Assembly (NCBI RefSeq): GCF_014852585.1
Contig: NZ_JACVBX010000001.1
Location: 248,001-312,000, forward strand
DNA from: Pseudomonas sp. PDM18
GTDB lineage: Bacteria > Pseudomonadota > Gammaproteobacteria > Pseudomonadales > Pseudomonadaceae
DNA: 64,000 nt
Reading direction: 5' to 3'
The first letter of the stretch is position 1; each line of letters opens with the position of its first letter. Position numbers and translations under genes: made by a program. The notes under the pieces are model-generated. The model ran no database searches, was not told the origin of the DNA, and worked only from the letters and a program-made list of their open reading frames with translations. Below are positions 1 through 64,000 of the stretch, piece by piece.

Positions 1-1612
<1,612 letters not shown>

Positions 1613-1623
1613 GCTCTCTCCCC

Positions 1624-2640
1624 TCAGATCGCAACCAGGCGCACGCTGGCGCCCTCACCAATGCCCAGGGCATCGGCGGTTTCCTGGTTCAGGGTGACGG
1701 GCTTGCCCGGTACCCAGTCGAGTTCGGCGACGATGGCGCGGAAATCCTGCAACTGGCCGTTGGTGACCAGATAACTGCGGCTGCCATGCCCCGACGCGCC
1801 GATGCGTACCGGCACCTGGCGGCTCTGGGCGATGGAGCGGATGTTCGAGGTGCGCGCATGCAACGCCGGGCCGCCATCGAAGATGTCCACGTAGTTCTCG
1901 GACTCGAAGCCATCGCGCATCAGGATGTCGAAGGTGATCTGCGCACGCGGATGCACCTGACCCATCGCTTCCTGCGCCTCGTCCGGCAGCAGCGGCACGT
2001 AGATCGGATAGTGCGGCATCAGTTCGGCAAGGAAGGTGCGGCTCTTCAGGCCGGACAGCTTCTCGGCTTCGGTGTAGTCGAGGTCGAAGAAGTTGCGCCC
2101 GATGGCGTTCCAGAACGGCGACTGACCTTGCTCGTCGCTGTAGCCGACGATCTCCACCACCACTGCATCGGCGAAACGTTCCGGATGGCTGGCCATGAAC
2201 AGCAGGCGGCCACGGGAGTTGAGCTCGGCGATCGGCGTGTTCACCAGGTCGCGTTCGACGTAGAAGCTGGTCAGCAGGCTGTTGCCGGTGAGGTCATGGC
2301 ACAGCGAGAGGACGTGAATCTTGTTGTGGATCTTCAGCTCGCGGGAAGCGTGCACGAAGGTCTCGTTGCGGAAGCTGTAGAACGGCTCGGAAAAACCGGC
2401 TGAGGCGACGATGGCCGAGCAGCCGACCAGACGGCCGGTCTCGCTGTCCTCGAGCACGAAGAAATAGCTCTCTTCACCGTTGAAGCTCACTTCGGCGGCG
2501 AACGAGGCCTCCGAGGCGAGAATCTTCTCGCGCAGGCGTTCCGCGTCGTCCGGCAGCGACGTGACGCCGACCGGGCTGTCCGCGGCGAGACGCTGCACTT
2601 GCTGCAGGTCGGCCACTTGGGCGGGGCGCATCACCAGCAT
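1624..2640 (-). CDS. aruF: Arginine/ornithine N-succinyltransferase, alpha subunit
   Basis: The 338-residue alpha subunit of the heteromeric arginine N-succinyltransferase. It begins MLVMRPAQVADLQQVQRLA. The AstA family blocks PVGVTSLPDDAERLR, CHDLTGNSLLTSFYV and SPFWNAIGRNFFDLDY are all present, and the length matches the family. It is the third gene of the minus-strand aruCFGD run. A 166-nt gap containing a perfect 10-bp hairpin separates it from aruC, whereas aruG follows at 11 nt. That spacing suggests a segmental control point between aruC and the succinyltransferase genes. Confidence 0.95.
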   Translation of the reverse strand: MLVMRPAQVADLQQVQRLAADSPVGVTSLPDDAERLREKILASEASFAAEVSFNGEESYFFVLEDSETGRLVGCSAIVASAGFSEPFYSFRNETFVHASRELKIHNKIHVLSLCHDLTGNSLLTSFYVERDLVNTPIAELNSRGRLLFMASHPERFADAVVVEIVGYSDEQGQSPFWNAIGRNFFDLDYTEAEKLSGLKSRTFLAELMPHYPIYVPLLPDEAQEAMGQVHPRAQITFDILMRDGFESENYVDIFDGGPALHARTSNIRSIAQSRQVPVRIGASGHGSRSYLVTNGQLQDFRAIVAELDWVPGKPVTLNQETADALGIGEGASVRLVAI

Positions 2641-2735
2641 GGCGTCACTCCTCTAACCAGACAAAATTGTGATTCTTGGTTTCTGATTCGCGGGCGCGAA
2701 ACAGCCTGTGCCGCGCTCATCAGGGCATTCTCGGG

Positions 2736-2761
2736 AACCGGCCGGGACGATCCGGCCGGTT
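2736..2761 (-). other. Perfect 10-bp hairpin between aruC and aruF
   Basis: AACCGGCCGG (2736-2745), six-base loop, CCGGCCGGTT (2752-2761). No T tract follows on the minus strand, so it is not a canonical intrinsic terminator. An mRNA processing or stabilising hairpin between aruC and aruFGD is the simplest reading. Confidence 0.6.
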
Positions 2762-2806
2762 GAGCGGCGAAGCGCGAGCCCCGCCGATTCAGCGTAGCCG
2801 GGGGGA

Positions 2807-4054
<1,248 letters not shown>

Positions 4055-4068
4055 CTATCGATGGATGG

Positions 4069-4162
4069 ATTGTAGGGACGATACGCGGGCCGGCATTGCC
4101 GCCATGCGACAACTTGTTATAGCGCCAACCCGCGAATTGCCGAGGCTTACGGAAATGCGACA
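4069..4162 (-). promoter_or_regulatory. aruC promoter with ArgR half-sites
   Basis: Read on the minus strand: TGTCGC-N8-AA at 4162-4147 and again at 4111-4096, matching the Pseudomonas ArgR half-site. The AA of the nearer copy forms the first two bases of a poor -35 (AATGCC, 4097-4092). Then come 17 bp and a good -10, TACAAT (4074-4069). This places the predicted start of transcription about 35 nt from the aruC ATG. A weak -35 overlapped by an activator site suits arginine-induced activation by ArgR. The motif and spacing are seen in the sequence; ArgR binding is inferred. Confidence 0.6.
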
Positions 4163-4319
4163 GAAAGCGTCGGGAAGGCGCAGTGTAAGGCCTGGGGCCT
4201 GCTGCGGGTACAAGCGGGCGTGGAATTTGTTCGCTGCGCGAACGGGGGAAATCGGAATAAGGAAGGAAGGGGCTTTTGAGCAGCAGCGAGCAGGGTGCTA
4301 GGGCGGAGAGATGCTTTTC

Positions 4320-4396
4320 GTAGGAGCGAGCTTGCTCGCGAACCGCTTTACGCCGGTGCATCCGGCAGGATCGTTCGCGAGCAAGCTCGCTCCTAC
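4320..4396. repeat. REP-like palindrome pair, family A
   Basis: Two inverted arms, each containing AGCGAGCTTGCTCGC or its complement, start with GTAGGAG and end with CTCCTAC around a variable centre. Together they form one long imperfect hairpin (REPIN layout). It lies in the argR-aruC gap, 108 nt downstream of argR. Further copies lie at 13145, 21525, 41177, 57539 and 62477, with variants at 12049, 27028 and 34381. Confidence 0.85.
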
Positions 4397-4414
4397 CAAG
4401 GGCCGTTCAGACTC

Positions 4415-4491
4415 GTAGGGCGAATAACGCGCCAGCGTTATCCGCCGTACCCGGAGAGGCGGATAACCTGTTCCAGGTTATTCGCCTTACG
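4415..4491. repeat. GATAAC double-hairpin repeat, family B
   Basis: Flanked by GTAGGGCG and CGCCTTAC. The first hairpin is AATAACGC...GCGTTATCC; the second is GGATAACCTG...CAGGTTATT. Other full copies lie at 17958, 27128, 36170 and 41631, and a single-arm copy at 57655. In this copy the GCG-type hairpin comes first; in most others the CTG-type does, so orientation varies. Confidence 0.8.
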
Positions 4492-4503
4492 AAAAGCGCG
4501 GCG

Positions 4504-5487
4504 TCAACCGCGCTCGGCGACCACCGGGGCAGCTTCGGCAACGCTCTGGCCGCGGCGCTGGTTGCGGTCTTCGCGCGGGGTCACGCCGAAGAAATTGCGG
4601 TACGCGCTGGAGAAGTGCGGGCCGCTGGAGAAGCCGCAGGATAGGCCGATCTGGATGATCGACTTGCTGGTCTGCATGAGCATCTGCCGCGCGCGGTTCA
4701 GGCGCAGTTCCAAGTAGTACTGGCTCGGCACGCGGGTCAGGTACTGCTTGAAGATACGCTCCAGCTGGCGACGCGAGACGCAAACGTGCTGGGCGATCTC
4801 GTCGGTGGTCAGCGGCTCCTCGATGTTCGCCTCCATCAGCAGCACCGCCTGGGTGAGCTTCGGGTGGCTGGAGCCAAGGCGGTTCTTCAGCGGGATGCGC
4901 TGGCGCTCGGAGCCTTCGCGGATGCGCTCCACCACCAGCTCTTCGGACACCGCGCCCGCCAGCTCTGCACCATGGTCGCGGGACAGCACGGCCAGCAGCA
5001 GGTCGAGCACCGCCATGCCGCCGCAGGCGCTCAGGCGATCACGGTCCCACTCGAACAGGTGGTTGGTGGCAATGACCTTGGGATAACGCTCGGTGAAGTC
5101 GTCGTGCCAGCGCCAATGCACCGCAGCGCGGTAGCCGTCGAGCAGGCCCAGCTGCGCCAGCGGATAGATACCGGCGGACAGCGCGCCGATGCTCACACCG
5201 CTACGCGACAGCTGCTTGAGCACAGAGGCCAGTGGCGCGGGGACCGTCTGCGGAATCTCGTCGGCGACCAGGAAGATGCGCTGGCACTGCTCCAGCACAC
5301 CGCTCCAGGCTTGCCCCGGCAACCGCCAACCATCAGAGTCCGCGACCGTCTCGGCGCTCATGAACACCGGTTCGTAGAGCGCCTCGGGGTGCAGCCGGCG
5401 GGCGACCCGCAAGGCCTCCTCGGCCAGACCGAGGGTCAGCGCCCGCGTGTGCGGCCAGAGGAGGAATCCGATGCGTTGTGCGGTCAT
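4504..5487 (-). CDS. argR: ArgR, AraC/XylS-family arginine regulator
   Basis: Master arginine-responsive regulator of pseudomonads, unrelated to enterobacterial ArgR. In P. aeruginosa it activates aot and aru and represses biosynthesis. The 327-residue protein has a DJ-1/PfpI-like N-terminal domain (about 5-190, including LSAGIYPLAQLGLL) and a C-terminal double helix-turn-helix (about 215-310, including TTDEIAQHVCVSRRQLERIFKQY and IGLSCGFSSGPHFSSAYRNFFG). It lies 34 nt downstream of aotP on the same strand, so it is probably cotranscribed with aotJQMOP. That would make its expression part of the arginine response through the aotJ promoter. Confidence 0.96.
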   Translation of the reverse strand: MTAQRIGFLLWPHTRALTLGLAEEALRVARRLHPEALYEPVFMSAETVADSDGWRLPGQAWSGVLEQCQRIFLVADEIPQTVPAPLASVLKQLSRSGVSIGALSAGIYPLAQLGLLDGYRAAVHWRWHDDFTERYPKVIATNHLFEWDRDRLSACGGMAVLDLLLAVLSRDHGAELAGAVSEELVVERIREGSERQRIPLKNRLGSSHPKLTQAVLLMEANIEEPLTTDEIAQHVCVSRRQLERIFKQYLTRVPSQYYLELRLNRARQMLMQTSKSIIQIGLSCGFSSGPHFSSAYRNFFGVTPREDRNQRRGQSVAEAAPVVAERG

Positions 5488-5521
5488 TCGACTAGATCAC
5501 CAGGCGACGGTAACAGACAGC

Positions 5522-6286
5522 TTACTTCAAGCTGCCGGAAAGGAACTGCTTCAGGCGGTCCGATTGCGGATTGGCCAGGACTTCCTTCGGGCAGCCCGCC
5601 TCTTCCACCAGCCCCTTGTGCAGGAACACCAGTTGGTTCGACACCTCGCGGGCGAAGCCCATCTCGTGGGTCACCACCACCATGGTGCGGCCTTCCTGGG
5701 CCAGGTCCTGCATCACACGCAGGACTTCGCCGACCAGCTCGGGGTCGAGCGCCGAGGTCGGCTCGTCAAAAAGCATGACCTCCGGCTCGACCGCCAGGGC
5801 ACGGGCGATGGCCACGCGCTGCTGTTCGCCGCCGGACATGTGGGCCGGGTAGGCATCCTTGCGGTGTGCCACGCCGACTTTCGCCAGGTAGTGCTCGGCC
5901 TTTTCCAGTGCCTCTTTCTTCGATACGCCCAGCACGTGGACCGGCGCCTCGATGACGTTCTCCAGGGCGCTCATGTGCGACCACAGGTTGAAGTGCTGGA
6001 ACACCATCGACAGGCGCGAGCGCATGCGCTGCAGTTGCTTGGCGTCGGCTGCCTTGAGCGCGCCGTCCTTGTTCGGCACGAGCTTGAGCTCTTCGCCGTT
6101 GAGCAGGATCTTGCCGGCGTGGGGCTGCTCCAGCAGATTGATGCAGCGCAGGAAGGTGCTCTTGCCCGAGCCGGAGGAGCCGATGATGCTGATCACGTCG
6201 CCCGCTTTCGCCGCCAGGGAGACGCCCTTGAGCACCTCGTGACTGCCGTAGCGTTTGTGCAGGTCCTGGATTTCCAGTTTGTACAT
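5522..6286 (-). CDS. aotP: Arginine/ornithine ABC transporter ATP-binding protein
   Basis: ATPase of the arginine/ornithine importer. The 254-residue sequence has the standard ABC motifs in order: Walker A GSSGSGKST (about 36-44), Q-loop VFQHF, signature MSGGEQQRVAIARALA, Walker B VMLFDEPTSALD and the switch histidine VVVTHEMGFA. It belongs to the HisP/ArtP polar amino-acid subgroup. It lies between aotO (17-nt gap) and argR (34-nt gap). It should energise the AotQ/AotM permease pair on the inner face of the membrane. Confidence 0.95.
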   Translation of the reverse strand: MYKLEIQDLHKRYGSHEVLKGVSLAAKAGDVISIIGSSGSGKSTFLRCINLLEQPHAGKILLNGEELKLVPNKDGALKAADAKQLQRMRSRLSMVFQHFNLWSHMSALENVIEAPVHVLGVSKKEALEKAEHYLAKVGVAHRKDAYPAHMSGGEQQRVAIARALAVEPEVMLFDEPTSALDPELVGEVLRVMQDLAQEGRTMVVVTHEMGFAREVSNQLVFLHKGLVEEAGCPKEVLANPQSDRLKQFLSGSLK

Positions 6287-6303
6287 GGTGTCGGTTCTCG
6301 AAT

Positions 6304-7416
6304 TCAGTCGTTGATCAGCCGGCCCTTGCGGAACGGCTCACGCCCGGCCACCTTGGCCAGCCAAAGCCCTGGCTGGGCATAGCGCCCACGCTCGATGGCG
6401 AACAGCACGCCGGAAGTCCCGGCGCGAACAGTGCTGACCTGGTCGTTCAGCGGGTCGACGACCTCGAACAGCACGTCGCCCTTCTCCACCCACTCCCCCG
6501 CCCGGCGCAGGAAACTGACCACGCCGGCATGAGGTGCGTAGAGGTATTCGGTACCTTCGAACGGCATGCCTTCGCAACATTCGGCCGGTGCCGCCGGCCA
6601 GTCGCCGGCGATCAGGCCCTGCTCGGCGAGGAAACCGAGGATGGCTTCAGCATTGGCCTGCCCTTGGTCGACGCGGGTGTCGCCCACGCCGCCCAGCTCG
6701 ACGGTGGTCGCCAGGCACGCCAGCGGAATCGCTGCCTGCGGGAAGGCCTGCGCCAGGCGCAGCCAGGGCAGTGAGCAGGATTCGTCGAAGGAGCTGCCGC
6801 CGGAGTCTTCGGCAAGCAGAGCGACGCCGGCTTGCAGACGCGCAGCCAGCGACTTCCAGCGCGGCCAGTGCTGCGGGATCGCGTAGACATGGATGGCAGC
6901 GTCGAAGTCGCAGTGCAAGTCGAGCACCACTTCGGCATCGCAGGCGTGGCGCAGCAGGATGCGCTGCATGCCCTGCAGCTCGGACGAGGCCGGCGGCAGC
7001 GCGTCGAGACCATCACGCATGGCCTGGCGGATCAGCTCGACGTTGGCAGTTTCATCGGCGCCCAGCTGGTCGCCGACACGCTCGGCAACCAGAGCGCTCA
7101 GCTCGACGAAATCGCGGTTGAAGTTCTTCCCGCTGCCGAACTCGAAACGCCCCAGGTGGCTGGCCTGCAGGGTCTGGCCCAGGCCGATGGGGTTGGCCAC
7201 CGGCACCAGTTCGACGACGCAGTTCAGTTGCCCGCGCGACTCGAGATCGGCCAGGCGCTGCTTGAGCTCCCAGGCGGTGCGCATGCCCGGCAGCTCGTCG
7301 GCGTGCAGGCTGGACTGGATGTAGACCTTGCGCGAGCCCTTGCCGTAGCGGAATACGCTCAGGCGGCGCTCGCTACCCAGGCTACTCCACGGCAGCAGAT
7401 GATCGATACGTTCCAC
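6304..7416 (-). CDS. aotO: AotO, AstE/aspartoacylase-family zinc hydrolase in the arginine-uptake operon
   Basis: The 370-residue member of the succinylglutamate desuccinylase/aspartoacylase family (M14-like). Putative zinc ligands are His38 and Glu41 in SSLHADELPG and the histidine of VVLDLHCDFD near residue 170; a biotin/lipoyl-like beta segment near the C-terminus (HAGVVSFLRRAGEWVEKGD) resembles other AstE-like proteins. Its place between aotM and aotP is that of P. aeruginosa aotO, whose role is unclear and which, as I recall, is not needed for transport. Substrate unknown: an acylated amino acid is likely from the family and the operon. Confidence 0.85.
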   Translation of the reverse strand: MERIDHLLPWSSLGSERRLSVFRYGKGSRKVYIQSSLHADELPGMRTAWELKQRLADLESRGQLNCVVELVPVANPIGLGQTLQASHLGRFEFGSGKNFNRDFVELSALVAERVGDQLGADETANVELIRQAMRDGLDALPPASSELQGMQRILLRHACDAEVVLDLHCDFDAAIHVYAIPQHWPRWKSLAARLQAGVALLAEDSGGSSFDESCSLPWLRLAQAFPQAAIPLACLATTVELGGVGDTRVDQGQANAEAILGFLAEQGLIAGDWPAAPAECCEGMPFEGTEYLYAPHAGVVSFLRRAGEWVEKGDVLFEVVDPLNDQVSTVRAGTSGVLFAIERGRYAQPGLWLAKVAGREPFRKGRLIND

Positions 7417-7426
7417 GGTGTATTCC

Positions 7427-8125
7427 TCAGTGCTTACGCGGCGCGAGATAGGCCAGCCAGCGGCGTTCAGCCAGCTTGAACAGGCGCACCAGGGTGAAGG
7501 TCATGATCAGGTAGAAGATGCCGGCGGTGATGAACGCTTCGAACGGCAGGTAGTACTGCGAGTACACGGTGCGCGCGGCGCCGGTGATGTCCACCAGGGT
7601 CACGATGGACGCCAGGCTCGTGGTTTGCAGCATCATGATCACTTCATTGCTGTATTGCGGCAGCGCGCGGCGCAGGGCCGAGGGCAGCAGGATGCGGCGG
7701 TAGAGCTTGATCCGCGACATGCCCATGGCCTTGGCGGCCTCGATCTCGCCGTGGGGAGTGGCGCGGATGCTGCCGGCGAGAATCTCGGCGGTGTAGGCGC
7801 TGGTGTTGATGGCGAACGCGGCGCAGGCGCAGAAGGTGGCGTTGGACAGCAGTGGCCACATTGCGCTTTCACGCACGAACTCGAACTGTGCCAAGCCGTA
7901 GTAGATGAGGAACAGCTGCACCAGCATCGGGGTGCCGCGGATCACGTAGGTGTAGAGCCAGGCCGGCAAGTTTACCGCGGGGTTCTTCGAGCAGCGCATC
8001 AGTGCCAGCGGCACCGCCGCCAGCAGGCCGAAGAACAGCGAGATCGCCAGCAGCTTGAGGGTCACCAGCAGGCCGCTGAAATAGAGCGGCAGGCTGTCCC
8101 AGATGACGGAGAAGTCGAAAATCAT
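7427..8125 (-). CDS. aotM: Arginine/ornithine ABC transporter permease
   Basis: The 232-residue inner-membrane permease of the HisM type, starting MIFDFSVIWDSLPLYF. It has about five membrane segments and the conserved cytoplasmic coupling loop EAAKAMGMSRIKLYRRILLP around residues 143-162, which docks on the ATPase. It pairs with AotQ to form the heterodimeric channel. It lies 10 nt upstream of aotO and 16 nt downstream of aotQ, consistent with a tightly packed operon. Confidence 0.95.
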   Translation of the reverse strand: MIFDFSVIWDSLPLYFSGLLVTLKLLAISLFFGLLAAVPLALMRCSKNPAVNLPAWLYTYVIRGTPMLVQLFLIYYGLAQFEFVRESAMWPLLSNATFCACAAFAINTSAYTAEILAGSIRATPHGEIEAAKAMGMSRIKLYRRILLPSALRRALPQYSNEVIMMLQTTSLASIVTLVDITGAARTVYSQYYLPFEAFITAGIFYLIMTFTLVRLFKLAERRWLAYLAPRKH

Positions 8126-8141
8126 GATCAGGCTCCCGGTC

Positions 8142-8831
8142 TCAAAGCTCGGCGACTTTCACGCCGACCGAATAGCGGCGTTCGAGCATGCGCAGCAGCA
8201 CCAGGGAAACGCTGGTGACCACCAGGTACAGCGCCGCCACGGCGAGGAAGTAGGTGAAGGGTTCGCGGGTCGCGTCCGAGGCCTGCTTGGCCTTGAACAT
8301 CATGTCCTGCAGGCCGACCACGGAGATCAGCGCGGTGGCCTTCACCAGCACCAGCCAGTTGTTGGTGAAGCCGGGAATGGCCAGGCGGATCATCTGCGGC
8401 ACCTGGATGCGGAAGAACACCTGGAGCGGGCTCATGCCATAGGCGAAGCCGGCCTCGCCCTGCCCTTTCGGGATGGCCATGAAGGCACCACGGAAGGTCT
8501 CGGACAGGTACGCGCCGAAGATGAAGCCCAAGGTGCCGACGCCGGAGGCGAAGGGGTTGAGGTCGATGTAGTCGTCATAGCCGACCATGGGCGCGATCCA
8601 GTTCACCACGGCCTGGCCGCCGTAGAAGATCAGCAGGATCAGCACGAGGTCCGGCACGCCACGGATCACTGTGGAGTAGAGGTCGCCACACCAGGCCAGC
8701 CACTTCACCGGCGACAGGCGGATGGCCGCGCCGAGCAGACCCAGCGCGATTGCCAGGGCCATCGATAGCAGGGACAGCTGAAGCGTCAGCCAGGCACCAT
8801 CGACGATGGTGGCTCCGTAGCCATTGAGCAT
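8142..8831 (-). CDS. aotQ: Arginine/ornithine ABC transporter permease
   Basis: The 229-residue HisQ-type permease partner of AotM. I start it at MLNGYGATIVDGAWLTL (ATG 8831) because GAGGTG lies 7 nt upstream and the P. aeruginosa homologue begins the same way; the reading frame is open 12 codons further but without support. The coupling-loop region GQGEAGFAYGMSPLQVFF is present. A terminator-like hairpin in the 140-nt gap after aotJ probably lowers expression of this and the following genes relative to the binding protein. Confidence 0.95.
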   Translation of the reverse strand: MLNGYGATIVDGAWLTLQLSLLSMALAIALGLLGAAIRLSPVKWLAWCGDLYSTVIRGVPDLVLILLIFYGGQAVVNWIAPMVGYDDYIDLNPFASGVGTLGFIFGAYLSETFRGAFMAIPKGQGEAGFAYGMSPLQVFFRIQVPQMIRLAIPGFTNNWLVLVKATALISVVGLQDMMFKAKQASDATREPFTYFLAVAALYLVVTSVSLVLLRMLERRYSVGVKVAEL

Positions 8832-8911
8832 AATTTCGCACCTCGTGAAACCGGACGCCGCCCGCAACGACGCGGACGCTCAGGGCAAGCGCGACTGCTG
8901 GCTCACCCCCA

Positions 8912-8960
8912 ATAAAAAAGTGGCACAAACTTCAGGATCAGGCCTGGGTCTGTGCCACTT
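8912..8960 (-). terminator. Terminator-like attenuator between aotJ and aotQ
   Basis: On the minus strand: AAGTGGCACA (8960-8951), a loop that contains a short CAGG/CCTG stem, TGTGCCACTT (8927-8918), then an unbroken T run to 8914. It immediately follows the aotJ stop. A leaky terminator after a periplasmic binding-protein gene is a common way to make that protein in excess. Confidence 0.7.
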
Positions 8961-8971
8961 CTGGACTTGGA

Positions 8972-9751
8972 TCAGTTCTCGCCGTAGACGTCGAACTTGA
9001 AGTACTTGTCCTGTACTTCCTTGTACTTGCCGTTGGCACGAATGCCGGCGATGGCCGTGTTGAATTTCTCGGCCAGGGCGGTATCGCCCTTGCGCACGGC
9101 GATGCCGGCGCCACCACCGAAGTACTTCGGATCATTGTATTCCGGACCTACAAAGGCGTAGCCCTTGCCGGCGTCAGTTTTCAGGAAGCCGTCGTCGAGG
9201 TTGACCGAATCGGCCATGGTCGCGTCGATGCGGCCGGAGACCAGGTCCATGTTGGCTTCGTTCTGGGAGTTGTAGCGCACGACTTCGATACCGGCCGGGG
9301 CCAGGACGTCGGTGGCGTAGCGGTCATGGGTGGAAGCGCGCAGCACACCCACCTTCTTGCCCTTCAGGTCCGCCAGCGGATCGTTCAGGGTCACACCTTC
9401 CTTCATCACGAAGCGCGCGGGGGTGTGGTAGTACTTGTTGGTGAAGTCGACGGACTTCTTGCGCTCATCAGTGATGGTCATGGACGAGAGGATCGCGTCG
9501 ATCTTACGAACCTTCAGTGCCGGGATCAGGCCGTCGAACTCCTGCTCGACCCAAGTACATTTGACCTTCATCTCTTCGCACAGGGCGTTGCCGATATCCA
9601 CGTCGAAACCGGCGAGCTTGCCGTCGGGAGTCTTGAAGGAGAAAGGCGGATAGCCGGCTTCGATGCCGATGCGGACCGGCTTGTCGTCAGCGTGGGCAAC
9701 CAGGGAAAGCGCGGACAGGGCCAGCGCACCGAGAAGTGCAAACTTCTTCAT
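8972..9751 (-). CDS. aotJ: Periplasmic arginine/ornithine-binding protein
   Basis: Solute receptor of the Aot importer: 259 residues with a Sec signal peptide ([18 protein letters not shown], likely cut after AHA) and the family 3 solute-binding core. Typical blocks are [54 protein letters not shown] and [12 protein letters not shown] place the start at ATG 9751, which has AAGGAG 8 nt upstream; an in-frame extension to 9895 would hide the signal peptide. First gene of aotJQMOP-argR. Confidence 0.96.
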
Positions 9752-9893
9752 CAGTAACTCCTTCGAGGGTAGGACTTCGATTGGCAGGAGAAAGGGGTTG
9801 GCCCAGGCTGCCCGTGCAGAAGTGAAGGTTATTGTTCGTCTGCGCATTGCCGGCGCGATTCTCGTGAAAAGCGCGCCTACCGGGGTGAGCGGC

Positions 9894-9936
9894 ATTCTAG
9901 CGACAGCCCCTGAGCGGTTATTTCTTCAATGCGACA
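9894..9936 (-). promoter_or_regulatory. aotJ promoter with ArgR half-site
   Basis: On the minus strand: TGTCGC-N8-AA at 9936-9921. Its AA starts a non-consensus -35 (AATAAC, 9922-9917), followed by 17 bp and the -10 TAGAAT (9899-9894). The layout is base for base the same as at aruC. A second TGTCGC without the trailing AA lies at 9905-9900, inside the spacer. A TATAAT at 9946-9941, just upstream, lacks a usable -35. The predicted leader is about 136 nt. Confidence 0.6.
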
Positions 9937-10297
9937 AGTAATTATAGAAGCGCTGGGGGCGGGGGCCCGACAGCTTGACGGCGCGGATTTTACGTGATCT
10001 GAAAGCGCGGAGTAAAACCCAAATTACTTGCAGTAATTGGGCCATAAATACCTGGCCTCAGTCCCTGCGCGGGGGGGCGCGATATTGACTCATTCTGCAC
10101 GGACAGAAAAGTGCACCAGGGCCGCGCAAAATGTTTCCTGACGCCTCATTTTATTGCGGGGAAATGTTACCGACAGGCAGGAAGGACACTGCAAGAAGCA
10201 CGGAGCCAAGCGCAGTTGACTTGATATCTGTTGCTCGAACGATCGTAGAGACATCCCACTCATGAATGGTTGAACGTCAAACGACCTGTGCCGCACC

Positions 10298-10333
10298 AAT
10301 GAAAACGCCGCTACGAAGAGCGGCGTTTTCATT
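10298..10333. terminator. Bidirectional rho-independent terminator
   Basis: A 15-bp perfect stem, AATGAAAACGCCGCT / AGCGGCGTTTTCATT, around the loop ACGAAG. The A and T tracts on both sides make it usable in either direction. It lies 12 nt after the pitA stop and most likely terminates pitA. Confidence 0.85.
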
Positions 10334-10345
10334 GTGTGCCCGATG

Positions 10346-11959
10346 TCAGAACAGGTGAGTAAACAGCCAATACAACGAAGCAGAGAGCACGATGGCCGCC
10401 GGCAGGGTCAACACCCAGGCCATCAGCAGGTTGCGGATGGTGCGCATCTGCAGGCCCGAGCCGTTGGCCGCCATGGTGCCGGCGACGCCGGACGACAACA
10501 CGTGGGTCGTAGACACCGGCAACCCGTACATGTCCGCCGCGCCGATGGTCAGCATCGCTACCATCTCCGCCGAGGCGCCCTGGGCGTAGGTCAGGTGAGT
10601 CTTGCCGATCTTCTCGCCGACGGTGACCACGATGCGCTTCCAGCCGACCATGGTGCCCAGGCCGAGGGCGATGGCCACGGCGACCTTCACCCACAGCGGG
10701 ATGAAACGGGTCGACTCGTCGATCTTGCCCTTGAACGCGGCCAGCTTGCTGGTGGTATCGGCGTCAAAGTTGCCGACCTTGTCCTTGTCCATCAGGCGGA
10801 TCGCCTCGCTGGTCAGGTACATGTCGTTACGCACGTTGCCCATGGCTTCCGCCGGCACGCGGGCCAGACTGCCGTAGCCCTTCACTTCCGCGCCGATGGC
10901 GCCGGTCAGCGCCGCCAGGGACGGGATCAGTTCCGGCTTAGCCTCCTTGGTGCGCACATACTCCGACAGCACCACGCGCGGGTCGGCCGGGGCCGGCTGC
11001 GGCGCGGCGCGCAGCAGCGCCTGCTGGGTGACTTCGGCGACGGCGACGAACTGCACGGTCTGGTCCGCCGGCATGGTGCGATTCAGCGCGTAGGCCATCG
11101 GCAGGGTCCCGACCAAGATCAGCATGATCAGGCCCATGCCCTTCTGCCCGTCGTTGGAACCGTGGGCGAACGACACGCCGGTGCAGGTTAGGATCAACAG
11201 GCCGCGAATCCACCACGGCGGCGGCGTCTTGCCCTTGGGCGCCTTGTACAGCGCGCGGTTCCTCACCAGCAGGCGCAGCGCCAGCAGCAGCAGCGCGGCG
11301 CAGAGGAAGCCGATCAGCGGCGAGAGCAGCAGCGAGTAGCCGACCTTGGTCGCCTGCGCCCAGTCCACACCGCTGGTGCCGTCGCGGCCGTGCATCAGCG
11401 CATTGGCGATACCCACGCCGATGATCGAGCCGATCAGGGTGTGCGAGGACGACGCCGGCAGGCCCAGCCACCAGGTGCCGAGGTTCCACAGGATGGCGGC
11501 GATCAGCAGGGCGAAGACCATGGCAAAGCCGGCGGAGGAGCCGACCTGCAGGATCAGTTCCACCGGCAGCAGGGCGATGATGCCGAAGGCCACCGCGCCG
11601 CTGGAGAGCAGCACGCCGAGAAAGTTGAAGCAGCCCGACCAGACCACCGCGAAGTGCGGCGGCAGCGAGTGGGTATAGATGACGGTGGCCACTGCATTGG
11701 CGGTGTCATGGAAGCCGTTGACGAACTCGAAGCCCAGGGCGATGAACAGGGCGACCCCGAGCAGCAGGAACGGCGTCCAGGTGGTAACCGCGGTGGTAAC
11801 GTCGTCGACGTCGCGCACCAGGCTCCAGGCCGAGAACAGCAGGCCGACGGCGAGCACGGAGAAGAAAACGAAGGCGGTAATGCGGCCGGGCTTGTGTTCC
11901 AGATGGGGCCGGTCTTCGACGACAGGAAGGTCGCCGGCGGCCAGGGTATCGGTGGTCAT
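10346..11959 (-). CDS. pitA: Low-affinity inorganic phosphate transporter, PitA type
   Basis: Proton-coupled importer of metal-phosphate complexes in the inner membrane. The 537-residue protein has the PHO4 family's two inverted membrane halves with the signatures GFEFVNGFHDTANAVATVIYT (about 77-97) and GSNDGQKGMGLIMLI (about 268-282); a hydrophilic domain of roughly 150 residues lies between them before the C-terminal GASAEMVAMLTIG and GLPVSTTHVLSSG. The length fits the Pseudomonas PitA group. It lies next to ppk2 on the same strand, a sensible pairing of phosphate entry and polyphosphate turnover. A REP-like element in the 186-nt gap argues for separate transcripts. Confidence 0.92.
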   Translation of the reverse strand: MTTDTLAAGDLPVVEDRPHLEHKPGRITAFVFFSVLAVGLLFSAWSLVRDVDDVTTAVTTWTPFLLLGVALFIALGFEFVNGFHDTANAVATVIYTHSLPPHFAVVWSGCFNFLGVLLSSGAVAFGIIALLPVELILQVGSSAGFAMVFALLIAAILWNLGTWWLGLPASSSHTLIGSIIGVGIANALMHGRDGTSGVDWAQATKVGYSLLLSPLIGFLCAALLLLALRLLVRNRALYKAPKGKTPPPWWIRGLLILTCTGVSFAHGSNDGQKGMGLIMLILVGTLPMAYALNRTMPADQTVQFVAVAEVTQQALLRAAPQPAPADPRVVLSEYVRTKEAKPELIPSLAALTGAIGAEVKGYGSLARVPAEAMGNVRNDMYLTSEAIRLMDKDKVGNFDADTTSKLAAFKGKIDESTRFIPLWVKVAVAIALGLGTMVGWKRIVVTVGEKIGKTHLTYAQGASAEMVAMLTIGAADMYGLPVSTTHVLSSGVAGTMAANGSGLQMRTIRNLLMAWVLTLPAAIVLSASLYWLFTHLF

Positions 11960-12048
11960 GCTGGGAGTCCGCTTGGAGGGGTGTCCCGGTCATGATCAGC
12001 GGGGAATGTTACAGGTTGTGTCTCCATTCATTGTCCGAGCATTGTCGC

Positions 12049-12131
12049 CGCGAGCTTGCTCGCGAACGGGACCGGGTTCAACGGCATCAGGCGGTTCGCG
12101 AGCAAGAACTAGGCGTCCCCCTCGGTCCTAC
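12049..12131. repeat. REP-like repeat, variant A with alternative right arm
   Basis: The left arm is the usual CGAGCTTGCTCGCGAAC. The right arm begins GGTTCGCGAGCAAG and then switches to CTAGGCGTCCCCCTCGG before TCCTAC. The same switched arm occurs at 13145-13235, and in opposite orientation at 27028-27107. Confidence 0.8.
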
Positions 12132-12145
12132 GAAGAGCAGCGTTC

Positions 12146-13063
12146 TCAGTAAACCTCCGGCACCACGATCTCCTGGGGCGTCGGCGTACGCGCGTAGTCC
12201 TCGTGGCGCTGGCGCTGCGGCAGGATCACCGCCGGGTGCTCCACATCCTCGTAGGGAATCAGGTTCAGCAGGTGGCTGATGCAGTTGAGCCGCGCACGCT
12301 TCTTGTCATCGGCCTGCACCACCCACCAGGGCGCCTCGGGGATGTGGGTGCGCTCGAGCATGATTTCCTTGGCCTTGGTGTAGGCCTCCCAGCGGCGCCG
12401 CGACTCCAGGTCCATGGGGCTGAGCTTCCACTGCTTGAGCGGGTCGTGGATGCGGCTGAGGAAGCGCAGGTGCTGCTCGTCGTCGGAGATGGAGAACCAG
12501 TACTTGATCAGCTGGATGCCCGAGCGCGCCAGCATGCGCTCGAACTCCGGCACGCTGCGGAAGAACTCCTCGTACTGGTCGTCCGAGCAGAAGCCCATTA
12601 CCCGCTCGACGCCGGCACGGTTGTACCAGCTGCGATCGAACAGGACGATCTCCCCCGCCGCCGGCAGGTGCGAGACATAGCGCTGGAAGTACCACTGGGT
12701 CTGCTCGCGGTCGTTCGGCGCAGGCAGCGCGGCGACCCGGCAGACGCGCGGATTGAGGCGCTGGGTGATGCGTTTGATCACGCCGCCCTTGCCCGCCGCA
12801 TCGCGGCCTTCGAAGAGGATCACCACCTTGTGGCCGGTCTTCACCACCCAGCTCTGCAGCTTCACCAGCTCGCCCTGCAGGCGGAATAGCTCGCTGAAGT
12901 AGCGACGGCGGGCGAGCTTTTCCTCGTCGACGTCGGCGTGCTCGTCGAAAAGCTCGTCGAGGTTGCGCACATCTTCCAGCAGCTCCAGCTCCAGCTCTTC
13001 GTCGCTGTGGTCGAGCAGTTCGCGGTGGATGCGGCGGATCACGGATTCATTGGTCAGGGGCAT
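12146..13063 (-). CDS. ppk2: Polyphosphate kinase 2 (PPK2 family)
   Basis: Transfers phosphate between polyphosphate and nucleotides in the cytoplasm. The 305-residue single-domain enzyme has Walker A FEGRDAAGKGG (about 92-102), the lid/Walker B block FDRSWYNRAGVERVMG and the C-terminal WWVVQADDKKRARLN. This is the class I one-domain layout, which usually favours GDP or ADP phosphorylation from polyphosphate. The acidic helix at the N-terminus (SDEELELELLEDV) is typical of the Pseudomonas enzymes. The neighbouring pitA suggests joint phosphate metabolism. Which paralogue (PPK2A, B or C) it matches cannot be settled by eye. Confidence 0.93.
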   Translation of the reverse strand: MPLTNESVIRRIHRELLDHSDEELELELLEDVRNLDELFDEHADVDEEKLARRRYFSELFRLQGELVKLQSWVVKTGHKVVILFEGRDAAGKGGVIKRITQRLNPRVCRVAALPAPNDREQTQWYFQRYVSHLPAAGEIVLFDRSWYNRAGVERVMGFCSDDQYEEFFRSVPEFERMLARSGIQLIKYWFSISDDEQHLRFLSRIHDPLKQWKLSPMDLESRRRWEAYTKAKEIMLERTHIPEAPWWVVQADDKKRARLNCISHLLNLIPYEDVEHPAVILPQRQRHEDYARTPTPQEIVVPEVY

Positions 13064-13144
13064 GGCGGCGGCCTACGCGTCGGGGGCTTTGCCGCCAGAC
13101 TAGGGGCGCCGGGTGTCAGGCTGGTGACAACTGGCGGCAGACCT

Positions 13145-13235
13145 GTAGGAGCGAGCTTGCTCGCGAACGGTGCTCCCCTGTGGCTCGGAGTTGAGCGGTT
13201 CGCGAGCAAGGACTAGGCGTCCCCCTCGGTCCTAC
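13145..13235. repeat. REP-like repeat, variant A with alternative right arm
   Basis: GTAGGAGCGAGCTTGCTCGC on the left; on the right GTTCGCGAGCAAGG followed by CTAGGCGTCCCCCTCGG and TCCTAC, nearly identical to 12049-12131. It lies between pvdQ and ppk2. Confidence 0.8.
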
Positions 13236-13263
13236 GAAAAGCATGCCGCCGTAAATGCACGCG

Positions 13264-15543
13264 TTACCGCTCGCGCAACTCCATCACCTTCAGCTCCGGA
13301 TCGGCCTTGATCTGCTCGTCGGTAAACGGCAGCTCCGGCCATTGCTGGCGGGCGAACAGCTCGGTCTGGTCACGATGGTGCGGCGAGCCGGGTTCACTGG
13401 ACTGCGAGAACGCCAGCAACCCGCGTGCCTTCGGGCCATCGGCGGTGAGGTCCACCAGCTGAATGTAGCTGCTGCCGCTGAGCACGCGGTAATGGTCGCC
13501 CTGCCACTCTGAGGTGATGGCGTTGTACACGCCCTCGTTGCCCGTGCCCCCGGGAATGCCCAGCGGGTTGGCGGCATCGCCGGTCAGTTGCAGCTCGCCC
13601 CACTTTTCGTCCGCGCGGATCTTGCGGCCGTCGATCTCCTGCGCGGCCGCCAGCAACGCCTGCTGCGCCTGTTGGCGAACCTCGGGCTTATCCAGGGCGA
13701 CGCCCGAGGGCGTCGCCAGCGGCAGCTTGGGATCGAAGGGCAGGCGCCAGCCGCCGTCGATCTTCAGGAAGCGCGCTACGAAGGCCTGGAAGTAGGCGAA
13801 GCCCGGATTGCTGTCGAGGTTGACGTGGCGATCCCACGAACCCAGAGCCGCGCAAGCCGCCTCGGTGCCCGCCGGGGCCGGTTTGCACAGTTGCAGTAGG
13901 TCGTCGAGGAGCATGTCGGCCACATAGACGCGGTTGTCGGTGACCATTTTCTGCAAGTCATCCGGGCCGATCTTGCCGTCGCCCTTCAGCCGGTCGAGGG
14001 CGAAGCGCGCGCGGGCGCTGACCGGCACCGAATCGCGGCTCACCAGCGGCGAGAACCCGGTCAGCGGCTGCGCCGGGTTGCTCATCCAGGCGCTGTCATT
14101 GGAGTTCTGCACGAAGTCCTCGCGCTCCAGAGCCGGCATCTGCTCCGGCGGCGTCACCCCGGCGTGACGGGTGCCCGGCGCGCTCGACCAGTTGCAGGCG
14201 CGGCGCCCGCCCTGCAACACCGGCAAGCCCTGCTTCTGGTACTCGGCGATGGCGCAGTCGGCCAGTTGCTGCTGACTCAGGTGCGGCACCACCGACTGGT
14301 TGAGGTAAAGCACCTTGCCCTCGGCGTTGGTCGCCAGGGTGTTGACCCAGGGAATGCCCTGCACGTGCTCGATGCTGTCACGCAGCTCATCCAGGCTGCG
14401 CGCGTGATCGATGGCGTACCACTGCTGCAGCACGCGATCGTTGCCCAGGTTGGCATCGCGCAACGCAAAGGCTTCGCTGGCGTTCCAGGGGAATTTGCCG
14501 GGCACGCTGAGCAGCGGGCCGTACTCGGACTCGTACAGCGTATGGCTGCGCGTGCCCACGCGACCGTTTTGCTCCAGCACGCGAACGCGCAGGGTGATTT
14601 CCTTTAGCGGCCGCGACTGGCCATCGACGCGGTAGTTGCGCGGGTCCTGTGGATCGAGGTCGAGACGGTACAGCGTGAAGTGGCTGGAGGTGTCCACCGT
14701 GTGGCTCCAGGCCACGTCCTTGCTGAAGCCGATGTTCACCAGCGGCATGCCCGGCAGGGAGGCGCCCATCACGTCGAGCTGGCCGGGAATGGTCAGGTGC
14801 ATCTGGTAGAAACGCAGCGCGCCGAACCAGGGGAAGTGCGGGTTGGCCAGCAGCAGGCCGTTGCCGGCCGTCGAGCGCTCGCTGCCCACGGCGACGGCGT
14901 TGCTGCCGTGGTCACGGTGGAAGTTTTCGCGACGCTGCATCGCCGCCAGCACCTCGCTGTCACTGACTACCGAAGTGCTCGCCTGCCCCGGCGGCGTGGC
15001 CGCCATCATGGCCTCGGCGAACTGCCCGGCACCGGCCTGCACCAGCAGGCGGCGGGTCAGGCGCAGCAGGTCGTCGGCCTCCAGCGGGCGCAGCCAGGCC
15101 TTGCCTGCGCACTGTGTGCCAGCGGCCTGGGTGTCCCAGAGCCAGCGGTTATAGCCCGCGGCGTAGCCATCGAGGAGGTCGCGGATCGGCTGCGGCTGGG
15201 CGCTGCGCAAGCGGCGCAGAGACTCGTTGTCGTTGAGCCAGGTGTAGAAGAAGTCCGAGGGCAGGTTGCCGACGCCGGCAGAAGTCTTGCCATCCTCGCC
15301 GAAGTAGCGCGAACGCTCGCCCCGCGCGGTGAGTACTTCTTCTGCGAGCAGGCAGGCGTTGTCGCGGGCATAGGCATAGCCGATGCCGTAGCCCAGGCCC
15401 AGTTCGTTCCTGGCCTGGATGTGCGGGATGCCGTAGCGGGTCCAGCGAATCTGTGCCTCGAGTTCGGCACCATAGGCCAGCGCGGGCAGCCCGGAAGCCA
15501 GCAGGCTGCCGGCCACGGCGGCCAGACGGAAGGTCTTGCTCAT
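13264..15543 (-). CDS. pvdQ: PvdQ-type N-terminal-nucleophile acylase (AHL/pyoverdine acylase family)
   Basis: Periplasmic Ntn-hydrolase that removes long acyl chains; P. aeruginosa PvdQ deacylates the pyoverdine precursor and long-chain acyl-homoserine lactones. The 759-residue precursor matches PvdQ (762). It has a signal peptide (first 25 residues, ending ALAYG), an alpha chain, and the autocatalytic Gly213-Ser214 junction in HRDHGSNAVAVG, where Ser214 becomes the beta-chain nucleophile. PvdQ-like blocks continue through NPHFPWFGALRFYQMHL, VDTSSHFTLYRL and FVQNSNDSAW. The start at 15543 has GAGGG upstream; the open frame reaches 15861 but would bury the signal peptide. No pyoverdine gene is nearby, so substrate is uncertain. 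Confidence 0.9.
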   Translation of the reverse strand: MSKTFRLAAVAGSLLASGLPALAYGAELEAQIRWTRYGIPHIQARNELGLGYGIGYAYARDNACLLAEEVLTARGERSRYFGEDGKTSAGVGNLPSDFFYTWLNDNESLRRLRSAQPQPIRDLLDGYAAGYNRWLWDTQAAGTQCAGKAWLRPLEADDLLRLTRRLLVQAGAGQFAEAMMAATPPGQASTSVVSDSEVLAAMQRRENFHRDHGSNAVAVGSERSTAGNGLLLANPHFPWFGALRFYQMHLTIPGQLDVMGASLPGMPLVNIGFSKDVAWSHTVDTSSHFTLYRLDLDPQDPRNYRVDGQSRPLKEITLRVRVLEQNGRVGTRSHTLYESEYGPLLSVPGKFPWNASEAFALRDANLGNDRVLQQWYAIDHARSLDELRDSIEHVQGIPWVNTLATNAEGKVLYLNQSVVPHLSQQQLADCAIAEYQKQGLPVLQGGRRACNWSSAPGTRHAGVTPPEQMPALEREDFVQNSNDSAWMSNPAQPLTGFSPLVSRDSVPVSARARFALDRLKGDGKIGPDDLQKMVTDNRVYVADMLLDDLLQLCKPAPAGTEAACAALGSWDRHVNLDSNPGFAYFQAFVARFLKIDGGWRLPFDPKLPLATPSGVALDKPEVRQQAQQALLAAAQEIDGRKIRADEKWGELQLTGDAANPLGIPGGTGNEGVYNAITSEWQGDHYRVLSGSSYIQLVDLTADGPKARGLLAFSQSSEPGSPHHRDQTELFARQQWPELPFTDEQIKADPELKVMELRER

Positions 15544-15888
15544 TGATTCCCTCAATGCTCGGATAACGGCCGGATGCCCGGCCAGGGGCACGCGGCCGCG
15601 CCGCTCGCGCGGTGCCGGTGCAAGGAGTGGATGGCGGCTCAAGCCCGCCAATGCAGTGCGCTGAAGGTGATCGCGCCGCGCCTTCCGAGGCACGCGCGCA
15701 GGCAGGTTGCACAGGACATGGATTCTCCTTTTCTTGTTGGACGCCGCACGAAAAATTGCGATGCGCCTCTTGAGGGCAACGGATGGGAAGCACGCGAAAT
15801 TAGCCCGCGACCGATGGCAATCGGCCACACCAGAAGGCTCTATCTCGCGGCTTTCACCCATTGCAGAGGCGTTGCGGGCGGTTCGACT
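15544..15888. other. 345-nt gap upstream of the PvdQ-type acylase
   Basis: It contains the small ORF at 15719-15639 and a GC-rich stretch (about 15550-15600) able to fold around GGCCGGGCATCCGGCC. No promoter matches a consensus well. The acylase frame stays open through this gap, but no RBS supports the longer form. Confidence 0.5.
15639..15719 (-). CDS. Possible 26-residue Cys-rich leader peptide upstream of the acylase
   Basis: An AAAGGAG Shine-Dalgarno sequence 5 nt before ATG 15719 is among the strongest in the window. It opens a 26-codon frame beginning MSCATCLRACLGRRG with four cysteines in the first eleven residues and ending HWRA. It stops 95 nt before the acylase ATG and lies in a different frame. 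No homologue is known to me; it may be a translated leader or chance. Conservation of frame in relatives would decide it. Confidence 0.35.
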   Translation of the reverse strand: MSCATCLRACLGRRGAITFSALHWRA

Positions 15889-16920
15889 TCAGTGCGCCGG
15901 GAGGGTTCCGGACTGACGTTTCCAACGTCCGGGTGACTGCCCCGTCCAGCGCTGGAATGCGCGGGAAAAACTCGCCGCCTCGGCATAGCCCAGGCACTGG
16001 GCGATGCCGTGCAGGTCCATCCGCGATTCGCGCAGCAGGCGTTCGGCGAGTCGCTGCTTGATACCGTCGTTCAGCCCCTGCAGGTTTTGCCCTTCCTCCG
16101 CCAGACGCCGTTGCAGCGTGCGTTCGGAAAGGCCCATGCGTTCGGCCACCGCGGCCGCGCCGAGCAAGCTGGCAGACTCACGCAACAGCAGTTGCTGCAC
16201 CCGCCGCGCGGTGGGTGTCGAGGCCAGGGTCAGCGCCAGTTCGCCACACAGGCGCTCGCAGAGTTGCTCGCCGCTGTCGCGCGCACTGATCTGCGCCTGC
16301 GGCAGCGGCGCCTGCAGGTCCTCCAGGGCGAAGAGCATGGCGTTGCGTGGCGCCGCGAACACCGGCTCGATGCCGAAGGTCTCGCGGAACGCGCTGGCAT
16401 CGCCCGGCGCCGGGCAGCGCAGTTCGATGGCCAAAGGTTGCAGCGGCCGCTGCAGGAGTTCGCCGGAAAGCTGCCAGCAACCGGCGATGCCGCGTTCCAC
16501 CACGAAAGCGCGGGCATCCTCGGGCAGCACCCGGTCATCAAACACCAGCCACAAACCCCGCGACTCCACTTCGCTGCTCACCGGGCAGAGCGTCAGCGCC
16601 AGGCTCTGGAAACGCCCGAAAGTCTCGAAGGCTTCCTGCAGCGTGCGGCTGGCGAGCATGGTGAAGCCCAGCAGGCCCAGCGAGGTGAGGTGGTAGCGGC
16701 GCCCGGTCGCCAACCCCAGGCCGGGCCGCCCAACACGCTGCAGCAGGTTGCGGATCACCGCCAGCTCCTGCCAGGCCTGGATGCGCCCGGCGCGCGCCTG
16801 CAGGTCGGCCAGTGAGATCGCGCTGCCCACCAGGCAATCGTCCGCGCCCAGGCTCTCGTCGCGGGCGCTGTCGAGCAGGTAACGCACTCCGGTGATCTCG
16901 CGGGTCTGGCGCCAGTCCAT
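15889..16920 (-). CDS. AraC-family regulator with arabinose-binding-like (OruR-type) N-terminal domain
   Basis: A 343-residue cytoplasmic regulator, starting at MDWRQTREITGVRYLL with AGGAG 6 nt upstream. The N-terminal two thirds resemble the PF12625 effector domain (GLATGRRYHLTSLGLLGFTMLAS). The C-terminal 80 residues hold the AraC helix-turn-helix pair, with AAVAERMGLSERTLQRRLAEEG and IAQCLGYAEAASFSRAFQRWTG. It is divergent from the TauD-like dioxygenase across 128 nt, the usual layout for a local activator. The effector is unknown. Confidence 0.85.
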   Translation of the reverse strand: MDWRQTREITGVRYLLDSARDESLGADDCLVGSAISLADLQARAGRIQAWQELAVIRNLLQRVGRPGLGLATGRRYHLTSLGLLGFTMLASRTLQEAFETFGRFQSLALTLCPVSSEVESRGLWLVFDDRVLPEDARAFVVERGIAGCWQLSGELLQRPLQPLAIELRCPAPGDASAFRETFGIEPVFAAPRNAMLFALEDLQAPLPQAQISARDSGEQLCERLCGELALTLASTPTARRVQQLLLRESASLLGAAAVAERMGLSERTLQRRLAEEGQNLQGLNDGIKQRLAERLLRESRMDLHGIAQCLGYAEAASFSRAFQRWTGQSPGRWKRQSGTLPAH

Positions 16921-17048
16921 CGCGGGCTCCTGTGGCGGCAAAGTACGCCGTGGCGGGAATCATCATTTTTTGGCGGACTTCATCATGGAAGAAAGCGCCA
17001 GCGCTGACCATGCTGGAAGTGCCAATAACACTCACAAGAGGCTTCCCC

Positions 17049-17942
17049 ATGTTCGAGTTCTTCTACGCGCTGCCGAGCCAGAACCGCGCGGCCGACTACC
17101 GCCACTTCCGCATCGTCCCCGCCACCGGCGCGATCGGCGCGGATGTCAGCGACCTCGACCTCACCACCCTGGGCGAGGAAGGCTATGCCGAGCTGCGCCA
17201 GGCGCTACTGGCGCACAAGGTGCTGTTCATCCGCGGGCAGAACCTCAGTGTGGAGAACCTCGAAGCCGTGACCCTGCGCTTCGGCGAATTCGGCCGTGAG
17301 CCCTATGTGGTCGGCATGGACGCTCATCCGCACGTGGTGCGGGTGGTGAAGGAAGCGAACGAGAAGACGCCGGTGGTGTTCGGCGGCGCCTGGCACAGCG
17401 ACTGGTCCTTCCAGGAGCGCCCGCCGGCCTTCACCCTGCTCTACGGCCACGACATCCCGCCGTTCGGCGGCGACACCCTCTATGCGAACCTGGCGCTGGC
17501 TTACGAATGGCTGTCGCCGAAACTGCGCGCGCAGCTGGAAACCCTCGACGCCATCCACAGCCCTGAGCGCGCCTACGGCGCCGAGGCCAAGCACAACGAC
17601 CTGATGGAGAACATGGCAGTGCGCTACGGCAGCCACGAGGGCGAGGTGCGCTCGCATCCGCTGGTAACGAAGCATCCGGAAACCGGCAAGAAAATCCTCT
17701 ACATCAACCCGGCCTACACCAGCGGCATCAAGGGCATGCGCCCGGCCGAATCGCAGCCGCTGCTGGATTACCTGTTCAGCATCGCTACGCAGCCGGCATT
17801 CACCTGCCGCATGCGCTGGAGCGCCGGCACCCTGGCGATCTGGGACAACCGCAGTACCTGGCACTACCCGGTGTCGGATTACCACGGGATGCGGCGGGAG
17901 ATGTACCGCACCACGGTGGTGGGCGAGGTGCCCAGTCGCTGA
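17049..17942 (+). CDS. TauD/TfdA-family Fe(II)/2-oxoglutarate dioxygenase
   Basis: A 297-residue cytoplasmic oxygenase that couples 2-oxoglutarate decarboxylation to substrate hydroxylation. Iron ligands are His116 and Asp118 in GGAWHSDWSFQERPP and the distal His272 in RSTWHYPVSDY; an arginine shortly after (MRREMYR) should bind 2-oxoglutarate. The start at 17049 has AAGAGG upstream; the frame extends 39 codons further without an RBS. Candidate substrates are taurine, a sulfonate, a sulfate ester or a phenoxyacetate-like acid; the sequence does not choose. The divergent AraC regulator probably controls it. Confidence 0.85.
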   Translation: MFEFFYALPSQNRAADYRHFRIVPATGAIGADVSDLDLTTLGEEGYAELRQALLAHKVLFIRGQNLSVENLEAVTLRFGEFGREPYVVGMDAHPHVVRVVKEANEKTPVVFGGAWHSDWSFQERPPAFTLLYGHDIPPFGGDTLYANLALAYEWLSPKLRAQLETLDAIHSPERAYGAEAKHNDLMENMAVRYGSHEGEVRSHPLVTKHPETGKKILYINPAYTSGIKGMRPAESQPLLDYLFSIATQPAFTCRMRWSAGTLAIWDNRSTWHYPVSDYHGMRREMYRTTVVGEVPSR

Positions 17943-17957
17943 ACACGCGGAGTGATC

Positions 17958-18034
17958 GTAGGGCGCATAACCTGGAACAGGTTATCCGCCGGATGTGTCG
18001 CGGCGGATAACGCTGCCTCGTTATTCGCCCTACG
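17958..18034. repeat. GATAAC double-hairpin repeat, family B
   Basis: GTAGGGCGCATAACCTG with CAGGTTATCC, a short spacer, then GGATAACGC with a CGTTATTCGCCCTAC end. It fills most of the gap between the dioxygenase and the convergent LysR gene. Confidence 0.8.
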
Positions 18035-18068
18035 AAGCCGTGCCCAACTGCAGGTGCTCAGCCGGCGG

Positions 18069-18971
18069 TTACAGCTCTGCGCCAAACCGCTGCGCATGCT
18101 CGCGCAACATCGCCCGCAGCAACTGCGCGGCGGGCGACAAGTAGGCGCCCTCCCGCACCGCCAAACCGATGGTCCGCGTCAGCGTCGTCTCAGCCAGTTG
18201 CACCTCGCGCAGCTGGTCCATGCCGTGGCCGCCGGCCAGCGCTTCGCGGGCGATGAAGCTGAGCAGACGAGTGCGAGCGATCAGGTTGGGCAGCATGGGG
18301 ATTGCATTGGTCTCGATCTGCACCTGCGGCATGGGCAACTGGTGGGCCTGGAAGGTGGAGTCCATCCAGCGCCGCGACGACACGCCGGTGGCCGGCAGAA
18401 CCCAGCGGTAACGACAAAGGTCGGCCATGGTGACGGGGCCGTCGAAGATCGGATGGTCGCGGCTGGCGACTACCACCACCTGGTCCTGCAGCAGCGGCTC
18501 GCTGCTCAGTTGCGGGTCGTCGACAATCCGCGAGCAGATCGCCATGTCCAGCCGACCGCTGCGCAGCGCCTCGCGCAGCACGTCGTCCTGTCCCAGCACC
18601 AGGCTCATGGTGATTTCCGGCGCGCGTGCCAGCAGGTCCTCGGTCAGCCGCGGCAACAAGTACTCGGCCATGGTCGCGGCGCAGCCAAGGCGGATATTGC
18701 CGACCACGCCGCTGGCGAAATCGCGCACCTCGCGGCGGGTTTCCTCGATGTCCTGACGCAATTGCCGGGCGCGTTGCAGCATCAGTTCGCCGGCCGGCGT
18801 CAGGCGAATGCGTCGGCCATCGCGCTGGAACAACCGCGTGCCGAGGGACTCCTCCAGGCGCTGGATGCTCTTGGTCAGCGCCGGCTGGCTGCGCCCCAGG
18901 CGCTCGGCGGCGCGGCCCAGGTGGCCAAGTTCGGCGATGGTTTCGAAGTAGGCGAGATCGCGCAGGTCCAT
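18069..18971 (-). CDS. LysR-family transcriptional regulator
   Basis: The 300-residue LTTR: winged HTH at residues 1-60 (MDLRDLAYFETIAELGHLGRAAERLGRSQPALTKSIQRLE) and a periplasmic-binding-like effector domain from about 90 to 295. It is divergent from the AbrB-family membrane protein (106-nt gap holding a good candidate promoter), so that gene is its likely target. The effector is unknown. No strong Shine-Dalgarno precedes the chosen ATG, but the HTH begins directly after it, as in most LTTRs. Confidence 0.88.
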   Translation of the reverse strand: MDLRDLAYFETIAELGHLGRAAERLGRSQPALTKSIQRLEESLGTRLFQRDGRRIRLTPAGELMLQRARQLRQDIEETRREVRDFASGVVGNIRLGCAATMAEYLLPRLTEDLLARAPEITMSLVLGQDDVLREALRSGRLDMAICSRIVDDPQLSSEPLLQDQVVVVASRDHPIFDGPVTMADLCRYRWVLPATGVSSRRWMDSTFQAHQLPMPQVQIETNAIPMLPNLIARTRLLSFIAREALAGGHGMDQLREVQLAETTLTRTIGLAVREGAYLSPAAQLLRAMLREHAQRFGAEL

Positions 18972-19019
18972 GGCGGCATACCGATAAATTTCAGGAATGA
19001 ATTCATGACTATTAGAAAA

Positions 19020-19048
19020 TAGACTTGATCAATCCGGCTACCGATAAT
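19020..19048 (+). promoter_or_regulatory. Candidate sigma-70 promoter for the AbrB-family gene
   Basis: TAGACT (19020-19025), 17 bp, GATAAT (19043-19048), about 30 nt before the GTG start. The interrupted palindrome CTAT...ATAG just upstream may be part of a LysR site. Confidence 0.35.
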
Positions 19049-19077
19049 TCCTCCGTCTTCCCCGCCCGGAGCCGTCC

Positions 19078-20148
19078 GTGTCCAGCCGCCCTGCCCAGTC
19101 CGTCGCCCAAATTCCCGTCAGTCTGCAATGGCTGGCCCTGGCGCTCGGAGCCGGAGGCGCCGGGCAATTGCTGACCTGGCTCGGCATCCCCGCCGCCTTG
19201 TTTCTCGGCCCCATGCTGGTGGCCATCGCCTTCGGCGTCAGCGGCGCGCAAATCCGTCTGCCGCGCCAGGCTTTCCGCCTGAGCCAGGGCTGCATCGGCC
19301 TGCTGGTCGCCCACGCCATGAGTTGGTCGGTGCTGCAGGCGATGGTCGCTTCCTGGCCGCTGATGCTCAGCGCCACCCTGCTCACCCTGTTGCTCTCGGC
19401 CGTGGTCAGCTACGCCATGGTCCGCTTCGGCGGCATCCCCGGCAGCACCGCCGCCTGGGGCACCGCGCCGGGCGGCGCCGCGGCCATGGTGTCGATGGCC
19501 GAAGCCAACGGCGCCGACCCACGAGTGGTCGCCACCATGCAGTACGTGCGGGTGGTCTGCGTGGTCATGGCCGGCGCCCTGGTCGGCCGCTTGCTGGGCA
19601 TCGAAGGCGGCGGCTCGGCGACGCACAGCACGCCGATCATCGACACCACCACCCTGCCCGACCTGATCAACTGCCTGCTGCTTATCTTCGTCTGCACCAC
19701 CGCCGGCGCGAAACTGCCGGCCGGCCCGCTGCTGGTACCCCTGGTGGCCGGTGCCGTGCTGCAGCTGACCGGCGTGCTGCACATCACCCTGCCGCACTGG
19801 TTGCTGGCCACCGCCTACGGCGTGATCGGCTGCTACATTGGCCTGCGCTTCGACCGCGAAAGCCTCGCCTACGTCGGCCGCCACTTGCCGGCCATGCTGG
19901 TCAGCGCACTGGCCCTCATCACCAGCTGCGCGCTGTTCGCCTGGGCGCTAGCGGCCATCACCGGGATGGACTTCCTCTCCCTCTATCTCGCCACCAGCCC
20001 CGGCGGCCTGGACGCCATGGCGATCATCGCGGTGGACACCCACTCCGACGTCGGCCTCGTGCTGGCGATGCAGACGCTGCGGTTGTTCGTGGTGCTCTTC
20101 ACCGGGGTTTCCGTCGCGCGGACGGTGATCCGCCTGAGCCGCGCCTGA
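19078..20148 (+). CDS. AbrB-family (PF05145) integral membrane protein, putative transporter/regulator
   Basis: The 356-residue, very hydrophobic protein has ten or so membrane segments arranged as two related halves. Each half has a glycine-rich re-entrant motif: GGIPGSTAAWGTAPGGAAAM (about 118-137) and FLSLYLATSPGGLDAMAIIA (about 300-319). This is the AbrB/ammonia-monooxygenase-associated family, whose transport substrate is not established. The start is GTG with GGAG 6 nt upstream; no ATG fits. The divergent LysR gene probably regulates it. Confidence 0.75.
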   Translation: MSSRPAQSVAQIPVSLQWLALALGAGGAGQLLTWLGIPAALFLGPMLVAIAFGVSGAQIRLPRQAFRLSQGCIGLLVAHAMSWSVLQAMVASWPLMLSATLLTLLLSAVVSYAMVRFGGIPGSTAAWGTAPGGAAAMVSMAEANGADPRVVATMQYVRVVCVVMAGALVGRLLGIEGGGSATHSTPIIDTTTLPDLINCLLLIFVCTTAGAKLPAGPLLVPLVAGAVLQLTGVLHITLPHWLLATAYGVIGCYIGLRFDRESLAYVGRHLPAMLVSALALITSCALFAWALAAITGMDFLSLYLATSPGGLDAMAIIAVDTHSDVGLVLAMQTLRLFVVLFTGVSVARTVIRLSRA

Positions 20149-20163
20149 CGCCGCGCCATAATC

Positions 20164-20210
20164 TGCAGGAGCGCGCCATGCGCGCGATCGCGGGCGTGGC
20201 CCGCTCCTAC
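20164..20210. repeat. Single REP-like hairpin between the AbrB gene and the amine oxidase
   Basis: GCAGGAGCG...CGCTCCTAC with internal CGCGATCGCG, a shorter relative of family A. It is followed by six A residues, not T, so it is not a plus-strand terminator. Confidence 0.55.
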
Positions 20211-20289
20211 AAAAAACGCTGCGTCTGAGTCTTGTACTGCTGCCCGCCCCGCCTCTAAGGTCACCGCTCTTTCACTGAGCGAGCACGAC

Positions 20290-21528
20290 ATGGACAGCCT
20301 TCGCCACCGCCCCACAGCCTTCCACGTTACCCACTGGAGTGACGACCCGTTCAGCCGTGGCGCCTACAGCACCCTGCTGCCCGGTGCCACGCCGGAGCAT
20401 CGGCGGCGTTTGGGTGAAGCGCTGGGTGACAGGCTGGTGCTGGCCGGCGAGGCCTGCAATCCCGACGCACCGGCCATGACCCACGGCGCCTGGAACGATG
20501 GCCTGCGCGCCGCCGAAATCGCCATCGAAAGCGGAGCCCGCCGAGTGCTGGTGATCGGTGCGGGCTTCGCCGGGATTTCCGCCACGCGACGTCTGCGGGA
20601 AGCCGGAATCGACTGCGTGGTGCTGGAAGCCCGCGAGCGAATCGGTGGCCGCGTCCACAGCATTTCCCTGGGGCCGGTACGGGTAGACGAAGGTGCCGCC
20701 TGGCTGCAGCACTTCGACGAAAATCCCCTGGCCGCCCACGCTCGGCAGCTCGGCCTGCCGCTGCAGGAAACCGATTTCGGGCAGCCCCTGGCTGCCACGG
20801 CGGATGGCCCGGTGCCCGACATCGATTCAGCCTGGGAAGCCCTGCGCGCGGGGATCGACCGCAGCCTGCCGCTGGCCGAAGGTGTCGCGCGCTATCTCGA
20901 AGATCGCGATGAAGAAACCCGCCGCGCCACCCGCTTCGCCCTGGACGCCAACCTGATCCTGGAAGCCTGCCTGCCGCTGGAGTCACTGTCGGTCGATGCC
21001 CTCGACGAAGAAGGCGTCGGCGCCGGCGACCGCTTCCTGCCGCAGGGTTATTCGCAGTTGGTCGCGCATCTCGCCGAGGGGCTGGATATCCGCCTGAACC
21101 AGCCGGTAACGGCCATCGACTGGTCCGGCGAGCAGGTGCGAGCGGGAGCCGAAAGCGCCGACTTCTGCATCTGCACCGTGCCCATCGGCGTGCTGCGCGA
21201 TATCCACTTCGACCCACCGCTGCCGGCCGCGCAGCAGGACGCGCTGGAGCACCTGGGCATGGGCCAGCTGGAAAAGGTCGTGCTGCAATTCGACGAGCGC
21301 TGGTGGCCGATGTCGCCGTCAGGTTACCTGCGCTGGTACGACACGCCGGCCAGCTTCGGCGAGTGGCTGGATCTCACCGACGCAGTGGGCACACCGACGG
21401 TTGCCGGGCTGATTGCGGCGGATGCATTGGAGCGGGTGTTTGCCGGACGCAGTGATGAGGAGATTGCCGTCGCGGCTTGCGGCGCTCTTCAGGCGTGGGC
21501 AGATGCAGTGCGGAGCGCGCAGTTGTAG
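20290..21528 (+). CDS. Circularly permuted flavin amine oxidase-like protein
   Basis: A 412-residue FAD-dependent oxidase homologue whose parts are in an unusual order. Residues 11-80 (WSDDPFSRGAYS, LVLAGEA, MTHGAWNDGLRAAEI) are the segment that ends ordinary monoamine oxidases. Residues 85-122 then give the dinucleotide-binding start of the family (VLVIGAGFAG...VLEARERIGGRV). The middle domain follows (PIGVLRDIHFDPPLP, KVVLQFDERWW), and the protein stops at ALQAWADAVRSAQL, just where the C-terminal block would normally come. All parts are present once, so activity is plausible. No signal peptide; substrate unknown. The TAG stop is the TAG of a family A repeat. Shine-Dalgarno weak. Confidence 0.85.
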   Translation: MDSLRHRPTAFHVTHWSDDPFSRGAYSTLLPGATPEHRRRLGEALGDRLVLAGEACNPDAPAMTHGAWNDGLRAAEIAIESGARRVLVIGAGFAGISATRRLREAGIDCVVLEARERIGGRVHSISLGPVRVDEGAAWLQHFDENPLAAHARQLGLPLQETDFGQPLAATADGPVPDIDSAWEALRAGIDRSLPLAEGVARYLEDRDEETRRATRFALDANLILEACLPLESLSVDALDEEGVGAGDRFLPQGYSQLVAHLAEGLDIRLNQPVTAIDWSGEQVRAGAESADFCICTVPIGVLRDIHFDPPLPAAQQDALEHLGMGQLEKVVLQFDERWWPMSPSGYLRWYDTPASFGEWLDLTDAVGTPTVAGLIAADALERVFAGRSDEEIAVAACGALQAWADAVRSAQL

Positions 21529-21603
21529 GAGCGAGCTTGCTCGCGAATCGAGTCAGCCGGCAGCGCTGATGCTGGGCGGTTCGCGAGCAAGCTCGCTCCT
21601 GCA
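21525..21603. repeat. REP-like palindrome pair, family A, supplying the stop codon of the upstream gene
   Basis: Starts GTAGGAGCGAGCTTGCTCGC and ends GAGCAAGCTCGCTCCTGC. The amine-oxidase stop codon (21526-21528) lies inside its first bases, so the repeat overlaps the coding end. Confidence 0.85.
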
Positions 21604-21620
21604 GGTAATCCAACCGAGGG

Positions 21621-22175
21621 TTACAACCCCTCCAGCGTCAGATCGACCAGCCGCTCGACATACGCGACTTCCAGCTCCTCGCCGGAAAACAGGATGCGGT
21701 ACACCAGCGGCGCCATCAACCGATCGACGATGCGGTCGACCTCCGGCAGCTTTTCGCCACGTTCCCTGGCGCGCAGCAGGATGATGTCGAACTGGCCGCA
21801 GGCGATCGCCATGCAGCGCCCGGAGCAGCCGCCACCGGCAGCCAGCAGGTCGAGCACCACCGCGCGGCCGGGCACCGAGGCGGTTTCCTCCATGTACTGC
21901 ACGCCCCAGGCCAGCAGATCGCCGCGCAGGGTTCCGGTATCCGCCGGCGCTGCGTCAGGGCGGATGCGCTGCAGCGCGACGTCGCCGAGCAGTTCGCTCA
22001 GGTCGCCCCACCGCCGATAGATGGTCGACGGCGTGACGCCGGCACGCGCGGCGATCATCGGCACCGTCAATTCGGAACGGTCGCGCTCCTCCAGCAGCTC
22101 TGCCACGGCCTTGTGCACCGAAGCCTGCACCCGCGCGCTGCGGCCGCCCGGTCGAACACCCTGATTGATTGCCAT
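21621..22175 (-). CDS. TetR-family repressor
   Basis: A 184-residue regulator with an N-terminal HTH (about 10-60: VHKAVAELLEERDRSELTVPMIAARAGVTPSTIYRRWGD) and a C-terminal ligand/dimer domain of the TetR_C_11 type. ATG 22175 has AAGG 7 nt upstream and is preferred over an upstream GTG at 22181. It is divergent from an MFS efflux gene across 88 nt containing two palindromes, so it should repress the pump and itself. CSGRC (about 112-116) is an unusual cysteine pair in the ligand domain that could be redox or metal responsive. Confidence 0.88.
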   Translation of the reverse strand: MAINQGVRPGGRSARVQASVHKAVAELLEERDRSELTVPMIAARAGVTPSTIYRRWGDLSELLGDVALQRIRPDAAPADTGTLRGDLLAWGVQYMEETASVPGRAVVLDLLAAGGGCSGRCMAIACGQFDIILLRARERGEKLPEVDRIVDRLMAPLVYRILFSGEELEVAYVERLVDLTLEGL

Positions 22176-22184
22176 AAGCACCTT

Positions 22185-22203
22185 AAAGCAAAGAATTTGC
22201 TTT
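22185..22203. promoter_or_regulatory. Candidate TetR operator
   Basis: AAAGCAAA-GAA-TTTGCTTT, a perfect 8-bp inverted repeat, lies 9 nt upstream of the tetR ATG within its predicted leader. Confidence 0.55.
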
Positions 22204-22225
22204 TATCTAGAAACGGGTCCAGCAT

Positions 22226-22256
22226 CTCGCAAAAGCAAAATCTTAGCCTTTGCGAG
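22226..22256. promoter_or_regulatory. Second palindrome before the MFS gene
   Basis: CTCGCAAA-N15-TTTGCGAG; the spacer also contains an AAGCAAAA half like the first operator. It ends 7 nt before the MFS start, where a bound repressor would also block translation initiation or promoter clearance. Confidence 0.45.
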
Positions 22257-22263
22257 CTGAATC

Positions 22264-23469
22264 ATGGCATACACCCAATCGAAAAGCGCGTCTGGTTTAT
22301 CACCCAGAGCCTCCGCCTGGCTGCTGACGGCCATCCTCATGGCCTTCCTCGCTGCCGCCGCCGCACCCACGCCGCTATATGCGTTGTACCGCGAGTCCTG
22401 GCACTTTTCCCCGGCCCTGCTGACCCTGGTGTTCAGCATCTACGCGGGTGGCCTGATGCTGGCGCTGCTGGTGTTCGGCTCGCTATCCGACCACCTCGGT
22501 CGGCGCCCGGTGATCCGCGCCGCGCTGATTCTCGAACTGCTGGCGATGGCGGTGTTCCTCTACGCCAACTCGGTGGAGCTACTGATCCTCGCGCGCCTGC
22601 TGCAGGGCTTCGCCACCGGCATCGCCACCAGCGTGCTGGGCGCGGCGATGCTGGATATTGACCGCGAGCGCGGCCCGCTGATCAACAGCGTGGCGCCCAT
22701 GCTCGGCATGGCCATGGGCGCGCTGGGCAGCAGCACGCTGGTGCAGTTCGGTTCCGATCCGCTGCATGAGGTCTACGTCTGGCTGCTGGCGGTGTTCGCG
22801 CTGGGCATCGTGCTGTTGCGCTGGCTGCCGGAGAGCATCAGCCGGCAACCGGGCGCGCTGGCCTCGCTGAAGCCGCGCATCCGCATTCCGTTGCAGGCAC
22901 GTCGCGCGTTCTGGAGCGTGGCGCCGCTGAACGCCAGCCTCTGGGCGCTGGGCGGTTTCTACCTGTCGCTGGGGCCGACGCTGGCACGGCAGGTCACCGG
23001 CCTGCAGGTGCCGATGATCGGTGGCGGGCTGGTGTCGCTCCTGTGCCTGTGCGGTGCGCTGGCGATCTTCGCCCTGCGCAATCAGCCGGCGGCGGTGATC
23101 CTGCGCCGTGGCGGCCTAGCGCTGATCGTCGGCCTGCTGATCACCCTGCTCGGCGTGGACAGCGCCAACCTCTGGCTGTTCTTCCTCGGCACCGCAGTGG
23201 CCGGACTCGGCTTCGGCGGCGCCTTCCTCGGCGCGCTGCGCTCGGTGGTGCCGCTGGCCCACGCCCACGAACGCGGCGCGCTGATGGCGAGTTTCTATGT
23301 GCTCAGCTACTTGGCCTTCAGCGTGCCGGCGATCCTCGCCGGGCTGGCGATCCAGCGCTACGGCCTGGTCGCCACCACCAATGGTTACGCCAGCCTGCAG
23401 ATTCTCGCGGCCTCGCTGGTCCTGCTGCTGTCCTTGCGCGCGCCTGCTGCACAGAAGGCGCAGGCCTGA
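22264..23469 (+). CDS. MFS transporter (drug/proton antiporter type)
   Basis: The 401-residue major facilitator with 12 predicted membrane helices. The loop 2-3 signature appears as GSLSDHLGRRPVIRAAL (about 75-91), and helix 5 has a GXXXG-rich stretch, GMAMGALGSS. The set-up with a divergent TetR is that of an inducible efflux pump. Its stop is 1 nt from the convergent LysR stop at 23471. Substrate unknown. Confidence 0.88.
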   Translation: MAYTQSKSASGLSPRASAWLLTAILMAFLAAAAAPTPLYALYRESWHFSPALLTLVFSIYAGGLMLALLVFGSLSDHLGRRPVIRAALILELLAMAVFLYANSVELLILARLLQGFATGIATSVLGAAMLDIDRERGPLINSVAPMLGMAMGALGSSTLVQFGSDPLHEVYVWLLAVFALGIVLLRWLPESISRQPGALASLKPRIRIPLQARRAFWSVAPLNASLWALGGFYLSLGPTLARQVTGLQVPMIGGGLVSLLCLCGALAIFALRNQPAAVILRRGGLALIVGLLITLLGVDSANLWLFFLGTAVAGLGFGGAFLGALRSVVPLAHAHERGALMASFYVLSYLAFSVPAILAGLAIQRYGLVATTNGYASLQILAASLVLLLSLRAPAAQKAQA

Positions 23470-23470
23470 G

Positions 23471-24265
23471 TCAGGCTGCCTCGCGGGCTCGCAGGAAGTC
23501 GTAGAGCCCACGCACTGCCGGGTGCTCCAGCGCCTGGGCGGAGTGGCAGAGGCCGATGCGGCGGATCGGCAGCGGCAGGTTCAGCGTGCCGCTGCGCACC
23601 GTTGGCGCGCCGGCCAGCAGAGATGCCGGCAGGATTGCCGCGCCAACGCCCGCACTGACCAGGCGCAACGCCAGGTTCAGGGTGCTGGCCTGCGCGACCA
23701 CCGGCGCGCCGCCATAAGCCGTCATCAGGCGCTGATGGGAAGGATGCGTCGGGCAGGTGATCCAGCCGCAGCCCAGCACATCCTCCACGCCCGGCGGCAC
23801 CGCCAGTACGTACGGATCTTCCCAGACCGGCACGAAGAGTTCGTCCTCGCAGCAGAATTCCTCCACCGCCAGCCGCGCGTCCCCCACGCAGCCTTCCTCC
23901 AGGTGCAGCAGCAGATTGGGCACGGCCTGCTGCGCCAGGCTGACGAAGCCTTCGACCTGCTCGGCGCTGACGTCGCCCTCCACGCCCAGGTGCAACGGCT
24001 GTCGGGCGGAAGCCTGGCGGAACATGTTGCGCAGCCCGTCGGCCTCGGCCAGCAAGGCGCGCGCGCGCGGATACAGGGCGCGCGCCGCTTCGCTGACTTC
24101 CACCCCGCGCGCCTGGCGCACGAACAACTCGGTGCCCAGCGCCTCTTCCAGCTGGCGGATAGTCGCCGACAGCGTCGGCTGGCTGACGAACAGGCGCTGG
24201 GCGGCGGCGGTGATGTTGCGTTCTTCGAAGACCGCGACGAAGGCGGCCAGTTGTCGGATATCCAT
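23471..24265 (-). CDS. LysR-family transcriptional regulator
   Basis: A 264-residue LTTR, shorter than the usual 290-310. HTH at residues 1-60 (MDIRQLAAFVAVFEERNITAAAQRLFVSQPTLSATIRQLEEALG); an effector domain follows. It is divergent from a short-chain dehydrogenase and probably activates it. ATG 24265 is preferred to a TTG two codons upstream. Cys-rich stretch EEGCVGD...EEFCCEDELF in the effector domain is uncommon and may sense a reactive ligand. Confidence 0.87.
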   Translation of the reverse strand: MDIRQLAAFVAVFEERNITAAAQRLFVSQPTLSATIRQLEEALGTELFVRQARGVEVSEAARALYPRARALLAEADGLRNMFRQASARQPLHLGVEGDVSAEQVEGFVSLAQQAVPNLLLHLEEGCVGDARLAVEEFCCEDELFVPVWEDPYVLAVPPGVEDVLGCGWITCPTHPSHQRLMTAYGGAPVVAQASTLNLALRLVSAGVGAAILPASLLAGAPTVRSGTLNLPLPIRRIGLCHSAQALEHPAVRGLYDFLRAREAA

Positions 24266-24300
24266 AGGCAAACCCGATACCAGGCACAGAGATAAGCCAT

Positions 24301-24329
24301 TTTTCAGGCGGAATACTGCTCAATATACT
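24301..24329 (+). promoter_or_regulatory. Candidate promoter for the short-chain dehydrogenase
   Basis: TTTTCA (24301-24306), 17 bp, TATACT (24324-24329), about 48 nt before the ATG. Confidence 0.4.
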
Positions 24330-24377
24330 TCACTGCATCGTTCAGTCATCCAGATTTCCGATAGCAGGAGAATCCCC

Positions 24378-25103
24378 ATGAGCAAGCCCCTGATCATCGT
24401 CACCGGCGCCAGTTCCGGTATCGGCGAAGCCACCGCCCGCCTCTTCTCCCAGCAGGGCCACCCGCTGCTGCTGCTCGCCCGTCGCGTCGAGCGCCTGGAA
24501 GCATTGCAACTGCCCAACTCCCTGTGCCGCGCCGTGGACGTGACCAATCGCGAAGCACTGGAGGCCGCCGTGGCAGAGGCCGAGAAGCGCTTTGGCCCGG
24601 CCGACGCGCTGGTGAACAACGCCGGCGTGATGCTGCTGGGCAACATGGTCGAGCAGGACCCGGCCGAGTGGGAGCGCATGCTCGACGTCAACGTGAAGGG
24701 CCTGCTCAATGGCGTGCACGCCGTGCTCAAGGGCATGGTCGAGCGCAACCAGGGCACGCTGATCAACGTCAGCTCGGTGGCCGGGCGCAAGACCTTCCCC
24801 AATCACGTCGCCTATGTCGGCACCAAGTTCGCGGTGCACGCGATCTCCGAGAACCTGCGCGAGGAAGTCGCGGCGCACAACGTCCGCGTCGTCACCATCG
24901 CACCCGGCGCGGTGGAAACTGAGTTGATCAGCCACACCACCGACGAGGCGATCAAGAGCGGTTATCAGGACTGGAAGCGCGAGATGGGCGGCAAGGTGCT
25001 CAGCGCCGAGGACGTGGCCAACGCGATTCGCTATGCCTATGACCAGCCGCAGGGTGTGTGCATCCGCGAGATCGTGCTGGCGGCGACGCGGCAGCAGGCG
25101 TAA
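24378..25103 (+). CDS. Short-chain dehydrogenase/reductase (classical SDR)
   Basis: A 241-residue NADP(H)-type oxidoreductase. TGASSGIG cofactor motif at residues 9-16, NNAG at about 81-84, catalytic Ser in VSSVAG near 133, and YxxxK as YVGTK near 147-151. The Rossmann arginine pair ARRVER suggests NADP preference. It starts with GCAGGAG 7 nt before the ATG. The divergent LysR gene likely controls it. Substrate unknown. Confidence 0.9.
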   Translation: MSKPLIIVTGASSGIGEATARLFSQQGHPLLLLARRVERLEALQLPNSLCRAVDVTNREALEAAVAEAEKRFGPADALVNNAGVMLLGNMVEQDPAEWERMLDVNVKGLLNGVHAVLKGMVERNQGTLINVSSVAGRKTFPNHVAYVGTKFAVHAISENLREEVAAHNVRVVTIAPGAVETELISHTTDEAIKSGYQDWKREMGGKVLSAEDVANAIRYAYDQPQGVCIREIVLAATRQQA

Positions 25104-25164
25104 CGGGCAAGCGCCCATCGCACCTTCGTCTGCATAACCCGCCCGCAACAAGCTTCTCTGCCAT

Positions 25165-25235
25165 TCATGCGCCCTCTCCCCCGCCCTCTCCCTTCGGAGC
25201 GGGGCGCGCAGCCATGGTTAGGGAGAGGGTAAGCT
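25165..25235. repeat. Degenerate CCCTCTCCC hairpin repeat, family C
   Basis: GCGCCCTCTCCCCCGCCCTC on the left and GGTTAGGGAGAGGG on the right around GGAGCGGGGCGCGC. It occupies the gap between the SDR and the convergent OYE gene. Better copies lie at 34409-34535 and 43041-43064. Confidence 0.6.
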
Positions 25236-25285
25236 CCCGCACGGACGATCAGAAACCGCACGAAATCATACGACGACGAACCTGA

Positions 25286-26518
25286 TTAGCCCGCCTGCCG
25301 CGCCGCCCAGCGCCGGTACTGCTTGGCCCGGCGCAGCGTGTGCCACTGTTCCATCACCAGCGTGCGCCACGGCGAAGCCTGCGGGTTGGGTGCACGGCGG
25401 GCGCCGATGCGCTTCAGCTGCAGCTTGACCAGCGCCATGTAGGCCAGCGCCGCCAGCGGCTTGGAGCGCCAGCGGATCGCCGGCAGCTCCGGCTGGGTCT
25501 GACTGCCGCGCTGCCAGTGCAGCACCAGCTGCGGTTCCAGCGCCAGGGCGGTGCCGATGCCGACCATCTCCAGCCCGCTGTCCAGCACCTGCTCCGCCAC
25601 CGGCAGGCGACGGATGCCGCCGGTGACCATCAGCGGCATGCGTGCCGCTGCACGCATCTCGCGGGCGAATTCGAGGAAGTAGGCCTCCCGCGCCAGGGTG
25701 CGGCCGTCGCGTGCATCGCCCTGCATGGCCGGCGCTTCGTAGCTGCCGCCAGACAGCTCGACCAGGTCGACCTTCTCGTCGTTCAGCCACGCGATCACCT
25801 GCCGCGCATCGCTGGCGTCGAAGCCGCCGCGCTGGAAGTCGGCAGAGTTGATCTTCACCCCCACGCAGAACGCCGGCGACACCGCGGCGCGCACCGCACG
25901 GACAACTTCCAGCAACAGCCGCGCGCGGTTTTCCAGCGAGCCGCCCCAGCGGTCCTGGCGCTTGTTGGCCAGCGGCGAGAGGAACTGGCTGAGCAGGTAG
26001 CCGTGCGCCGCGTGGATCTGCACGCCACTGAAGCCGGCCTGCTCGGCGAGTTTGGCCGCGCGGACGAAGCGCTGAATCACCTCGGCGATATCGCCTTCGG
26101 TCATCTCGCGGGCGACGGCGAACAGCTTGGAGAACTTGCCCATTTCCAGAGGCACCACCGACGGAGCGATAGCCCCCTGGCCGAGGTTGGTCTGCACCTG
26201 GCGCCCGGGATGGTTGAGCTGCAGCCAGAACTGCGCGCCACGGGAGCGGCCGATGCGCGCCCATTCGCGGAAGCGCTCAAGATGCCGGTCATTCTCCAGC
26301 ACCACGCCGCCGGGGCCGGTCATGGCGCGGCCGTCGATCATCACGTTGCCGCTGAGGATCAGGCCGACGCCGCCATCCGCCCAGGCCTGGTAGAGGCGCA
26401 GCAGCGCGGCCGAAGGCGCCTGGTCGGCGTCGGCCATGTTTTCTTCCATGGCGGCCTTGGCGATGCGGTTGGGGACTTCGCCGCCGTTGGGCAGGCGCAG
26501 GGGCTGGAAGGGCGACAT
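25286..26518 (-). CDS. NADH:flavin oxidoreductase, Old Yellow Enzyme family
   Basis: A 410-residue FMN-dependent TIM-barrel protein. Family features: N-terminal PNRIAKAAMEENMAD, QLNHPGRQ, the catalytic-region histidines in IHAAHGYLLSQFLSPLANKRQDRWGG, and the phosphate-binding MVTGGIRR. It is longer than a plain OYE barrel: about 60 basic residues follow the barrel (from RWRSKPLAALAYMALVKLQLKRIG). It is divergent from a MerR regulator and has a MerR-type 19-bp-spaced promoter, so expression is probably induced by a reactive or electrophilic compound. Confidence 0.9.
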   Translation of the reverse strand: MSPFQPLRLPNGGEVPNRIAKAAMEENMADADQAPSAALLRLYQAWADGGVGLILSGNVMIDGRAMTGPGGVVLENDRHLERFREWARIGRSRGAQFWLQLNHPGRQVQTNLGQGAIAPSVVPLEMGKFSKLFAVAREMTEGDIAEVIQRFVRAAKLAEQAGFSGVQIHAAHGYLLSQFLSPLANKRQDRWGGSLENRARLLLEVVRAVRAAVSPAFCVGVKINSADFQRGGFDASDARQVIAWLNDEKVDLVELSGGSYEAPAMQGDARDGRTLAREAYFLEFAREMRAAARMPLMVTGGIRRLPVAEQVLDSGLEMVGIGTALALEPQLVLHWQRGSQTQPELPAIRWRSKPLAALAYMALVKLQLKRIGARRAPNPQASPWRTLVMEQWHTLRRAKQYRRWAARQAG

Positions 26519-26547
26519 GGTGCGGCTCCTAGGTTGTGGTGCCGGGG

Positions 26548-26578
26548 AGGTTAAGTTTAAAGTTCACTTCAAGGTCAA
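26548..26578 (-). promoter_or_regulatory. MerR-type promoter of the OYE gene
   Basis: On the minus strand: -35 TTGACC (26578-26573), a 19-bp spacer and a weak -10 TAACCT. The spacer region carries the dyad AGTTTAAAGT-TC-ACTTCAAGGT (26554-26575, 7 of 10 positions paired). A 19-bp spacer over a dyad is the hallmark of MerR-controlled promoters. Confidence 0.6.
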
Positions 26579-26597
26579 GCCCCTTTCGGAGCCCAGC

Positions 26598-27017
26598 ATG
26601 AAAATCGGTGAACTGGCCAGCCTCAGCGGCCTCGCCCCCTCGCGCATCCGCTTCTACGAAGCCAGCGGGCTGATCGCCCCGGCGCGCCGCCTGGCCAACG
26701 GTTACCGCGCGTACCCGCCGGAAACCCTCGACCTGCTGGAGATCATCCGCAGCGCGCAGCAGACCGGCTTCAGCCTGGAGGAAATCCGCAGCCTGTTGCC
26801 GCACTCCAGCCCCATCGAGAACGGCCACGGCGAACTGGTCGCCGGCCTGCGCCGCAAGGTCGCGGAGATCGAGGTGATGGAGCAGCAGCTGCGGCAGAAT
26901 CGCGAACGCCTGCTGGCGGTGATCGACGGCATCGAGAACAAGCCCGAGGGCATGGGCTGCCAGGCCAATGCCGAGCGCATGCTGGCCGAGATGCGCGAGC
27001 GCAAGAAGCGCAGCTGA
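26598..27017 (+). CDS. MerR-family transcriptional regulator
   Basis: A 139-residue protein: HTH at residues 1-25 (MKIGELASLSGLAPSRIRFYE), wing to about 70 (RLANGYRAYPPETLDLLEIIRSAQQTGFSLEEI), then a long dimerisation helix and a short tail. The tail has a single Cys (MGCQAN, about residue 120) and no CxC pair typical of metal sensors, so a metal ligand is not supported. It is divergent from the OYE reductase across 79 nt that contain the operator. Confidence 0.88.
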   Translation: MKIGELASLSGLAPSRIRFYEASGLIAPARRLANGYRAYPPETLDLLEIIRSAQQTGFSLEEIRSLLPHSSPIENGHGELVAGLRRKVAEIEVMEQQLRQNRERLLAVIDGIENKPEGMGCQANAERMLAEMRERKKRS

Positions 27018-27027
27018 TGCAATGCCT

Positions 27028-27107
27028 GTAGGACCGAGGGGGCGCCTGGGCCCTGCTCGCGAACAATGCCCTGGAGCCAGGCGGTTCGCGAGCGAGCTCG
27101 CTCCTAC
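27028..27107. repeat. REP-like repeat, variant A in opposite orientation
   Basis: GTAGGACCGAGGGGGCGCCTG, diverged from the complement of the arm seen at 12049 and 13145, followed by CTCGCGAAC; the right side is the standard GTTCGCGAGCGAGC...CTCCTAC. Confidence 0.75.
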
Positions 27108-27127
27108 GAAGAGGCCCCGCCTACACC

Positions 27128-27203
27128 GTAGGGCGGATAACCTGGAACAGGTTATCCGCCGCCCCCGGAACGGCGGATAACGCAGGCACGTTATCCGCCG
27201 TAC
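27128..27203. repeat. GATAAC double-hairpin repeat, family B
   Basis: GTAGGGCGGATAACCTG/CAGGTTATCCGCC then GGCGGATAACGCAGGC/ACGTTATCCGCC. It is the best-preserved copy and lies between merR and the convergent glcC. Confidence 0.85.
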
Positions 27204-27226
27204 AGTTGCGTCCCCTTCCCCCAGCG

Positions 27227-27997
27227 CTATTTCCAGCCTTCCAGGCGCAAGGTCGCCCGCACCAGCCGCTGCTCTTCCTGCTCGATCTCCCGCAGGTTGT
27301 CGCGCACGCTGTGGATATGTTCGCGGGCGGCGCGCTGGGCCTGTTCCGGCTGGCGTTCGCTGATGGCGCGGTGCAGCCGCGCGTGCTGGCGGTCGATCTG
27401 GCGTTTTTGCGGCGGGCGGTTGTAGAGGTTGTTCACCGAGGCGAACACGGTGCTGAGCATCAGTTCGTTGAGCGACTGCAGCGTGTGCACAAGCACCGGG
27501 TTGTGCGAGGCCTCGCTGATCGCCTGGTGGAAGGCGTGATCGCGCCGCGCATGCTCGCGCGGGTCCAGCGGCTGCGGTTCGTCGTAGGCCGCGTGCATCT
27601 CCTCGAAGCGCCGGCCGATCAGCACCAGGTCGGCCTCGGTGGCGCGCAACGCGGCCAGCCGCGCCGACTCTCCTTCCAGCAACGCGCGCACCTCCAGCAA
27701 GTCGTAAAGCGTGCGCGGCTGCGAGCGGAACAGGTGCAGCAGCGGCGACACATCTTCGGCGCCGTTCAGGTCAGCAACGAACGAACCGCGCCCTTGCTCG
27801 GTATCGACGATGCCGCGTCCGCGCAGTGCGCGCAGCCCCTCACGCAACGCCGAACGCGAGCAGCCGAGCTTCTCTACCAAGCGCCGTTCCGAAGGCAGCG
27901 CCTGGCCGACCTTGAGCACACCATCGACGATCAGCCGTTCGATCTTCTCCGCCACCTGGTCGGCAACGCGCTGCTTGCCCTGTGCATAAGTCGTCAT
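27227..27997 (-). CDS. glcC: GlcC, FadR-type GntR regulator of glycolate genes
   Basis: A 256-residue regulator: wHTH at about 10-75 (VADQVAEKIERLIVDGVLKVGQALPSERRLVEKLGCSRSALREGLRAL) and a helical FCD domain with metal/ligand residues (Asp/His in DPREHARRDHAFHQAI and later HARLH, REHIHSV). ATG 27997 has GGGAG 8 nt upstream; 15 more in-frame codons exist without support. It is divergent from glcD and two perfect copies of a FadR-type operator lie between them. E. coli GlcC has 254 residues and the same gene arrangement. Confidence 0.93.
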   Translation of the reverse strand: MTTYAQGKQRVADQVAEKIERLIVDGVLKVGQALPSERRLVEKLGCSRSALREGLRALRGRGIVDTEQGRGSFVADLNGAEDVSPLLHLFRSQPRTLYDLLEVRALLEGESARLAALRATEADLVLIGRRFEEMHAAYDEPQPLDPREHARRDHAFHQAISEASHNPVLVHTLQSLNELMLSTVFASVNNLYNRPPQKRQIDRQHARLHRAISERQPEQAQRAAREHIHSVRDNLREIEQEEQRLVRATLRLEGWK

Positions 27998-28009
27998 TGC
28001 GGTTCTCCC

Positions 28010-28025
28010 GAACTGGTAGGACCAG
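28010..28025. promoter_or_regulatory. GlcC operator, proximal to glcC
   Basis: GAACTGGTAGGACCAG. The core TGGTAGGACCA fits the FadR-subfamily consensus TNGTNNNACNA exactly. Confidence 0.75.
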
Positions 28026-28098
28026 CTGAAACTGGCCTGCATGGGTGCAAAGAACCCTAGCTGTCAGGACAGGGCCTTTCCAGTGGACGCCCGTGCAA

Positions 28099-28114
28099 GA
28101 ACTGGTAGGACCAG
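28099..28114. promoter_or_regulatory. GlcC operator, proximal to glcD
   Basis: The same 16-mer GAACTGGTAGGACCAG, 89 bp from the first copy, in the same orientation. Confidence 0.75.
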
Positions 28115-28228
28115 TGCTGACGCCAGTGGACGCGGCCTGACCGGCAGTCGCATTTTCAGCGTGCCGTGGCTCCACGCGACCGCTTGGCGGGCGCGAACAA
28201 AAAAACAAAATCAGAGCACCGTCAGCCT

Positions 28229-29728
28229 ATGAACATCCTCTACGACGAGCGCGTCGATGGCGCGCTGCCTGCCGTCGACAAGTCCGCCCTGCTGGCCGAG
28301 CTGCGCGCAGCCCTGCCCGACCTCGAACTGCTGCACCGCGCCGAAGACCTCAAACCCTACGAATGCGATGGCCTCTCCGCCTATCGCACCGTGCCGATGT
28401 TGGTGGCGCTGCCCGAGCGCATCGAGCAGGTGCAGGCGCTGCTGAAACTCTGCCATGCGCGCAAGGTGCCGGTGGTGGCACGCGGCGCGGGCACCGGGCT
28501 GTCCGGCGGCGCGTTGCCGCTGGAGAAAGGCATCCTGCTGGTGATGGCGCGCTTCAATCGCATTCTCGAAGTGAATCCACAGGGGCGCTTCGCCCGCGTA
28601 CAGCCCGGGGTGCGCAACCTGGCGATCTCCCAGGCTGCCGCGCCGCATGGCCTGTACTACGCGCCGGACCCGTCCTCGCAGATCGCTTGCTCCATTGGCG
28701 GCAACGTCGCCGAGAACGCCGGCGGCGTGCACTGCCTCAAGTACGGCCTGACCGTGCACAACCTGCTCAAGGTGGACATCCTCACCGTCGAGGGCGAGCA
28801 CCTGACGCTGGGCAGCGACGCCCTGGACAGCCCCGGCCTCGACCTGCTGGCGCTGTTCACCGGTTCCGAGGGCATGCTCGGCATCGTCACCGAAGTCACC
28901 GTCAAGCTGCTGCCCCGCCCGCAGGTGGCGCGGGTGCTGCTGGCCAGTTTCGATTCGGTGGAAAAGGCCGGCCGCGCGGTGGCCGACATCATCGCCGCCG
29001 GCATCATTCCCGGCGGACTGGAGATGATGGACAACCTGTCGATCCGCGCCGCCGAGGACTTCATCCACGCCGGCTACCCGGTGGACGCGGCGGCCATCCT
29101 GCTGTGCGAGCTGGACGGCGTGGAAGCCGACGTGCAGGACGACTGCGAGCGCGTCGACGGCGTGCTGCGCGCGGCCGGCGCCACCGACGTGCGCCTGGCC
29201 TGCGACGAAGCCGAGCGCGTGCGCTTCTGGGCCGGGCGCAAGAACGCCTTCCCGGCGGTGGGGCGCATCTCCCCGGACTACTACTGCATGGACGGCACCA
29301 TCCCGCGTCGCGAGCTGCCGCGCGTGCTGCATGGTATCGCCGAGCTGTCGGCGGAATTCGGCCTGCGCGTGGCCAACGTGTTCCATGCCGGCGACGGCAA
29401 CATGCACCCGCTGATCCTCTTCGACGCCAACGTGCCCGGCGAGCTGGAGCGCGCCGAGGCCATCGGCGGGAAAATCCTCGAACTCTGCGTGGCGGTGGGC
29501 GGCAGCATCACCGGCGAGCACGGTGTGGGGCGCGAGAAGATCAATCAGATGTGCGCGCAGTTCAACGGCGACGAGCTGACCCTGTTCCACGCGTTGAAGG
29601 CGGCGTTCGACCCGGACCGCCTGCTCAACCCCGGCAAGAACATCCCGACCCTGCACCGCTGCGCCGAGTTCGGCGCGATGCACGTGCACCACGGGCAACT
29701 GCCCTTCCCCGACCTGGAGCGCTTCTGA
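28229..29728 (+). CDS. glcD: Glycolate oxidase, FAD-linked subunit GlcD
   Basis: Catalytic flavoprotein of the membrane-associated glycolate dehydrogenase (glycolate to glyoxylate). The 499 residues contain the PCMH-type FAD domain (about 50-230: VVARGAGTGLSGGALP, SSQIACSIGGNVAENAGG) and the C-terminal cap with NVFHAGDGNMHPLI and GEHGVGREK. The length equals E. coli GlcD. First gene of glcDEFG; the glcE ATG overlaps its stop by one base. Confidence 0.96.
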   Translation: MNILYDERVDGALPAVDKSALLAELRAALPDLELLHRAEDLKPYECDGLSAYRTVPMLVALPERIEQVQALLKLCHARKVPVVARGAGTGLSGGALPLEKGILLVMARFNRILEVNPQGRFARVQPGVRNLAISQAAAPHGLYYAPDPSSQIACSIGGNVAENAGGVHCLKYGLTVHNLLKVDILTVEGEHLTLGSDALDSPGLDLLALFTGSEGMLGIVTEVTVKLLPRPQVARVLLASFDSVEKAGRAVADIIAAGIIPGGLEMMDNLSIRAAEDFIHAGYPVDAAAILLCELDGVEADVQDDCERVDGVLRAAGATDVRLACDEAERVRFWAGRKNAFPAVGRISPDYYCMDGTIPRRELPRVLHGIAELSAEFGLRVANVFHAGDGNMHPLILFDANVPGELERAEAIGGKILELCVAVGGSITGEHGVGREKINQMCAQFNGDELTLFHALKAAFDPDRLLNPGKNIPTLHRCAEFGAMHVHHGQLPFPDLERF

Positions 29729-30768
29729 TGCCCGACGCCAGCAGCCAACTGCTCGAGCAGGTGAACCAGGCCCTCGCTGCACGCACGCCGTTGCGCATCC
29801 GTGGCGGTGACAGCAAGGCCTTCCTCGGCCGCCCGGTGAATGGCGTGGAACTGGACACCCGCCCGCACAGCGGCATCGTCAGCTACGACCCGACCGAACT
29901 GGTGCTCACCGCCCGCGCCGGTACGCCGCTGGCGGAGATCGAAGCGGCACTGGAGGCGGCCGGGCAGATGCTGCCATGCGAGCCGCCCAACCATTCGGGT
30001 GCGACCTTCGGCGGCGTGGTCGCCGCCGGGCTTTCCGGCCCACGCCGGCCCTGGTCGGGTTCGGTGCGCGATTACGTGCTGGGCACGCGGCTGATCACCG
30101 GCCACGGCAAGCTGCTGCGCTTCGGCGGCGAGGTGATGAAGAACGTCGCCGGCTACGACCTGTCGCGCCTGCTGGCGGGCAGCTTCGGCTGTCTGGGGGT
30201 GATCACCGAAGTCTCGATGAAGGTGCTGCCCAAGCCGCGGATGTGCGCCAGCCTGCGCCTGGAAATGGGCGTCCACCAGGCGCTGGGTGAGCTCGCCGAA
30301 TGGGGCGCGCAGCCGATCCCGATCACTGCCGCCTGCTATGACGGCACCGCGCTGTACCTGCGCCTTGAAGGCGGCGAAGGTTCGGTGTGCTCCGCGCGCC
30401 TGCGCCTGGGCGGCGAGGAGATCGACAGCGGCTACTGGCAGGACCTGCGCGAACAACGCCTGGGGTTCTTCGCCGGCCCCGGCACGCTCTGGCGGCTGTC
30501 GCTGCCCAACGCCACGCCGGCACTCTCCCTGCCGGGCGAACAGCTGATCGACTGGGGCGGCGCGCAGCGCTGGCTGAAGTCCGAGGCGGATGCCGAGCTG
30601 ATCCGCAACAACGTCGCCGAAGTCGGCGGTCATGCGCTGCGCTACACGCCGGGCGACGATGGCTTCCATCCGCTGTCCGCCGCGTTGCTGCGCTACCACC
30701 ACAGCCTCAAGCAGCAACTCGACCCGCAAGGCATCTTCAACCCAGGCCGGATGTACAGGGAGCTCTGA
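29728..30768 (+). CDS. glcE: Glycolate oxidase, FAD-binding subunit GlcE
   Basis: The 346-residue second flavin subunit: an N-terminal FAD-binding domain ([60 protein letters not shown]) with a short C-terminal cap ending [10 protein letters not shown]. It cannot replace GlcD because it lacks the long cap domain. Its ATG overlaps the glcD stop by one base and its stop overlaps the glcF ATG by one base, so the three subunits are translationally coupled. Confidence 0.96.
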
Positions 30769-32042
30769 TGCAAACCAATCTGAGCGAACAGGCCAAGCAG
30801 TTGCCGCGCGCCGAGGAAGCCGAGCGTATCCTGCGCTCCTGCGTGCATTGCGGTTTCTGCACGGCCACCTGCCCGACCTACCAGTTGCTGGGAGACGAAC
30901 TGGACGGACCGCGCGGGCGCATCTACCTGATCAAGCAAGTGCTAGAAGGTGCCGCGCCCAGCGCCAGCACCCGCGAGCATCTGGACCGCTGCCTGAGCTG
31001 CCGCAACTGCGAAACCACCTGCCCTTCGGGCGTGGACTACCACAATCTGCTGGACATCGGCCGCGCGGTGGTCGAACAGCAGGTGCCGCGCACCTTCGGC
31101 GAGCGCCTGATGCGCCAGGGCCTGCGCGCCGTGGTGCCGAATGCCGCGCTGTTCGGCGCGTTGGCCAAGGCCGGGCGCACCTTCTACCCGCTGCTGCCTG
31201 AGAGCCTGCAGAGCAAGCTGCCGCGCCACCCGCATCCGCCGGTGGAGCGCCCGAAACCGCGTCACGCACGGCGCATGCTGATACTCGAAGGCTGCGTGCA
31301 ACCGGCGTTGTCACCCAACACCAATGCCGCCGCTGCGCGGGTACTGGATCGCCTCGGCATCAGCGTGATCCCGGCGGCGGATGCCGGTTGCTGCGGTGCC
31401 GTGGACTATCACCTGAACGCCCAGGAACAGGGGCTGGATCGGGCGCGCAGGAACATCGACGCCTGGTGGCCGTCAATCCAGGCCGGCGCCGAAGCCATCG
31501 TGCAGACGGCCAGCGGCTGCGGCGCCTTCGTCCGCGACTACGGCCATCTGCTGGAACGCGACGCGCAGTACGCAGACAAGGCCCGGCGAGTCAGCGAACT
31601 CTCCCGCGACCTGTCCGAGGTGCTGCGCGACGAGCCGCTGGAAGATCTGCACCTGCACGGAGATCGCCGACTGGCCTTCCACTGCCCCTGCACGCTGCAG
31701 CACGCGCTGAAGCTCGGCGGCGCGGTGGAAGGCGTGCTCACCCGCCTGGGCTTCAGCCTCACCGCCGTGCCCGACAGCCACCTGTGCTGCGGCTCTGCCG
31801 GCACCTATTCGCTGACCCAGCCGGAGCTGTCCCGGCGCCTGCGCGACAACCGCCTGAAGGCGCTGGAGAGCGGCGCCCCGGAAGTCATAGTCACCGCCAA
31901 CATCGGCTGCCAGACGCACCTGGGCGGCGCAGGCCGCACGCCGGTACGGCACTGGATCGAACTGGTGGAACAGGCGCTCGCCGATGCGCCATTGGAATCC
32001 CTTCAAGGCGAGGTGCAAGCATGCTCAGCAAAGCCGTTCTGA
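30768..32042 (+). CDS. glcF: Glycolate oxidase, iron-sulfur subunit GlcF
   Basis: The 424-residue electron-transfer subunit. Two ferredoxin-type 4Fe-4S motifs: Cys25, 28, 31, 35 in [12 protein letters not shown] and Cys75, 78, 81, 85 in [12 protein letters not shown]. Two CCG domains follow ([11 protein letters not shown] and [10 protein letters not shown]), the usual heterodisulfide-reductase-like sites. It passes electrons from the flavins towards quinone. It overlaps glcG by 22 nt. Confidence 0.96.
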
Positions 32043-32419
32043 CCCAGCAGGAAGTCGGCCGCATCCTTTCCGCCGCGCGCACCGAAGCGCAGCGCAATCA
32101 CTGGGCGGTGGCCATCGTGGTGGTCGATGACGGCGGCCACCCGCTGGCCCTGGAGCGCCTCGACGGCTGTGCCCCGGCCAGCGCCTACATCGCCACGGAA
32201 AAGGCCCGCAGCGCGGCACTGGGCCGGCGCGAAACCAAGGGCTACGAGGACATGGTCAATGGCGGCCGCACCGCCTTCGTCACCGCGCCGCTGATCACCT
32301 CGCTCGAAGGCGGCGTACCGGTCGTGCTGGACGGCCAGGTAATCGGCGCGGTGGGCGTTTCCGGGGTGAAGGCCGGCGAGGATGCACAGGTCGCCAGCGC
32401 CGGAGTGGCAGCGCTTTGA
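32021..32419 (+). CDS. glcG: GlcG, haem-degrading-like (DUF336) protein
   Basis: The 132-residue GlcG/HbpS-family protein (PF03928): VAIVVVDDGGHPLALERLDGCAPAS and GGVPVVLDGQVIGAVGVSG are the family blocks. The molecular role is unsettled; family members bind haem or small ligands and very often accompany glycolate, diol and propanediol genes. It starts inside glcF (22-nt overlap), so it is coexpressed. A strong terminator follows after about 110 nt. Confidence 0.92.
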   Translation: MLSKAVLTQQEVGRILSAARTEAQRNHWAVAIVVVDDGGHPLALERLDGCAPASAYIATEKARSAALGRRETKGYEDMVNGGRTAFVTAPLITSLEGGVPVVLDGQVIGAVGVSGVKAGEDAQVASAGVAAL

Positions 32420-32531
32420 AAGCGCTCACGCGGCCCTGGCGACAGACAGCCACCGGCCGAGTTGTGGTCGTCGCCGGCCTCAAGCGAGCCGGCGGCGACA
32501 CCCCGAAAAGCTTGCCCGGACCCGCTTTCAG

Positions 32532-32565
32532 AAGCCCCGCTACGCGCCGCGTTGCGGGGCTTTTT
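32532..32565 (+). terminator. Rho-independent terminator after glcDEFG
   Basis: AAGCCCCGC, 13-nt loop, GCGGGGCTT and a run of five Ts. It separates glcG from the permease gene, which should then have its own promoter or rely on readthrough. Confidence 0.85.
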
Positions 32566-32663
32566 CAATACCTGCCGGCGCGTGCGCCACCGGCACATGA
32601 TCCACCTGGAAGACCCATCCACCGCTGACGCTTTGCCACCGACAACAACAAGGGACAATCCCC

Positions 32664-34355
32664 ATGCAAACCTGGCAGCAGCTCTACACCCCGCTCGGCA
32701 GCCTCGGCCTCTCGGCCCTGGCCGCCCTCGTGCCGATCATCTTCTTCTTCCTCGCCCTGGCGGTGTTCCGCCTCAAGGGCCACGTCGCCGGCGCCATCAC
32801 CCTTGTGCTGTCGCTGCTGATCGCCATCAGCGTCTACCACATGCCGGTGGACAAGGCGCTGGCCTCGGCGGTCTACGGCTTCTTCTACGGGCTCTGGCCG
32901 ATCGCCTGGATCATCGTGGCGGCGGTGTTCCTCTACAAGCTGACGGTGAAGAGCGGGCAGTTCGAGATCATCCGCAGCTCGGTGCTGTCGATCACCGTCG
33001 ACCAGCGCCTGCAGGTGGTGCTGATCGGCTTCTCGTTCGGCGCCTTCCTCGAAGGTGCGGCGGGCTTTGGCGCGCCGGTGGCGATCACCGCGGCGCTGCT
33101 GGTAGGGCTGGGCTTCAACCCGCTCTATGCGGCCGGCCTGTGCCTGATCGCCAACACCGCGCCGGTAGCCTTCGGCGCGCTGGGCATCCCGATCATCGTC
33201 GCCGGGCAGGTGTCGGGCGTGGACGCCTTCAAGATCGGCGCCATGGCCGGCCGGCAGCTGCCGATCCTGTCGGTGATCGTGCCCTTCTGGCTGGTGGCGA
33301 TGATGGACGGCTGGCGCGGCGTGCGCGAAACCTGGCCGGCGCTGCTGGTGGCCGGCGGCACCTTCGCCATCAGCCAGTTCCTCACCTCCAACTTCATCGG
33401 CCCGGAGCTGCCGGACATCACCTCGGCGCTGCTGAGCATGGTCTGCCTGACCCTGTTCCTGCGTGTGTGGCAGCCGGCGAACGTGCGTGAGACGGAGTTC
33501 TCCAGCGTCAATGCCGACGGCACGGCGACGCTCGGCGCAGTCGGCGGTGGTGGCGTGCAGCGCCGGGAATCGCAGTACAGCTTCGGGCAGATCTTCAAGG
33601 CCTGGTCGCCCTTCCTGATCCTCACCGTACTGGTCACCATCTGGACCATGAAGCCCTTCAAGGCGATGTTCCTGCCCGGCGGCGCGCTGGAGAGCTGGGT
33701 GGCGGTGATCGCCGTGCCCTACCTCGACCAGTTGGTCCTGAAGGCTGCGCCTATTGTGGCCAACCCGACGCCGATGCCGGCGATCTACAAGTTCGACCTG
33801 GTGTCGGCCAGCGGTACGGCGATCTTCCTCGCCGCGCTGATCTCCATGGCGATCCTGCGCATCGGCGTGAAGAGCGGCGCGACCACTTTCGGCGAGACGC
33901 TGAAGGAGCTGAAGTGGCCGGTGCTGACCATCGGCATGGTGCTGGCCTTCGCCTTCGTCACCAACTATTCGGGGATGTCCACCACCCTGGCGCTGGTGCT
34001 GGCGGGGACCGGCGCGGCGTTCCCGTTCTTCTCGCCCTTCCTCGGCTGGCTGGGGGTGTTCCTGACCGGGTCGGACACCTCGTCCAATGCCCTGTTCGGC
34101 TCATTGCAGGCGACCACCGCGCACCAGCTCGGTGTCAGCGACACGCTGCTGGTGGCGGCCAACACCACCGGCGGGGTGACCGGCAAGATGATCTCGCCGC
34201 AGTCCATCGCCGTGGCCTGCGCCGCCACCGGGATGGTCGGGCGCGAGTCGGACCTGTTCCGCTTCACGGTCAAGCACAGCCTGATCTTCGCCGCGTTCAT
34301 CGGCCTGATCACCCTGGCCCAGGCCTATGTGTTCACGGGGATGCTGGTGCACTGA
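32664..34355 (+). CDS. glcA: Glycolate/lactate permease, LldP/GlcA family
   Basis: The 563-residue inner-membrane proton symporter for 2-hydroxy acids with 12-14 membrane segments. Family blocks: [20 protein letters not shown] (about 118-137), [34 protein letters not shown] and [20 protein letters not shown]. Its position after glcDEFG makes glycolate the likely substrate, although LldP and GlcA overlap in specificity. AAGGGA lies 8 nt before the ATG. Malate synthase G (glcB), which sits in this operon in E. coli, is absent here. Confidence 0.9.
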
Positions 34356-34380
34356 TGGTGCTGGCGGTGGAGTTGCCCCT

Positions 34381-34535
34381 GCAGGAGCGAGCTTGCTCCT
34401 ACGAAGAGCAAGAGCCCCTCACCCTAACCCTCTCCCGCAAGCGGGAGAGGGGACTGTTCGGTGCAGGATGAAACCACACTGTCAGCCAGCACAATCGGCC
34501 CCCTCTCCCACTGGGAGAGGGCTGGGGTGAGGGGA
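34381..34535. repeat. Collapsed family A repeat followed by a family C pair
   Basis: 34381-34402 is a family A palindrome with its centre lost (GCAGGAGCGAGCTTGCTCCT). 34417-34459 and 34499-34535 are CCTCACCCTAACCCTCTCCC-type arms, each with its own short CTCTCCC/GGGAGAG hairpin; the two arms are inverted relative to each other. Together they fill the glcA-arfB gap. Confidence 0.7.
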
Positions 34536-34546
34536 TCGCCCGAGCG

Positions 34547-34960
34547 TCAGAAATCCACTCTCCCCCGCCCCGCCTTGATCGCCCCCCGCTTGCTCTTGCC
34601 CTCCAGCCGGCGCGTCTTCGAGCCCAGCGTCGGCTTGGTCGGACGGCGCTTCTTCTCCACCTTCGTGACGCTGCGGATCAGCTCCGCCAGGCGGTTCAGC
34701 GCGTCCTCGCGGTTCTGCTCCTGGGTGCGGTATTGCTGCGCCTTGATCACCACCACGCCGTCGCTGGTGATGCGCTGGTCGCTCAGGGCCAGCAGGCGTT
34801 CCTTGTAGAACTCCGGCAGCGATGAGGCGCGCACATCGAAGCGCAGATGTACGGCACTGGACACCTTGTTGACGTTCTGCCCGCCAGCGCCCTGCGCGCG
34901 GATGGCGTTGAGCTCGATCTCGGCGTCAGGGATCTGCACGGAATTGGAAATCTGCAGCAT
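34547..34960 (-). CDS. arfB: Alternative ribosome-rescue factor / peptidyl-tRNA hydrolase ArfB
   Basis: A 137-residue class I release-factor-like protein that hydrolyses peptidyl-tRNA on ribosomes stalled without a stop codon. The catalytic GGQ is in [21 protein letters not shown] (about 22-42). The C-terminus is strongly basic ([27 protein letters not shown]), the tail that enters the empty mRNA channel. It lacks the codon-recognition domain of RF1/RF2. There is no clear Shine-Dalgarno before ATG 34960. Confidence 0.94.
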
Positions 34961-35070
34961 AGGGAGGATTCAGGGAGGAAATGATGGTCAGGATACCGCG
35001 CACCGCCGCGCCTGTCCCGAAGCCATCTGGTTCGCCGCGCAGCGTCCGTTCCTGACTTTTGCGTCAATTT

Positions 35071-35092
35071 TTGTATACGTCTTTGTGTACAA
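35071..35092. promoter_or_regulatory. Inverted repeat, possible GntR-type operator before the Tsx-like gene
   Basis: TTGTATAC-GTCTTT-GTGTACAA; 7 of 8 positions pair. It lies in an AT-rich island about 120 nt upstream of the outer-membrane channel gene. TTGTATAC/GTATACAA halves are typical of HutC-like GntR regulators in pseudomonads, but the regulator is not in this window. Confidence 0.4.
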
Positions 35093-35210
35093 GTTTTACT
35101 TGCAATGTCATCAATTCACCATTAGAACCCAGCCTGTCACCGACCGCCGTTCACACGGCGGGACGCCGGCCCCGAAGCCACGAAAAACAAGAACAACACA
35201 GAGGTGCAAC

Positions 35211-36125
35211 ATGGTTTCTTCCGCGATGACGGCCCCTGGCGCCGTCCGCCCCCACCCGCGCTCCAGCCGCCGCCTGAGCAACGGCCGCCGGTTCGCACTC
35301 GGTACCGCGCTGGTGCTCGCCCCACTGGGCATGGCACAGGCCGATGACGATCGATTCTTCGAGTGGACCAGCAATACGCTGGGCTTCCGCTACGGCAAGG
35401 GCTTCACCAACCCGAACAACCCGCACGACATCAGCAAGCGCATCTTCAGCTTCAGCCATGCCGACGGTTACCGCTACGGCAGCAACTTCTTCCACCTCGA
35501 CGTGCTGCAGTCCGACAGCGATGACCCGCGCAAGGGCACCGACAGCGGCAGCAGCGAGGTCTACGGGGTATTCCGCAGCCAGCTGTACGCCTCGCGGGTG
35601 TTCGACCTGCCGCAAGGCAAGGGCCTGGTGAAGAACCACGCCCTCACCTTCGGTTTCGACGCCAGCCGCAACAACAACCTCGGCTCGGCGAAGAAGCGCG
35701 CACTGGTATTCGGCCCCACCATCAAGTTCAACGGGCCCGGCGTGCTCGACCTGTCGCTGTTCTATTACCGTGAGAAGAACCACTCCGGCATCCCCAACGT
35801 GAAGCACCCGGACCACACCTTCGACACCACCTACATGGTCAACCTGACCTGGCTACGGCCGTTCCAGCTGGGTGACCACGGGGCGAAGTTCCAGGGCTTC
35901 CTGAACTACACCGGGGAGAAGGGCGAGGACTACAACGACAACGACACCGCGCCGGAAACGCTGGTGCGCACCTCGCTGATGTTCGCCACCATGCCGGGCA
36001 CCAAGCGCCAGCCGAACCTGTGGCTGGGCGTGGGCTACGAGTATTGGCACAACAAGTTCGGCGTGGACGGCGGACGCGGTACCCGCACCTCGACACCGAC
36101 GGTGAATCTCGAATTCACTTTCTGA
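35211..36125 (+). CDS. Tsx/OmpK-like nucleoside-specific outer-membrane channel
   Basis: A 304-residue beta-barrel protein. An atypically long N-terminal region (about 35 residues, with Arg-rich RSSRRLSNGRR) precedes a hydrophobic stretch, FALGTALVLAPLGMAQA, probably the signal peptide. The mature part has the Tsx family start FFEWTSNTLGFRYG, alternating amphipathic strands and a C-terminal phenylalanine (VNLEFTF), the outer-membrane assembly signal. Nucleoside or base uptake is inferred from the family. GAGGTG lies 4 nt before the ATG. A downstream ATG would shorten the basic leader but none has a better RBS. Confidence 0.8.
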   Translation: MVSSAMTAPGAVRPHPRSSRRLSNGRRFALGTALVLAPLGMAQADDDRFFEWTSNTLGFRYGKGFTNPNNPHDISKRIFSFSHADGYRYGSNFFHLDVLQSDSDDPRKGTDSGSSEVYGVFRSQLYASRVFDLPQGKGLVKNHALTFGFDASRNNNLGSAKKRALVFGPTIKFNGPGVLDLSLFYYREKNHSGIPNVKHPDHTFDTTYMVNLTWLRPFQLGDHGAKFQGFLNYTGEKGEDYNDNDTAPETLVRTSLMFATMPGTKRQPNLWLGVGYEYWHNKFGVDGGRGTRTSTPTVNLEFTF

Positions 36126-36169
36126 CACGCTCCTACAGGTTTAATCCGCGTATCGGCCTATGTTCGGTC

Positions 36170-36246
36170 GTAGGGCGCATAACCTGGAACAGGTTATGCG
36201 CCGTTGCCCGCGCGGCGGATAACGCTGGCGCGTTATTCGCCCTATA
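36170..36246. repeat. GATAAC double-hairpin repeat, family B
   Basis: GTAGGGCGCATAACCTG/CAGGTTATGCGCC then GGCGGATAACGCTGGCGC/GTTATTCGCCCTAT. It lies between the Tsx-like gene and its terminator. Confidence 0.8.
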
Positions 36247-36276
36247 AGAGCTTTCCGCACAGGGGCGCTGACATGA

Positions 36277-36302
36277 AAAAGCCCGGCATCTGCCGGGCTT
36301 TT
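36277..36302. terminator. Bidirectional terminator between the Tsx-like gene and mliC
   Basis: AAAAGCCCGGCA-TC-TGCCGGGCTTTT, a 12-bp stem with A and T tracts; it serves the convergent genes on both sides. Confidence 0.85.
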
Positions 36303-36325
36303 CCGTTCGGGCGCCACAAGAAAAA

Positions 36326-36703
36326 TCAGCTCTCCTTGCAGGCTACGCCGTCGGCGGGCTCGCCGCCTTTCCAATCCTTGTACAGGGTGGCGTCTTCGCC
36401 CTTGGTCCACCAGATGTACTGGCCGGCAGCGTACTTGGCGCCGGAGGCGGAGATGACGTTGGCGAAGACCAGGCTGGAGGCGTCGGTCACCGGCACCACG
36501 GCCAGACTGTTGTCGCCCTTGTTCAGGTACTGCACGCTGATCTTGCGGCCGTCCTCACACTTGTACGAGACACTGCGCGAGTCCAGCTTGGCGTCGCCAG
36601 GCAGGACCAGCGCGTCGACCTGGGGCGCTTTCTTTTCTTCGCCACCACAGGCGACGAGCAGGACCGGCACGGCCGCCGCGAGCAGCCAAAGTGCTTTTTT
36701 CAT
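36326..36703 (-). CDS. mliC: Membrane-bound C-type lysozyme inhibitor, lipoprotein MliC
   Basis: A 125-residue outer-membrane lipoprotein that protects peptidoglycan from C-type lysozyme. The lipoprotein signal ends in LLVAC with Cys20 as the lipid-bearing residue. The MliC domain (about 45-122) contains VSYKCEDGRKISVQYLNKGDNS and ISASGAKYAAGQYIWWTKGEDATL, the loop that contacts the enzyme's active site, and a disulfide pair is likely (Cys in YKCED and VACKE). GAGGGA precedes ATG 36703; an 11-codon extension lacks an RBS. In PAO1 the order aroP2-mliC is the same. Confidence 0.92.
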   Translation of the reverse strand: MKKALWLLAAAVPVLLVACGGEEKKAPQVDALVLPGDAKLDSRSVSYKCEDGRKISVQYLNKGDNSLAVVPVTDASSLVFANVISASGAKYAAGQYIWWTKGEDATLYKDWKGGEPADGVACKES

Positions 36704-36794
36704 GAGTATCCCTCTGACGAAAAATGGCCCGGTCACTCTAGGAAAGGTCGGGCCGCGCGGTCAATCACGGGCGGCCCGGCACAAAGTCTGGCAG

Positions 36795-38210
36795 TCAGTC
36801 GGCCAGCACGGCGGCCGCCTCACCACGCCGCGCCGGCTGGCGCTTGAGGCGATAGCAGCCATACATCACCAGCAGCCACACCGGAATCGCATAGACCGAC
36901 ACCTGGATGCCCGGAGTAAGCAGCATGACACCGAGGATGAACACCACGAAGCCCAGGCATAGCCAGTTGGCCGCCGGGTAAGCCACGGCGCGGAAGGCGG
37001 TGCGCTTGCCGTCGGCATCCATGCGCGCGCGGAACTTCAGGTGCGCCAGGCTGATCATCGCCCAGTTGATCACCAGCGCGGCGACCACCAGGGACATCAG
37101 CAGCTCCAGCGCACGGGCCGGGACCAGGTAGTTCACCAGCACGGCGAGGAAGGTCACCGCCGCCGAGACCATCAGCGAGCGCACCGGCACGCCACGGCTG
37201 TCTACCTTGGCCAGCGCACGCGGAGCATCGCCCTGCTCCGCCAGGCCCACCAACATGCGGCCGTTGCAGTAGGTGCCGCTGTTGTAGACCGACAGCGCGG
37301 CGGTGAGCACCACGAAGTTGAGGACGTGGGCCGCGGTGCTACTGCCGATCATCGAGAAGATCTGCACGAAGGGGCTGCCGCTGTAGGAGTCGCCGGAAGC
37401 ATTCAGGGTCTGCAGCAGGCTGTCCCAGGGCGTCAGCGAGAGCAGCACGGTGAGCGCGCCGATGTAGAAGATCAGGATGCGGTAGATCACCTGGTTGATC
37501 GCCTTGGGGATCACCCGCTTCGGCTGATCGGCCTCGGCGGCGGTGAAGCCGAGCATCTCCAGCCCGCCGAAGGAGAACATGATAATCGCCATGGCCATCA
37601 CCAGCCCGCTGATGCCATTGGGGAAGAAGCCGCCGTGGGCCCACAGGTTGCTCACCGCAGCCTGCTCGCCGCCGGTACCGCCGGCCAACAGGTAGCAGCC
37701 CAGGGCGATCATGCCGACGATGGCGGCGACCTTGATGATGGCGAACCAGAACTCCGCCTCGCCGAAGGCCTTCACGTTGAACAGGTTGATCGCGTTGACC
37801 ACGACGAAGAACAGCGCGGCGGTGGCCCAGGTCGGCACGTCCGGCCACCAGTAGTGGATGTACTTGCCCACCGCGGTGAGCTCCGACATGCCCACCAGGA
37901 TGTACAGCACCCAGCAGTTCCAGCCCGAGAGGAAGCCGGCGAAGCCGCCCCAGTACTTGTGCGCGAAGTGGCTGAAGGAGCCGGCGACGGGCTCCTCGAC
38001 GATCATCTCGCCGAGCTGGCGCATGATCAGGAAGGCGATGAAACCGGCGATGGCGTAGCCGAGGATCATCGACGGACCGGCGGACTTGAGCACCCCGGCC
38101 GAGCCGAGGAACAGCCCGGTACCGATGGCGCCGCCGAGGGCGATCAGCTGGATATGGCGATTCTTCAGGCCGCGCTGGAGCTGGCCTGCGTGTTGAGTTT
38201 CACGCGTCAT
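36795..38210 (-). CDS. aroP: Amino-acid permease of the AroP/ProY group (aromatic amino-acid uptake likely)
   Basis: A 471-residue APC-superfamily proton symporter with 12 membrane segments. The first helix has the family signature HIQLIALGGAIGTGLFLGSA, and the conserved FSFGGLEMLGFTAAEADQP follows around helix 6. Its position directly after hpd and maiA supports import of tyrosine or phenylalanine, but a ProY/GabP-like specificity cannot be excluded. AGGTG precedes the ATG. The gap from maiA is 108 nt. Confidence 0.85.
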   Translation of the reverse strand: MTRETQHAGQLQRGLKNRHIQLIALGGAIGTGLFLGSAGVLKSAGPSMILGYAIAGFIAFLIMRQLGEMIVEEPVAGSFSHFAHKYWGGFAGFLSGWNCWVLYILVGMSELTAVGKYIHYWWPDVPTWATAALFFVVVNAINLFNVKAFGEAEFWFAIIKVAAIVGMIALGCYLLAGGTGGEQAAVSNLWAHGGFFPNGISGLVMAMAIIMFSFGGLEMLGFTAAEADQPKRVIPKAINQVIYRILIFYIGALTVLLSLTPWDSLLQTLNASGDSYSGSPFVQIFSMIGSSTAAHVLNFVVLTAALSVYNSGTYCNGRMLVGLAEQGDAPRALAKVDSRGVPVRSLMVSAAVTFLAVLVNYLVPARALELLMSLVVAALVINWAMISLAHLKFRARMDADGKRTAFRAVAYPAANWLCLGFVVFILGVMLLTPGIQVSVYAIPVWLLVMYGCYRLKRQPARRGEAAAVLAD

Positions 38211-38318
38211 GCGTCACCTGTTGTTTTTATCTGTGACGGGATCGGCCGCCCGGCTTGTGGCCAGGCGGTGCCTGTAGTGCGAGCAAGGCAAGGCTAAAGA
38301 GCGGTGGAGCGGTGGGGC

Positions 38319-38960
38319 TTACTGGGCGTCGGGCTGCACCTCCGGGGCGGCCTGCTGGAAGGCTTCGAGGGATTCGCAGCGCGCGGCGATGGCGAGCAGG
38401 CGCGGGCAACCGGAGAGGTCGCAGTTGAAGCGGCGAGCGTTGTACAGCTGGGGAATCAGGCAGGCCTCGAAGTAGCCCGGGCGCTCGCCCAGGGACAGCG
38501 GGCCGGTCCAGTGAGCGACGCCCTCTTCCACCGCGCGCAGGCCGGTCTCGACCCAATGGCGGATCCAAGCATTTTTCGCCTCGTCTGCCACAGCCAGCGG
38601 GCCGCTGAGGTACTGCAATACGCGCAGGTTGTTCAGCGGGTGGATGTCGCAGGCGATATGCAGGGCCAGCGCGCGCACCTGCGCACGTTGCAGCGCATCG
38701 CGCGGCAACAGGCCGGGTTGCGGGTGGGTTTCGTCGAGGTATTCGAGGATCGCCAGGGACTGGGCAATGCGCGCGTCGCCGTCCACCAGCAACGGCACCA
38801 GTTCCTGCGGGTTGAGCGACGTGTACTCGGCGGCATGCTGTTGCCCGCCGTCCTTCACCAGGTGCACTGGCACCTGGCGGTAGGCCAGGCCTTTCAGACC
38901 GAGGGCGATGCGCACGCGGTAGGCGGCGCTGGAGCGCCAGTAGGAATACAGGGTGAGCAT
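38319..38960 (-). CDS. maiA: Maleylacetoacetate isomerase, zeta-class GST
   Basis: Converts maleylacetoacetate to fumarylacetoacetate with glutathione, the step before fumarylacetoacetase in tyrosine breakdown. In 213 residues: the zeta-class active-site SSxxYRVRI as YWRSSAAYRVRIALGLKG (about 7-24), LNPQELVPLL and ILEYLDETHPQPGLLP of the thioredoxin-like domain, then the helical domain. GGAGAACCGCC precedes the ATG. It lies 51 nt downstream of hpd. The partners hmgA and fahA are not in this window. Confidence 0.93.
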   Translation of the reverse strand: MLTLYSYWRSSAAYRVRIALGLKGLAYRQVPVHLVKDGGQQHAAEYTSLNPQELVPLLVDGDARIAQSLAILEYLDETHPQPGLLPRDALQRAQVRALALHIACDIHPLNNLRVLQYLSGPLAVADEAKNAWIRHWVETGLRAVEEGVAHWTGPLSLGERPGYFEACLIPQLYNARRFNCDLSGCPRLLAIAARCESLEAFQQAAPEVQPDAQ

Positions 38961-39011
38961 GGCGGTTCTCCGCAGGCGGCCGCGCGGATCTGGCGGCCGC
39001 CCTCGATCAGG

Positions 39012-40094
39012 TTACTGCTCGGAGATCACGCCACGGCGAATCTGGTCTTCCTCGATGGACTCGAACAGGGCCTTGAAGTTGCCCTCGCCGAAGCCCTGGT
39101 TGCCCTTGCGCTGGATGATCTCGAAGAAGATCGGGCCGATCACCGTGTTGGTGAAGATCTGCAGCAGGATGCCGTCGTCGCCCGGCGCGCCGTCGATGAG
39201 GATGTTCAGCTCGCGCAGTTGCTCCAGCGGCTCGCCGTGACCGGCGACGCGGGTATCGACCTTGGCGTAATAGGTGTCCGGGGTGCTCATGAAGTCCACA
39301 CCGTTGGCGCGCAGCTGGCGCACGGTGGCGTAGATGTCCTCGGTGGTCAGGGCGATGTGCTGGATGCCTTCGCCGTGGTATTCGCGGATGAATTCCTCGA
39401 TCTGCGACTTGTCGTCCGCCGACTCGTTGATCGGGATGCGGATCTTCCCGCACGGCGCGGTCATGGCGCGGGACAGCAGGCCGGTGAGCTTGCCTTCGAT
39501 GTCGAAGTAGCGAATCTCGCGGAAGTTGGCGATACGCTCGTAGAAGCCGGACCAGACGTCCATCTGGCCGCGCTTGACGTTGTGGGTCAGGTGGTCGATG
39601 CACAGCAGGCCGACGGCATTGTCGCAGGCCGAGCGGCCTTCGATGAACTCGAAGTCGACGTCATAGATGCTCTTGTCGCCGTAACGGTCGACGAGATACA
39701 GCAGCGAACCGCCGATACCTTCGACGCAAGGGATGTTCAGCTCGCCGAAGTTGGCGTGGCTGCCCACCAGCTTGGCGCCCTGGGATTCGACGTAGGCGGC
39801 AGCCTGTGCTGCATTCTTCACCCGGAAGGCCATGGCGCAGGCGCTGGGACCGTGTTTCTTGGCGAACTCGTGGACGTGGCCGGTGGGGCTGCCGTTGAGC
39901 ACGATGTTGATGTCGTTCTGCTGGAACAGGAAGACTTCCTTGGAACGGTGTTTGGCGGTCTCGGTGAAGCCCATGCCGGTGAACAGCTGGCGCAGTTGCT
40001 CGATGCCCTGGGCGTCGGGGGCGGTGAACTCGACGAACTCGAAGCCGTCGGTGCCGATGGGATTGTGTTGTTCGATCTTGGTCACGGCGTTCAT
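39012..40094 (-). CDS. hpd: 4-Hydroxyphenylpyruvate dioxygenase
   Basis: Fe(II) enzyme that turns 4-hydroxyphenylpyruvate into homogentisate. The 360-residue protein has two vicinal-oxygen-chelate domains; the iron ligands are His168 (CIDHLTHNV), His246 (IQHIALTTED) and Glu325 (GPIFFEIIQRKG), the expected triad. The C-terminal gate helix FGEGNFKALFESIE is present. GAGGAGG lies before the ATG. The product homogentisate can also polymerise to pyomelanin when hmgA is limiting. First gene of hpd-maiA-aroP; an AraC regulator is divergent. Confidence 0.96.
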   Translation of the reverse strand: MNAVTKIEQHNPIGTDGFEFVEFTAPDAQGIEQLRQLFTGMGFTETAKHRSKEVFLFQQNDINIVLNGSPTGHVHEFAKKHGPSACAMAFRVKNAAQAAAYVESQGAKLVGSHANFGELNIPCVEGIGGSLLYLVDRYGDKSIYDVDFEFIEGRSACDNAVGLLCIDHLTHNVKRGQMDVWSGFYERIANFREIRYFDIEGKLTGLLSRAMTAPCGKIRIPINESADDKSQIEEFIREYHGEGIQHIALTTEDIYATVRQLRANGVDFMSTPDTYYAKVDTRVAGHGEPLEQLRELNILIDGAPGDDGILLQIFTNTVIGPIFFEIIQRKGNQGFGEGNFKALFESIEEDQIRRGVISEQ

Positions 40095-40396
40095 CCGGCC
40101 TCCTCGTTGTCGTTATCGGCTGGCTCGGCGCGAGGCCGTCCAGGCGTCTGGAATGCCTTCATCACAACTGTCGCGGGGCTTTGGAACAAGCCGGGCGTCG
40201 AGGGTTTACGGCACGCCTGGCCGCAGGGCCCGGAAAGAAATCCTTACGCGATGAAAAGCCCCGTGCGGCAAGCCGCCGCAGCGTAAAGAAATCGTGACAA
40301 GGTGGTGCGCCAGCCTGCCAGTGCGAGTGCCGCGCTCTCGTCAGGGCGCCATGCGGCGGCTACCATGCGGCCCATCTCCCCTGCCCGACTCGTCCC
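40095..40396. other. 302-nt hpd-AraC intergenic region
   Basis: Apart from the repeated AAAGAAATC motif it contains GCGGCAAGCCGCCGC-type palindromic GC clusters (about 40264-40282) and no sigma-70 hexamers I can place with confidence. Confidence 0.4.
40231..40296. promoter_or_regulatory. Direct repeats between hpd and its divergent AraC regulator
   Basis: CGGAAAGAAATCCTTA (40231-40246) and CGTAAAGAAATCGTGA (40282-40297) share CG-AAAGAAATC; they are in the same orientation, 51 bp apart, about five helical turns. AraC-type activators often bind such direct repeats. Confidence 0.4.
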
Positions 40397-41164
40397 ATGG
40401 CCCGTGCCGCGCCTCCTGATTTCGATTCCACGCCCGCTTCCCTGCGCGCCCTGGCCCGCAGCTATCCGCGCGGTTTGCACATCGAGCCGCACTCTCACGA
40501 CTGGGGACAGGTGCTCTACGCCATGTCCGGGGTGATGTGGCTGGAAACGCCGTCCGAAGCGCTGCTGGTTCCGCCTAACCGCGCCGTCTGGCTGCCGCCG
40601 CAGGTGCCCCACGGCATCCGCGTGGTCAGCGAGCTGCAGATGCGCAACATCTACCTGCGGCCTGGGACAGCGGATTCGCTCGGCGAGCAGGTGCAGGCCT
40701 TCGAGGTGGGCGGGCTGCTGCGCGAGCTGATCGTCACCCTGGTGCAGCACGAGAGCGAGCCCGACTCCGAGTACTACCAGGCGCTGTCGCAGCTGGCCGT
40801 GCTGGAGCTGCAACGCGCTCGCAGCCTGCTGTTGCGCGTGCCGCTGCCGGATGACTCCGACCGCCGCCTGCTCAGCCTGTGCCTGGCGGTGATGGCCGAG
40901 CCGAGCCAGGAGATTTCCTTCGAGCAGCACGCCGCCGACGCCGGCGCCAGCGTACGCACCCTCGCCCGCCTGTTTCAGCGCAGCCTGGGCATGGGCTTCG
41001 CCCAGTGGCGGCGGCAGGTACAACTGGCCACGGCAGTGGCGCAGCTCAACGAAGGCCTCGCGGTGAGCCAGATCGCCCACGGACTGGGGTATCAGCCGGG
41101 GAGCTTCAGCGAGATGTTCCGCCGTGAGCTGGGCGTGGCACCGTCGGAATACTGCGCCCGGTAG
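40397..41164 (+). CDS. AraC-family regulator with cupin sensor, likely for hpd
   Basis: A 255-residue regulator: an N-terminal cupin (PF02311; PRGLHIEPHSHDWGQVLYAMSGVMWLE and PPNRAVWLPPQVPHGIRV) with the histidines of the cupin motif, and a C-terminal HTH pair (FEQHAADAGASVRTLARLFQRSLGMGFAQWRR and IAHGLGYQPGSFSEMFRRELG). It is divergent from hpd, as PA0864 is from hpd in PAO1, so an aromatic acid such as 4-hydroxyphenylpyruvate is a likely signal. The start has no obvious Shine-Dalgarno. Confidence 0.87.
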   Translation: MARAAPPDFDSTPASLRALARSYPRGLHIEPHSHDWGQVLYAMSGVMWLETPSEALLVPPNRAVWLPPQVPHGIRVVSELQMRNIYLRPGTADSLGEQVQAFEVGGLLRELIVTLVQHESEPDSEYYQALSQLAVLELQRARSLLLRVPLPDDSDRRLLSLCLAVMAEPSQEISFEQHAADAGASVRTLARLFQRSLGMGFAQWRRQVQLATAVAQLNEGLAVSQIAHGLGYQPGSFSEMFRRELGVAPSEYCAR

Positions 41165-41176
41165 GCCGGGCCTTTC

Positions 41177-41247
41177 GCAGGAGCGAGCTTGCTCGCGAAC
41201 GGCATTGCACCGTGCCTTGCGGGTTCGCGAGCAAGCTCGCTCCTACA
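41177..41247. repeat. REP-like palindrome pair, family A
   Basis: GCAGGAGCGAGCTTGCTCGC on the left and GCGAGCAAGCTCGCTCCTAC on the right; begins 13 nt after the AraC stop. Confidence 0.85.
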
Positions 41248-41263
41248 GGAAAAGCGTGCTCCA

Positions 41264-41310
<47 letters not shown>

Positions 41311-41370
41311 CGGCTTCTAGAAGACTTCCAGAGAAACATCCAGGCGCTCCGGAATGCCCCGTTCAGGAGG

Positions 41371-41571
41371 CCTCGTTGAATTGGAGTTTCAGGGGTTGAG
41401 CGACATGGATGTCGCGAGAGCTGCGATGGGCCAGGGATGGCCCTTCGCAGCGTGCCCCTGAAACTTCGATTCAACGAGGGAATTTTTCGCCTAAGCGAAA
41501 AACCGGATGTCCGGGGCAAGACCTTTGCCTTCTTTGGGGCGTTTGCCAAAGAAGGTCGCCCGAGGGGGCGA
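41371..41571. repeat. Multi-hairpin structured element
   Basis: An outer stem (41371-41395 with 41455-41479; 23 of 25 positions pair) encloses two hairpins: GCGACA/TGTCGC with a TGGA loop (41400-41415), and a 13-bp stem with one internal mismatch (41420-41451). Then follow TTTTTCGC/GCGAAAAA (41483-41502), CCGGA/TCCGG (41503-41514), CCTTCTTTGG/CCAAAGAAGG (41528-41555) and TCGCCC/GGGCGA (41556-41571). Almost every base is paired. It could be a mobile repeat or a structured RNA. Confidence 0.75.
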
Positions 41572-41630
41572 AACACTGAGTTTGCGCGCAAGCCGTCGCG
41601 GCGCTGAAAACCTCAAGCCAACGCAGGACC

Positions 41631-41706
41631 GTAGGCCGCATTACCCGGAACGGGTTATGCGCTGATTACCTCGCGGCGGATAACGCTGGCGCGTTATGCA
41701 CCCTAC
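41631..41706. repeat. GATAAC double-hairpin repeat, family B, diverged
   Basis: GTAGGCCGCATTACCCG/CGGGTTATGCGC then GCGGATAACGCTGGCGC/GTTATGCACCCTACG. The first hairpin has lost the GATAAC core on its left arm. Confidence 0.7.
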
Positions 41707-41862
41707 GATCTGGCCTCAGCCTTCTCGGGGGCCGGCACGCTCCTCCAATACCCCGTCCATCATCTGTCCGATATTCCGAAGCCAATGACCGGCGGCGCCA
41801 AGGCGCGGCTCCTAGACTGGTTCCACTCCCGCCAGCCGCCGGAACCATCCACGGAGGACACC

Positions 41863-42024
41863 ATGAGTTACCTGATCTCCCTGGCCATCGGCATCGCCGT
41901 CGGCCTCGCCTACCACTTCCTCGACTTCCGCTCGCCAGCGCCGCCGCTGGTGGCGCTGATCGGCCTGCTGGGCATGCAGATTGGCGAGAACGCCCTGCCA
42001 CTGCTGACCCGCTGGCTCCACTGA
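41863..42024 (+). CDS. XapX-domain small membrane protein
   Basis: A 53-residue protein, MSYLISLAIGIAVGLAYHFL followed by DFRSPAPPLVALIGLLGMQIGE and ALPLLTRWLH. The layout of two hydrophobic helices around a conserved RSPAPP turn is the XapX (DUF1427) family, of unknown function. GGAGG lies 5 nt before the ATG. It is 35 nt upstream of the quinone-oxidoreductase gene and probably cotranscribed. The open frame extends 26 codons upstream without an RBS. Confidence 0.85.
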   Translation: MSYLISLAIGIAVGLAYHFLDFRSPAPPLVALIGLLGMQIGENALPLLTRWLH

Positions 42025-42059
42025 TCACCCTCTCCCACTGATTGCCAAGGACCCGTGCC

Positions 42060-43016
42060 ATGAAAGCCCTGCAATTCGACCGTACCGGCGACCTCGCCGC
42101 CCTGAGCTTCACCGACATTGCCGACCCGGTGCCCGCCGCCGATGAAGTGCTGGTGGAAATCCATGCCGCCGGCCTGAACCCCAGCGACGTGAAGAACGTC
42201 CTCGGCCGCTTCCCCTACACCACCCTGCCCCGCGTGCCCGGCCGTGACTTCGCCGGCACCGTGGTGAAAGGTCCGGCCGAACTGCTGGGCAAATCCGTCT
42301 GGGGCACCGGCAAGGGGCTGGGCTTCACCCGCAACGGCAGCCACGCGCAACGGATGAGCGTGCCGGTCGGCGGTGTGGCGCTGATGCCCGAACGCATGAG
42401 TTTCGCCCAGGCAGCCAGCTGCGGCGTCCCCTTCACCACAGCCTGGGACGCCCTGGAGCGCAGCCAGGTCGGTGCCGGCACCCGCCTGCTGGTGATCGGT
42501 TCCGGTGCCGTCGGCGCGGCGGCCATCTCCCTGGCCAAGGCCCGTGGCGCACAAGTGCTGGGCGCGGTACGACGTGCCGAATCACAGGTGGAATTGCAGG
42601 CCCAGAGCGTGCCGAGCATTCTGCTGGGCTCGACGGACACTCTGGCGGCGCAGGTAGAAGAGCACTTCCCCGGCGGCGCCGAGGTGATTTTCGACACCAC
42701 CGGTTTCTGGCTGCCGGCGGCGGTCTCCGCCCTGGCGACCTTCGGCCGCATCGCCATCATCGCCGCACCGGTGGACGGCCACGTGCAGTTGCCAGCCCTG
42801 GCGCTGTATCGCCGCGGCGGTTCGGTGGTGGGAGTGAATTCGCTGCTGTACGACACGATCGCCTGCGCCGCGATGCTGCGCCAGTTCGGCCAGTGGTTCG
42901 ACGACGGCAGGCTGCCGCTGCCCAGCGGCCTGCGCGAAGTGCCACTGAGCGAGGGCGTACAGCGCTATCACGAGATCAATGAGGGCAGCAGCGAGAAGAT
43001 CATTCTCGTGCCTTGA
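42060..43016 (+). CDS. Zinc-independent alcohol dehydrogenase / quinone oxidoreductase (MDR superfamily)
   Basis: The 318-residue NADPH-dependent medium-chain reductase: a GroES-like N-terminal domain (VLVEIHAAGLNPSDVKNVLGRFPYTTLPRVPGRDFAGTV) and a Rossmann domain (LLVIGSGAVGAAAISLAKARGAQVLGAVRR). It lacks the structural-zinc cysteine cluster. ATG 42060 has AAGGA 8 nt upstream. In PAO1 an oxidoreductase (PA0863) holds the equivalent position between the hpd regulator and the TenA-like gene. Substrate unknown; a quinone or enone is usual. Confidence 0.87.
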   Translation: MKALQFDRTGDLAALSFTDIADPVPAADEVLVEIHAAGLNPSDVKNVLGRFPYTTLPRVPGRDFAGTVVKGPAELLGKSVWGTGKGLGFTRNGSHAQRMSVPVGGVALMPERMSFAQAASCGVPFTTAWDALERSQVGAGTRLLVIGSGAVGAAAISLAKARGAQVLGAVRRAESQVELQAQSVPSILLGSTDTLAAQVEEHFPGGAEVIFDTTGFWLPAAVSALATFGRIAIIAAPVDGHVQLPALALYRRGGSVVGVNSLLYDTIACAAMLRQFGQWFDDGRLPLPSGLREVPLSEGVQRYHEINEGSSEKIILVP

Positions 43017-43040
43017 GGCTGATTTTGACTTCGGTGAAGA

Positions 43041-43064
43041 GCCCTCTCCCTGAAGGGAGAGGGC
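43041..43064. terminator. Family C hairpin between convergent genes
   Basis: GCCCTCTCCC-TGAA-GGGAGAGGGC, a perfect 10-bp stem, 24 nt after the quinone-oxidoreductase stop. There is no T run, so it is a repeat that may work as a weak or rho-assisted terminator. Confidence 0.5.
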
Positions 43065-43104
43065 GCACGCCGCGCCAAATCGTCAGGCAAGCCCCGCGAA
43101 CCCC

Positions 43105-43896
43105 CTACCCCGCCACCTTCATCGAAGAGGTCCGCAGCGCCCCGCCCTGCGCCTGCTCCAACGCCAGGCACTGGTCGAGGAACATGCGCATGTAGCCGTA
43201 GCTCTTGCAGATCGCCTCACGCAGCGCCAGGCAGCGCGGCATGGCGAGCTGCGGGCCGCAAAGGGTGCAGATGATCTCCAGTGCTTCCCAGGGATGATCG
43301 TCGTCGTAGCGGGCGTGCATCTTCAGCCAGCGCATGGCGTCCTTGCGGGCGCCGGCCGGCAGGCTGCGTTCGTAGGTATCGGTGGAGCAGACCAGCGCCG
43401 ACCAGTCGCCGGTCGCGCCTTCGATGGCGTAGTTGGTGGCGGCCATGGCCAGCGCCAGTTCCTCGGTGGCGCAGCTGTGCCAACACCAGTGGCCGAGGGC
43501 GTGGAGTTCAGCGGGTACCAGCTGGGCCTTGAGTTCGGCCAGGGTCACGCCGTAGGCCTCGGCCCAGCGCACCCAATAGTCGGCGTGGTTGAGCTCGACG
43601 CGGATATTGCGCATCAGCCAGCGCCGCGCCATGTCTTCGCCGGGGCTGCGACCAAAGCGGGTTTTGAGCAGATTGTGGGACATGTACAGGGGGAACTGCT
43701 CCACCACCTGCCAGCCGCCTATGAGGAAGGCGCGCATGGTCTGTCGGCTCAACTGGCCGTCGCGCATGCGCGCGTAGAGGGGATGCTCGATTACCGACAG
43801 ACGGCTGGTTTCGCATTCCTGCACCAGGCGCTGGGCCCAGTGCGGATAGCTGCAAAGCTCCTTGAGCGGCCCACTGCGAACAAAGGTGTCGTTCAT
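43105..43896 (-). CDS. TenA/PqqC-like haem-oxygenase-fold protein
   Basis: A 263-residue all-helical protein of the iron-containing redox enzyme/TenA-like group. Conserved histidines and acids occur in IEHPLYARMRDGQLS (about 37-51), RNIRVELNHADYW (about 97-109) and HWCWHSCATEELAL (about 136-149), plausible metal ligands. ATG 43896 has GGAG 6 nt upstream; nine in-frame codons lie further upstream. It corresponds by position to PA0862 next to rbdA. Enzymatic role unknown; thiamine salvage is possible but not supported by neighbours. Confidence 0.75.
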   Translation of the reverse strand: MNDTFVRSGPLKELCSYPHWAQRLVQECETSRLSVIEHPLYARMRDGQLSRQTMRAFLIGGWQVVEQFPLYMSHNLLKTRFGRSPGEDMARRWLMRNIRVELNHADYWVRWAEAYGVTLAELKAQLVPAELHALGHWCWHSCATEELALAMAATNYAIEGATGDWSALVCSTDTYERSLPAGARKDAMRWLKMHARYDDDHPWEALEIICTLCGPQLAMPRCLALREAICKSYGYMRMFLDQCLALEQAQGGALRTSSMKVAG

Positions 43897-43972
43897 CCAA
43901 GGCTCCGTTGCTGGTCGATCCATGCAAGCACCGGTAAATCAGGCCTCAGGTTAGTCCTGTCTTGGCTGCGCG

Positions 43973-46432
43973 TCACCGTCCGGAGGTTGTGTCGGATGCT
44001 ACAGCTGCGACGTGCGTTTCACGCAGGAAGCTCCGATTGAAGGGTTGTGGGCGCGCCAGACCGTATCCCTGGGCGTAATCGATGCCGATTTCCCGCAGCA
44101 CTTCGAGGATTTCCTGGGTTTCGACGAACTCTGCCACCGTGCGCTTGCCCATCACGTGGCCGATCTGGTTGATCACCTGGACCATGGCGCGGTCGATGGG
44201 GTCTTCGAGCATGTCCTTGATGAAGCTGCCGTCGATCTTCAGGTAGTCCACCGGCAGGTGCTTGAGGTAGACGAAGGACGACATCCCGGCGCAGAAGTCA
44301 TCCAGCGAGAAGCGGTAGCCCAGGGCCTTGAGTTCCTGGATGAAGCGGGTGGCGTTGACCAGGTTGGCGATGGCGCTGGTCTCGGTGATCTCGAAGCACA
44401 CGCTGGCGGGCTCGATGCCGTAGCGCGGCTGCACGTCGCGGAGGAAGTCGAGGAAGGTCTCGTCACCGATGGTAGCGCCGGAAAGGTTGATGGCGCAGGT
44501 ATGGATCGGTTCGTAACCGCCCTCGGCGTTGCGCTCGGCCAGGGTCCGGAAGGCGTTCTCGACCACCCAGCGGTCGATATCCGACATCAGGCCGTAGCGC
44601 TCGGCGGCGGGGATGAAGTTGATCGGCGCCACCAGCCGACCGCACTCGTCGTTCAGGCGCAGCAGCAACTCGACGTGGGCGCCTTCCATCGTGCGGTCGT
44701 CGACCGGGAAGATCGACTGCGCATAGAGACAGAAGCGCTCCTCCTCCAGCCCCAGGCGGATGCGCTGTACCCAGGCCATCTCGCCGACGCGGTTGGACAG
44801 CTCGGTATCGTCGGGGCGAAACACCTGGGCCCGGTTGCGGCCCTTCTCCTTGGCCATGTAGCAGGCCATGTCGGCGCAGCGCAGCGCCTCCTCCACCGAC
44901 ACCAGCATGGCGGAGATATGCACCACGCCAATACTTACGGTGATGTTGAAGCCGCGGCCCTCCCACATGAAGTGCAGCGCCTGCACGGTCAGGCGGATGC
45001 GCTCGGCGATCTGCACCGCCAGGTCCGCCGGGCAGTGTTCCAGGAGGATGCCGAACTCATCGCCGCCCAGGCGCGCCAGGGTGTCGCCGTCGCGCAGGCA
45101 CTGCTGCAGCACGGAACAGACCTGGCGCAGCAGTTCGTCGCCGGCGGCATGGCCACAGGTGTCGTTGACCAGCTTGAACTGGTCCAGGTCCAGGTACATC
45201 AGCGAATGCTGGTCGCGGGAGTCCGCCGAGCTTTCCAGGGCCTGCTTGAGGCGGAATTCGAACTCGCGGCGGTTAGTCAGGCCGGTCAGCGCGTCATGGG
45301 TTGCCTGCCACGACAGGCTGGCCATGTACTGGCGCTCGCGGGTCATGTCGTGCAGCACCAGCACCACGCCAACCACCCGGCCATCGGCGTGGATGGGCGT
45401 GGCCACCAGGGTCACTGCCACGCTGGTGCCATCCAGACGCTGGATCAGCTTGCTGGTCTCGCTGCCGCCATCCACCTCGCCGCGCAGGATCTGCCCCACC
45501 AGTGGCAGTCCCTCGACCTGCGAATTCTCGTCGAGTATCCGCAGCAGCGAACGCAGCGGCAGGCCGACGGCCATGGAGTTGTCCCAGCCGATCAGGCGTT
45601 CCGCCGCCGGGTTGAAATAGGCAATGCACTCATGTTCATCGAGGGTAACCACGCCGTCGCCGATGGCGGCCAGTGTGGTCTGCGCACGCTCCCGCTCAGT
45701 ATCCAGGGCGCTTTCGAAGGCGCGCTGCTGGTGCAGCAGCTTGCGGGTGCGCCAGACCGCCAGGAGGATCAGCGCCAGGCCGGTCAGCCCGTTGAGCACC
45801 AGCAGCACCCACATGATCATCCGCGAACCCTGCCCGAGCGCGGCGGAGAAGGCCATGGCAGCCGGCGTGACGCCGTCGTTGATGGCCTGGATTCGGCTGT
45901 TCCAGTAGCTCAGGTCGCCGGGGCGGACGTCATTGGCGCGGATCTTCGCGCTCATCTCGTCGGACAGTTGCTCCAACTGGTCGAGGTAGGCGTCGCCGAT
46001 GATCCACATCTTCACCGCCTGGTCGAAGTAGCTGTACTCGTGGAAATAGCGGTACAGCCAGATCAGCGCGGCGACATCGTCGGGATGGATGCCCCCCTGC
46101 AAGGCCCCGGCGCGGGCTAGTTCCAGGTCGGGTTGGCTGAGGTCGAGGGCAGCGCGGAAGGTACGGTCACCCTGGGGTATCGCGATGGCGGTGCGATAGC
46201 GCTCGTAATCCTCCGCGTCACGGCTCTGGCCATAGAGTTGCAGGTAATGGATGGCGTCCTTCTGGCCCTTGGACCAGAGGCTCTCACCGCCGACGTAGGC
46301 GCGCACGCCTGAAAGAATTATGAAGCTGCCGCTGCCGATCAGCGTCTGCAGCAGGACCACGACCATGAACGGCCAGACCAGCTTGAGCAGACGCGTCGTA
46401 CGCCGGGTCGGCAATAGCCCCATTGCATCCAT
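43973..46432 (-). CDS. rbdA: RbdA-type c-di-GMP phosphodiesterase/diguanylate cyclase (TM-PAS-GGDEF-EAL)
   Basis: The 819-residue inner-membrane protein linked to biofilm dispersal in P. aeruginosa. Membrane helices at about 16-42 and 204-227 bracket a periplasmic sensor. PAS at about 250-365, GGDEF at about 375-540 with intact GGDEF (456-460) and the RxxD inhibitory site RDGD (447-450), and EAL at about 555-805. The EAL signature reads Glu588-Leu-Leu; the catalytic Glu and LDDFCAG/KIDGSFI are kept, so phosphodiesterase activity is plausible, with GTP-bound GGDEF as allosteric site. PA0861 is the same length within one residue. Shine-Dalgarno weak. Confidence 0.92.
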   Translation of the reverse strand: MDAMGLLPTRRTTRLLKLVWPFMVVVLLQTLIGSGSFIILSGVRAYVGGESLWSKGQKDAIHYLQLYGQSRDAEDYERYRTAIAIPQGDRTFRAALDLSQPDLELARAGALQGGIHPDDVAALIWLYRYFHEYSYFDQAVKMWIIGDAYLDQLEQLSDEMSAKIRANDVRPGDLSYWNSRIQAINDGVTPAAMAFSAALGQGSRMIMWVLLVLNGLTGLALILLAVWRTRKLLHQQRAFESALDTERERAQTTLAAIGDGVVTLDEHECIAYFNPAAERLIGWDNSMAVGLPLRSLLRILDENSQVEGLPLVGQILRGEVDGGSETSKLIQRLDGTSVAVTLVATPIHADGRVVGVVLVLHDMTRERQYMASLSWQATHDALTGLTNRREFEFRLKQALESSADSRDQHSLMYLDLDQFKLVNDTCGHAAGDELLRQVCSVLQQCLRDGDTLARLGGDEFGILLEHCPADLAVQIAERIRLTVQALHFMWEGRGFNITVSIGVVHISAMLVSVEEALRCADMACYMAKEKGRNRAQVFRPDDTELSNRVGEMAWVQRIRLGLEEERFCLYAQSIFPVDDRTMEGAHVELLLRLNDECGRLVAPINFIPAAERYGLMSDIDRWVVENAFRTLAERNAEGGYEPIHTCAINLSGATIGDETFLDFLRDVQPRYGIEPASVCFEITETSAIANLVNATRFIQELKALGYRFSLDDFCAGMSSFVYLKHLPVDYLKIDGSFIKDMLEDPIDRAMVQVINQIGHVMGKRTVAEFVETQEILEVLREIGIDYAQGYGLARPQPFNRSFLRETHVAAVASDTTSGR

Positions 46433-46753
46433 AACCAGTTTCGACTTCCTTCTTTGAATTTCTGGCAGGCCACGGGGTGCGGTGAAGGCTCGCCCTGGGA
46501 CTTTTCTATCAGGCCGCCCCTTCCTTAACTTCTAGCCGATCACGGGAATTCCTCAAACCGCCGGTGCGAGCCTGGGCGTCCGAAGTCCCGCCGTCCGGCG
46601 GAAAACTGCGTTTTTACTGGGCGAAACGCCCTTTATCGCTATCCGACCGCTCCTTTGAGAGCGAACGATCAGCGGCCTTGCGACAGTCAAGGCCATGTGC
46701 CATACCTCTGTCGTGCAATTTGCAAAGAAAAGCGAGCAACCGACGGAGCGGCC
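46433..46753. other. 321-nt gap between rbdA and the LuxR gene
   Basis: Contains a CCGCC/GGCGG hairpin near 46588-46601 and GGGCG-AAA-CGCCC at 46619-46631, the latter followed by TTTAT. It should carry divergent promoters for rbdA and luxR, but no consensus hexamers stand out. Confidence 0.4.
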
Positions 46754-47863
46754 ATGCCACGGCGGGATATGGACATGCGGTACGACCGGCTGGTGGGCCT
46801 GACTTACGAGTGCGTGCTCGACGAAGCCAACTGGCTGCCGCTGCTCACCGAGCTGATCTGCGCCAGTGGCCGCCAGCAGGGTGCCCTACTGTTCTGGGAC
46901 CAGACCGAGAGCGGTGCGCTGGCCAGCGAAATCAACCTCTGCGACCCCGGCGCCATCGAGACCTACAACCGCGAGTTCTGCACCATCGACCCGTCCAAGG
47001 GTTTCATGCTCCACCGCCCGGTCGGCCACTGGTATCACGACCGCGAGGAGTACGGCCCGCAGCGCATGGCCCGCGACCCTTACTATCAGGAGTTCCAGCG
47101 CCCCAACGGCATGCACAACGTGTCGTGCCTGAAGCTAAACGAGCAGGCCAATTCCGGCGTCTACCTGTCAGTGCTGACCAGCCTCGGCGCACGCTACCCC
47201 GGTCCGCAGGAACAGACCTTGCTGACCCGTCTGAGCGAACACCTGATCCGCGCCGCACGGATGTTCGGGCGCATCGACGAGATGCGCCAGCAGTTGGCCC
47301 ACCGCGACCTGCTGCTGGACCAGCACCCCACCCCGCTGTGGCTGCTCGAAGGCAACGCCCGCGTGCTCTACGCCAACCAGGCCGCGCAACAGCGGCTCGG
47401 GCTGCGCGGCGGGCTGTTCCATGAGGTTTTCGGCCGCCTGCACTGCCGCCAGCACGACGCGAAACTCCAGGCCCTGGTACGCCACGCCGCGCCCAGCGCC
47501 GGCAAGGGCAAGGGCAAGGCCGGCTGGCTGCCGCTGGGCGATGGCAGCGGGCAGGAACTGCTGGTCACGCCAGTGCCCGCCGAAGCCAGTTTCAACCAAC
47601 CTTTCCAGCGCCCGCTGGTGCTGCTGGCGCTGCTCGACGCGCACCGCCAGAGCCGCCTGCTGGGCGAACTGTTCGGCCTCACCCCGGCCGAACAGCGCCT
47701 GGGCGACCTGCTGGTCCGCGGGCTGACGCCCGAACAGTGTACCGACCAGCTTGGCACTTCGATCAATACGGTGCGCAGCCAACTGCGTGCGTTGTTCCGC
47801 AAGACCCACACCAGCCGCCAGGCCGAACTGGTCAGCCTGCTGGTGCGGCTCGGGCAGCGCTGA
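46754..47863 (+). CDS. LuxR-family transcriptional regulator with PAS-like N-terminal part
   Basis: A 369-residue regulator. The C-terminal 65 residues are a LuxR/GerE HTH (LTPAEQRLGDLLVRGLTPEQCTDQLGTSINTVRSQLRALFRKT). The N-terminal 300 have no acyl-homoserine-lactone domain; residues 200-300 look PAS-like (LLDQHPTPLWLLEGNARVLYANQAAQQRLG). The GGAGCGGCC before ATG 46754 decides the start; the frame opens 33 codons earlier. Together with the downstream methyltransferase it sits between rbdA and the ABC exporter, which are adjacent in PAO1 as I remember it. Target unknown. Confidence 0.85.
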   Translation: MPRRDMDMRYDRLVGLTYECVLDEANWLPLLTELICASGRQQGALLFWDQTESGALASEINLCDPGAIETYNREFCTIDPSKGFMLHRPVGHWYHDREEYGPQRMARDPYYQEFQRPNGMHNVSCLKLNEQANSGVYLSVLTSLGARYPGPQEQTLLTRLSEHLIRAARMFGRIDEMRQQLAHRDLLLDQHPTPLWLLEGNARVLYANQAAQQRLGLRGGLFHEVFGRLHCRQHDAKLQALVRHAAPSAGKGKGKAGWLPLGDGSGQELLVTPVPAEASFNQPFQRPLVLLALLDAHRQSRLLGELFGLTPAEQRLGDLLVRGLTPEQCTDQLGTSINTVRSQLRALFRKTHTSRQAELVSLLVRLGQR

Positions 47864-47986
47864 ATTTTCGCGTCGTCATTCATTCAGATGATGGCCCGGG
47901 GCCAACCGGCTCCTAAGGTGTTGGACGGATCACCGGCAAGGCCGGTGGCGCTTTCTCATCACTGAGCGGTATCCCAGGTGGACGGC

Positions 47987-48874
47987 ATGGACAACGGCAC
48001 CCAGCAGAATCCGAACTCGCTAACCGAAGCCATCGAGCAACTCGAACAGCAGCTGCGTCACCTCCGGGACGACGAGACCGACCTGCTGGCGCTCGCCACC
48101 GGCAGCGCGCCGCCGGCCGAAGCCCCGCGCGTGGTGCCCTTCCCCCGGCGCCGCGAACGGCCGATGGGGGAAGGTGCCGGCAACGCCGTGCTGATGGACT
48201 ACCTCTACGGCATCGACAGCACCCTGCGCTCGCTGCTGCCCGACGGGCCTACCGAGGAGTTGTTCCGCTACGCCAGCTCGGCGCCGGCATCCCGCGCGCT
48301 GCGCTCACGCCGCCAGCTGCTGGCGCGGGAGATCGACCGCTGCTGCCAACAGCTCAGCGGCCAGGCGCGCATTCTTTGTGTAGGCTGCGGACACCTGCGC
48401 GAGGCCGAGTTGGCGCGCTCGCTGCGCCATGGCCAGTTCCGCCAGTTCACCGCGCTGGATGCGCAGGCGCTGTCCCTGCAGACGGTGGAGGCCTGCTATG
48501 CCGCGCTCGGCGTCCAGACGCAGCAATGCAACCTGGACGACCTGTTCTACGGACGGCAGGACCTCTGCCATTTCGACCTGATCTACTCGCCGGGCCTCTA
48601 CGAGGTGCTGGACGACCACGACGCCCGCGACCTGACCCGCAACCTGTTCGCCCGCCTGCTGCCCGGCGGGCGCCTGCTGATGGGCAACTTCCTCCCCGGC
48701 GTGCCGGACATCGCCTACCTCGAAGGCCTGCTGGACTGGCGCCCGCACTACCGCAACGATGCTGCCCTGCTCGACCTCCTGCTGGGCATTCCCTACAACG
48801 ACATAGGCAGCGCGCGGGTCTTCCACGACCTGGGCAATTGCGTGGCCTTCCTCGAAGTCACCCGCTACGGCTGA
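47987..48874 (+). CDS. Class I SAM-dependent methyltransferase-like protein
   Basis: A 295-residue protein: a charged, partly coiled-coil N-terminus (about 1-65), then a Rossmann domain with motif I ARILCVGCGHLREAELA (about 126-142), an acidic residue after strand 2 (FTALDAQALSL), and the post-I motif FDLIYSPGLYEVLDD. The C-terminal part DWRPHYRNDAALLDLL resembles substrate caps of small-molecule methyltransferases. ATG 47987 has AGGTGG 5 nt upstream and is preferred to GTG 47978. Same strand as the LuxR gene with a 123-nt gap. It ends flush against the convergent ABC gene. Substrate unknown. Confidence 0.75.
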   Translation: MDNGTQQNPNSLTEAIEQLEQQLRHLRDDETDLLALATGSAPPAEAPRVVPFPRRRERPMGEGAGNAVLMDYLYGIDSTLRSLLPDGPTEELFRYASSAPASRALRSRRQLLAREIDRCCQQLSGQARILCVGCGHLREAELARSLRHGQFRQFTALDAQALSLQTVEACYAALGVQTQQCNLDDLFYGRQDLCHFDLIYSPGLYEVLDDHDARDLTRNLFARLLPGGRLLMGNFLPGVPDIAYLEGLLDWRPHYRNDAALLDLLLGIPYNDIGSARVFHDLGNCVAFLEVTRYG

Positions 48875-50668
48875 TCAGCCCTGCTGCAGGTGGCCGTAAA
48901 GGCGCGCATAGAGCCCGCCTTCGGCGATCAGTTGCTGGTGGTCGCCGTCCTCGGCGATACGCCCGCCGTCGAACACCAGCACGCGGTCGGCCTGTTTCAC
49001 CGCGGACAGGCGGTGGGCGATGATCAGCGTGGTACGGCCTTCGAGAAAGCGCTCCAGCGCCTGGTGCAGGGCGTACTCGGTGGCGGCATCGAGGGCGGAC
49101 GTGGCCTCGTCAAGGATCACCACCTTGGGTTCGGCGAGCACCATGCGGGCAATCGCCAGGCGCTGCCGCTGGCCGCCGGAGAGACGTACACCGGAACGCC
49201 CGACCACGCTGTCCAGTCCCTGCGGCAAGGCGCGGATGGTGTCCGCCAGCTGCGCTACTTCCAGCGCGCGCCAGCAGGCTTCGTCGCCGCGCTCGCGCCC
49301 CATGGTCAGGTTGGCGCGCACCGTGTCGTTGAACAGCGCCGGGTGCTGCAGTACCACGGCCACATGCTCGCGCACGCAATCCAGACCGATCTCCTCCAGC
49401 GCCGCGCCGCCGTAGCGGATGCTGCCGGACTGCGGCTGGTAGAGGCCCAGCAGCAGTTGCACCAGGGTGCTCTTGCCGCCGCCGCTGGCGCCGACGATGG
49501 CAACCTTCTCGCCGGGGGCGATGTCCAGGTCGAGGTCGTCCAGCACCCGCTCATCGCGATAGGCGAAGCTCAGGTCGCGCACCTGGATGCCGACGCTGGT
49601 GTGCCCGGCGAACGGATCGCGGCGGTGCTCATAGTGCGGTTCGTCGGCGCGCGCCAGCAGCTCATTGATGCGGGTCAGCGCACCACCGGCGGCGTAGTAG
49701 GCGTATTGCAGGCTGAGCAGTTGTTCCACCGGGCCGATCATGAACCACAGGTAGCTGAACACCGCGAGCATCTGGCCGATGGACAGGTCGGAGAACAGCA
49801 CAGTGAGCATCGCGGCGGCACGGAACAGGTCGATGCCGAACTGGAACAGCAGCCCGCTGGCGCGCCCGGCGGCATCGCTCTTCCACTGCGAGGCGACGGC
49901 GTAGTCGCGCACTTCGCGAGCGCGCACGCCGAGACGGCCGAGGAAGAAGCCCTGGCGGTTGCCGGCACGCACTTCCTGGATGGCTTCGAGGGTTTCGGTC
50001 AGCGCCTGGGTGAAGCGCGAGGTGCTGTCGTTCTCCAGCTTCTTCAGGTGCTTCACGCGCTTGCCCAGCTGCACCGTGGCGAAGATCACCAGCGGGTTGA
50101 ACAGCAGGATCAGCAGCGCCAGTTTCCAGTGCATCCAGATCAGGATGCCGGCGGTGCCGCAGAGGGTCAGCAGCGCCACCAGGAAGCGGCTCAGGGTATC
50201 GCCGACGAACTTGTCGAGGGTGTCGAGATCGGTCACCAGGTGCGCGCTGACCGAGCCGCCGCCGAGGGTTTCGTACTCGCCCAGAGCGATGCGTTTAAGG
50301 CGCTCGATCAGGCGCAGGCGGATGCGGTACACCACATCCTTGGACAACCGCGCGAACAGCTTGGCCTGCAGCACGTTGAACACCAGCGCGCAGCTGCGCA
50401 GCACCAGGGTTACCAGCAGCATCAGGCCGATGTAGCCGACCGGTTTGTGCCAGCCCTCGGGCAGCCAGTGGTTCATCACCTGCAGGGCCGCGTCGCCCTT
50501 GCCCAGCAGCACCTCATCGACCAGCAGTGGCAGCAGCAGCGGGATCGGTACGCTGCAGGCGGTCGCCAGCACGGCGACCAGGTTGGCCAGCAGCAGGGCC
50601 TTGCGATGACGGAAAGCAAGCCGGCGAATTTCCGCCCAGCTCAGGCGGTCAGCGGCCAGCTCAGGCAT
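48875..50668 (-). CDS. ABC exporter half-transporter, MsbA-like
   Basis: The 597-residue fusion of a six-helix type IV exporter domain (about 15-320) and an ATPase domain (about 345-597): Walker A GASGGGKST, signature LSGGQRQRLAIARMVL, Walker B VVILDEATSALD, and the H-loop IIAHRLS. It should work as a homodimer. Cargo is unknown; its PAO1 counterpart PA0860 is annotated only as a transporter. The ATG overlaps the end of the DsbA-like gene by 8 nt, indicating coupled translation. Confidence 0.88.
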   Translation of the reverse strand: MPELAADRLSWAEIRRLAFRHRKALLLANLVAVLATACSVPIPLLLPLLVDEVLLGKGDAALQVMNHWLPEGWHKPVGYIGLMLLVTLVLRSCALVFNVLQAKLFARLSKDVVYRIRLRLIERLKRIALGEYETLGGGSVSAHLVTDLDTLDKFVGDTLSRFLVALLTLCGTAGILIWMHWKLALLILLFNPLVIFATVQLGKRVKHLKKLENDSTSRFTQALTETLEAIQEVRAGNRQGFFLGRLGVRAREVRDYAVASQWKSDAAGRASGLLFQFGIDLFRAAAMLTVLFSDLSIGQMLAVFSYLWFMIGPVEQLLSLQYAYYAAGGALTRINELLARADEPHYEHRRDPFAGHTSVGIQVRDLSFAYRDERVLDDLDLDIAPGEKVAIVGASGGGKSTLVQLLLGLYQPQSGSIRYGGAALEEIGLDCVREHVAVVLQHPALFNDTVRANLTMGRERGDEACWRALEVAQLADTIRALPQGLDSVVGRSGVRLSGGQRQRLAIARMVLAEPKVVILDEATSALDAATEYALHQALERFLEGRTTLIIAHRLSAVKQADRVLVFDGGRIAEDGDHQQLIAEGGLYARLYGHLQQG

Positions 50669-51296
50669 GCCGCGCGCGCTCCAGCCAGCGCTCCAGCAAC
50701 GGGGCGAGTTCGCCCAGCGGCTGGTAGCCGTTGGTCAGCAGGGCCAGTTGGCCGTCGCGCTCGGCCAACAGCGTGGGGAAGCCGGCGATGCCCAGGTCGC
50801 GGGCCCAGGAAAAATCGGCCAGGGTCGCCAGGTGGTTGTCCTGGCTGTCGAAGGCTTCGGCAAACTCGATGCGCGGCAGGCCGACCTGTTCGGCCAGCTC
50901 GGTGAGCACGCTGGCCTGTGTGACGTCGCGGCCTTCGGCGTAGAAGGCATGCTGGATTTCGCCGACCAGCGCCCAGGCGCAGTCTTCATCGAGGCGGCGC
51001 GCGGTGACGATGGCCCGGCAGGCCGGCTCGGTGTCGTATACGAAACCATCGGGCAGCGCGTTTTCGAAGCGGAACGGCTGGTTGGTGGCACGGTGCACCG
51101 CTTCCCAGTGTTCGAGGATGTAGCGCTTGGTAGTCGGCTCCAGCGCGGCGCCCTGCCCCGTGCGCAGCCCGCCCATCACCAACGCCAGCGGCACGCCCGC
51201 GGCGCGCGCCTGCTCCACCAGCTTCCCGGCCACCGGAGCGAAGCCCCAGCACCAGGAGCACATCGGGTCCATCACGTAGAGCAGGCGGCTGGTCAT
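50661..51296 (-). CDS. DsbA-family (FrnE-like) thiol oxidoreductase
   Basis: A 211-residue protein with a thioredoxin fold into which a helical domain is inserted. The active-site CxxC is CSWC at residues 13-16 (MDPMCSWCWGFAP); the cis-proline region is GIAGFPTLL. There is no signal peptide, so it acts in the cytoplasm, unlike classical DsbA. It lies in a minus-strand run trhO-dsbA-ABC, 3 nt after trhO. Its partner is unknown. Confidence 0.88.
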   Translation of the reverse strand: MTSRLLYVMDPMCSWCWGFAPVAGKLVEQARAAGVPLALVMGGLRTGQGAALEPTTKRYILEHWEAVHRATNQPFRFENALPDGFVYDTEPACRAIVTARRLDEDCAWALVGEIQHAFYAEGRDVTQASVLTELAEQVGLPRIEFAEAFDSQDNHLATLADFSWARDLGIAGFPTLLAERDGQLALLTNGYQPLGELAPLLERWLERARHA

Positions 51297-51299
51297 GGA

Positions 51300-52235
51300 T
51301 CAGTTCTCCGCGCGGGGATCACGGCCAATGGGATGTGGCTGGTTACGCTGGCGCGCCAGTTCGATCTGCTTCTGCCGCTCGCGGGCGCTGGCGCGAGTCT
51401 TCTCCGACAGCGAGTTCCAGCAGTGCGGGCAGCTGATACCGGGGGCGTAGTGCTCGGAAGCGCGGTCCTCGACAGAGATCGGGTTGCGGCAGGCATGGCA
51501 CTGATCGTAGTCGCCTTCGGTCAGGTCATGGCGCACGGTCACGCGGTTGTCGAACACGAAACAGTCGCCGCGCCAGAGGGTCTGCGCCTCGGGCACTTCC
51601 TCCAGGTACTTGAGGATGCCGCCCTTGAGGTGGAAGACCTCTTCGAAGCCTTCGTTGAGCATGAAGCTCGAGGCCTTCTCGCAGCGGATGCCGCCGGTGC
51701 AGAACATCGCGACCTTCTTGTGTTTCACCGGGTCGTAGTGCTCGCGGATGTAGTCGGGAAACTCGCGGAACGACTTGGTCTTCGGGTCGATGGCGCCCTC
51801 GAAGGTGCCGATGGCCACTTCGTAGTCGTTGCGGGTGTCGATCAGCAGGACTTCCGGGTCCGAGATCAGCGCGTTCCAGTCCTGAGGCTCGACGTAGGTA
51901 CCGACCTTGGCGTTCGGGTCCACGCCCGGTACGCCGAGGGTGACGATTTCCTTCTTCAGCTTGACCTTGGTGCGGTAGAAGGGCTGCTCGTCGCAGTACG
52001 ACTCCTTGTGGTCGACATCGGCCAGGCGCGGGTCGGCGCGCAGCCAGGAGAGCAGGCCGTCGATGCCAGCGCGGGTGCCGGAGACGGTGCCATTGATGCC
52101 TTCCTCGGCGAGCAGCAAGGTGCCCTTCACGCCGTTGTCCAGCAGGGTCTGCAGCAGCGGTTCGCGCAGGGCGACGTAGTCGGGCAGGGAGACGAACTTG
52201 TACAACGCCGCGACGACGATTCTTTCGGTGGTCAT
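51300..52235 (-). CDS. trhO: tRNA uridine-34 hydroxylase TrhO (rhodanese-like)
   Basis: The 311-residue YceA/TrhO protein, which hydroxylates U34 of tRNAs on the way to cmo5U/mo5U with oxygen. It has an acylphosphatase-like N-terminal domain ([14 protein letters not shown]), a rhodanese domain (about 115-215) with active-site Cys in [14 protein letters not shown], and a C-terminal zinc-like region CHACRNPI...[12 protein letters not shown] lies 6 nt before ATG 52235. The gap after trhO is 3 nt, so it heads the trhO-dsbA-ABC operon. Confidence 0.93.
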
Positions 52236-52343
52236 GCATCACTCCAGTGGTCGCCCGCGTAAAGGGCGGACCGGGCTTCTTTGGGAACGAACGTTTGGAA
52301 ACGAGCGTTTGGAAACGAAAGCTGATCGACAGCTGAAAATGAC

Positions 52344-52365
52344 AGCGCCGGCAGAAGCCGGCGCT
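52344..52365 (-). terminator. Hairpin terminator after bolA
   Basis: AGCGCCGGC-AGAA-GCCGGCGCT; on the minus strand it is followed by GTCATTTTC, a short T tract. About 75 nt after the bolA stop. The neighbouring 52287-52314 holds two tandem 14-bp ACGA.CGTTTGGAA units. Confidence 0.6.
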
Positions 52366-52438
52366 GGGAGTCGCATTCTACCGGAGCGGGGCGAACCCCG
52401 CACGCGGTTGGTCGGCCACCGATCAGTGCATCAGACTC

Positions 52439-52747
52439 TCAATGCAGATCATGCTTGCTGCCGCCACGGCAGGTTGGCGAATCCGGTGCCGCGCCCTGCT
52501 GCGCCCACTCCTCGGGGGTGTAGGTGTGCATGGCGAGGGCGTGGATCTGGCCCATCAGCTCGCCGAGCGTGGCGTAGACCTTCTGATGCCGCTTCACCGC
52601 GTTCAGCCCGGCGAACGCCGGGCTGACGATCACGGCCTTGTAGTGCGTTTCCTGTCCGCGGCTGTGCATGTGGCTCTCGTCGAGCACCTCGAGGTGCTGG
52701 GGTTCGAGGGTGCCCAGGGCGGATTGGAGTCGGTCACGCATGCTCAT
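52439..52747 (-). CDS. bolA: BolA-family protein
   Basis: The 102-residue BolA/IbaG-type regulator, which binds monothiol glutaredoxins and Fe-S clusters and, in E. coli, DNA affecting morphology and biofilm. The conserved block is HLEVLDESHMHSRG...ETHYKAVIVSPAFAG with ALAMHTYTPEEWAQ; the invariant histidine is in HALAMHTY. The C-terminal CRGGSK matches the BolA tail. Two ATGs (52747 and 52741) are both possible. PA0857 holds this place in PAO1. Confidence 0.93.
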   Translation of the reverse strand: MSMRDRLQSALGTLEPQHLEVLDESHMHSRGQETHYKAVIVSPAFAGLNAVKRHQKVYATLGELMGQIHALAMHTYTPEEWAQQGAAPDSPTCRGGSKHDLH

Positions 52748-52799
52748 GTCGGGTCTCGCTGGCAGTCAGTACGGTTCAGGCAGGTGGAAATCAGGACGA

Positions 52800-53312
52800 T
52801 CAGGGCTTCTTGGCCGGAGCCGCCGGGGCCTTCACGCCCAGTTCCTTGTCCATGTCGGCCATCAGCTTGTTCACCGGCTCCACCGCGGTCTGCAGTTTGG
52901 CCTGGGTCAGCTGGGCGGATTCGGCGGTCAGGCGCGGCATCTTCTCCAGCACCTTGCGGCCCAGGGGCGATGCGTAGAAATCGTTGAGCTGCTTGAGCTC
53001 GGATTCGCTGAAGTTGCTGGTGTAGAGCTTGACCAGTTCGGGCTTGAGCTTGTCCCAACCCACCGCGCGGTCCAGTTCGGCGTTGGCCTTGGCCTGGTAG
53101 CGGTCGAGCACGGCCTTCTTGCTGTCCGGCGCCTTGGCCTGGGCGAAGCGCTGGGCGAGCATCTGCTGGACTTGCGCGTAGACCGGCACGGTCAGCTTGT
53201 CGGCATGGACCTGCTTGAGGAATTTCTCCGCCTCGGCGTTGGCGTCAGCCAGTGCCACGGAACTGAAGCCAACCAGAAGTGCTGCGGTGCAGAGGGAACG
53301 AAGAACGGTCAT
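52800..53312 (-). CDS. Periplasmic DUF2059 protein
   Basis: A 170-residue exported protein. The signal peptide MTVLRSLCTAALLVGFSSVALA ends at an AxA-like site. The DUF2059 core (about 90-150) contains LVKLYTSNFSESELKQLNDFYASPLGRKVLEKMP. The function of the family is unknown. ATG 53312 has AGGA 7 nt upstream; the frame opens 42 codons earlier, but that extension lacks an RBS and would mask the signal. It lies between bolA and the divergent DUF2804 gene. Confidence 0.85.
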   Translation of the reverse strand: MTVLRSLCTAALLVGFSSVALADANAEAEKFLKQVHADKLTVPVYAQVQQMLAQRFAQAKAPDSKKAVLDRYQAKANAELDRAVGWDKLKPELVKLYTSNFSESELKQLNDFYASPLGRKVLEKMPRLTAESAQLTQAKLQTAVEPVNKLMADMDKELGVKAPAAPAKKP

Positions 53313-53479
53313 GGGGCAGTCCTGTGAGTCTGAAGGGTGTCCGGGTGGGACCCGCCATTCTGCGCCTAAGTTCGGAATGTGCTCAAGAGAGTGCCAAATG
53401 ACATGGAAGTGACCGGCTTCTCTTGTAGGACAGTTCATGAAACGTCATGCTGCGGCGCGTTGCCACATGGATGTGACCG

Positions 53480-54493
53480 ATGAACACCCTCACCCACCCG
53501 CCGACGCTCGCCGCCGCGCCGCCCCTGTGCGATGCACGCGGCCGCCTGAACAGTTCGGCCGTGGGCTGGTCGTCGCGGCCGCAGACGCTCTGCCAGCTTT
53601 CCGGCAACGCCGGCCGGCGCAAGCGCTGGAACCACTGGTGCATCAACGCGCCGGGCTGGATGCTCTCGATCACCATTGCCGACCTCGACTACCTGGGCTA
53701 CGGCGCCGTGTACTTCCTCGATCTGGAAACCGGACGGTCAGTGCACCGCACCCAGTTCAGCCCCTTCGGCCTGGGCTGCCACCTGCCGGACACGCCGAAC
53801 CAGACCCATGGCTTCGAACACGGCCAACTGCGCCTGGGCTTCGACGAGCAGCCCGGTCAGCTGCGCATCACCGCCTGCGCGCCGAACCTGGGCGGCCAGC
53901 CGCTGAACCTCTCCCTGGAAGTACAGCGTCCGGCGCACCTGGAGTCGGTCAATCTGGTGGTGCCCATGGGCGGTAAGTGCTTCCACGCCTGCAGTCGGCA
54001 GATGGGCCTGCCGATCAGTGGAAGTCTCACCCTCGGCAACAAGACCTACCGCTGCACCGAGGGCCAGAGCTTCGCCGCGTTGGATTTCGGCCGCGGCGTC
54101 TGGCCGTTCAATACCCAATGGACCCGCGCCGCCTTTGCCGCACCCGGTGGCATCGCCGGCAACTTCGGCGCCGGCTGGACGGAAAACAGCCACCTGAGCG
54201 AGAACGCCCTGTGGTTCGGCGGCGAGCTGCAGGCCCTGGACGGCCCTGTGGATATCCGTCAGTCCCCGCACGACCCGCTGTCACCCTGGCAGTTGAACAG
54301 CAGCGATGAGCGCGTCGACCTCATCTTCACCCCCCGCAAGCTGCACCGCGCCTGCCCGCGCCTGGGCCCGCTGTTTGCCGAGACCTGCCAGTGGTTCGGC
54401 CGCTTCGACGGCTCGCTGCGCAGCGCCGAGGGCGACCTGGTACCGGTCAATGGCGCACTGGGCTGGGTCGGCTCCACGCACGCTCGTTGGTAA
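53480..54493 (+). CDS. DUF2804 protein
   Basis: A 337-residue protein of the DUF2804 family, recognised by CDARGRLNSSAVGWSSRPQTLCQL near the N-terminus, KRWNHWCINAPGWMLSITIADLDYLGYGAVYFLD and the late FDFGRG-like LDFGRGVWPFNTQWTRAAFAA. It is predicted to be a soluble beta-rich (lipocalin-like) protein. Role unknown. No strong Shine-Dalgarno. PA0855 is the positional match. Confidence 0.85.
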   Translation: MNTLTHPPTLAAAPPLCDARGRLNSSAVGWSSRPQTLCQLSGNAGRRKRWNHWCINAPGWMLSITIADLDYLGYGAVYFLDLETGRSVHRTQFSPFGLGCHLPDTPNQTHGFEHGQLRLGFDEQPGQLRITACAPNLGGQPLNLSLEVQRPAHLESVNLVVPMGGKCFHACSRQMGLPISGSLTLGNKTYRCTEGQSFAALDFGRGVWPFNTQWTRAAFAAPGGIAGNFGAGWTENSHLSENALWFGGELQALDGPVDIRQSPHDPLSPWQLNSSDERVDLIFTPRKLHRACPRLGPLFAETCQWFGRFDGSLRSAEGDLVPVNGALGWVGSTHARW

Positions 54494-54614
54494 CTGCCTG
54501 TCCGTGAGCCTCGCACGCCATCCAAACCGCTCTATCACGGCCATTGAGCCAGAGTGGAACCCGGAAGCCTCGTAGCGGCCTAAACTGGCCGAGACCCTTT
54601 TCCGGAGAAGCACC

Positions 54615-56001
<1,387 letters not shown>

Positions 56002-56009
<8 letters not shown>

Positions 56010-56625
56010 GCCGACCCGCTCCGGCGCCACACCGATCGAGGGCGACGGCAAGCGCGTGCTGCTGGTGCTGGGTTCACCCAAGCCCGGCGGCTTCTGCCAT
56101 GCAGTGGCCGAGGCCTACGCCCACGGCGCCCGCGCAAAGGGCCATGTGGTGCACACGCTCAAGCTCGGCGAGATGAACTTCGACCCGGTGCTGCGCGGCG
56201 GCTACGAACAGAGCCAGAACCTAGAGCCGGACGTGCTCGAAGCCCAGCGGCAGATCCACTGGGCGCAGCACCTCGTGTTCGTCTACCCGATCTGGTGGGG
56301 CGGCCTGCCGGCGCTGCTGCAGGGCTTCTTCGACCGCGTACTGCAGCCGGGTTTCGCCTTCCGCTATCGCTCGCTGGAGTCCCGCGAGTTCGAGCCACTG
56401 CTGGGCGGCCGCAGCGCCGACCTGCTGGTCAGCCATGACCAGACCCACTGGCACTACCGCCTGCGCCAGGGCGCCCCAGCTCACCGGCAGATGACCCGCT
56501 GCATCCTCGCGCCCTGCGGCATCGCCCTGCACCAACTGGAGGAATTCAGCCCGGTGCGCGGCTCCGGCGAGGAGCAGCGGCAGGGCTGGCTGCGCCGGGC
56601 GGAGCAGTTGGGCACACAGGTGTGA
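56002..56625 (+). CDS. Flavodoxin-like NAD(P)H:quinone oxidoreductase
   Basis: A 207-residue protein of the KefF/NQO1 family: [20 protein letters not shown] near the N-terminus is the flavin-phosphate loop, and [29 protein letters not shown] (about 91-119) is the family signature of the active-site loop. Cytoplasmic, FAD or FMN dependent, two-electron quinone reduction. It starts within the last codons of fumC (8-nt overlap) and is coexpressed. PA0853 is the equivalent. Confidence 0.88.
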
Positions 56626-56787
56626 AGGGACGGCGGGTTGCGCTTGATGCGTAATCCGCCCTGCCGTCGACACTCCATTCAGAAGGCATTCCCCACGCCT
56701 TGGGAAACGCCCTACATCGCACCCAACCACCACTTCCCTAGCATGCCCACGCCCCAATCCGGGGTTCCTCTTGCCTCTGGAGGCAGC

Positions 56788-57468
56788 ATGCTTCGCAAAC
56801 TCTCCGCCGAAATGATCGGCACTTTCTGGCTGGTGTTCGGTGGTTGCGGCAGCGCCATCTTCGCGGCCCACGCCATCGGCGTGCTGGGTGTCGCCCTGGC
56901 CTTTGGTCTGACGGTCGTAACCATGGCCTATGCCATCGGCCCGATCTCCGGGTGCCACCTGAACCCCGCTGTCAGCCTCGGCCTGTGGGCCGGCGGCCGC
57001 TTCCGCACCGCTGAGCTGGTGCCGTACATCATCGCCCAGTGCATCGGCGGCGTTCTCGCCGGCGGCGCCCTGTACCTGATCGCCACCGGCAAGGCCGGCT
57101 TCGACCCGCTGACCGGCTTCGCCGCCAACGGTTACGCCGAAGGCTCGCCGAGCGGCTACAGCCTGCAGTCCGCGCTAATGATCGAAGTGCTGATGACCGC
57201 GTTCTTCCTGTTCGTGATCATGGGCGCCACCGACAAGATCGCGCCGGCAGGCTTCGCCCCGCTGGCCATCGGCCTGACCCTGGCGCTGATCCACCTGATC
57301 AGCATCCCGCTGACCAACACTTCGGTTAACCCGGCGCGCAGCCTGGGCGTGGCGATCTTCGCCGACCCGCTGTTCATGAAGCAGCTGTGGCTGTTCTGGG
57401 TTGCCCCGCTGGCTGGCGGCGTGATCGGTGCACTGGCCTACCGTCTGGTTCGTCCCTCCAACGACTGA
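56788..57468 (+). CDS. aqpZ: Aquaporin Z
   Basis: The 226-residue water channel with six membrane helices and two half-helices. NPA motifs at 59-61 ([11 protein letters not shown]) and 181-183 ([10 protein letters not shown]). The selectivity-filter residues fit water rather than glycerol: Phe39, His169, Thr178, Arg184. GGAGG lies 5 nt before ATG 56788. A strong terminator follows. The frame is open 50 codons upstream without support. Confidence 0.95.
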
Positions 57469-57483
57469 ACCTTGCTGTGACAA

Positions 57484-57513
57484 GAAAACGGGCGCCTTCG
57501 GGCGCCCGTTTTC
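57484..57513. terminator. Rho-independent terminator after aqpZ
   Basis: GAAAACGGGCGCC-TTCG-GGCGCCCGTTTTC, a 13-bp perfect stem with the stable TTCG loop. Confidence 0.9.
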
Positions 57514-57538
57514 GTTGGTGTTCAGCCTTGCCGGAGTT

Positions 57539-57616
57539 GTAGGAGCGAGCTTGCTCGCGAACCCGCCCGGCTTCGGTGCCGCCGGGAAATCTGTTCGCGA
57601 GCAAGCTCGCTCCTAC
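57539..57616. repeat. REP-like palindrome pair, family A
   Basis: GTAGGAGCGAGCTTGCTCGC and GCGAGCAAGCTCGCTCCTAC around a GCCCGGC-containing centre; it sits between the aqpZ terminator and the EamA gene. Confidence 0.85.
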
Positions 57617-57654
57617 AGTTTCTTCGCCGGCCCATCGGATAGACTTCCAATGCC

Positions 57655-57685
57655 GTAGGGAGGATAACGCCAGCGGCGTTATCCA
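57655..57685. repeat. Single-arm family B repeat
   Basis: GTAGGGAGGATAACGCC...GGCGTTATCC; only the GCG-type hairpin is present. Confidence 0.7.
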
Positions 57686-57700
57686 TCGTTGACCGCCGAC

Positions 57701-58660
57701 TCAGACGTCAGCCATGCGCGAGCGTCGCGCGCGGTAGCTACGCAGCAGCGAAGGGGCCAGCGCGGTGAGCGCCGAGCCGCTGACCACCAGCAGCGCGCCG
57801 AGATAAGCCAGGCCATTGAGCTCTTCGGGCGGCACGAACTCCGGCCACAGCGAGGCAGCCAGCGCCACCGAGGCGAAGGTCACCAGCGGCGTGATCGCCA
57901 GGGTCGCGCTGACCCGCGACGCCTCCCAGTGCGCCAGCGCCTCGGCGAAGGCGCCGTAGGCCACCAGGGTGTTCAGGCAGCAGGCCAGCAGCAGCCAGCC
58001 CTGCAGCGGCGACAGGTCCAGCGCCTCCAGCGGATGCGCCCAGGGCGTGAGCAGCGCGCCGCAGCCCAGGTAGATCACCATCATCACCTGCACCGAGGTC
58101 CACTGGGTCAGCAGCTGTTTCTGCGCCAGGCCATAGAAGGTCCAGATGAAGGCGGCGAAGACCACGATGAGCACACCGGTGGTGTACTCGCCGAGGGACC
58201 CGAACAACTCGGCCAGGCGCTGGTTGAAGAACAGCCCGAAACCAAAGACCAGCACCGCAAGGCCGAGCGCCTGGCCGATGCTGAAGCTTTCCTTGAAGAC
58301 GAACAGGCTGCCCAGCAGCAGGAGGATCGGCGCGATCTGGATCACCAGTTGCGTGGTCCCCGGCGTTAGCAGGCGCAGGCCGATCAGGTAGCAGACGTAG
58401 TTGCCGGTCAGGCCGAGGATGGCGACCAGCACCAATCCCTTGCCGCGCTTGCCCAGCGGCGAGAAGCGCGGCAACTGGCGGGTGAGGCCCAGGTAGATGA
58501 ACAGCAGGCCACCGGACACCACCAGGCGAAACCAGGTGACGGTGATCGGGTCCATGACCTTCAGGACTTCCTTGAGCTTGATCGGCAGGATGCCCCACAG
58601 GACGGCGGTGACCAGGGCAAGGAACAGGCCGAATTGCCAGCGGCCGGATGAAACGTGCAT
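57701..58660 (-). CDS. EamA/DMT-superfamily transporter
   Basis: A 319-residue membrane protein with ten helices in two EamA repeats (about 10-145 and 155-295). Start placed at MHVSSGRWQFG because GAGG lies 5 nt upstream; ATG 58690 is 10 codons earlier without an RBS. The two halves show the TAVLWGILPI and AAFIWTFYGLAQ membrane signatures. Export of an amino acid or metabolite is typical of the superfamily; substrate unknown. Confidence 0.85.
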   Translation of the reverse strand: MHVSSGRWQFGLFLALVTAVLWGILPIKLKEVLKVMDPITVTWFRLVVSGGLLFIYLGLTRQLPRFSPLGKRGKGLVLVAILGLTGNYVCYLIGLRLLTPGTTQLVIQIAPILLLLGSLFVFKESFSIGQALGLAVLVFGFGLFFNQRLAELFGSLGEYTTGVLIVVFAAFIWTFYGLAQKQLLTQWTSVQVMMVIYLGCGALLTPWAHPLEALDLSPLQGWLLLACCLNTLVAYGAFAEALAHWEASRVSATLAITPLVTFASVALAASLWPEFVPPEELNGLAYLGALLVVSGSALTALAPSLLRSYRARRSRMADV

Positions 58661-58753
58661 GGGAGCCTCGACGCGTGTGCGGTCCGCCATGCTAAGTCAT
58701 GGCGGTATCGCCCCATAGGAACAGTTGGCCTGCGCAACTGTTCCGGTCGCCGC

Positions 58754-59173
58754 TCAGATCAGGGTCGAGAGGCGCAGCAGCCACCAGATCAGGATGATCA
58801 GCTGGACGAAGAAGGCGGCGAAGCGCACCCAAACCGCCAGCGCGGAGGTGCTGAGCAGGTGCACCACCGATTGGACGATGCGCGCCACCAGCAGGGTCGG
58901 CGCCAGCGGATCGGTGATCACTGTCTGCTGGGTGACCATGGCGTACAGCAGCACGGCGCAGAACAACGGCACGTTCTCCACGCAGTTGGCGTGGGCGCGC
59001 ACCAGGCGCTGGCCGAAGGTGCCAGGGGTGTTGCTGCCGTCAGCGGCGAAGACGTTGACCTTCATGCGGCCGGACATCACCAGGAGGCCGCGCTGATTAA
59101 CCACCAGCAGGACCAGCAGCACGGTCCAGGCGACCAGGCCGAGCAACGCGAAGGCAGAGGGACTCAGGGACAT
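58754..59173 (-). CDS. MAPEG-family membrane protein
   Basis: The 139-residue protein with four predicted helices. The block FGQRLVRAHANCVENVPLFCAVLL (about 56-79) is the MAPEG signature RxxRAxxNxxE. Members are glutathione-dependent transferases or peroxidases, but bacterial homologues are largely uncharacterised. ATG 59173 has AAGGAG 6 nt upstream; 27 more codons are open upstream. Confidence 0.88.
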   Translation of the reverse strand: MSLSPSAFALLGLVAWTVLLVLLVVNQRGLLVMSGRMKVNVFAADGSNTPGTFGQRLVRAHANCVENVPLFCAVLLYAMVTQQTVITDPLAPTLLVARIVQSVVHLLSTSALAVWVRFAAFFVQLIILIWWLLRLSTLI

Positions 59174-59303
59174 GCGGGACTCCTTTCTCTTGTTGGTTTG
59201 AGCGGAGTCTAGAGAAAGTAGAGCAATTGCTCTAGCCATGAATCGCCGGCGCAAAGGTGGGCAGAGCCTGTCGTCCAGCCCGACGCCATACTCGCAAAAG
59301 AAA

Positions 59304-59331
59304 ACGGGCAGCCCGTCGCCAGACTGCCCGT
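59304..59331 (-). terminator. Terminator of the ssu operon
   Basis: ACGGGCAG, 12-nt loop, CTGCCCGT; on the minus strand it is followed by TTTTCTTTTG. About 20 nt after the ssuF stop. Confidence 0.8.
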
Positions 59332-59349
59332 TCTTTTCCAGCGCAGCAT

Positions 59350-59565
59350 TTACAGCTTGGCGATGGAAACCTCGGTGGATTTCACGAAGGCGATCACTTC
59401 GCTGCCGATGGCCAGCTCCAGCTCCTTCACGGAACGGGTGGTGATCACCGAGGTCACGATGCCGGCGGCGGTCTGCACGTCGATTTCCGACAGCACATCG
59501 CCTTCGACGATCTCCTTGATGGTGCCTTTGAACTGGTTGCGGACGTTGATGGCTTTGATGGTCAT
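59350..59565 (-). CDS. ssuF: SsuF, molybdopterin-binding-like (Mop/TOBE) protein
   Basis: A 71-residue single-Mop-domain protein, starting MTIKAINVRNQFKGTIKEIV, with the ligand-binding V(L)SEIDVQTA...VTSVITTRSV stretch. It is the last gene of the ssu operon, the position of ssuF in Pseudomonas putida ssuEADCBF, where it is required for full use of organosulfur compounds. The Mop fold usually binds molybdate, so how it serves a flavin-based desulfonation is unclear. Gap from ssuB: 39 nt. Confidence 0.88.
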   Translation of the reverse strand: MTIKAINVRNQFKGTIKEIVEGDVLSEIDVQTAAGIVTSVITTRSVKELELAIGSEVIAFVKSTEVSIAKL

Positions 59566-59604
59566 GGCGTAGCTCCTTGGGAGAATCGGGTATTCACTGT
59601 GGGT

Positions 59605-60432
59605 TCAAAGCGCCCAGCGCAATTGCGTGGGCAGTGGGGAAACAGGTTCCGGCTCGGGCGGCTGGGCCGGCAGCGACAGCACGCGTTCGAGCACTTCGGC
59701 TTCCAGCGCGGCGAGCCTCGCCGAACCACGGGCGCGCGGTCGGTGCAGTTCGACATTGAGGTCCAGGCCGATCTCGCCGTCCTCGATGAGGATCACCCGG
59801 TCGGCGATGGCGACCGCCTCGGCGACGTCGTGGGTGACCAGCAGCACGGTGAAGCCATGCTGCTGCCAGAGGTTCTCGATCAGCTGCTGCATCTCGATGC
59901 GGGTCAGGGCATCCAGCGCGCCCAGCGGCTCGTCGAGCAGCAGCAGGCGCGGCTGGTGGATCAGCGCACGAGCCAGGGCCACGCGCTGCTTCTGGCCGCC
60001 GGACAAAGCCGCCGGCCACTCGTTGGCGCGGTCGGACAATCCCACCGCTGCCAGCGCTTCCAGCGCTTTCGGACGCCAGTCGCCCTTGAGGCCCAGGCCG
60101 ACGTTGTCGATCACCCGCTTCCAAGGCAGCAGGCGCGAATCCTGGAACATCAGGCGGGTTTCCTCGCGGGCGCTTTCCAGCGGCGCGGAGCCAGCCAGCA
60201 AATGACCGTCGCTGGCTTCATCGAGCCCGGCCAGCAGACGCAGCAGGGTGCTCTTGCCGCAGCCGCTGCGACCGACAATGGCGACGAACTGGCCAGCGGG
60301 AATCCGCAGGTCGATGCCCTTGAGCACTTCGCGGTCGCCGAAGCGCTTGCGCACGTTTTCCAGTGCCAGCGGAATGCCTTTCTTGAGCTGCTGGGGAAGC
60401 TGCTTTTGAGACAGAGGATTTACTGCGTTCAT
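59605..60432 (-). CDS. ssuB: Aliphatic sulfonate ABC transporter ATP-binding protein
   Basis: The 275-residue ATPase of sulfonate import. Walker [11 protein letters not shown] (about 53-62), signature [15 protein letters not shown], Walker [13 protein letters not shown], and [15 protein letters not shown]. The C-terminal extension (about 225-275, Pro-rich) exceeds a minimal nitrate/sulfonate-type ATPase. Its ATG overlaps the ssuC stop by four bases (ATGA). Confidence 0.95.
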
Positions 60433-61217
60433 GCCGCACCTCCCTTGACCTGATAAGCCGGGTGCCAGCGCAGCCAGACGCGTTCCAGGCCGCGGGCGGC
60501 GAGGTCGGCGAGCTTGCCGAGCACGGCGTAGAGGAGGATCGCCAGCACCACCACGTCGGTCTGCAGGAACTCCCGGGCATTCATCGCCAGATAACCGATG
60601 CCAGAGTTGGCGGAGATGGTTTCGGCGACGATCAGGGTCAGCCACATGAAGCCCAGGGCGAAGCGCACGCCGACGAGGATCGAGGGCAGCGCGCCGGGCA
60701 GGATCACCTGGCGGAACAGCGCAAAGCCGGATAGCCCGTAGCTGCGCGACATTTCCAGCAGGCCCGGATCGATGTTGCGAATGCCGTGGTAGGTGTTGAG
60801 GTAGATCGGGAACAGCGTGCCGAGGGCGACCAGGAATATCTTCGCCGACTCGTCGATGCCGAACCACAGGATCACCAACGGGATCAGCGCCAGGTGCGGC
60901 ACGTTGCGGATCATCTGCACAGAACTGTCGAGGAAGCGCTCGCCCCATTTCGACAGGCCGGTAATCAGGCCCAGCACGAGGCCGATACTGCCGCCGATGA
61001 CGAAGCCGACAGCGGCGCGCCAGGTGCTGATCGCCAAGTGCTGCCAAAGCTCGCCGCTGACCACCAGGTGATAGCCAGCTTCGGCCACGGCGCTGGGCGC
61101 TGGGAGGATGCGGCTGGACAGCCAGCCGAATTCCACCGCCAGCTGCCAGATGACCACCAGGCCTACCGGCAATGCCCAGGGCGCGAGGCGCTGGGCAAGG
61201 TTGTTGGTAACGCTCAT
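60429..61217 (-). CDS. ssuC: Aliphatic sulfonate ABC transporter permease
   Basis: The 262-residue inner-membrane permease with six helices and the coupling motif around [35 protein letters not shown] (about 155-190). The start ATG 61217 has GGAGAG 5 nt upstream. It lies 34 nt after ssuD and overlaps ssuB by four bases. It should form a homodimer with SsuB. Confidence 0.95.
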
Positions 61218-61251
61218 CTCATCTCTCCGGATTCTTCGGTCGCTACGGGAG

Positions 61252-62400
61252 TCAGCTGGCAGACGCCTGTTTCGGCAGGATGTCGTTGGCGACCATCTCG
61301 CCGAACGGGCTGACGTAGCCACGCGCCTGCGGTGCCTGCGCCTGAGCGAGGTCCAGATGCGGGAAGAGCAGTTCGGCGACCCGGTAGGACTCTTCCAGGT
61401 GCGGATAGCCGGAGAAGATGAAGGTATCGATGCCGAGGTCCGCGTACTCCTTCACGCGCGCCGCCACGGTCGGACCGTCGCCCACCAGCGCGGTGCCTGC
61501 GCCGCCACGCACCAGGCCGACGCCGGCCCAGAGGTTGGGGCTGACTTCCAGGTTGTCCTTGTTGCCGCCATGCAGGGCGGCCATGCGTTGCTGGCCGACG
61601 GAATCGAAGCGCGCCAGCGAAGCCTGGGCGCGGGCGATGGTCTCATCGTCCAGGTGGGAAATCAGTCGGTCGGCGGCCTGCCAGGCTTCCTCGTTGGTCT
61701 CGCGGACGATCACATGCAGGCGGATGCCGAAGCGCACGCTGCGGCCCTGCTTGGCAGCCTTCTCGCGCACCTGGGCGATCTTCTCGGCGACAGCGGCCGG
61801 CGGCTCGCCCCAGGTCAGGTACAGCTCGACCTGCTCAGCGGCGAGGTCCTGGGCCGCATCGGAAGAGCCACCGAAATACAGCGGCGGACGCGGCTGCTGG
61901 ATCGGCGGATAGAGCAGCTTGGCGCCCTTCACCTGAAGGTGCTTGCCGTCGTAGTCGACAGTCTCGCCTTCCAGCACGCGGCGCCAGATGCGGGTGAACT
62001 CGACCGAGGCTTCGTAGCGCTCGGCGTGGCTCAGGTGCAGACCGTCACCGGCCAGTTCGTCTGGATCGCCACCAGTCACCAGGTTGAACAGCGCGCGCCC
62101 GCCGGAGAGCCGGTCAAGGGTTGCGGCCTGGCGAGCGGCCACGGTCGGGGAAATGATGCCCGGGCGCAGGGCGACCAGGAATTTCAGGCGCTGGGTTACT
62201 GGGATCAAGGAGGCGGCTACCAGCCAGGAGTCCTCGCAGGAGCGGCCGGTGGGGATCAGCACGCCGCCAAAACCGAGGCGGTCGGCGGCCTGGGCGACCT
62301 GTTGCAGATAACCGTGGTCCACGGCGCGGGCGCCTTCGGCGGTGCCCAGGTAATGGCCGTCGCCGTGGGTCGGCAGGAACCAGAAGATGTTGAGACTCAT
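61252..62400 (-). CDS. ssuD: FMNH2-dependent alkanesulfonate monooxygenase
   Basis: Releases sulfite from C2-C10 alkanesulfonates using FMNH2 supplied by SsuE. The 382-residue bacterial-luciferase-like TIM barrel begins [35 protein letters not shown] contains the conserved Cys/active-site stretch, and [18 protein letters not shown] and [19 protein letters not shown] are typical of SsuD. Length matches E. coli SsuD (381). A family A repeat separates it from ssuA. Confidence 0.95.
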
Positions 62401-62476
62401 CGCAGTAACTCCAGATAAGCGCGCCGGCGTGGCGTAGCCGCGCGATGATGGGATTCGTGTACGGGGCGTTTTTTTC

Positions 62477-62555
62477 GTAGGAGCGAGCTTGCTCGCGAAC
62501 GGACTACCCGGCAGCCCTGGAGCTGGGCGGGTTCGCGAGCAAGCTCGCTCCTACA
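62477..62555. repeat. REP-like palindrome pair, family A, inside the ssu operon
   Basis: GTAGGAGCGAGCTTGCTCGC and GCGAGCAAGCTCGCTCCTAC; it begins 6 nt after the ssuA stop and ends 77 nt before the ssuD start. Confidence 0.85.
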
Positions 62556-62561
62556 GGTATG

Positions 62562-63527
62562 TCACTGGGCAGTGGCGACCTTGGCCGGAGCCGTCCAGAC
62601 CACGTCCTTGATGCTCAGCTTCTTGGGAATCAGCTTCAGGTCGGTGAAGGTGTCGGCAATTTTCTGTTGCGCAGCGGTGACGTCGGGGGTGATCGGCTGG
62701 GCGCCGTAGCCCTGGCGTTTCACGGCGGTGAAGGTGATGTCTGCCGGCAGGCCGAGCAGCGGCGCGACCTGGTCGGTGACCTGCTGCGGATTCTGCTGCG
62801 ACCACTCGCCGACCGAGCGCACTTCGTCGATCAGGGTGGTGATCACCTGCGGGTGGTTGTTCGCGTAGGGGCGGGTCGCGAGGTAGAACTGGTGGTTATC
62901 CACAAGGCCGGTGCCGTCCACCAGGGTGCGGGCGGAAAGTTGCTTCTCGGCGGCGGCCTGGTACGGGTCCCAGATCACCCAGGCATCTACGCTACCGCGT
63001 TCGAAGGCGGCGCGGGCGTCGGCCGGCGGCAGGTACACGGGCTGGATGTCGGTGTATTTCAGGCCAGCCTTCTCCAGGGCGCGCACCAGCAGGTAGTGCA
63101 CGTTGGACCCCTTGTTCAGGGCGACCTTCTTGCCTTTGAGCTCGGCCACGGATTTGATCGGCGAATCCTTGGGCAGCAGGATCGCTTCGCTGGTCGGCGC
63201 CGGCGGTTCGTGCGCGACATAGACCAGATCGGCGCCAGCGGCCTGGGCGAACACCGGCGGAGTTTCGCCGGTGACGCCGAAGTCGATGCTGCCGACATTC
63301 AGGCCTTCGAGCAGCTGCGGGCCGCCGGGGAATTCGGTCCACTGCACCTTGACGCCCTGCTCGGCCAGGCGCTTCTCCAGCGTGCCACGGGCCTTGAGCA
63401 GCACCAGGGTGCCGTACTTCTGGTAGCCGATACGCACGGTACCGGGTTGTTCGTCTGCCTGGGCGTTGTAGGACAGGGCCGCGATCAGCAGGGCCGCCAG
63501 TCCACTACGCAAAGTGAGTGTCCGCAT
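62562..63527 (-). CDS. ssuA: Aliphatic sulfonate-binding periplasmic protein
   Basis: The 321-residue receptor of the Ssu importer. A signal peptide (about 1-24, MRTLTLRSGLAALLIAALSYNAQA) precedes the family core: IGYQKYGTLVLLKARGTLEKRL, VQWTEFPGGPQLLEGLNVGSIDFGVTGETPPVFAQAAG and GSVDAWVIWDPYQAAAEKQL, the blocks that bind the sulfonate head group. It lies 149 nt downstream of ssuE and 161 nt upstream of ssuD. Confidence 0.95.
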   Translation of the reverse strand: MRTLTLRSGLAALLIAALSYNAQADEQPGTVRIGYQKYGTLVLLKARGTLEKRLAEQGVKVQWTEFPGGPQLLEGLNVGSIDFGVTGETPPVFAQAAGADLVYVAHEPPAPTSEAILLPKDSPIKSVAELKGKKVALNKGSNVHYLLVRALEKAGLKYTDIQPVYLPPADARAAFERGSVDAWVIWDPYQAAAEKQLSARTLVDGTGLVDNHQFYLATRPYANNHPQVITTLIDEVRSVGEWSQQNPQQVTDQVAPLLGLPADITFTAVKRQGYGAQPITPDVTAAQQKIADTFTDLKLIPKKLSIKDVVWTAPAKVATAQ

Positions 63528-63676
63528 GGGAGTGCTCCTTTATCGAGTGTGCTTGCCGGACCTGCGGTCCCGTTGTCGGGACGGTGAGGGCCATCTATTG
63601 GTTTAAACGCAGTGGTAATCCGCGGGGGACGCTTGCCGGGTTGGGGCTGGGCGTTCGCCTGCGTTGAATGTGTCGG

Positions 63677-64000
63677 TCAGATGCTCCAGCGGGCGTTGAT
63701 CAGCCGTTCGTTGAGCAGGTTCGGGTCAATGGGTTTCGGGCGGCGCGCGAGGGCACCGTGGAACTGTTCCAGGGATTCCAGCAGTCGGTGTTCGAGAGTC
63801 GGCTCCAGGCGCGCCGGGGTATTGCCCTCGGGGTATTGCACCTGGCTCTCCTCGGCGAACACGCCGTGCAGGGTTTCCTGGGCCTTCAACGCAGCGAGGA
63901 CTGGCTTGAGTGCGTAGTCCACCGCCAGCATGTGCGCATTGCTACCGCCAGTAGCCAGGGGCAGCACCACCTTGTGCGCCAGTGCCCGCTCCGGCAGCAG
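63677..64000 (-). CDS. ssuE: NADPH-dependent FMN reductase SsuE, C-terminal part
   Basis: Supplies FMNH2 to SsuD. Only the last 107 codons are inside the window: [31 protein letters not shown] is the family's flavin-contact stretch, and the protein ends [11 protein letters not shown]. The frame is open to the right edge, so the gene continues beyond it. First gene of ssuEADCBF. The truncation is the window edge. Confidence 0.92.

Follow-up and report, generated by a model that had tools for sequence, protein, structure and literature searches.

The window, a stretch of 64,000 nucleotides from Pseudomonas sp. PDM18, carries a gene for a predicted flavin amine oxidase in which the segment that canonically closes the chain lies at its beginning (Table 1). 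In the translation, the W..DP motif at residue 16, the AGEA motif at residues 52-55 and the GAW..GLRAA motif that follows are all N-terminal to VLVIGAGFAG, and both the GxGxxG motif (86-95) and the AGE..GA..G.RA block (52-75) are found in the 412-residue protein. The core stops where the moved block would start in a canonical enzyme.

Table 1. Features of the oxidase locus in window coordinates. Alignment A1 comprises 37 permuted relatives.
Feature	Position	Strand	Remarks
Gene for the putative circularly permuted flavin amine oxidase	20290..21528	+	Open reading frame, ATG start, 412 aa
Moved block, residues 7-78 (W..DP, AGEA, THGAW..GLRAA)	20308..20523	+	Corresponds to the canonical C-terminal end; canonical profile 385-456 of 459, PF01593 371-441
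Joint, residues 79-82, canonical last helix to canonical first strand	20524..20535	+	Gap between the two canonical-profile matches; helix 64-80 and strand 85-89 in the model
Core, residues 83-401 (Rossmann start, FAD domain, substrate domain)	20536..21492	+	Canonical profile 38-376
Dinucleotide-binding motif VLVIGAGFAG, residues 86-95	20545..20574	+	From the translation; Gly 90, 92 and 95 invariant in A1
Met63	20476..20478	+	Thr in 25 of 28 canonical rows; Met throughout A1 (37 rows)
Lys329	21274..21276	+	Column taken to be that of the LSD/PAO flavin-site lysine; Lys in all 37 rows of A1
LysR regulator, AbrB-family (PF05145) protein			Upstream of the oxidase gene
TetR regulator, MFS transporter			Downstream of the oxidase gene

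The first-pass annotation had placed a block of C-terminal type ahead of the dinucleotide-binding motif and had proposed that the two parts of the protein be aligned separately to the Pfam model PF01593. The whole protein scored 205.2 bits against this model (curated cut-off 19.8), with the best stretch of PF01593.30 covering residues 93-404 on profile positions 1-365, while residues 1-84, when searched alone, matched positions 371-441 of 443 with residues 7-77. With an E-value of 3.1e-12 for the latter match, the outcome that residues 1-80 do not resemble the C-terminal part of the model is excluded. A canonical-order profile of 459 positions, built from 15 canonical bacterial relatives, gave the same picture: residues 7-78 aligned to positions 385-456 and residues 83-401 to positions 38-376 with nothing doubled, which bears out the annotated block order and the suggestion that each part occurs once and that the ends match up. 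Canonical chains have the Rossmann part first and the W..DP/AGE block last, whereas residues 7-78 here precede residues 83-401. The sequence features of a circular permutant were all found, in that the parts are present once, their order is swapped, the old ends are joined and the new ends adjoin each other in the canonical sequence. Judged by its sequence, the protein belongs with the permuted homologues of the PF01593 family rather than with its canonical members. Tests of this kind recognised the canonical controls as canonical (26 of the loci listed, nine matches in the Chloroflexota and the controls of the canonical profile), and three other amine oxidases in the same genome matched the Pfam model without a break (1-443, 1-442 and 1-441).

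Homologues were collected with the window protein (1458 proteins), with a permuted query of the actinobacterial type (499 proteins) and with a permuted query of the Tat type (1308 proteins), and the best 120 from each search were combined into a set of 296 proteins, the window's own included. HMMs for the moved block and the Rossmann part identified the permuted order in 293 of these, a count that measures consistency and not prevalence because the homologues were gathered with permuted queries. The remaining three (P0066, P0099 and P0237) are partial and without one or both blocks, and none of the 293 permuted proteins showed an extra block C-terminal to the Rossmann part. The canonical-profile test classified 288 of the 296 proteins as permuted and 8 as single-hit; the two matches overlapped by more than 15 profile positions in 7 of the 288, which we take as the block match extending into the leader.

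The distribution of the rotated oxidase was estimated from genome samples, and the tallies are lower bounds since 4 to 12 candidates were scored per genome with strict thresholds. It was recovered from 15 of 25 genomes of the window's genus (the window's included), from 20 of 398 genomes and 3 of 19 genera in the family sample, from 3 of 398 genomes in the Pseudomonadota sample, all of the window's genus (A1 scan at 1e-70), and from 5 of 396 genomes in the Actinomycetota sample, including the centre genome that was picked for holding one. All matches in the genus, family and Actinomycetota samples were permuted. Likewise, all six matches in a second Pseudomonadota family (code f55; 6 of 149 genomes, including the query's own) had the rotated order, a type of which the A1 scan of the Pseudomonadota at 1e-70 gave none. 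Among the homologues, database labels include Pseudomonas nitroreducens, P. citronellolis, P. putida and P. veronii, the named loci include P. delhiensis and Actinoplanes lutulentus, and assemblies of Acidimicrobiales and Ilumatobacteraceae are among the homologues listed. The separate clade in the f55 family (L149, L183-L188) contains several members with a twin-arginine-like leader, and in the Actinomycetota the permuted amine oxidases form a large set (L099-L102, P0177-P0296). A rough, self-made pattern for a Tat-lipoprotein (twin-arginine) leader was identified ahead of the moved block in 68 of the 120 best proteins from the Tat-type query. A scan of the Chloroflexota with the Tat-type profile gave nine places in 8 of 151 genomes, all in canonical order, and plasmids gave no match to the oxidase at 1e-40.

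The position of the break is nearly uniform. Across the 288 proteins, the medians for the core end and the start of the moved block are 376 (5-95% range 372-380) and 383 (376-390) in canonical-profile numbering, and the fusion spans 456 to 37. In the 11 permuted loci listed, the core ends at 377-380. The block starts at 376-388 in these loci apart from L100 (357) and L186 (369), whose matches extend further upstream. The likely route would be a tandem duplication followed by trimming of the outer halves. No intermediate of this kind was found in the 25 fetched regions and the window, each of which contained the oxidase cluster once, as examined with a simple gene caller over five genes on each side (or fewer, for L174 and L181). 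The common breakpoint makes us lean towards one origin. An alternative hypothesis is that the rotation arose repeatedly, such that independent events at one tolerated hinge produced the type of Pseudomonas and the Acidimicrobiia, the type with Tat-lipoprotein-like leaders, the clade in the f55 family and lone rows such as L099 and L188. Three free trees, in which the two parts were aligned apart, do split the permuted rows among the canonical ones, into four places or with four changes, albeit with weak deep branches. However, to constrain the permuted rows into one group costs 5.24 log units in one set (32 versus 28 rows; p-AU 0.418) and 12.85 units in a second (24 versus 28 rows; p-AU 0.221), and a single origin is therefore neither rejected nor shown. 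The starred branches force just one change, the two large permuted groups join in one tree (SH-aLRT 90) and there is nearly one breakpoint throughout, all of which speak against repeated origins, and we consider this scenario rather unlikely. A broader proposal is equally tentative: in amine oxidases of the LSD/PAO type, several independent permutations would have occurred at one and the same hinge, in part linked to export behind a Tat-like leader. If true, nature would have repeatedly run the experiment of rotating the chain in a major flavoenzyme fold.

With regard to function, Lys329 occupies a column that we take to be that of the flavin-site lysine of the LSD/PAO enzymes, and it was retained in 24 of 24 permuted rows; the lysine expected of an amine oxidase is thus present in the sequence. 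In the column of Tyr761 in LSD1, by the residue and numbering that we assume for that enzyme, the window protein has Ala60 where LSD1 has a tyrosine, and the aromatic residue of an LSD1-type cage is absent from this column. The column is mixed in permuted and canonical rows alike. In the proposed reaction, an amine would be oxidised at the flavin with Lys329 nearby, yielding an imine and H2O2. It could be argued that the fold has been kept in another FAD oxidase or dehydrogenase that acts on a non-amine substrate, as the alanine in the Tyr761 column, methionine instead of threonine at position 63, the lack of any NCBIfam model scoring above its threshold within the best 25 of 87 and the lack of a conserved metabolic neighbour gene would allow. 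We find this reading improbable, given that the lysine is conserved and that the closest solved relatives by both sequence and fold are LSD, polyamine and monoamine oxidases. A separate observation concerns residues 293-295 (21166-21174), a Cys-Ile-Cys triplet (C293, I294, C295) that does not vary across the 37 rows of A1; the canonical rows of alignment A2 mostly have V-T or similar at these positions.

The fold predicted for the single chain was confident (pLDDT 93.8, pTM 0.92). The closest folds are those of LSD2/LSD1 and the polyamine oxidases, in a comparison that is bound by chain order and matches without residues 1-78. A search of the Protein Data Bank with the A1 profile placed residues 82-401 on positions 335-692 of the LSD2 chain and residues 4-77 on positions 699-772, and the two ends of the protein thus meet in LSD2 with few residues between them. 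Among the best 60 of 205 matched sequences there was no permuted chain, and the best stretch of each of these began no earlier than profile position 65, as canonical chains should. We hypothesize that a link of about four residues now connects the segment at the canonical chain end with the first Rossmann strand, and that new chain ends have been opened immediately ahead of the W..DP strand. The canonical ends would lie close together in the fold, as the first-pass annotation supposed. The chain would then fold as the usual two-domain enzyme, with the N-terminal block closing the FAD site in cis. The short joint might instead suggest a swapped dimer, in which the block completes the FAD site of the partner chain and not its own, but the single chain alone was modelled confidently, with high pLDDT across residues 10-80, and this arrangement seems very unlikely. 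An assembly error, a gene fusion or a decaying gene can be dismissed with near certainty, since 15 of the 25 genomes from the genus, as well as members of other phyla, have the same order, and dN/dS ratios of 0.126-0.288 against eight relatives indicate purifying selection. The first-pass view of a true permutation and not a broken gene is upheld by these ratios and by an order kept in many separately assembled genomes, and the homologues that it suggested looking for in other genera extend to other phyla. Taken together, the sequence comparisons and the model suggest, with a probability of roughly 0.9, that the protein is a natural, working circular permutant of an FAD amine oxidase of the LSD/polyamine oxidase type.

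The amine oxidase domains of LSD2/KDM1B and LSD1/KDM1A, the nearest solved sequences and folds, have all of the parts and the flavin-site lysine in common with the window protein, but differ from it by their canonical order (Rossmann part first, W..DP/AGE block last) and additional domains. Spermine oxidase, FMS1, maize PAO, MAO-A/B and the bacterial putrescine oxidases share PF01593 and the fold, whereas the order is canonical in the best 60 of 205 solved relatives and rotated in the window protein. The closest bacterial relatives in canonical order among the matches listed (L013-L017, L103-L105, L128 and L189-L197) are likewise unrotated, with about 30-35% identity for L013-L017, and some canonical bacterial relatives have a leader peptide ahead of the Rossmann part.

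Natural circular permutants exist in other folds, and like the protein described here they have every part once and shifted ends. Circular permutation as such is thus already known; what appears to be new, within the literature covered, is its occurrence in the flavin amine oxidases. Full-text searches, with preprints and most subscription papers outside their scope, yielded no account of a flavin amine oxidase with a permuted chain. The flavin amine oxidases, including MAO, LSD1 and the polyamine oxidases, have been studied extensively as drug targets and biocatalysts, and a natural permutant conserved in several lineages makes it possible to test directly which connections of the chain are required by the fold, with the rotation site marking a permitted break site for engineering. 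Caution is also needed in annotation, because database names such as “flavin monoamine oxidase family,” which are given to permuted homologues, hide the rotation.

The LysR-AbrB-oxidase gene order was found in 11 of 19 regions from the Pseudomonadaceae and the downstream TetR-MFS pair in 10 of the 19. The neighbouring genes differ in other lineages and no partner gene is therefore indicated; the enzyme probably works without one that is fixed. We also considered the possibility of assigning a function from the neighbours, but rejected it since they are not conserved beyond the Pseudomonadaceae. In four regions from this family (L164, L165, L166 and L176), a gene resembling a short-chain dehydrogenase is located one to two called genes upstream in the same direction, unlike in the window. 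Finally, an inverted pair of the repeat TAGGAGCGAGCTTGCTCGCGAA is located at 21526-21601, starting at the stop codon of the oxidase gene. The repeat has 13 matches in the window with at most three mismatches, several of them as inverted pairs, and these pairs presumably resemble the REP/REPIN elements of Pseudomonas.
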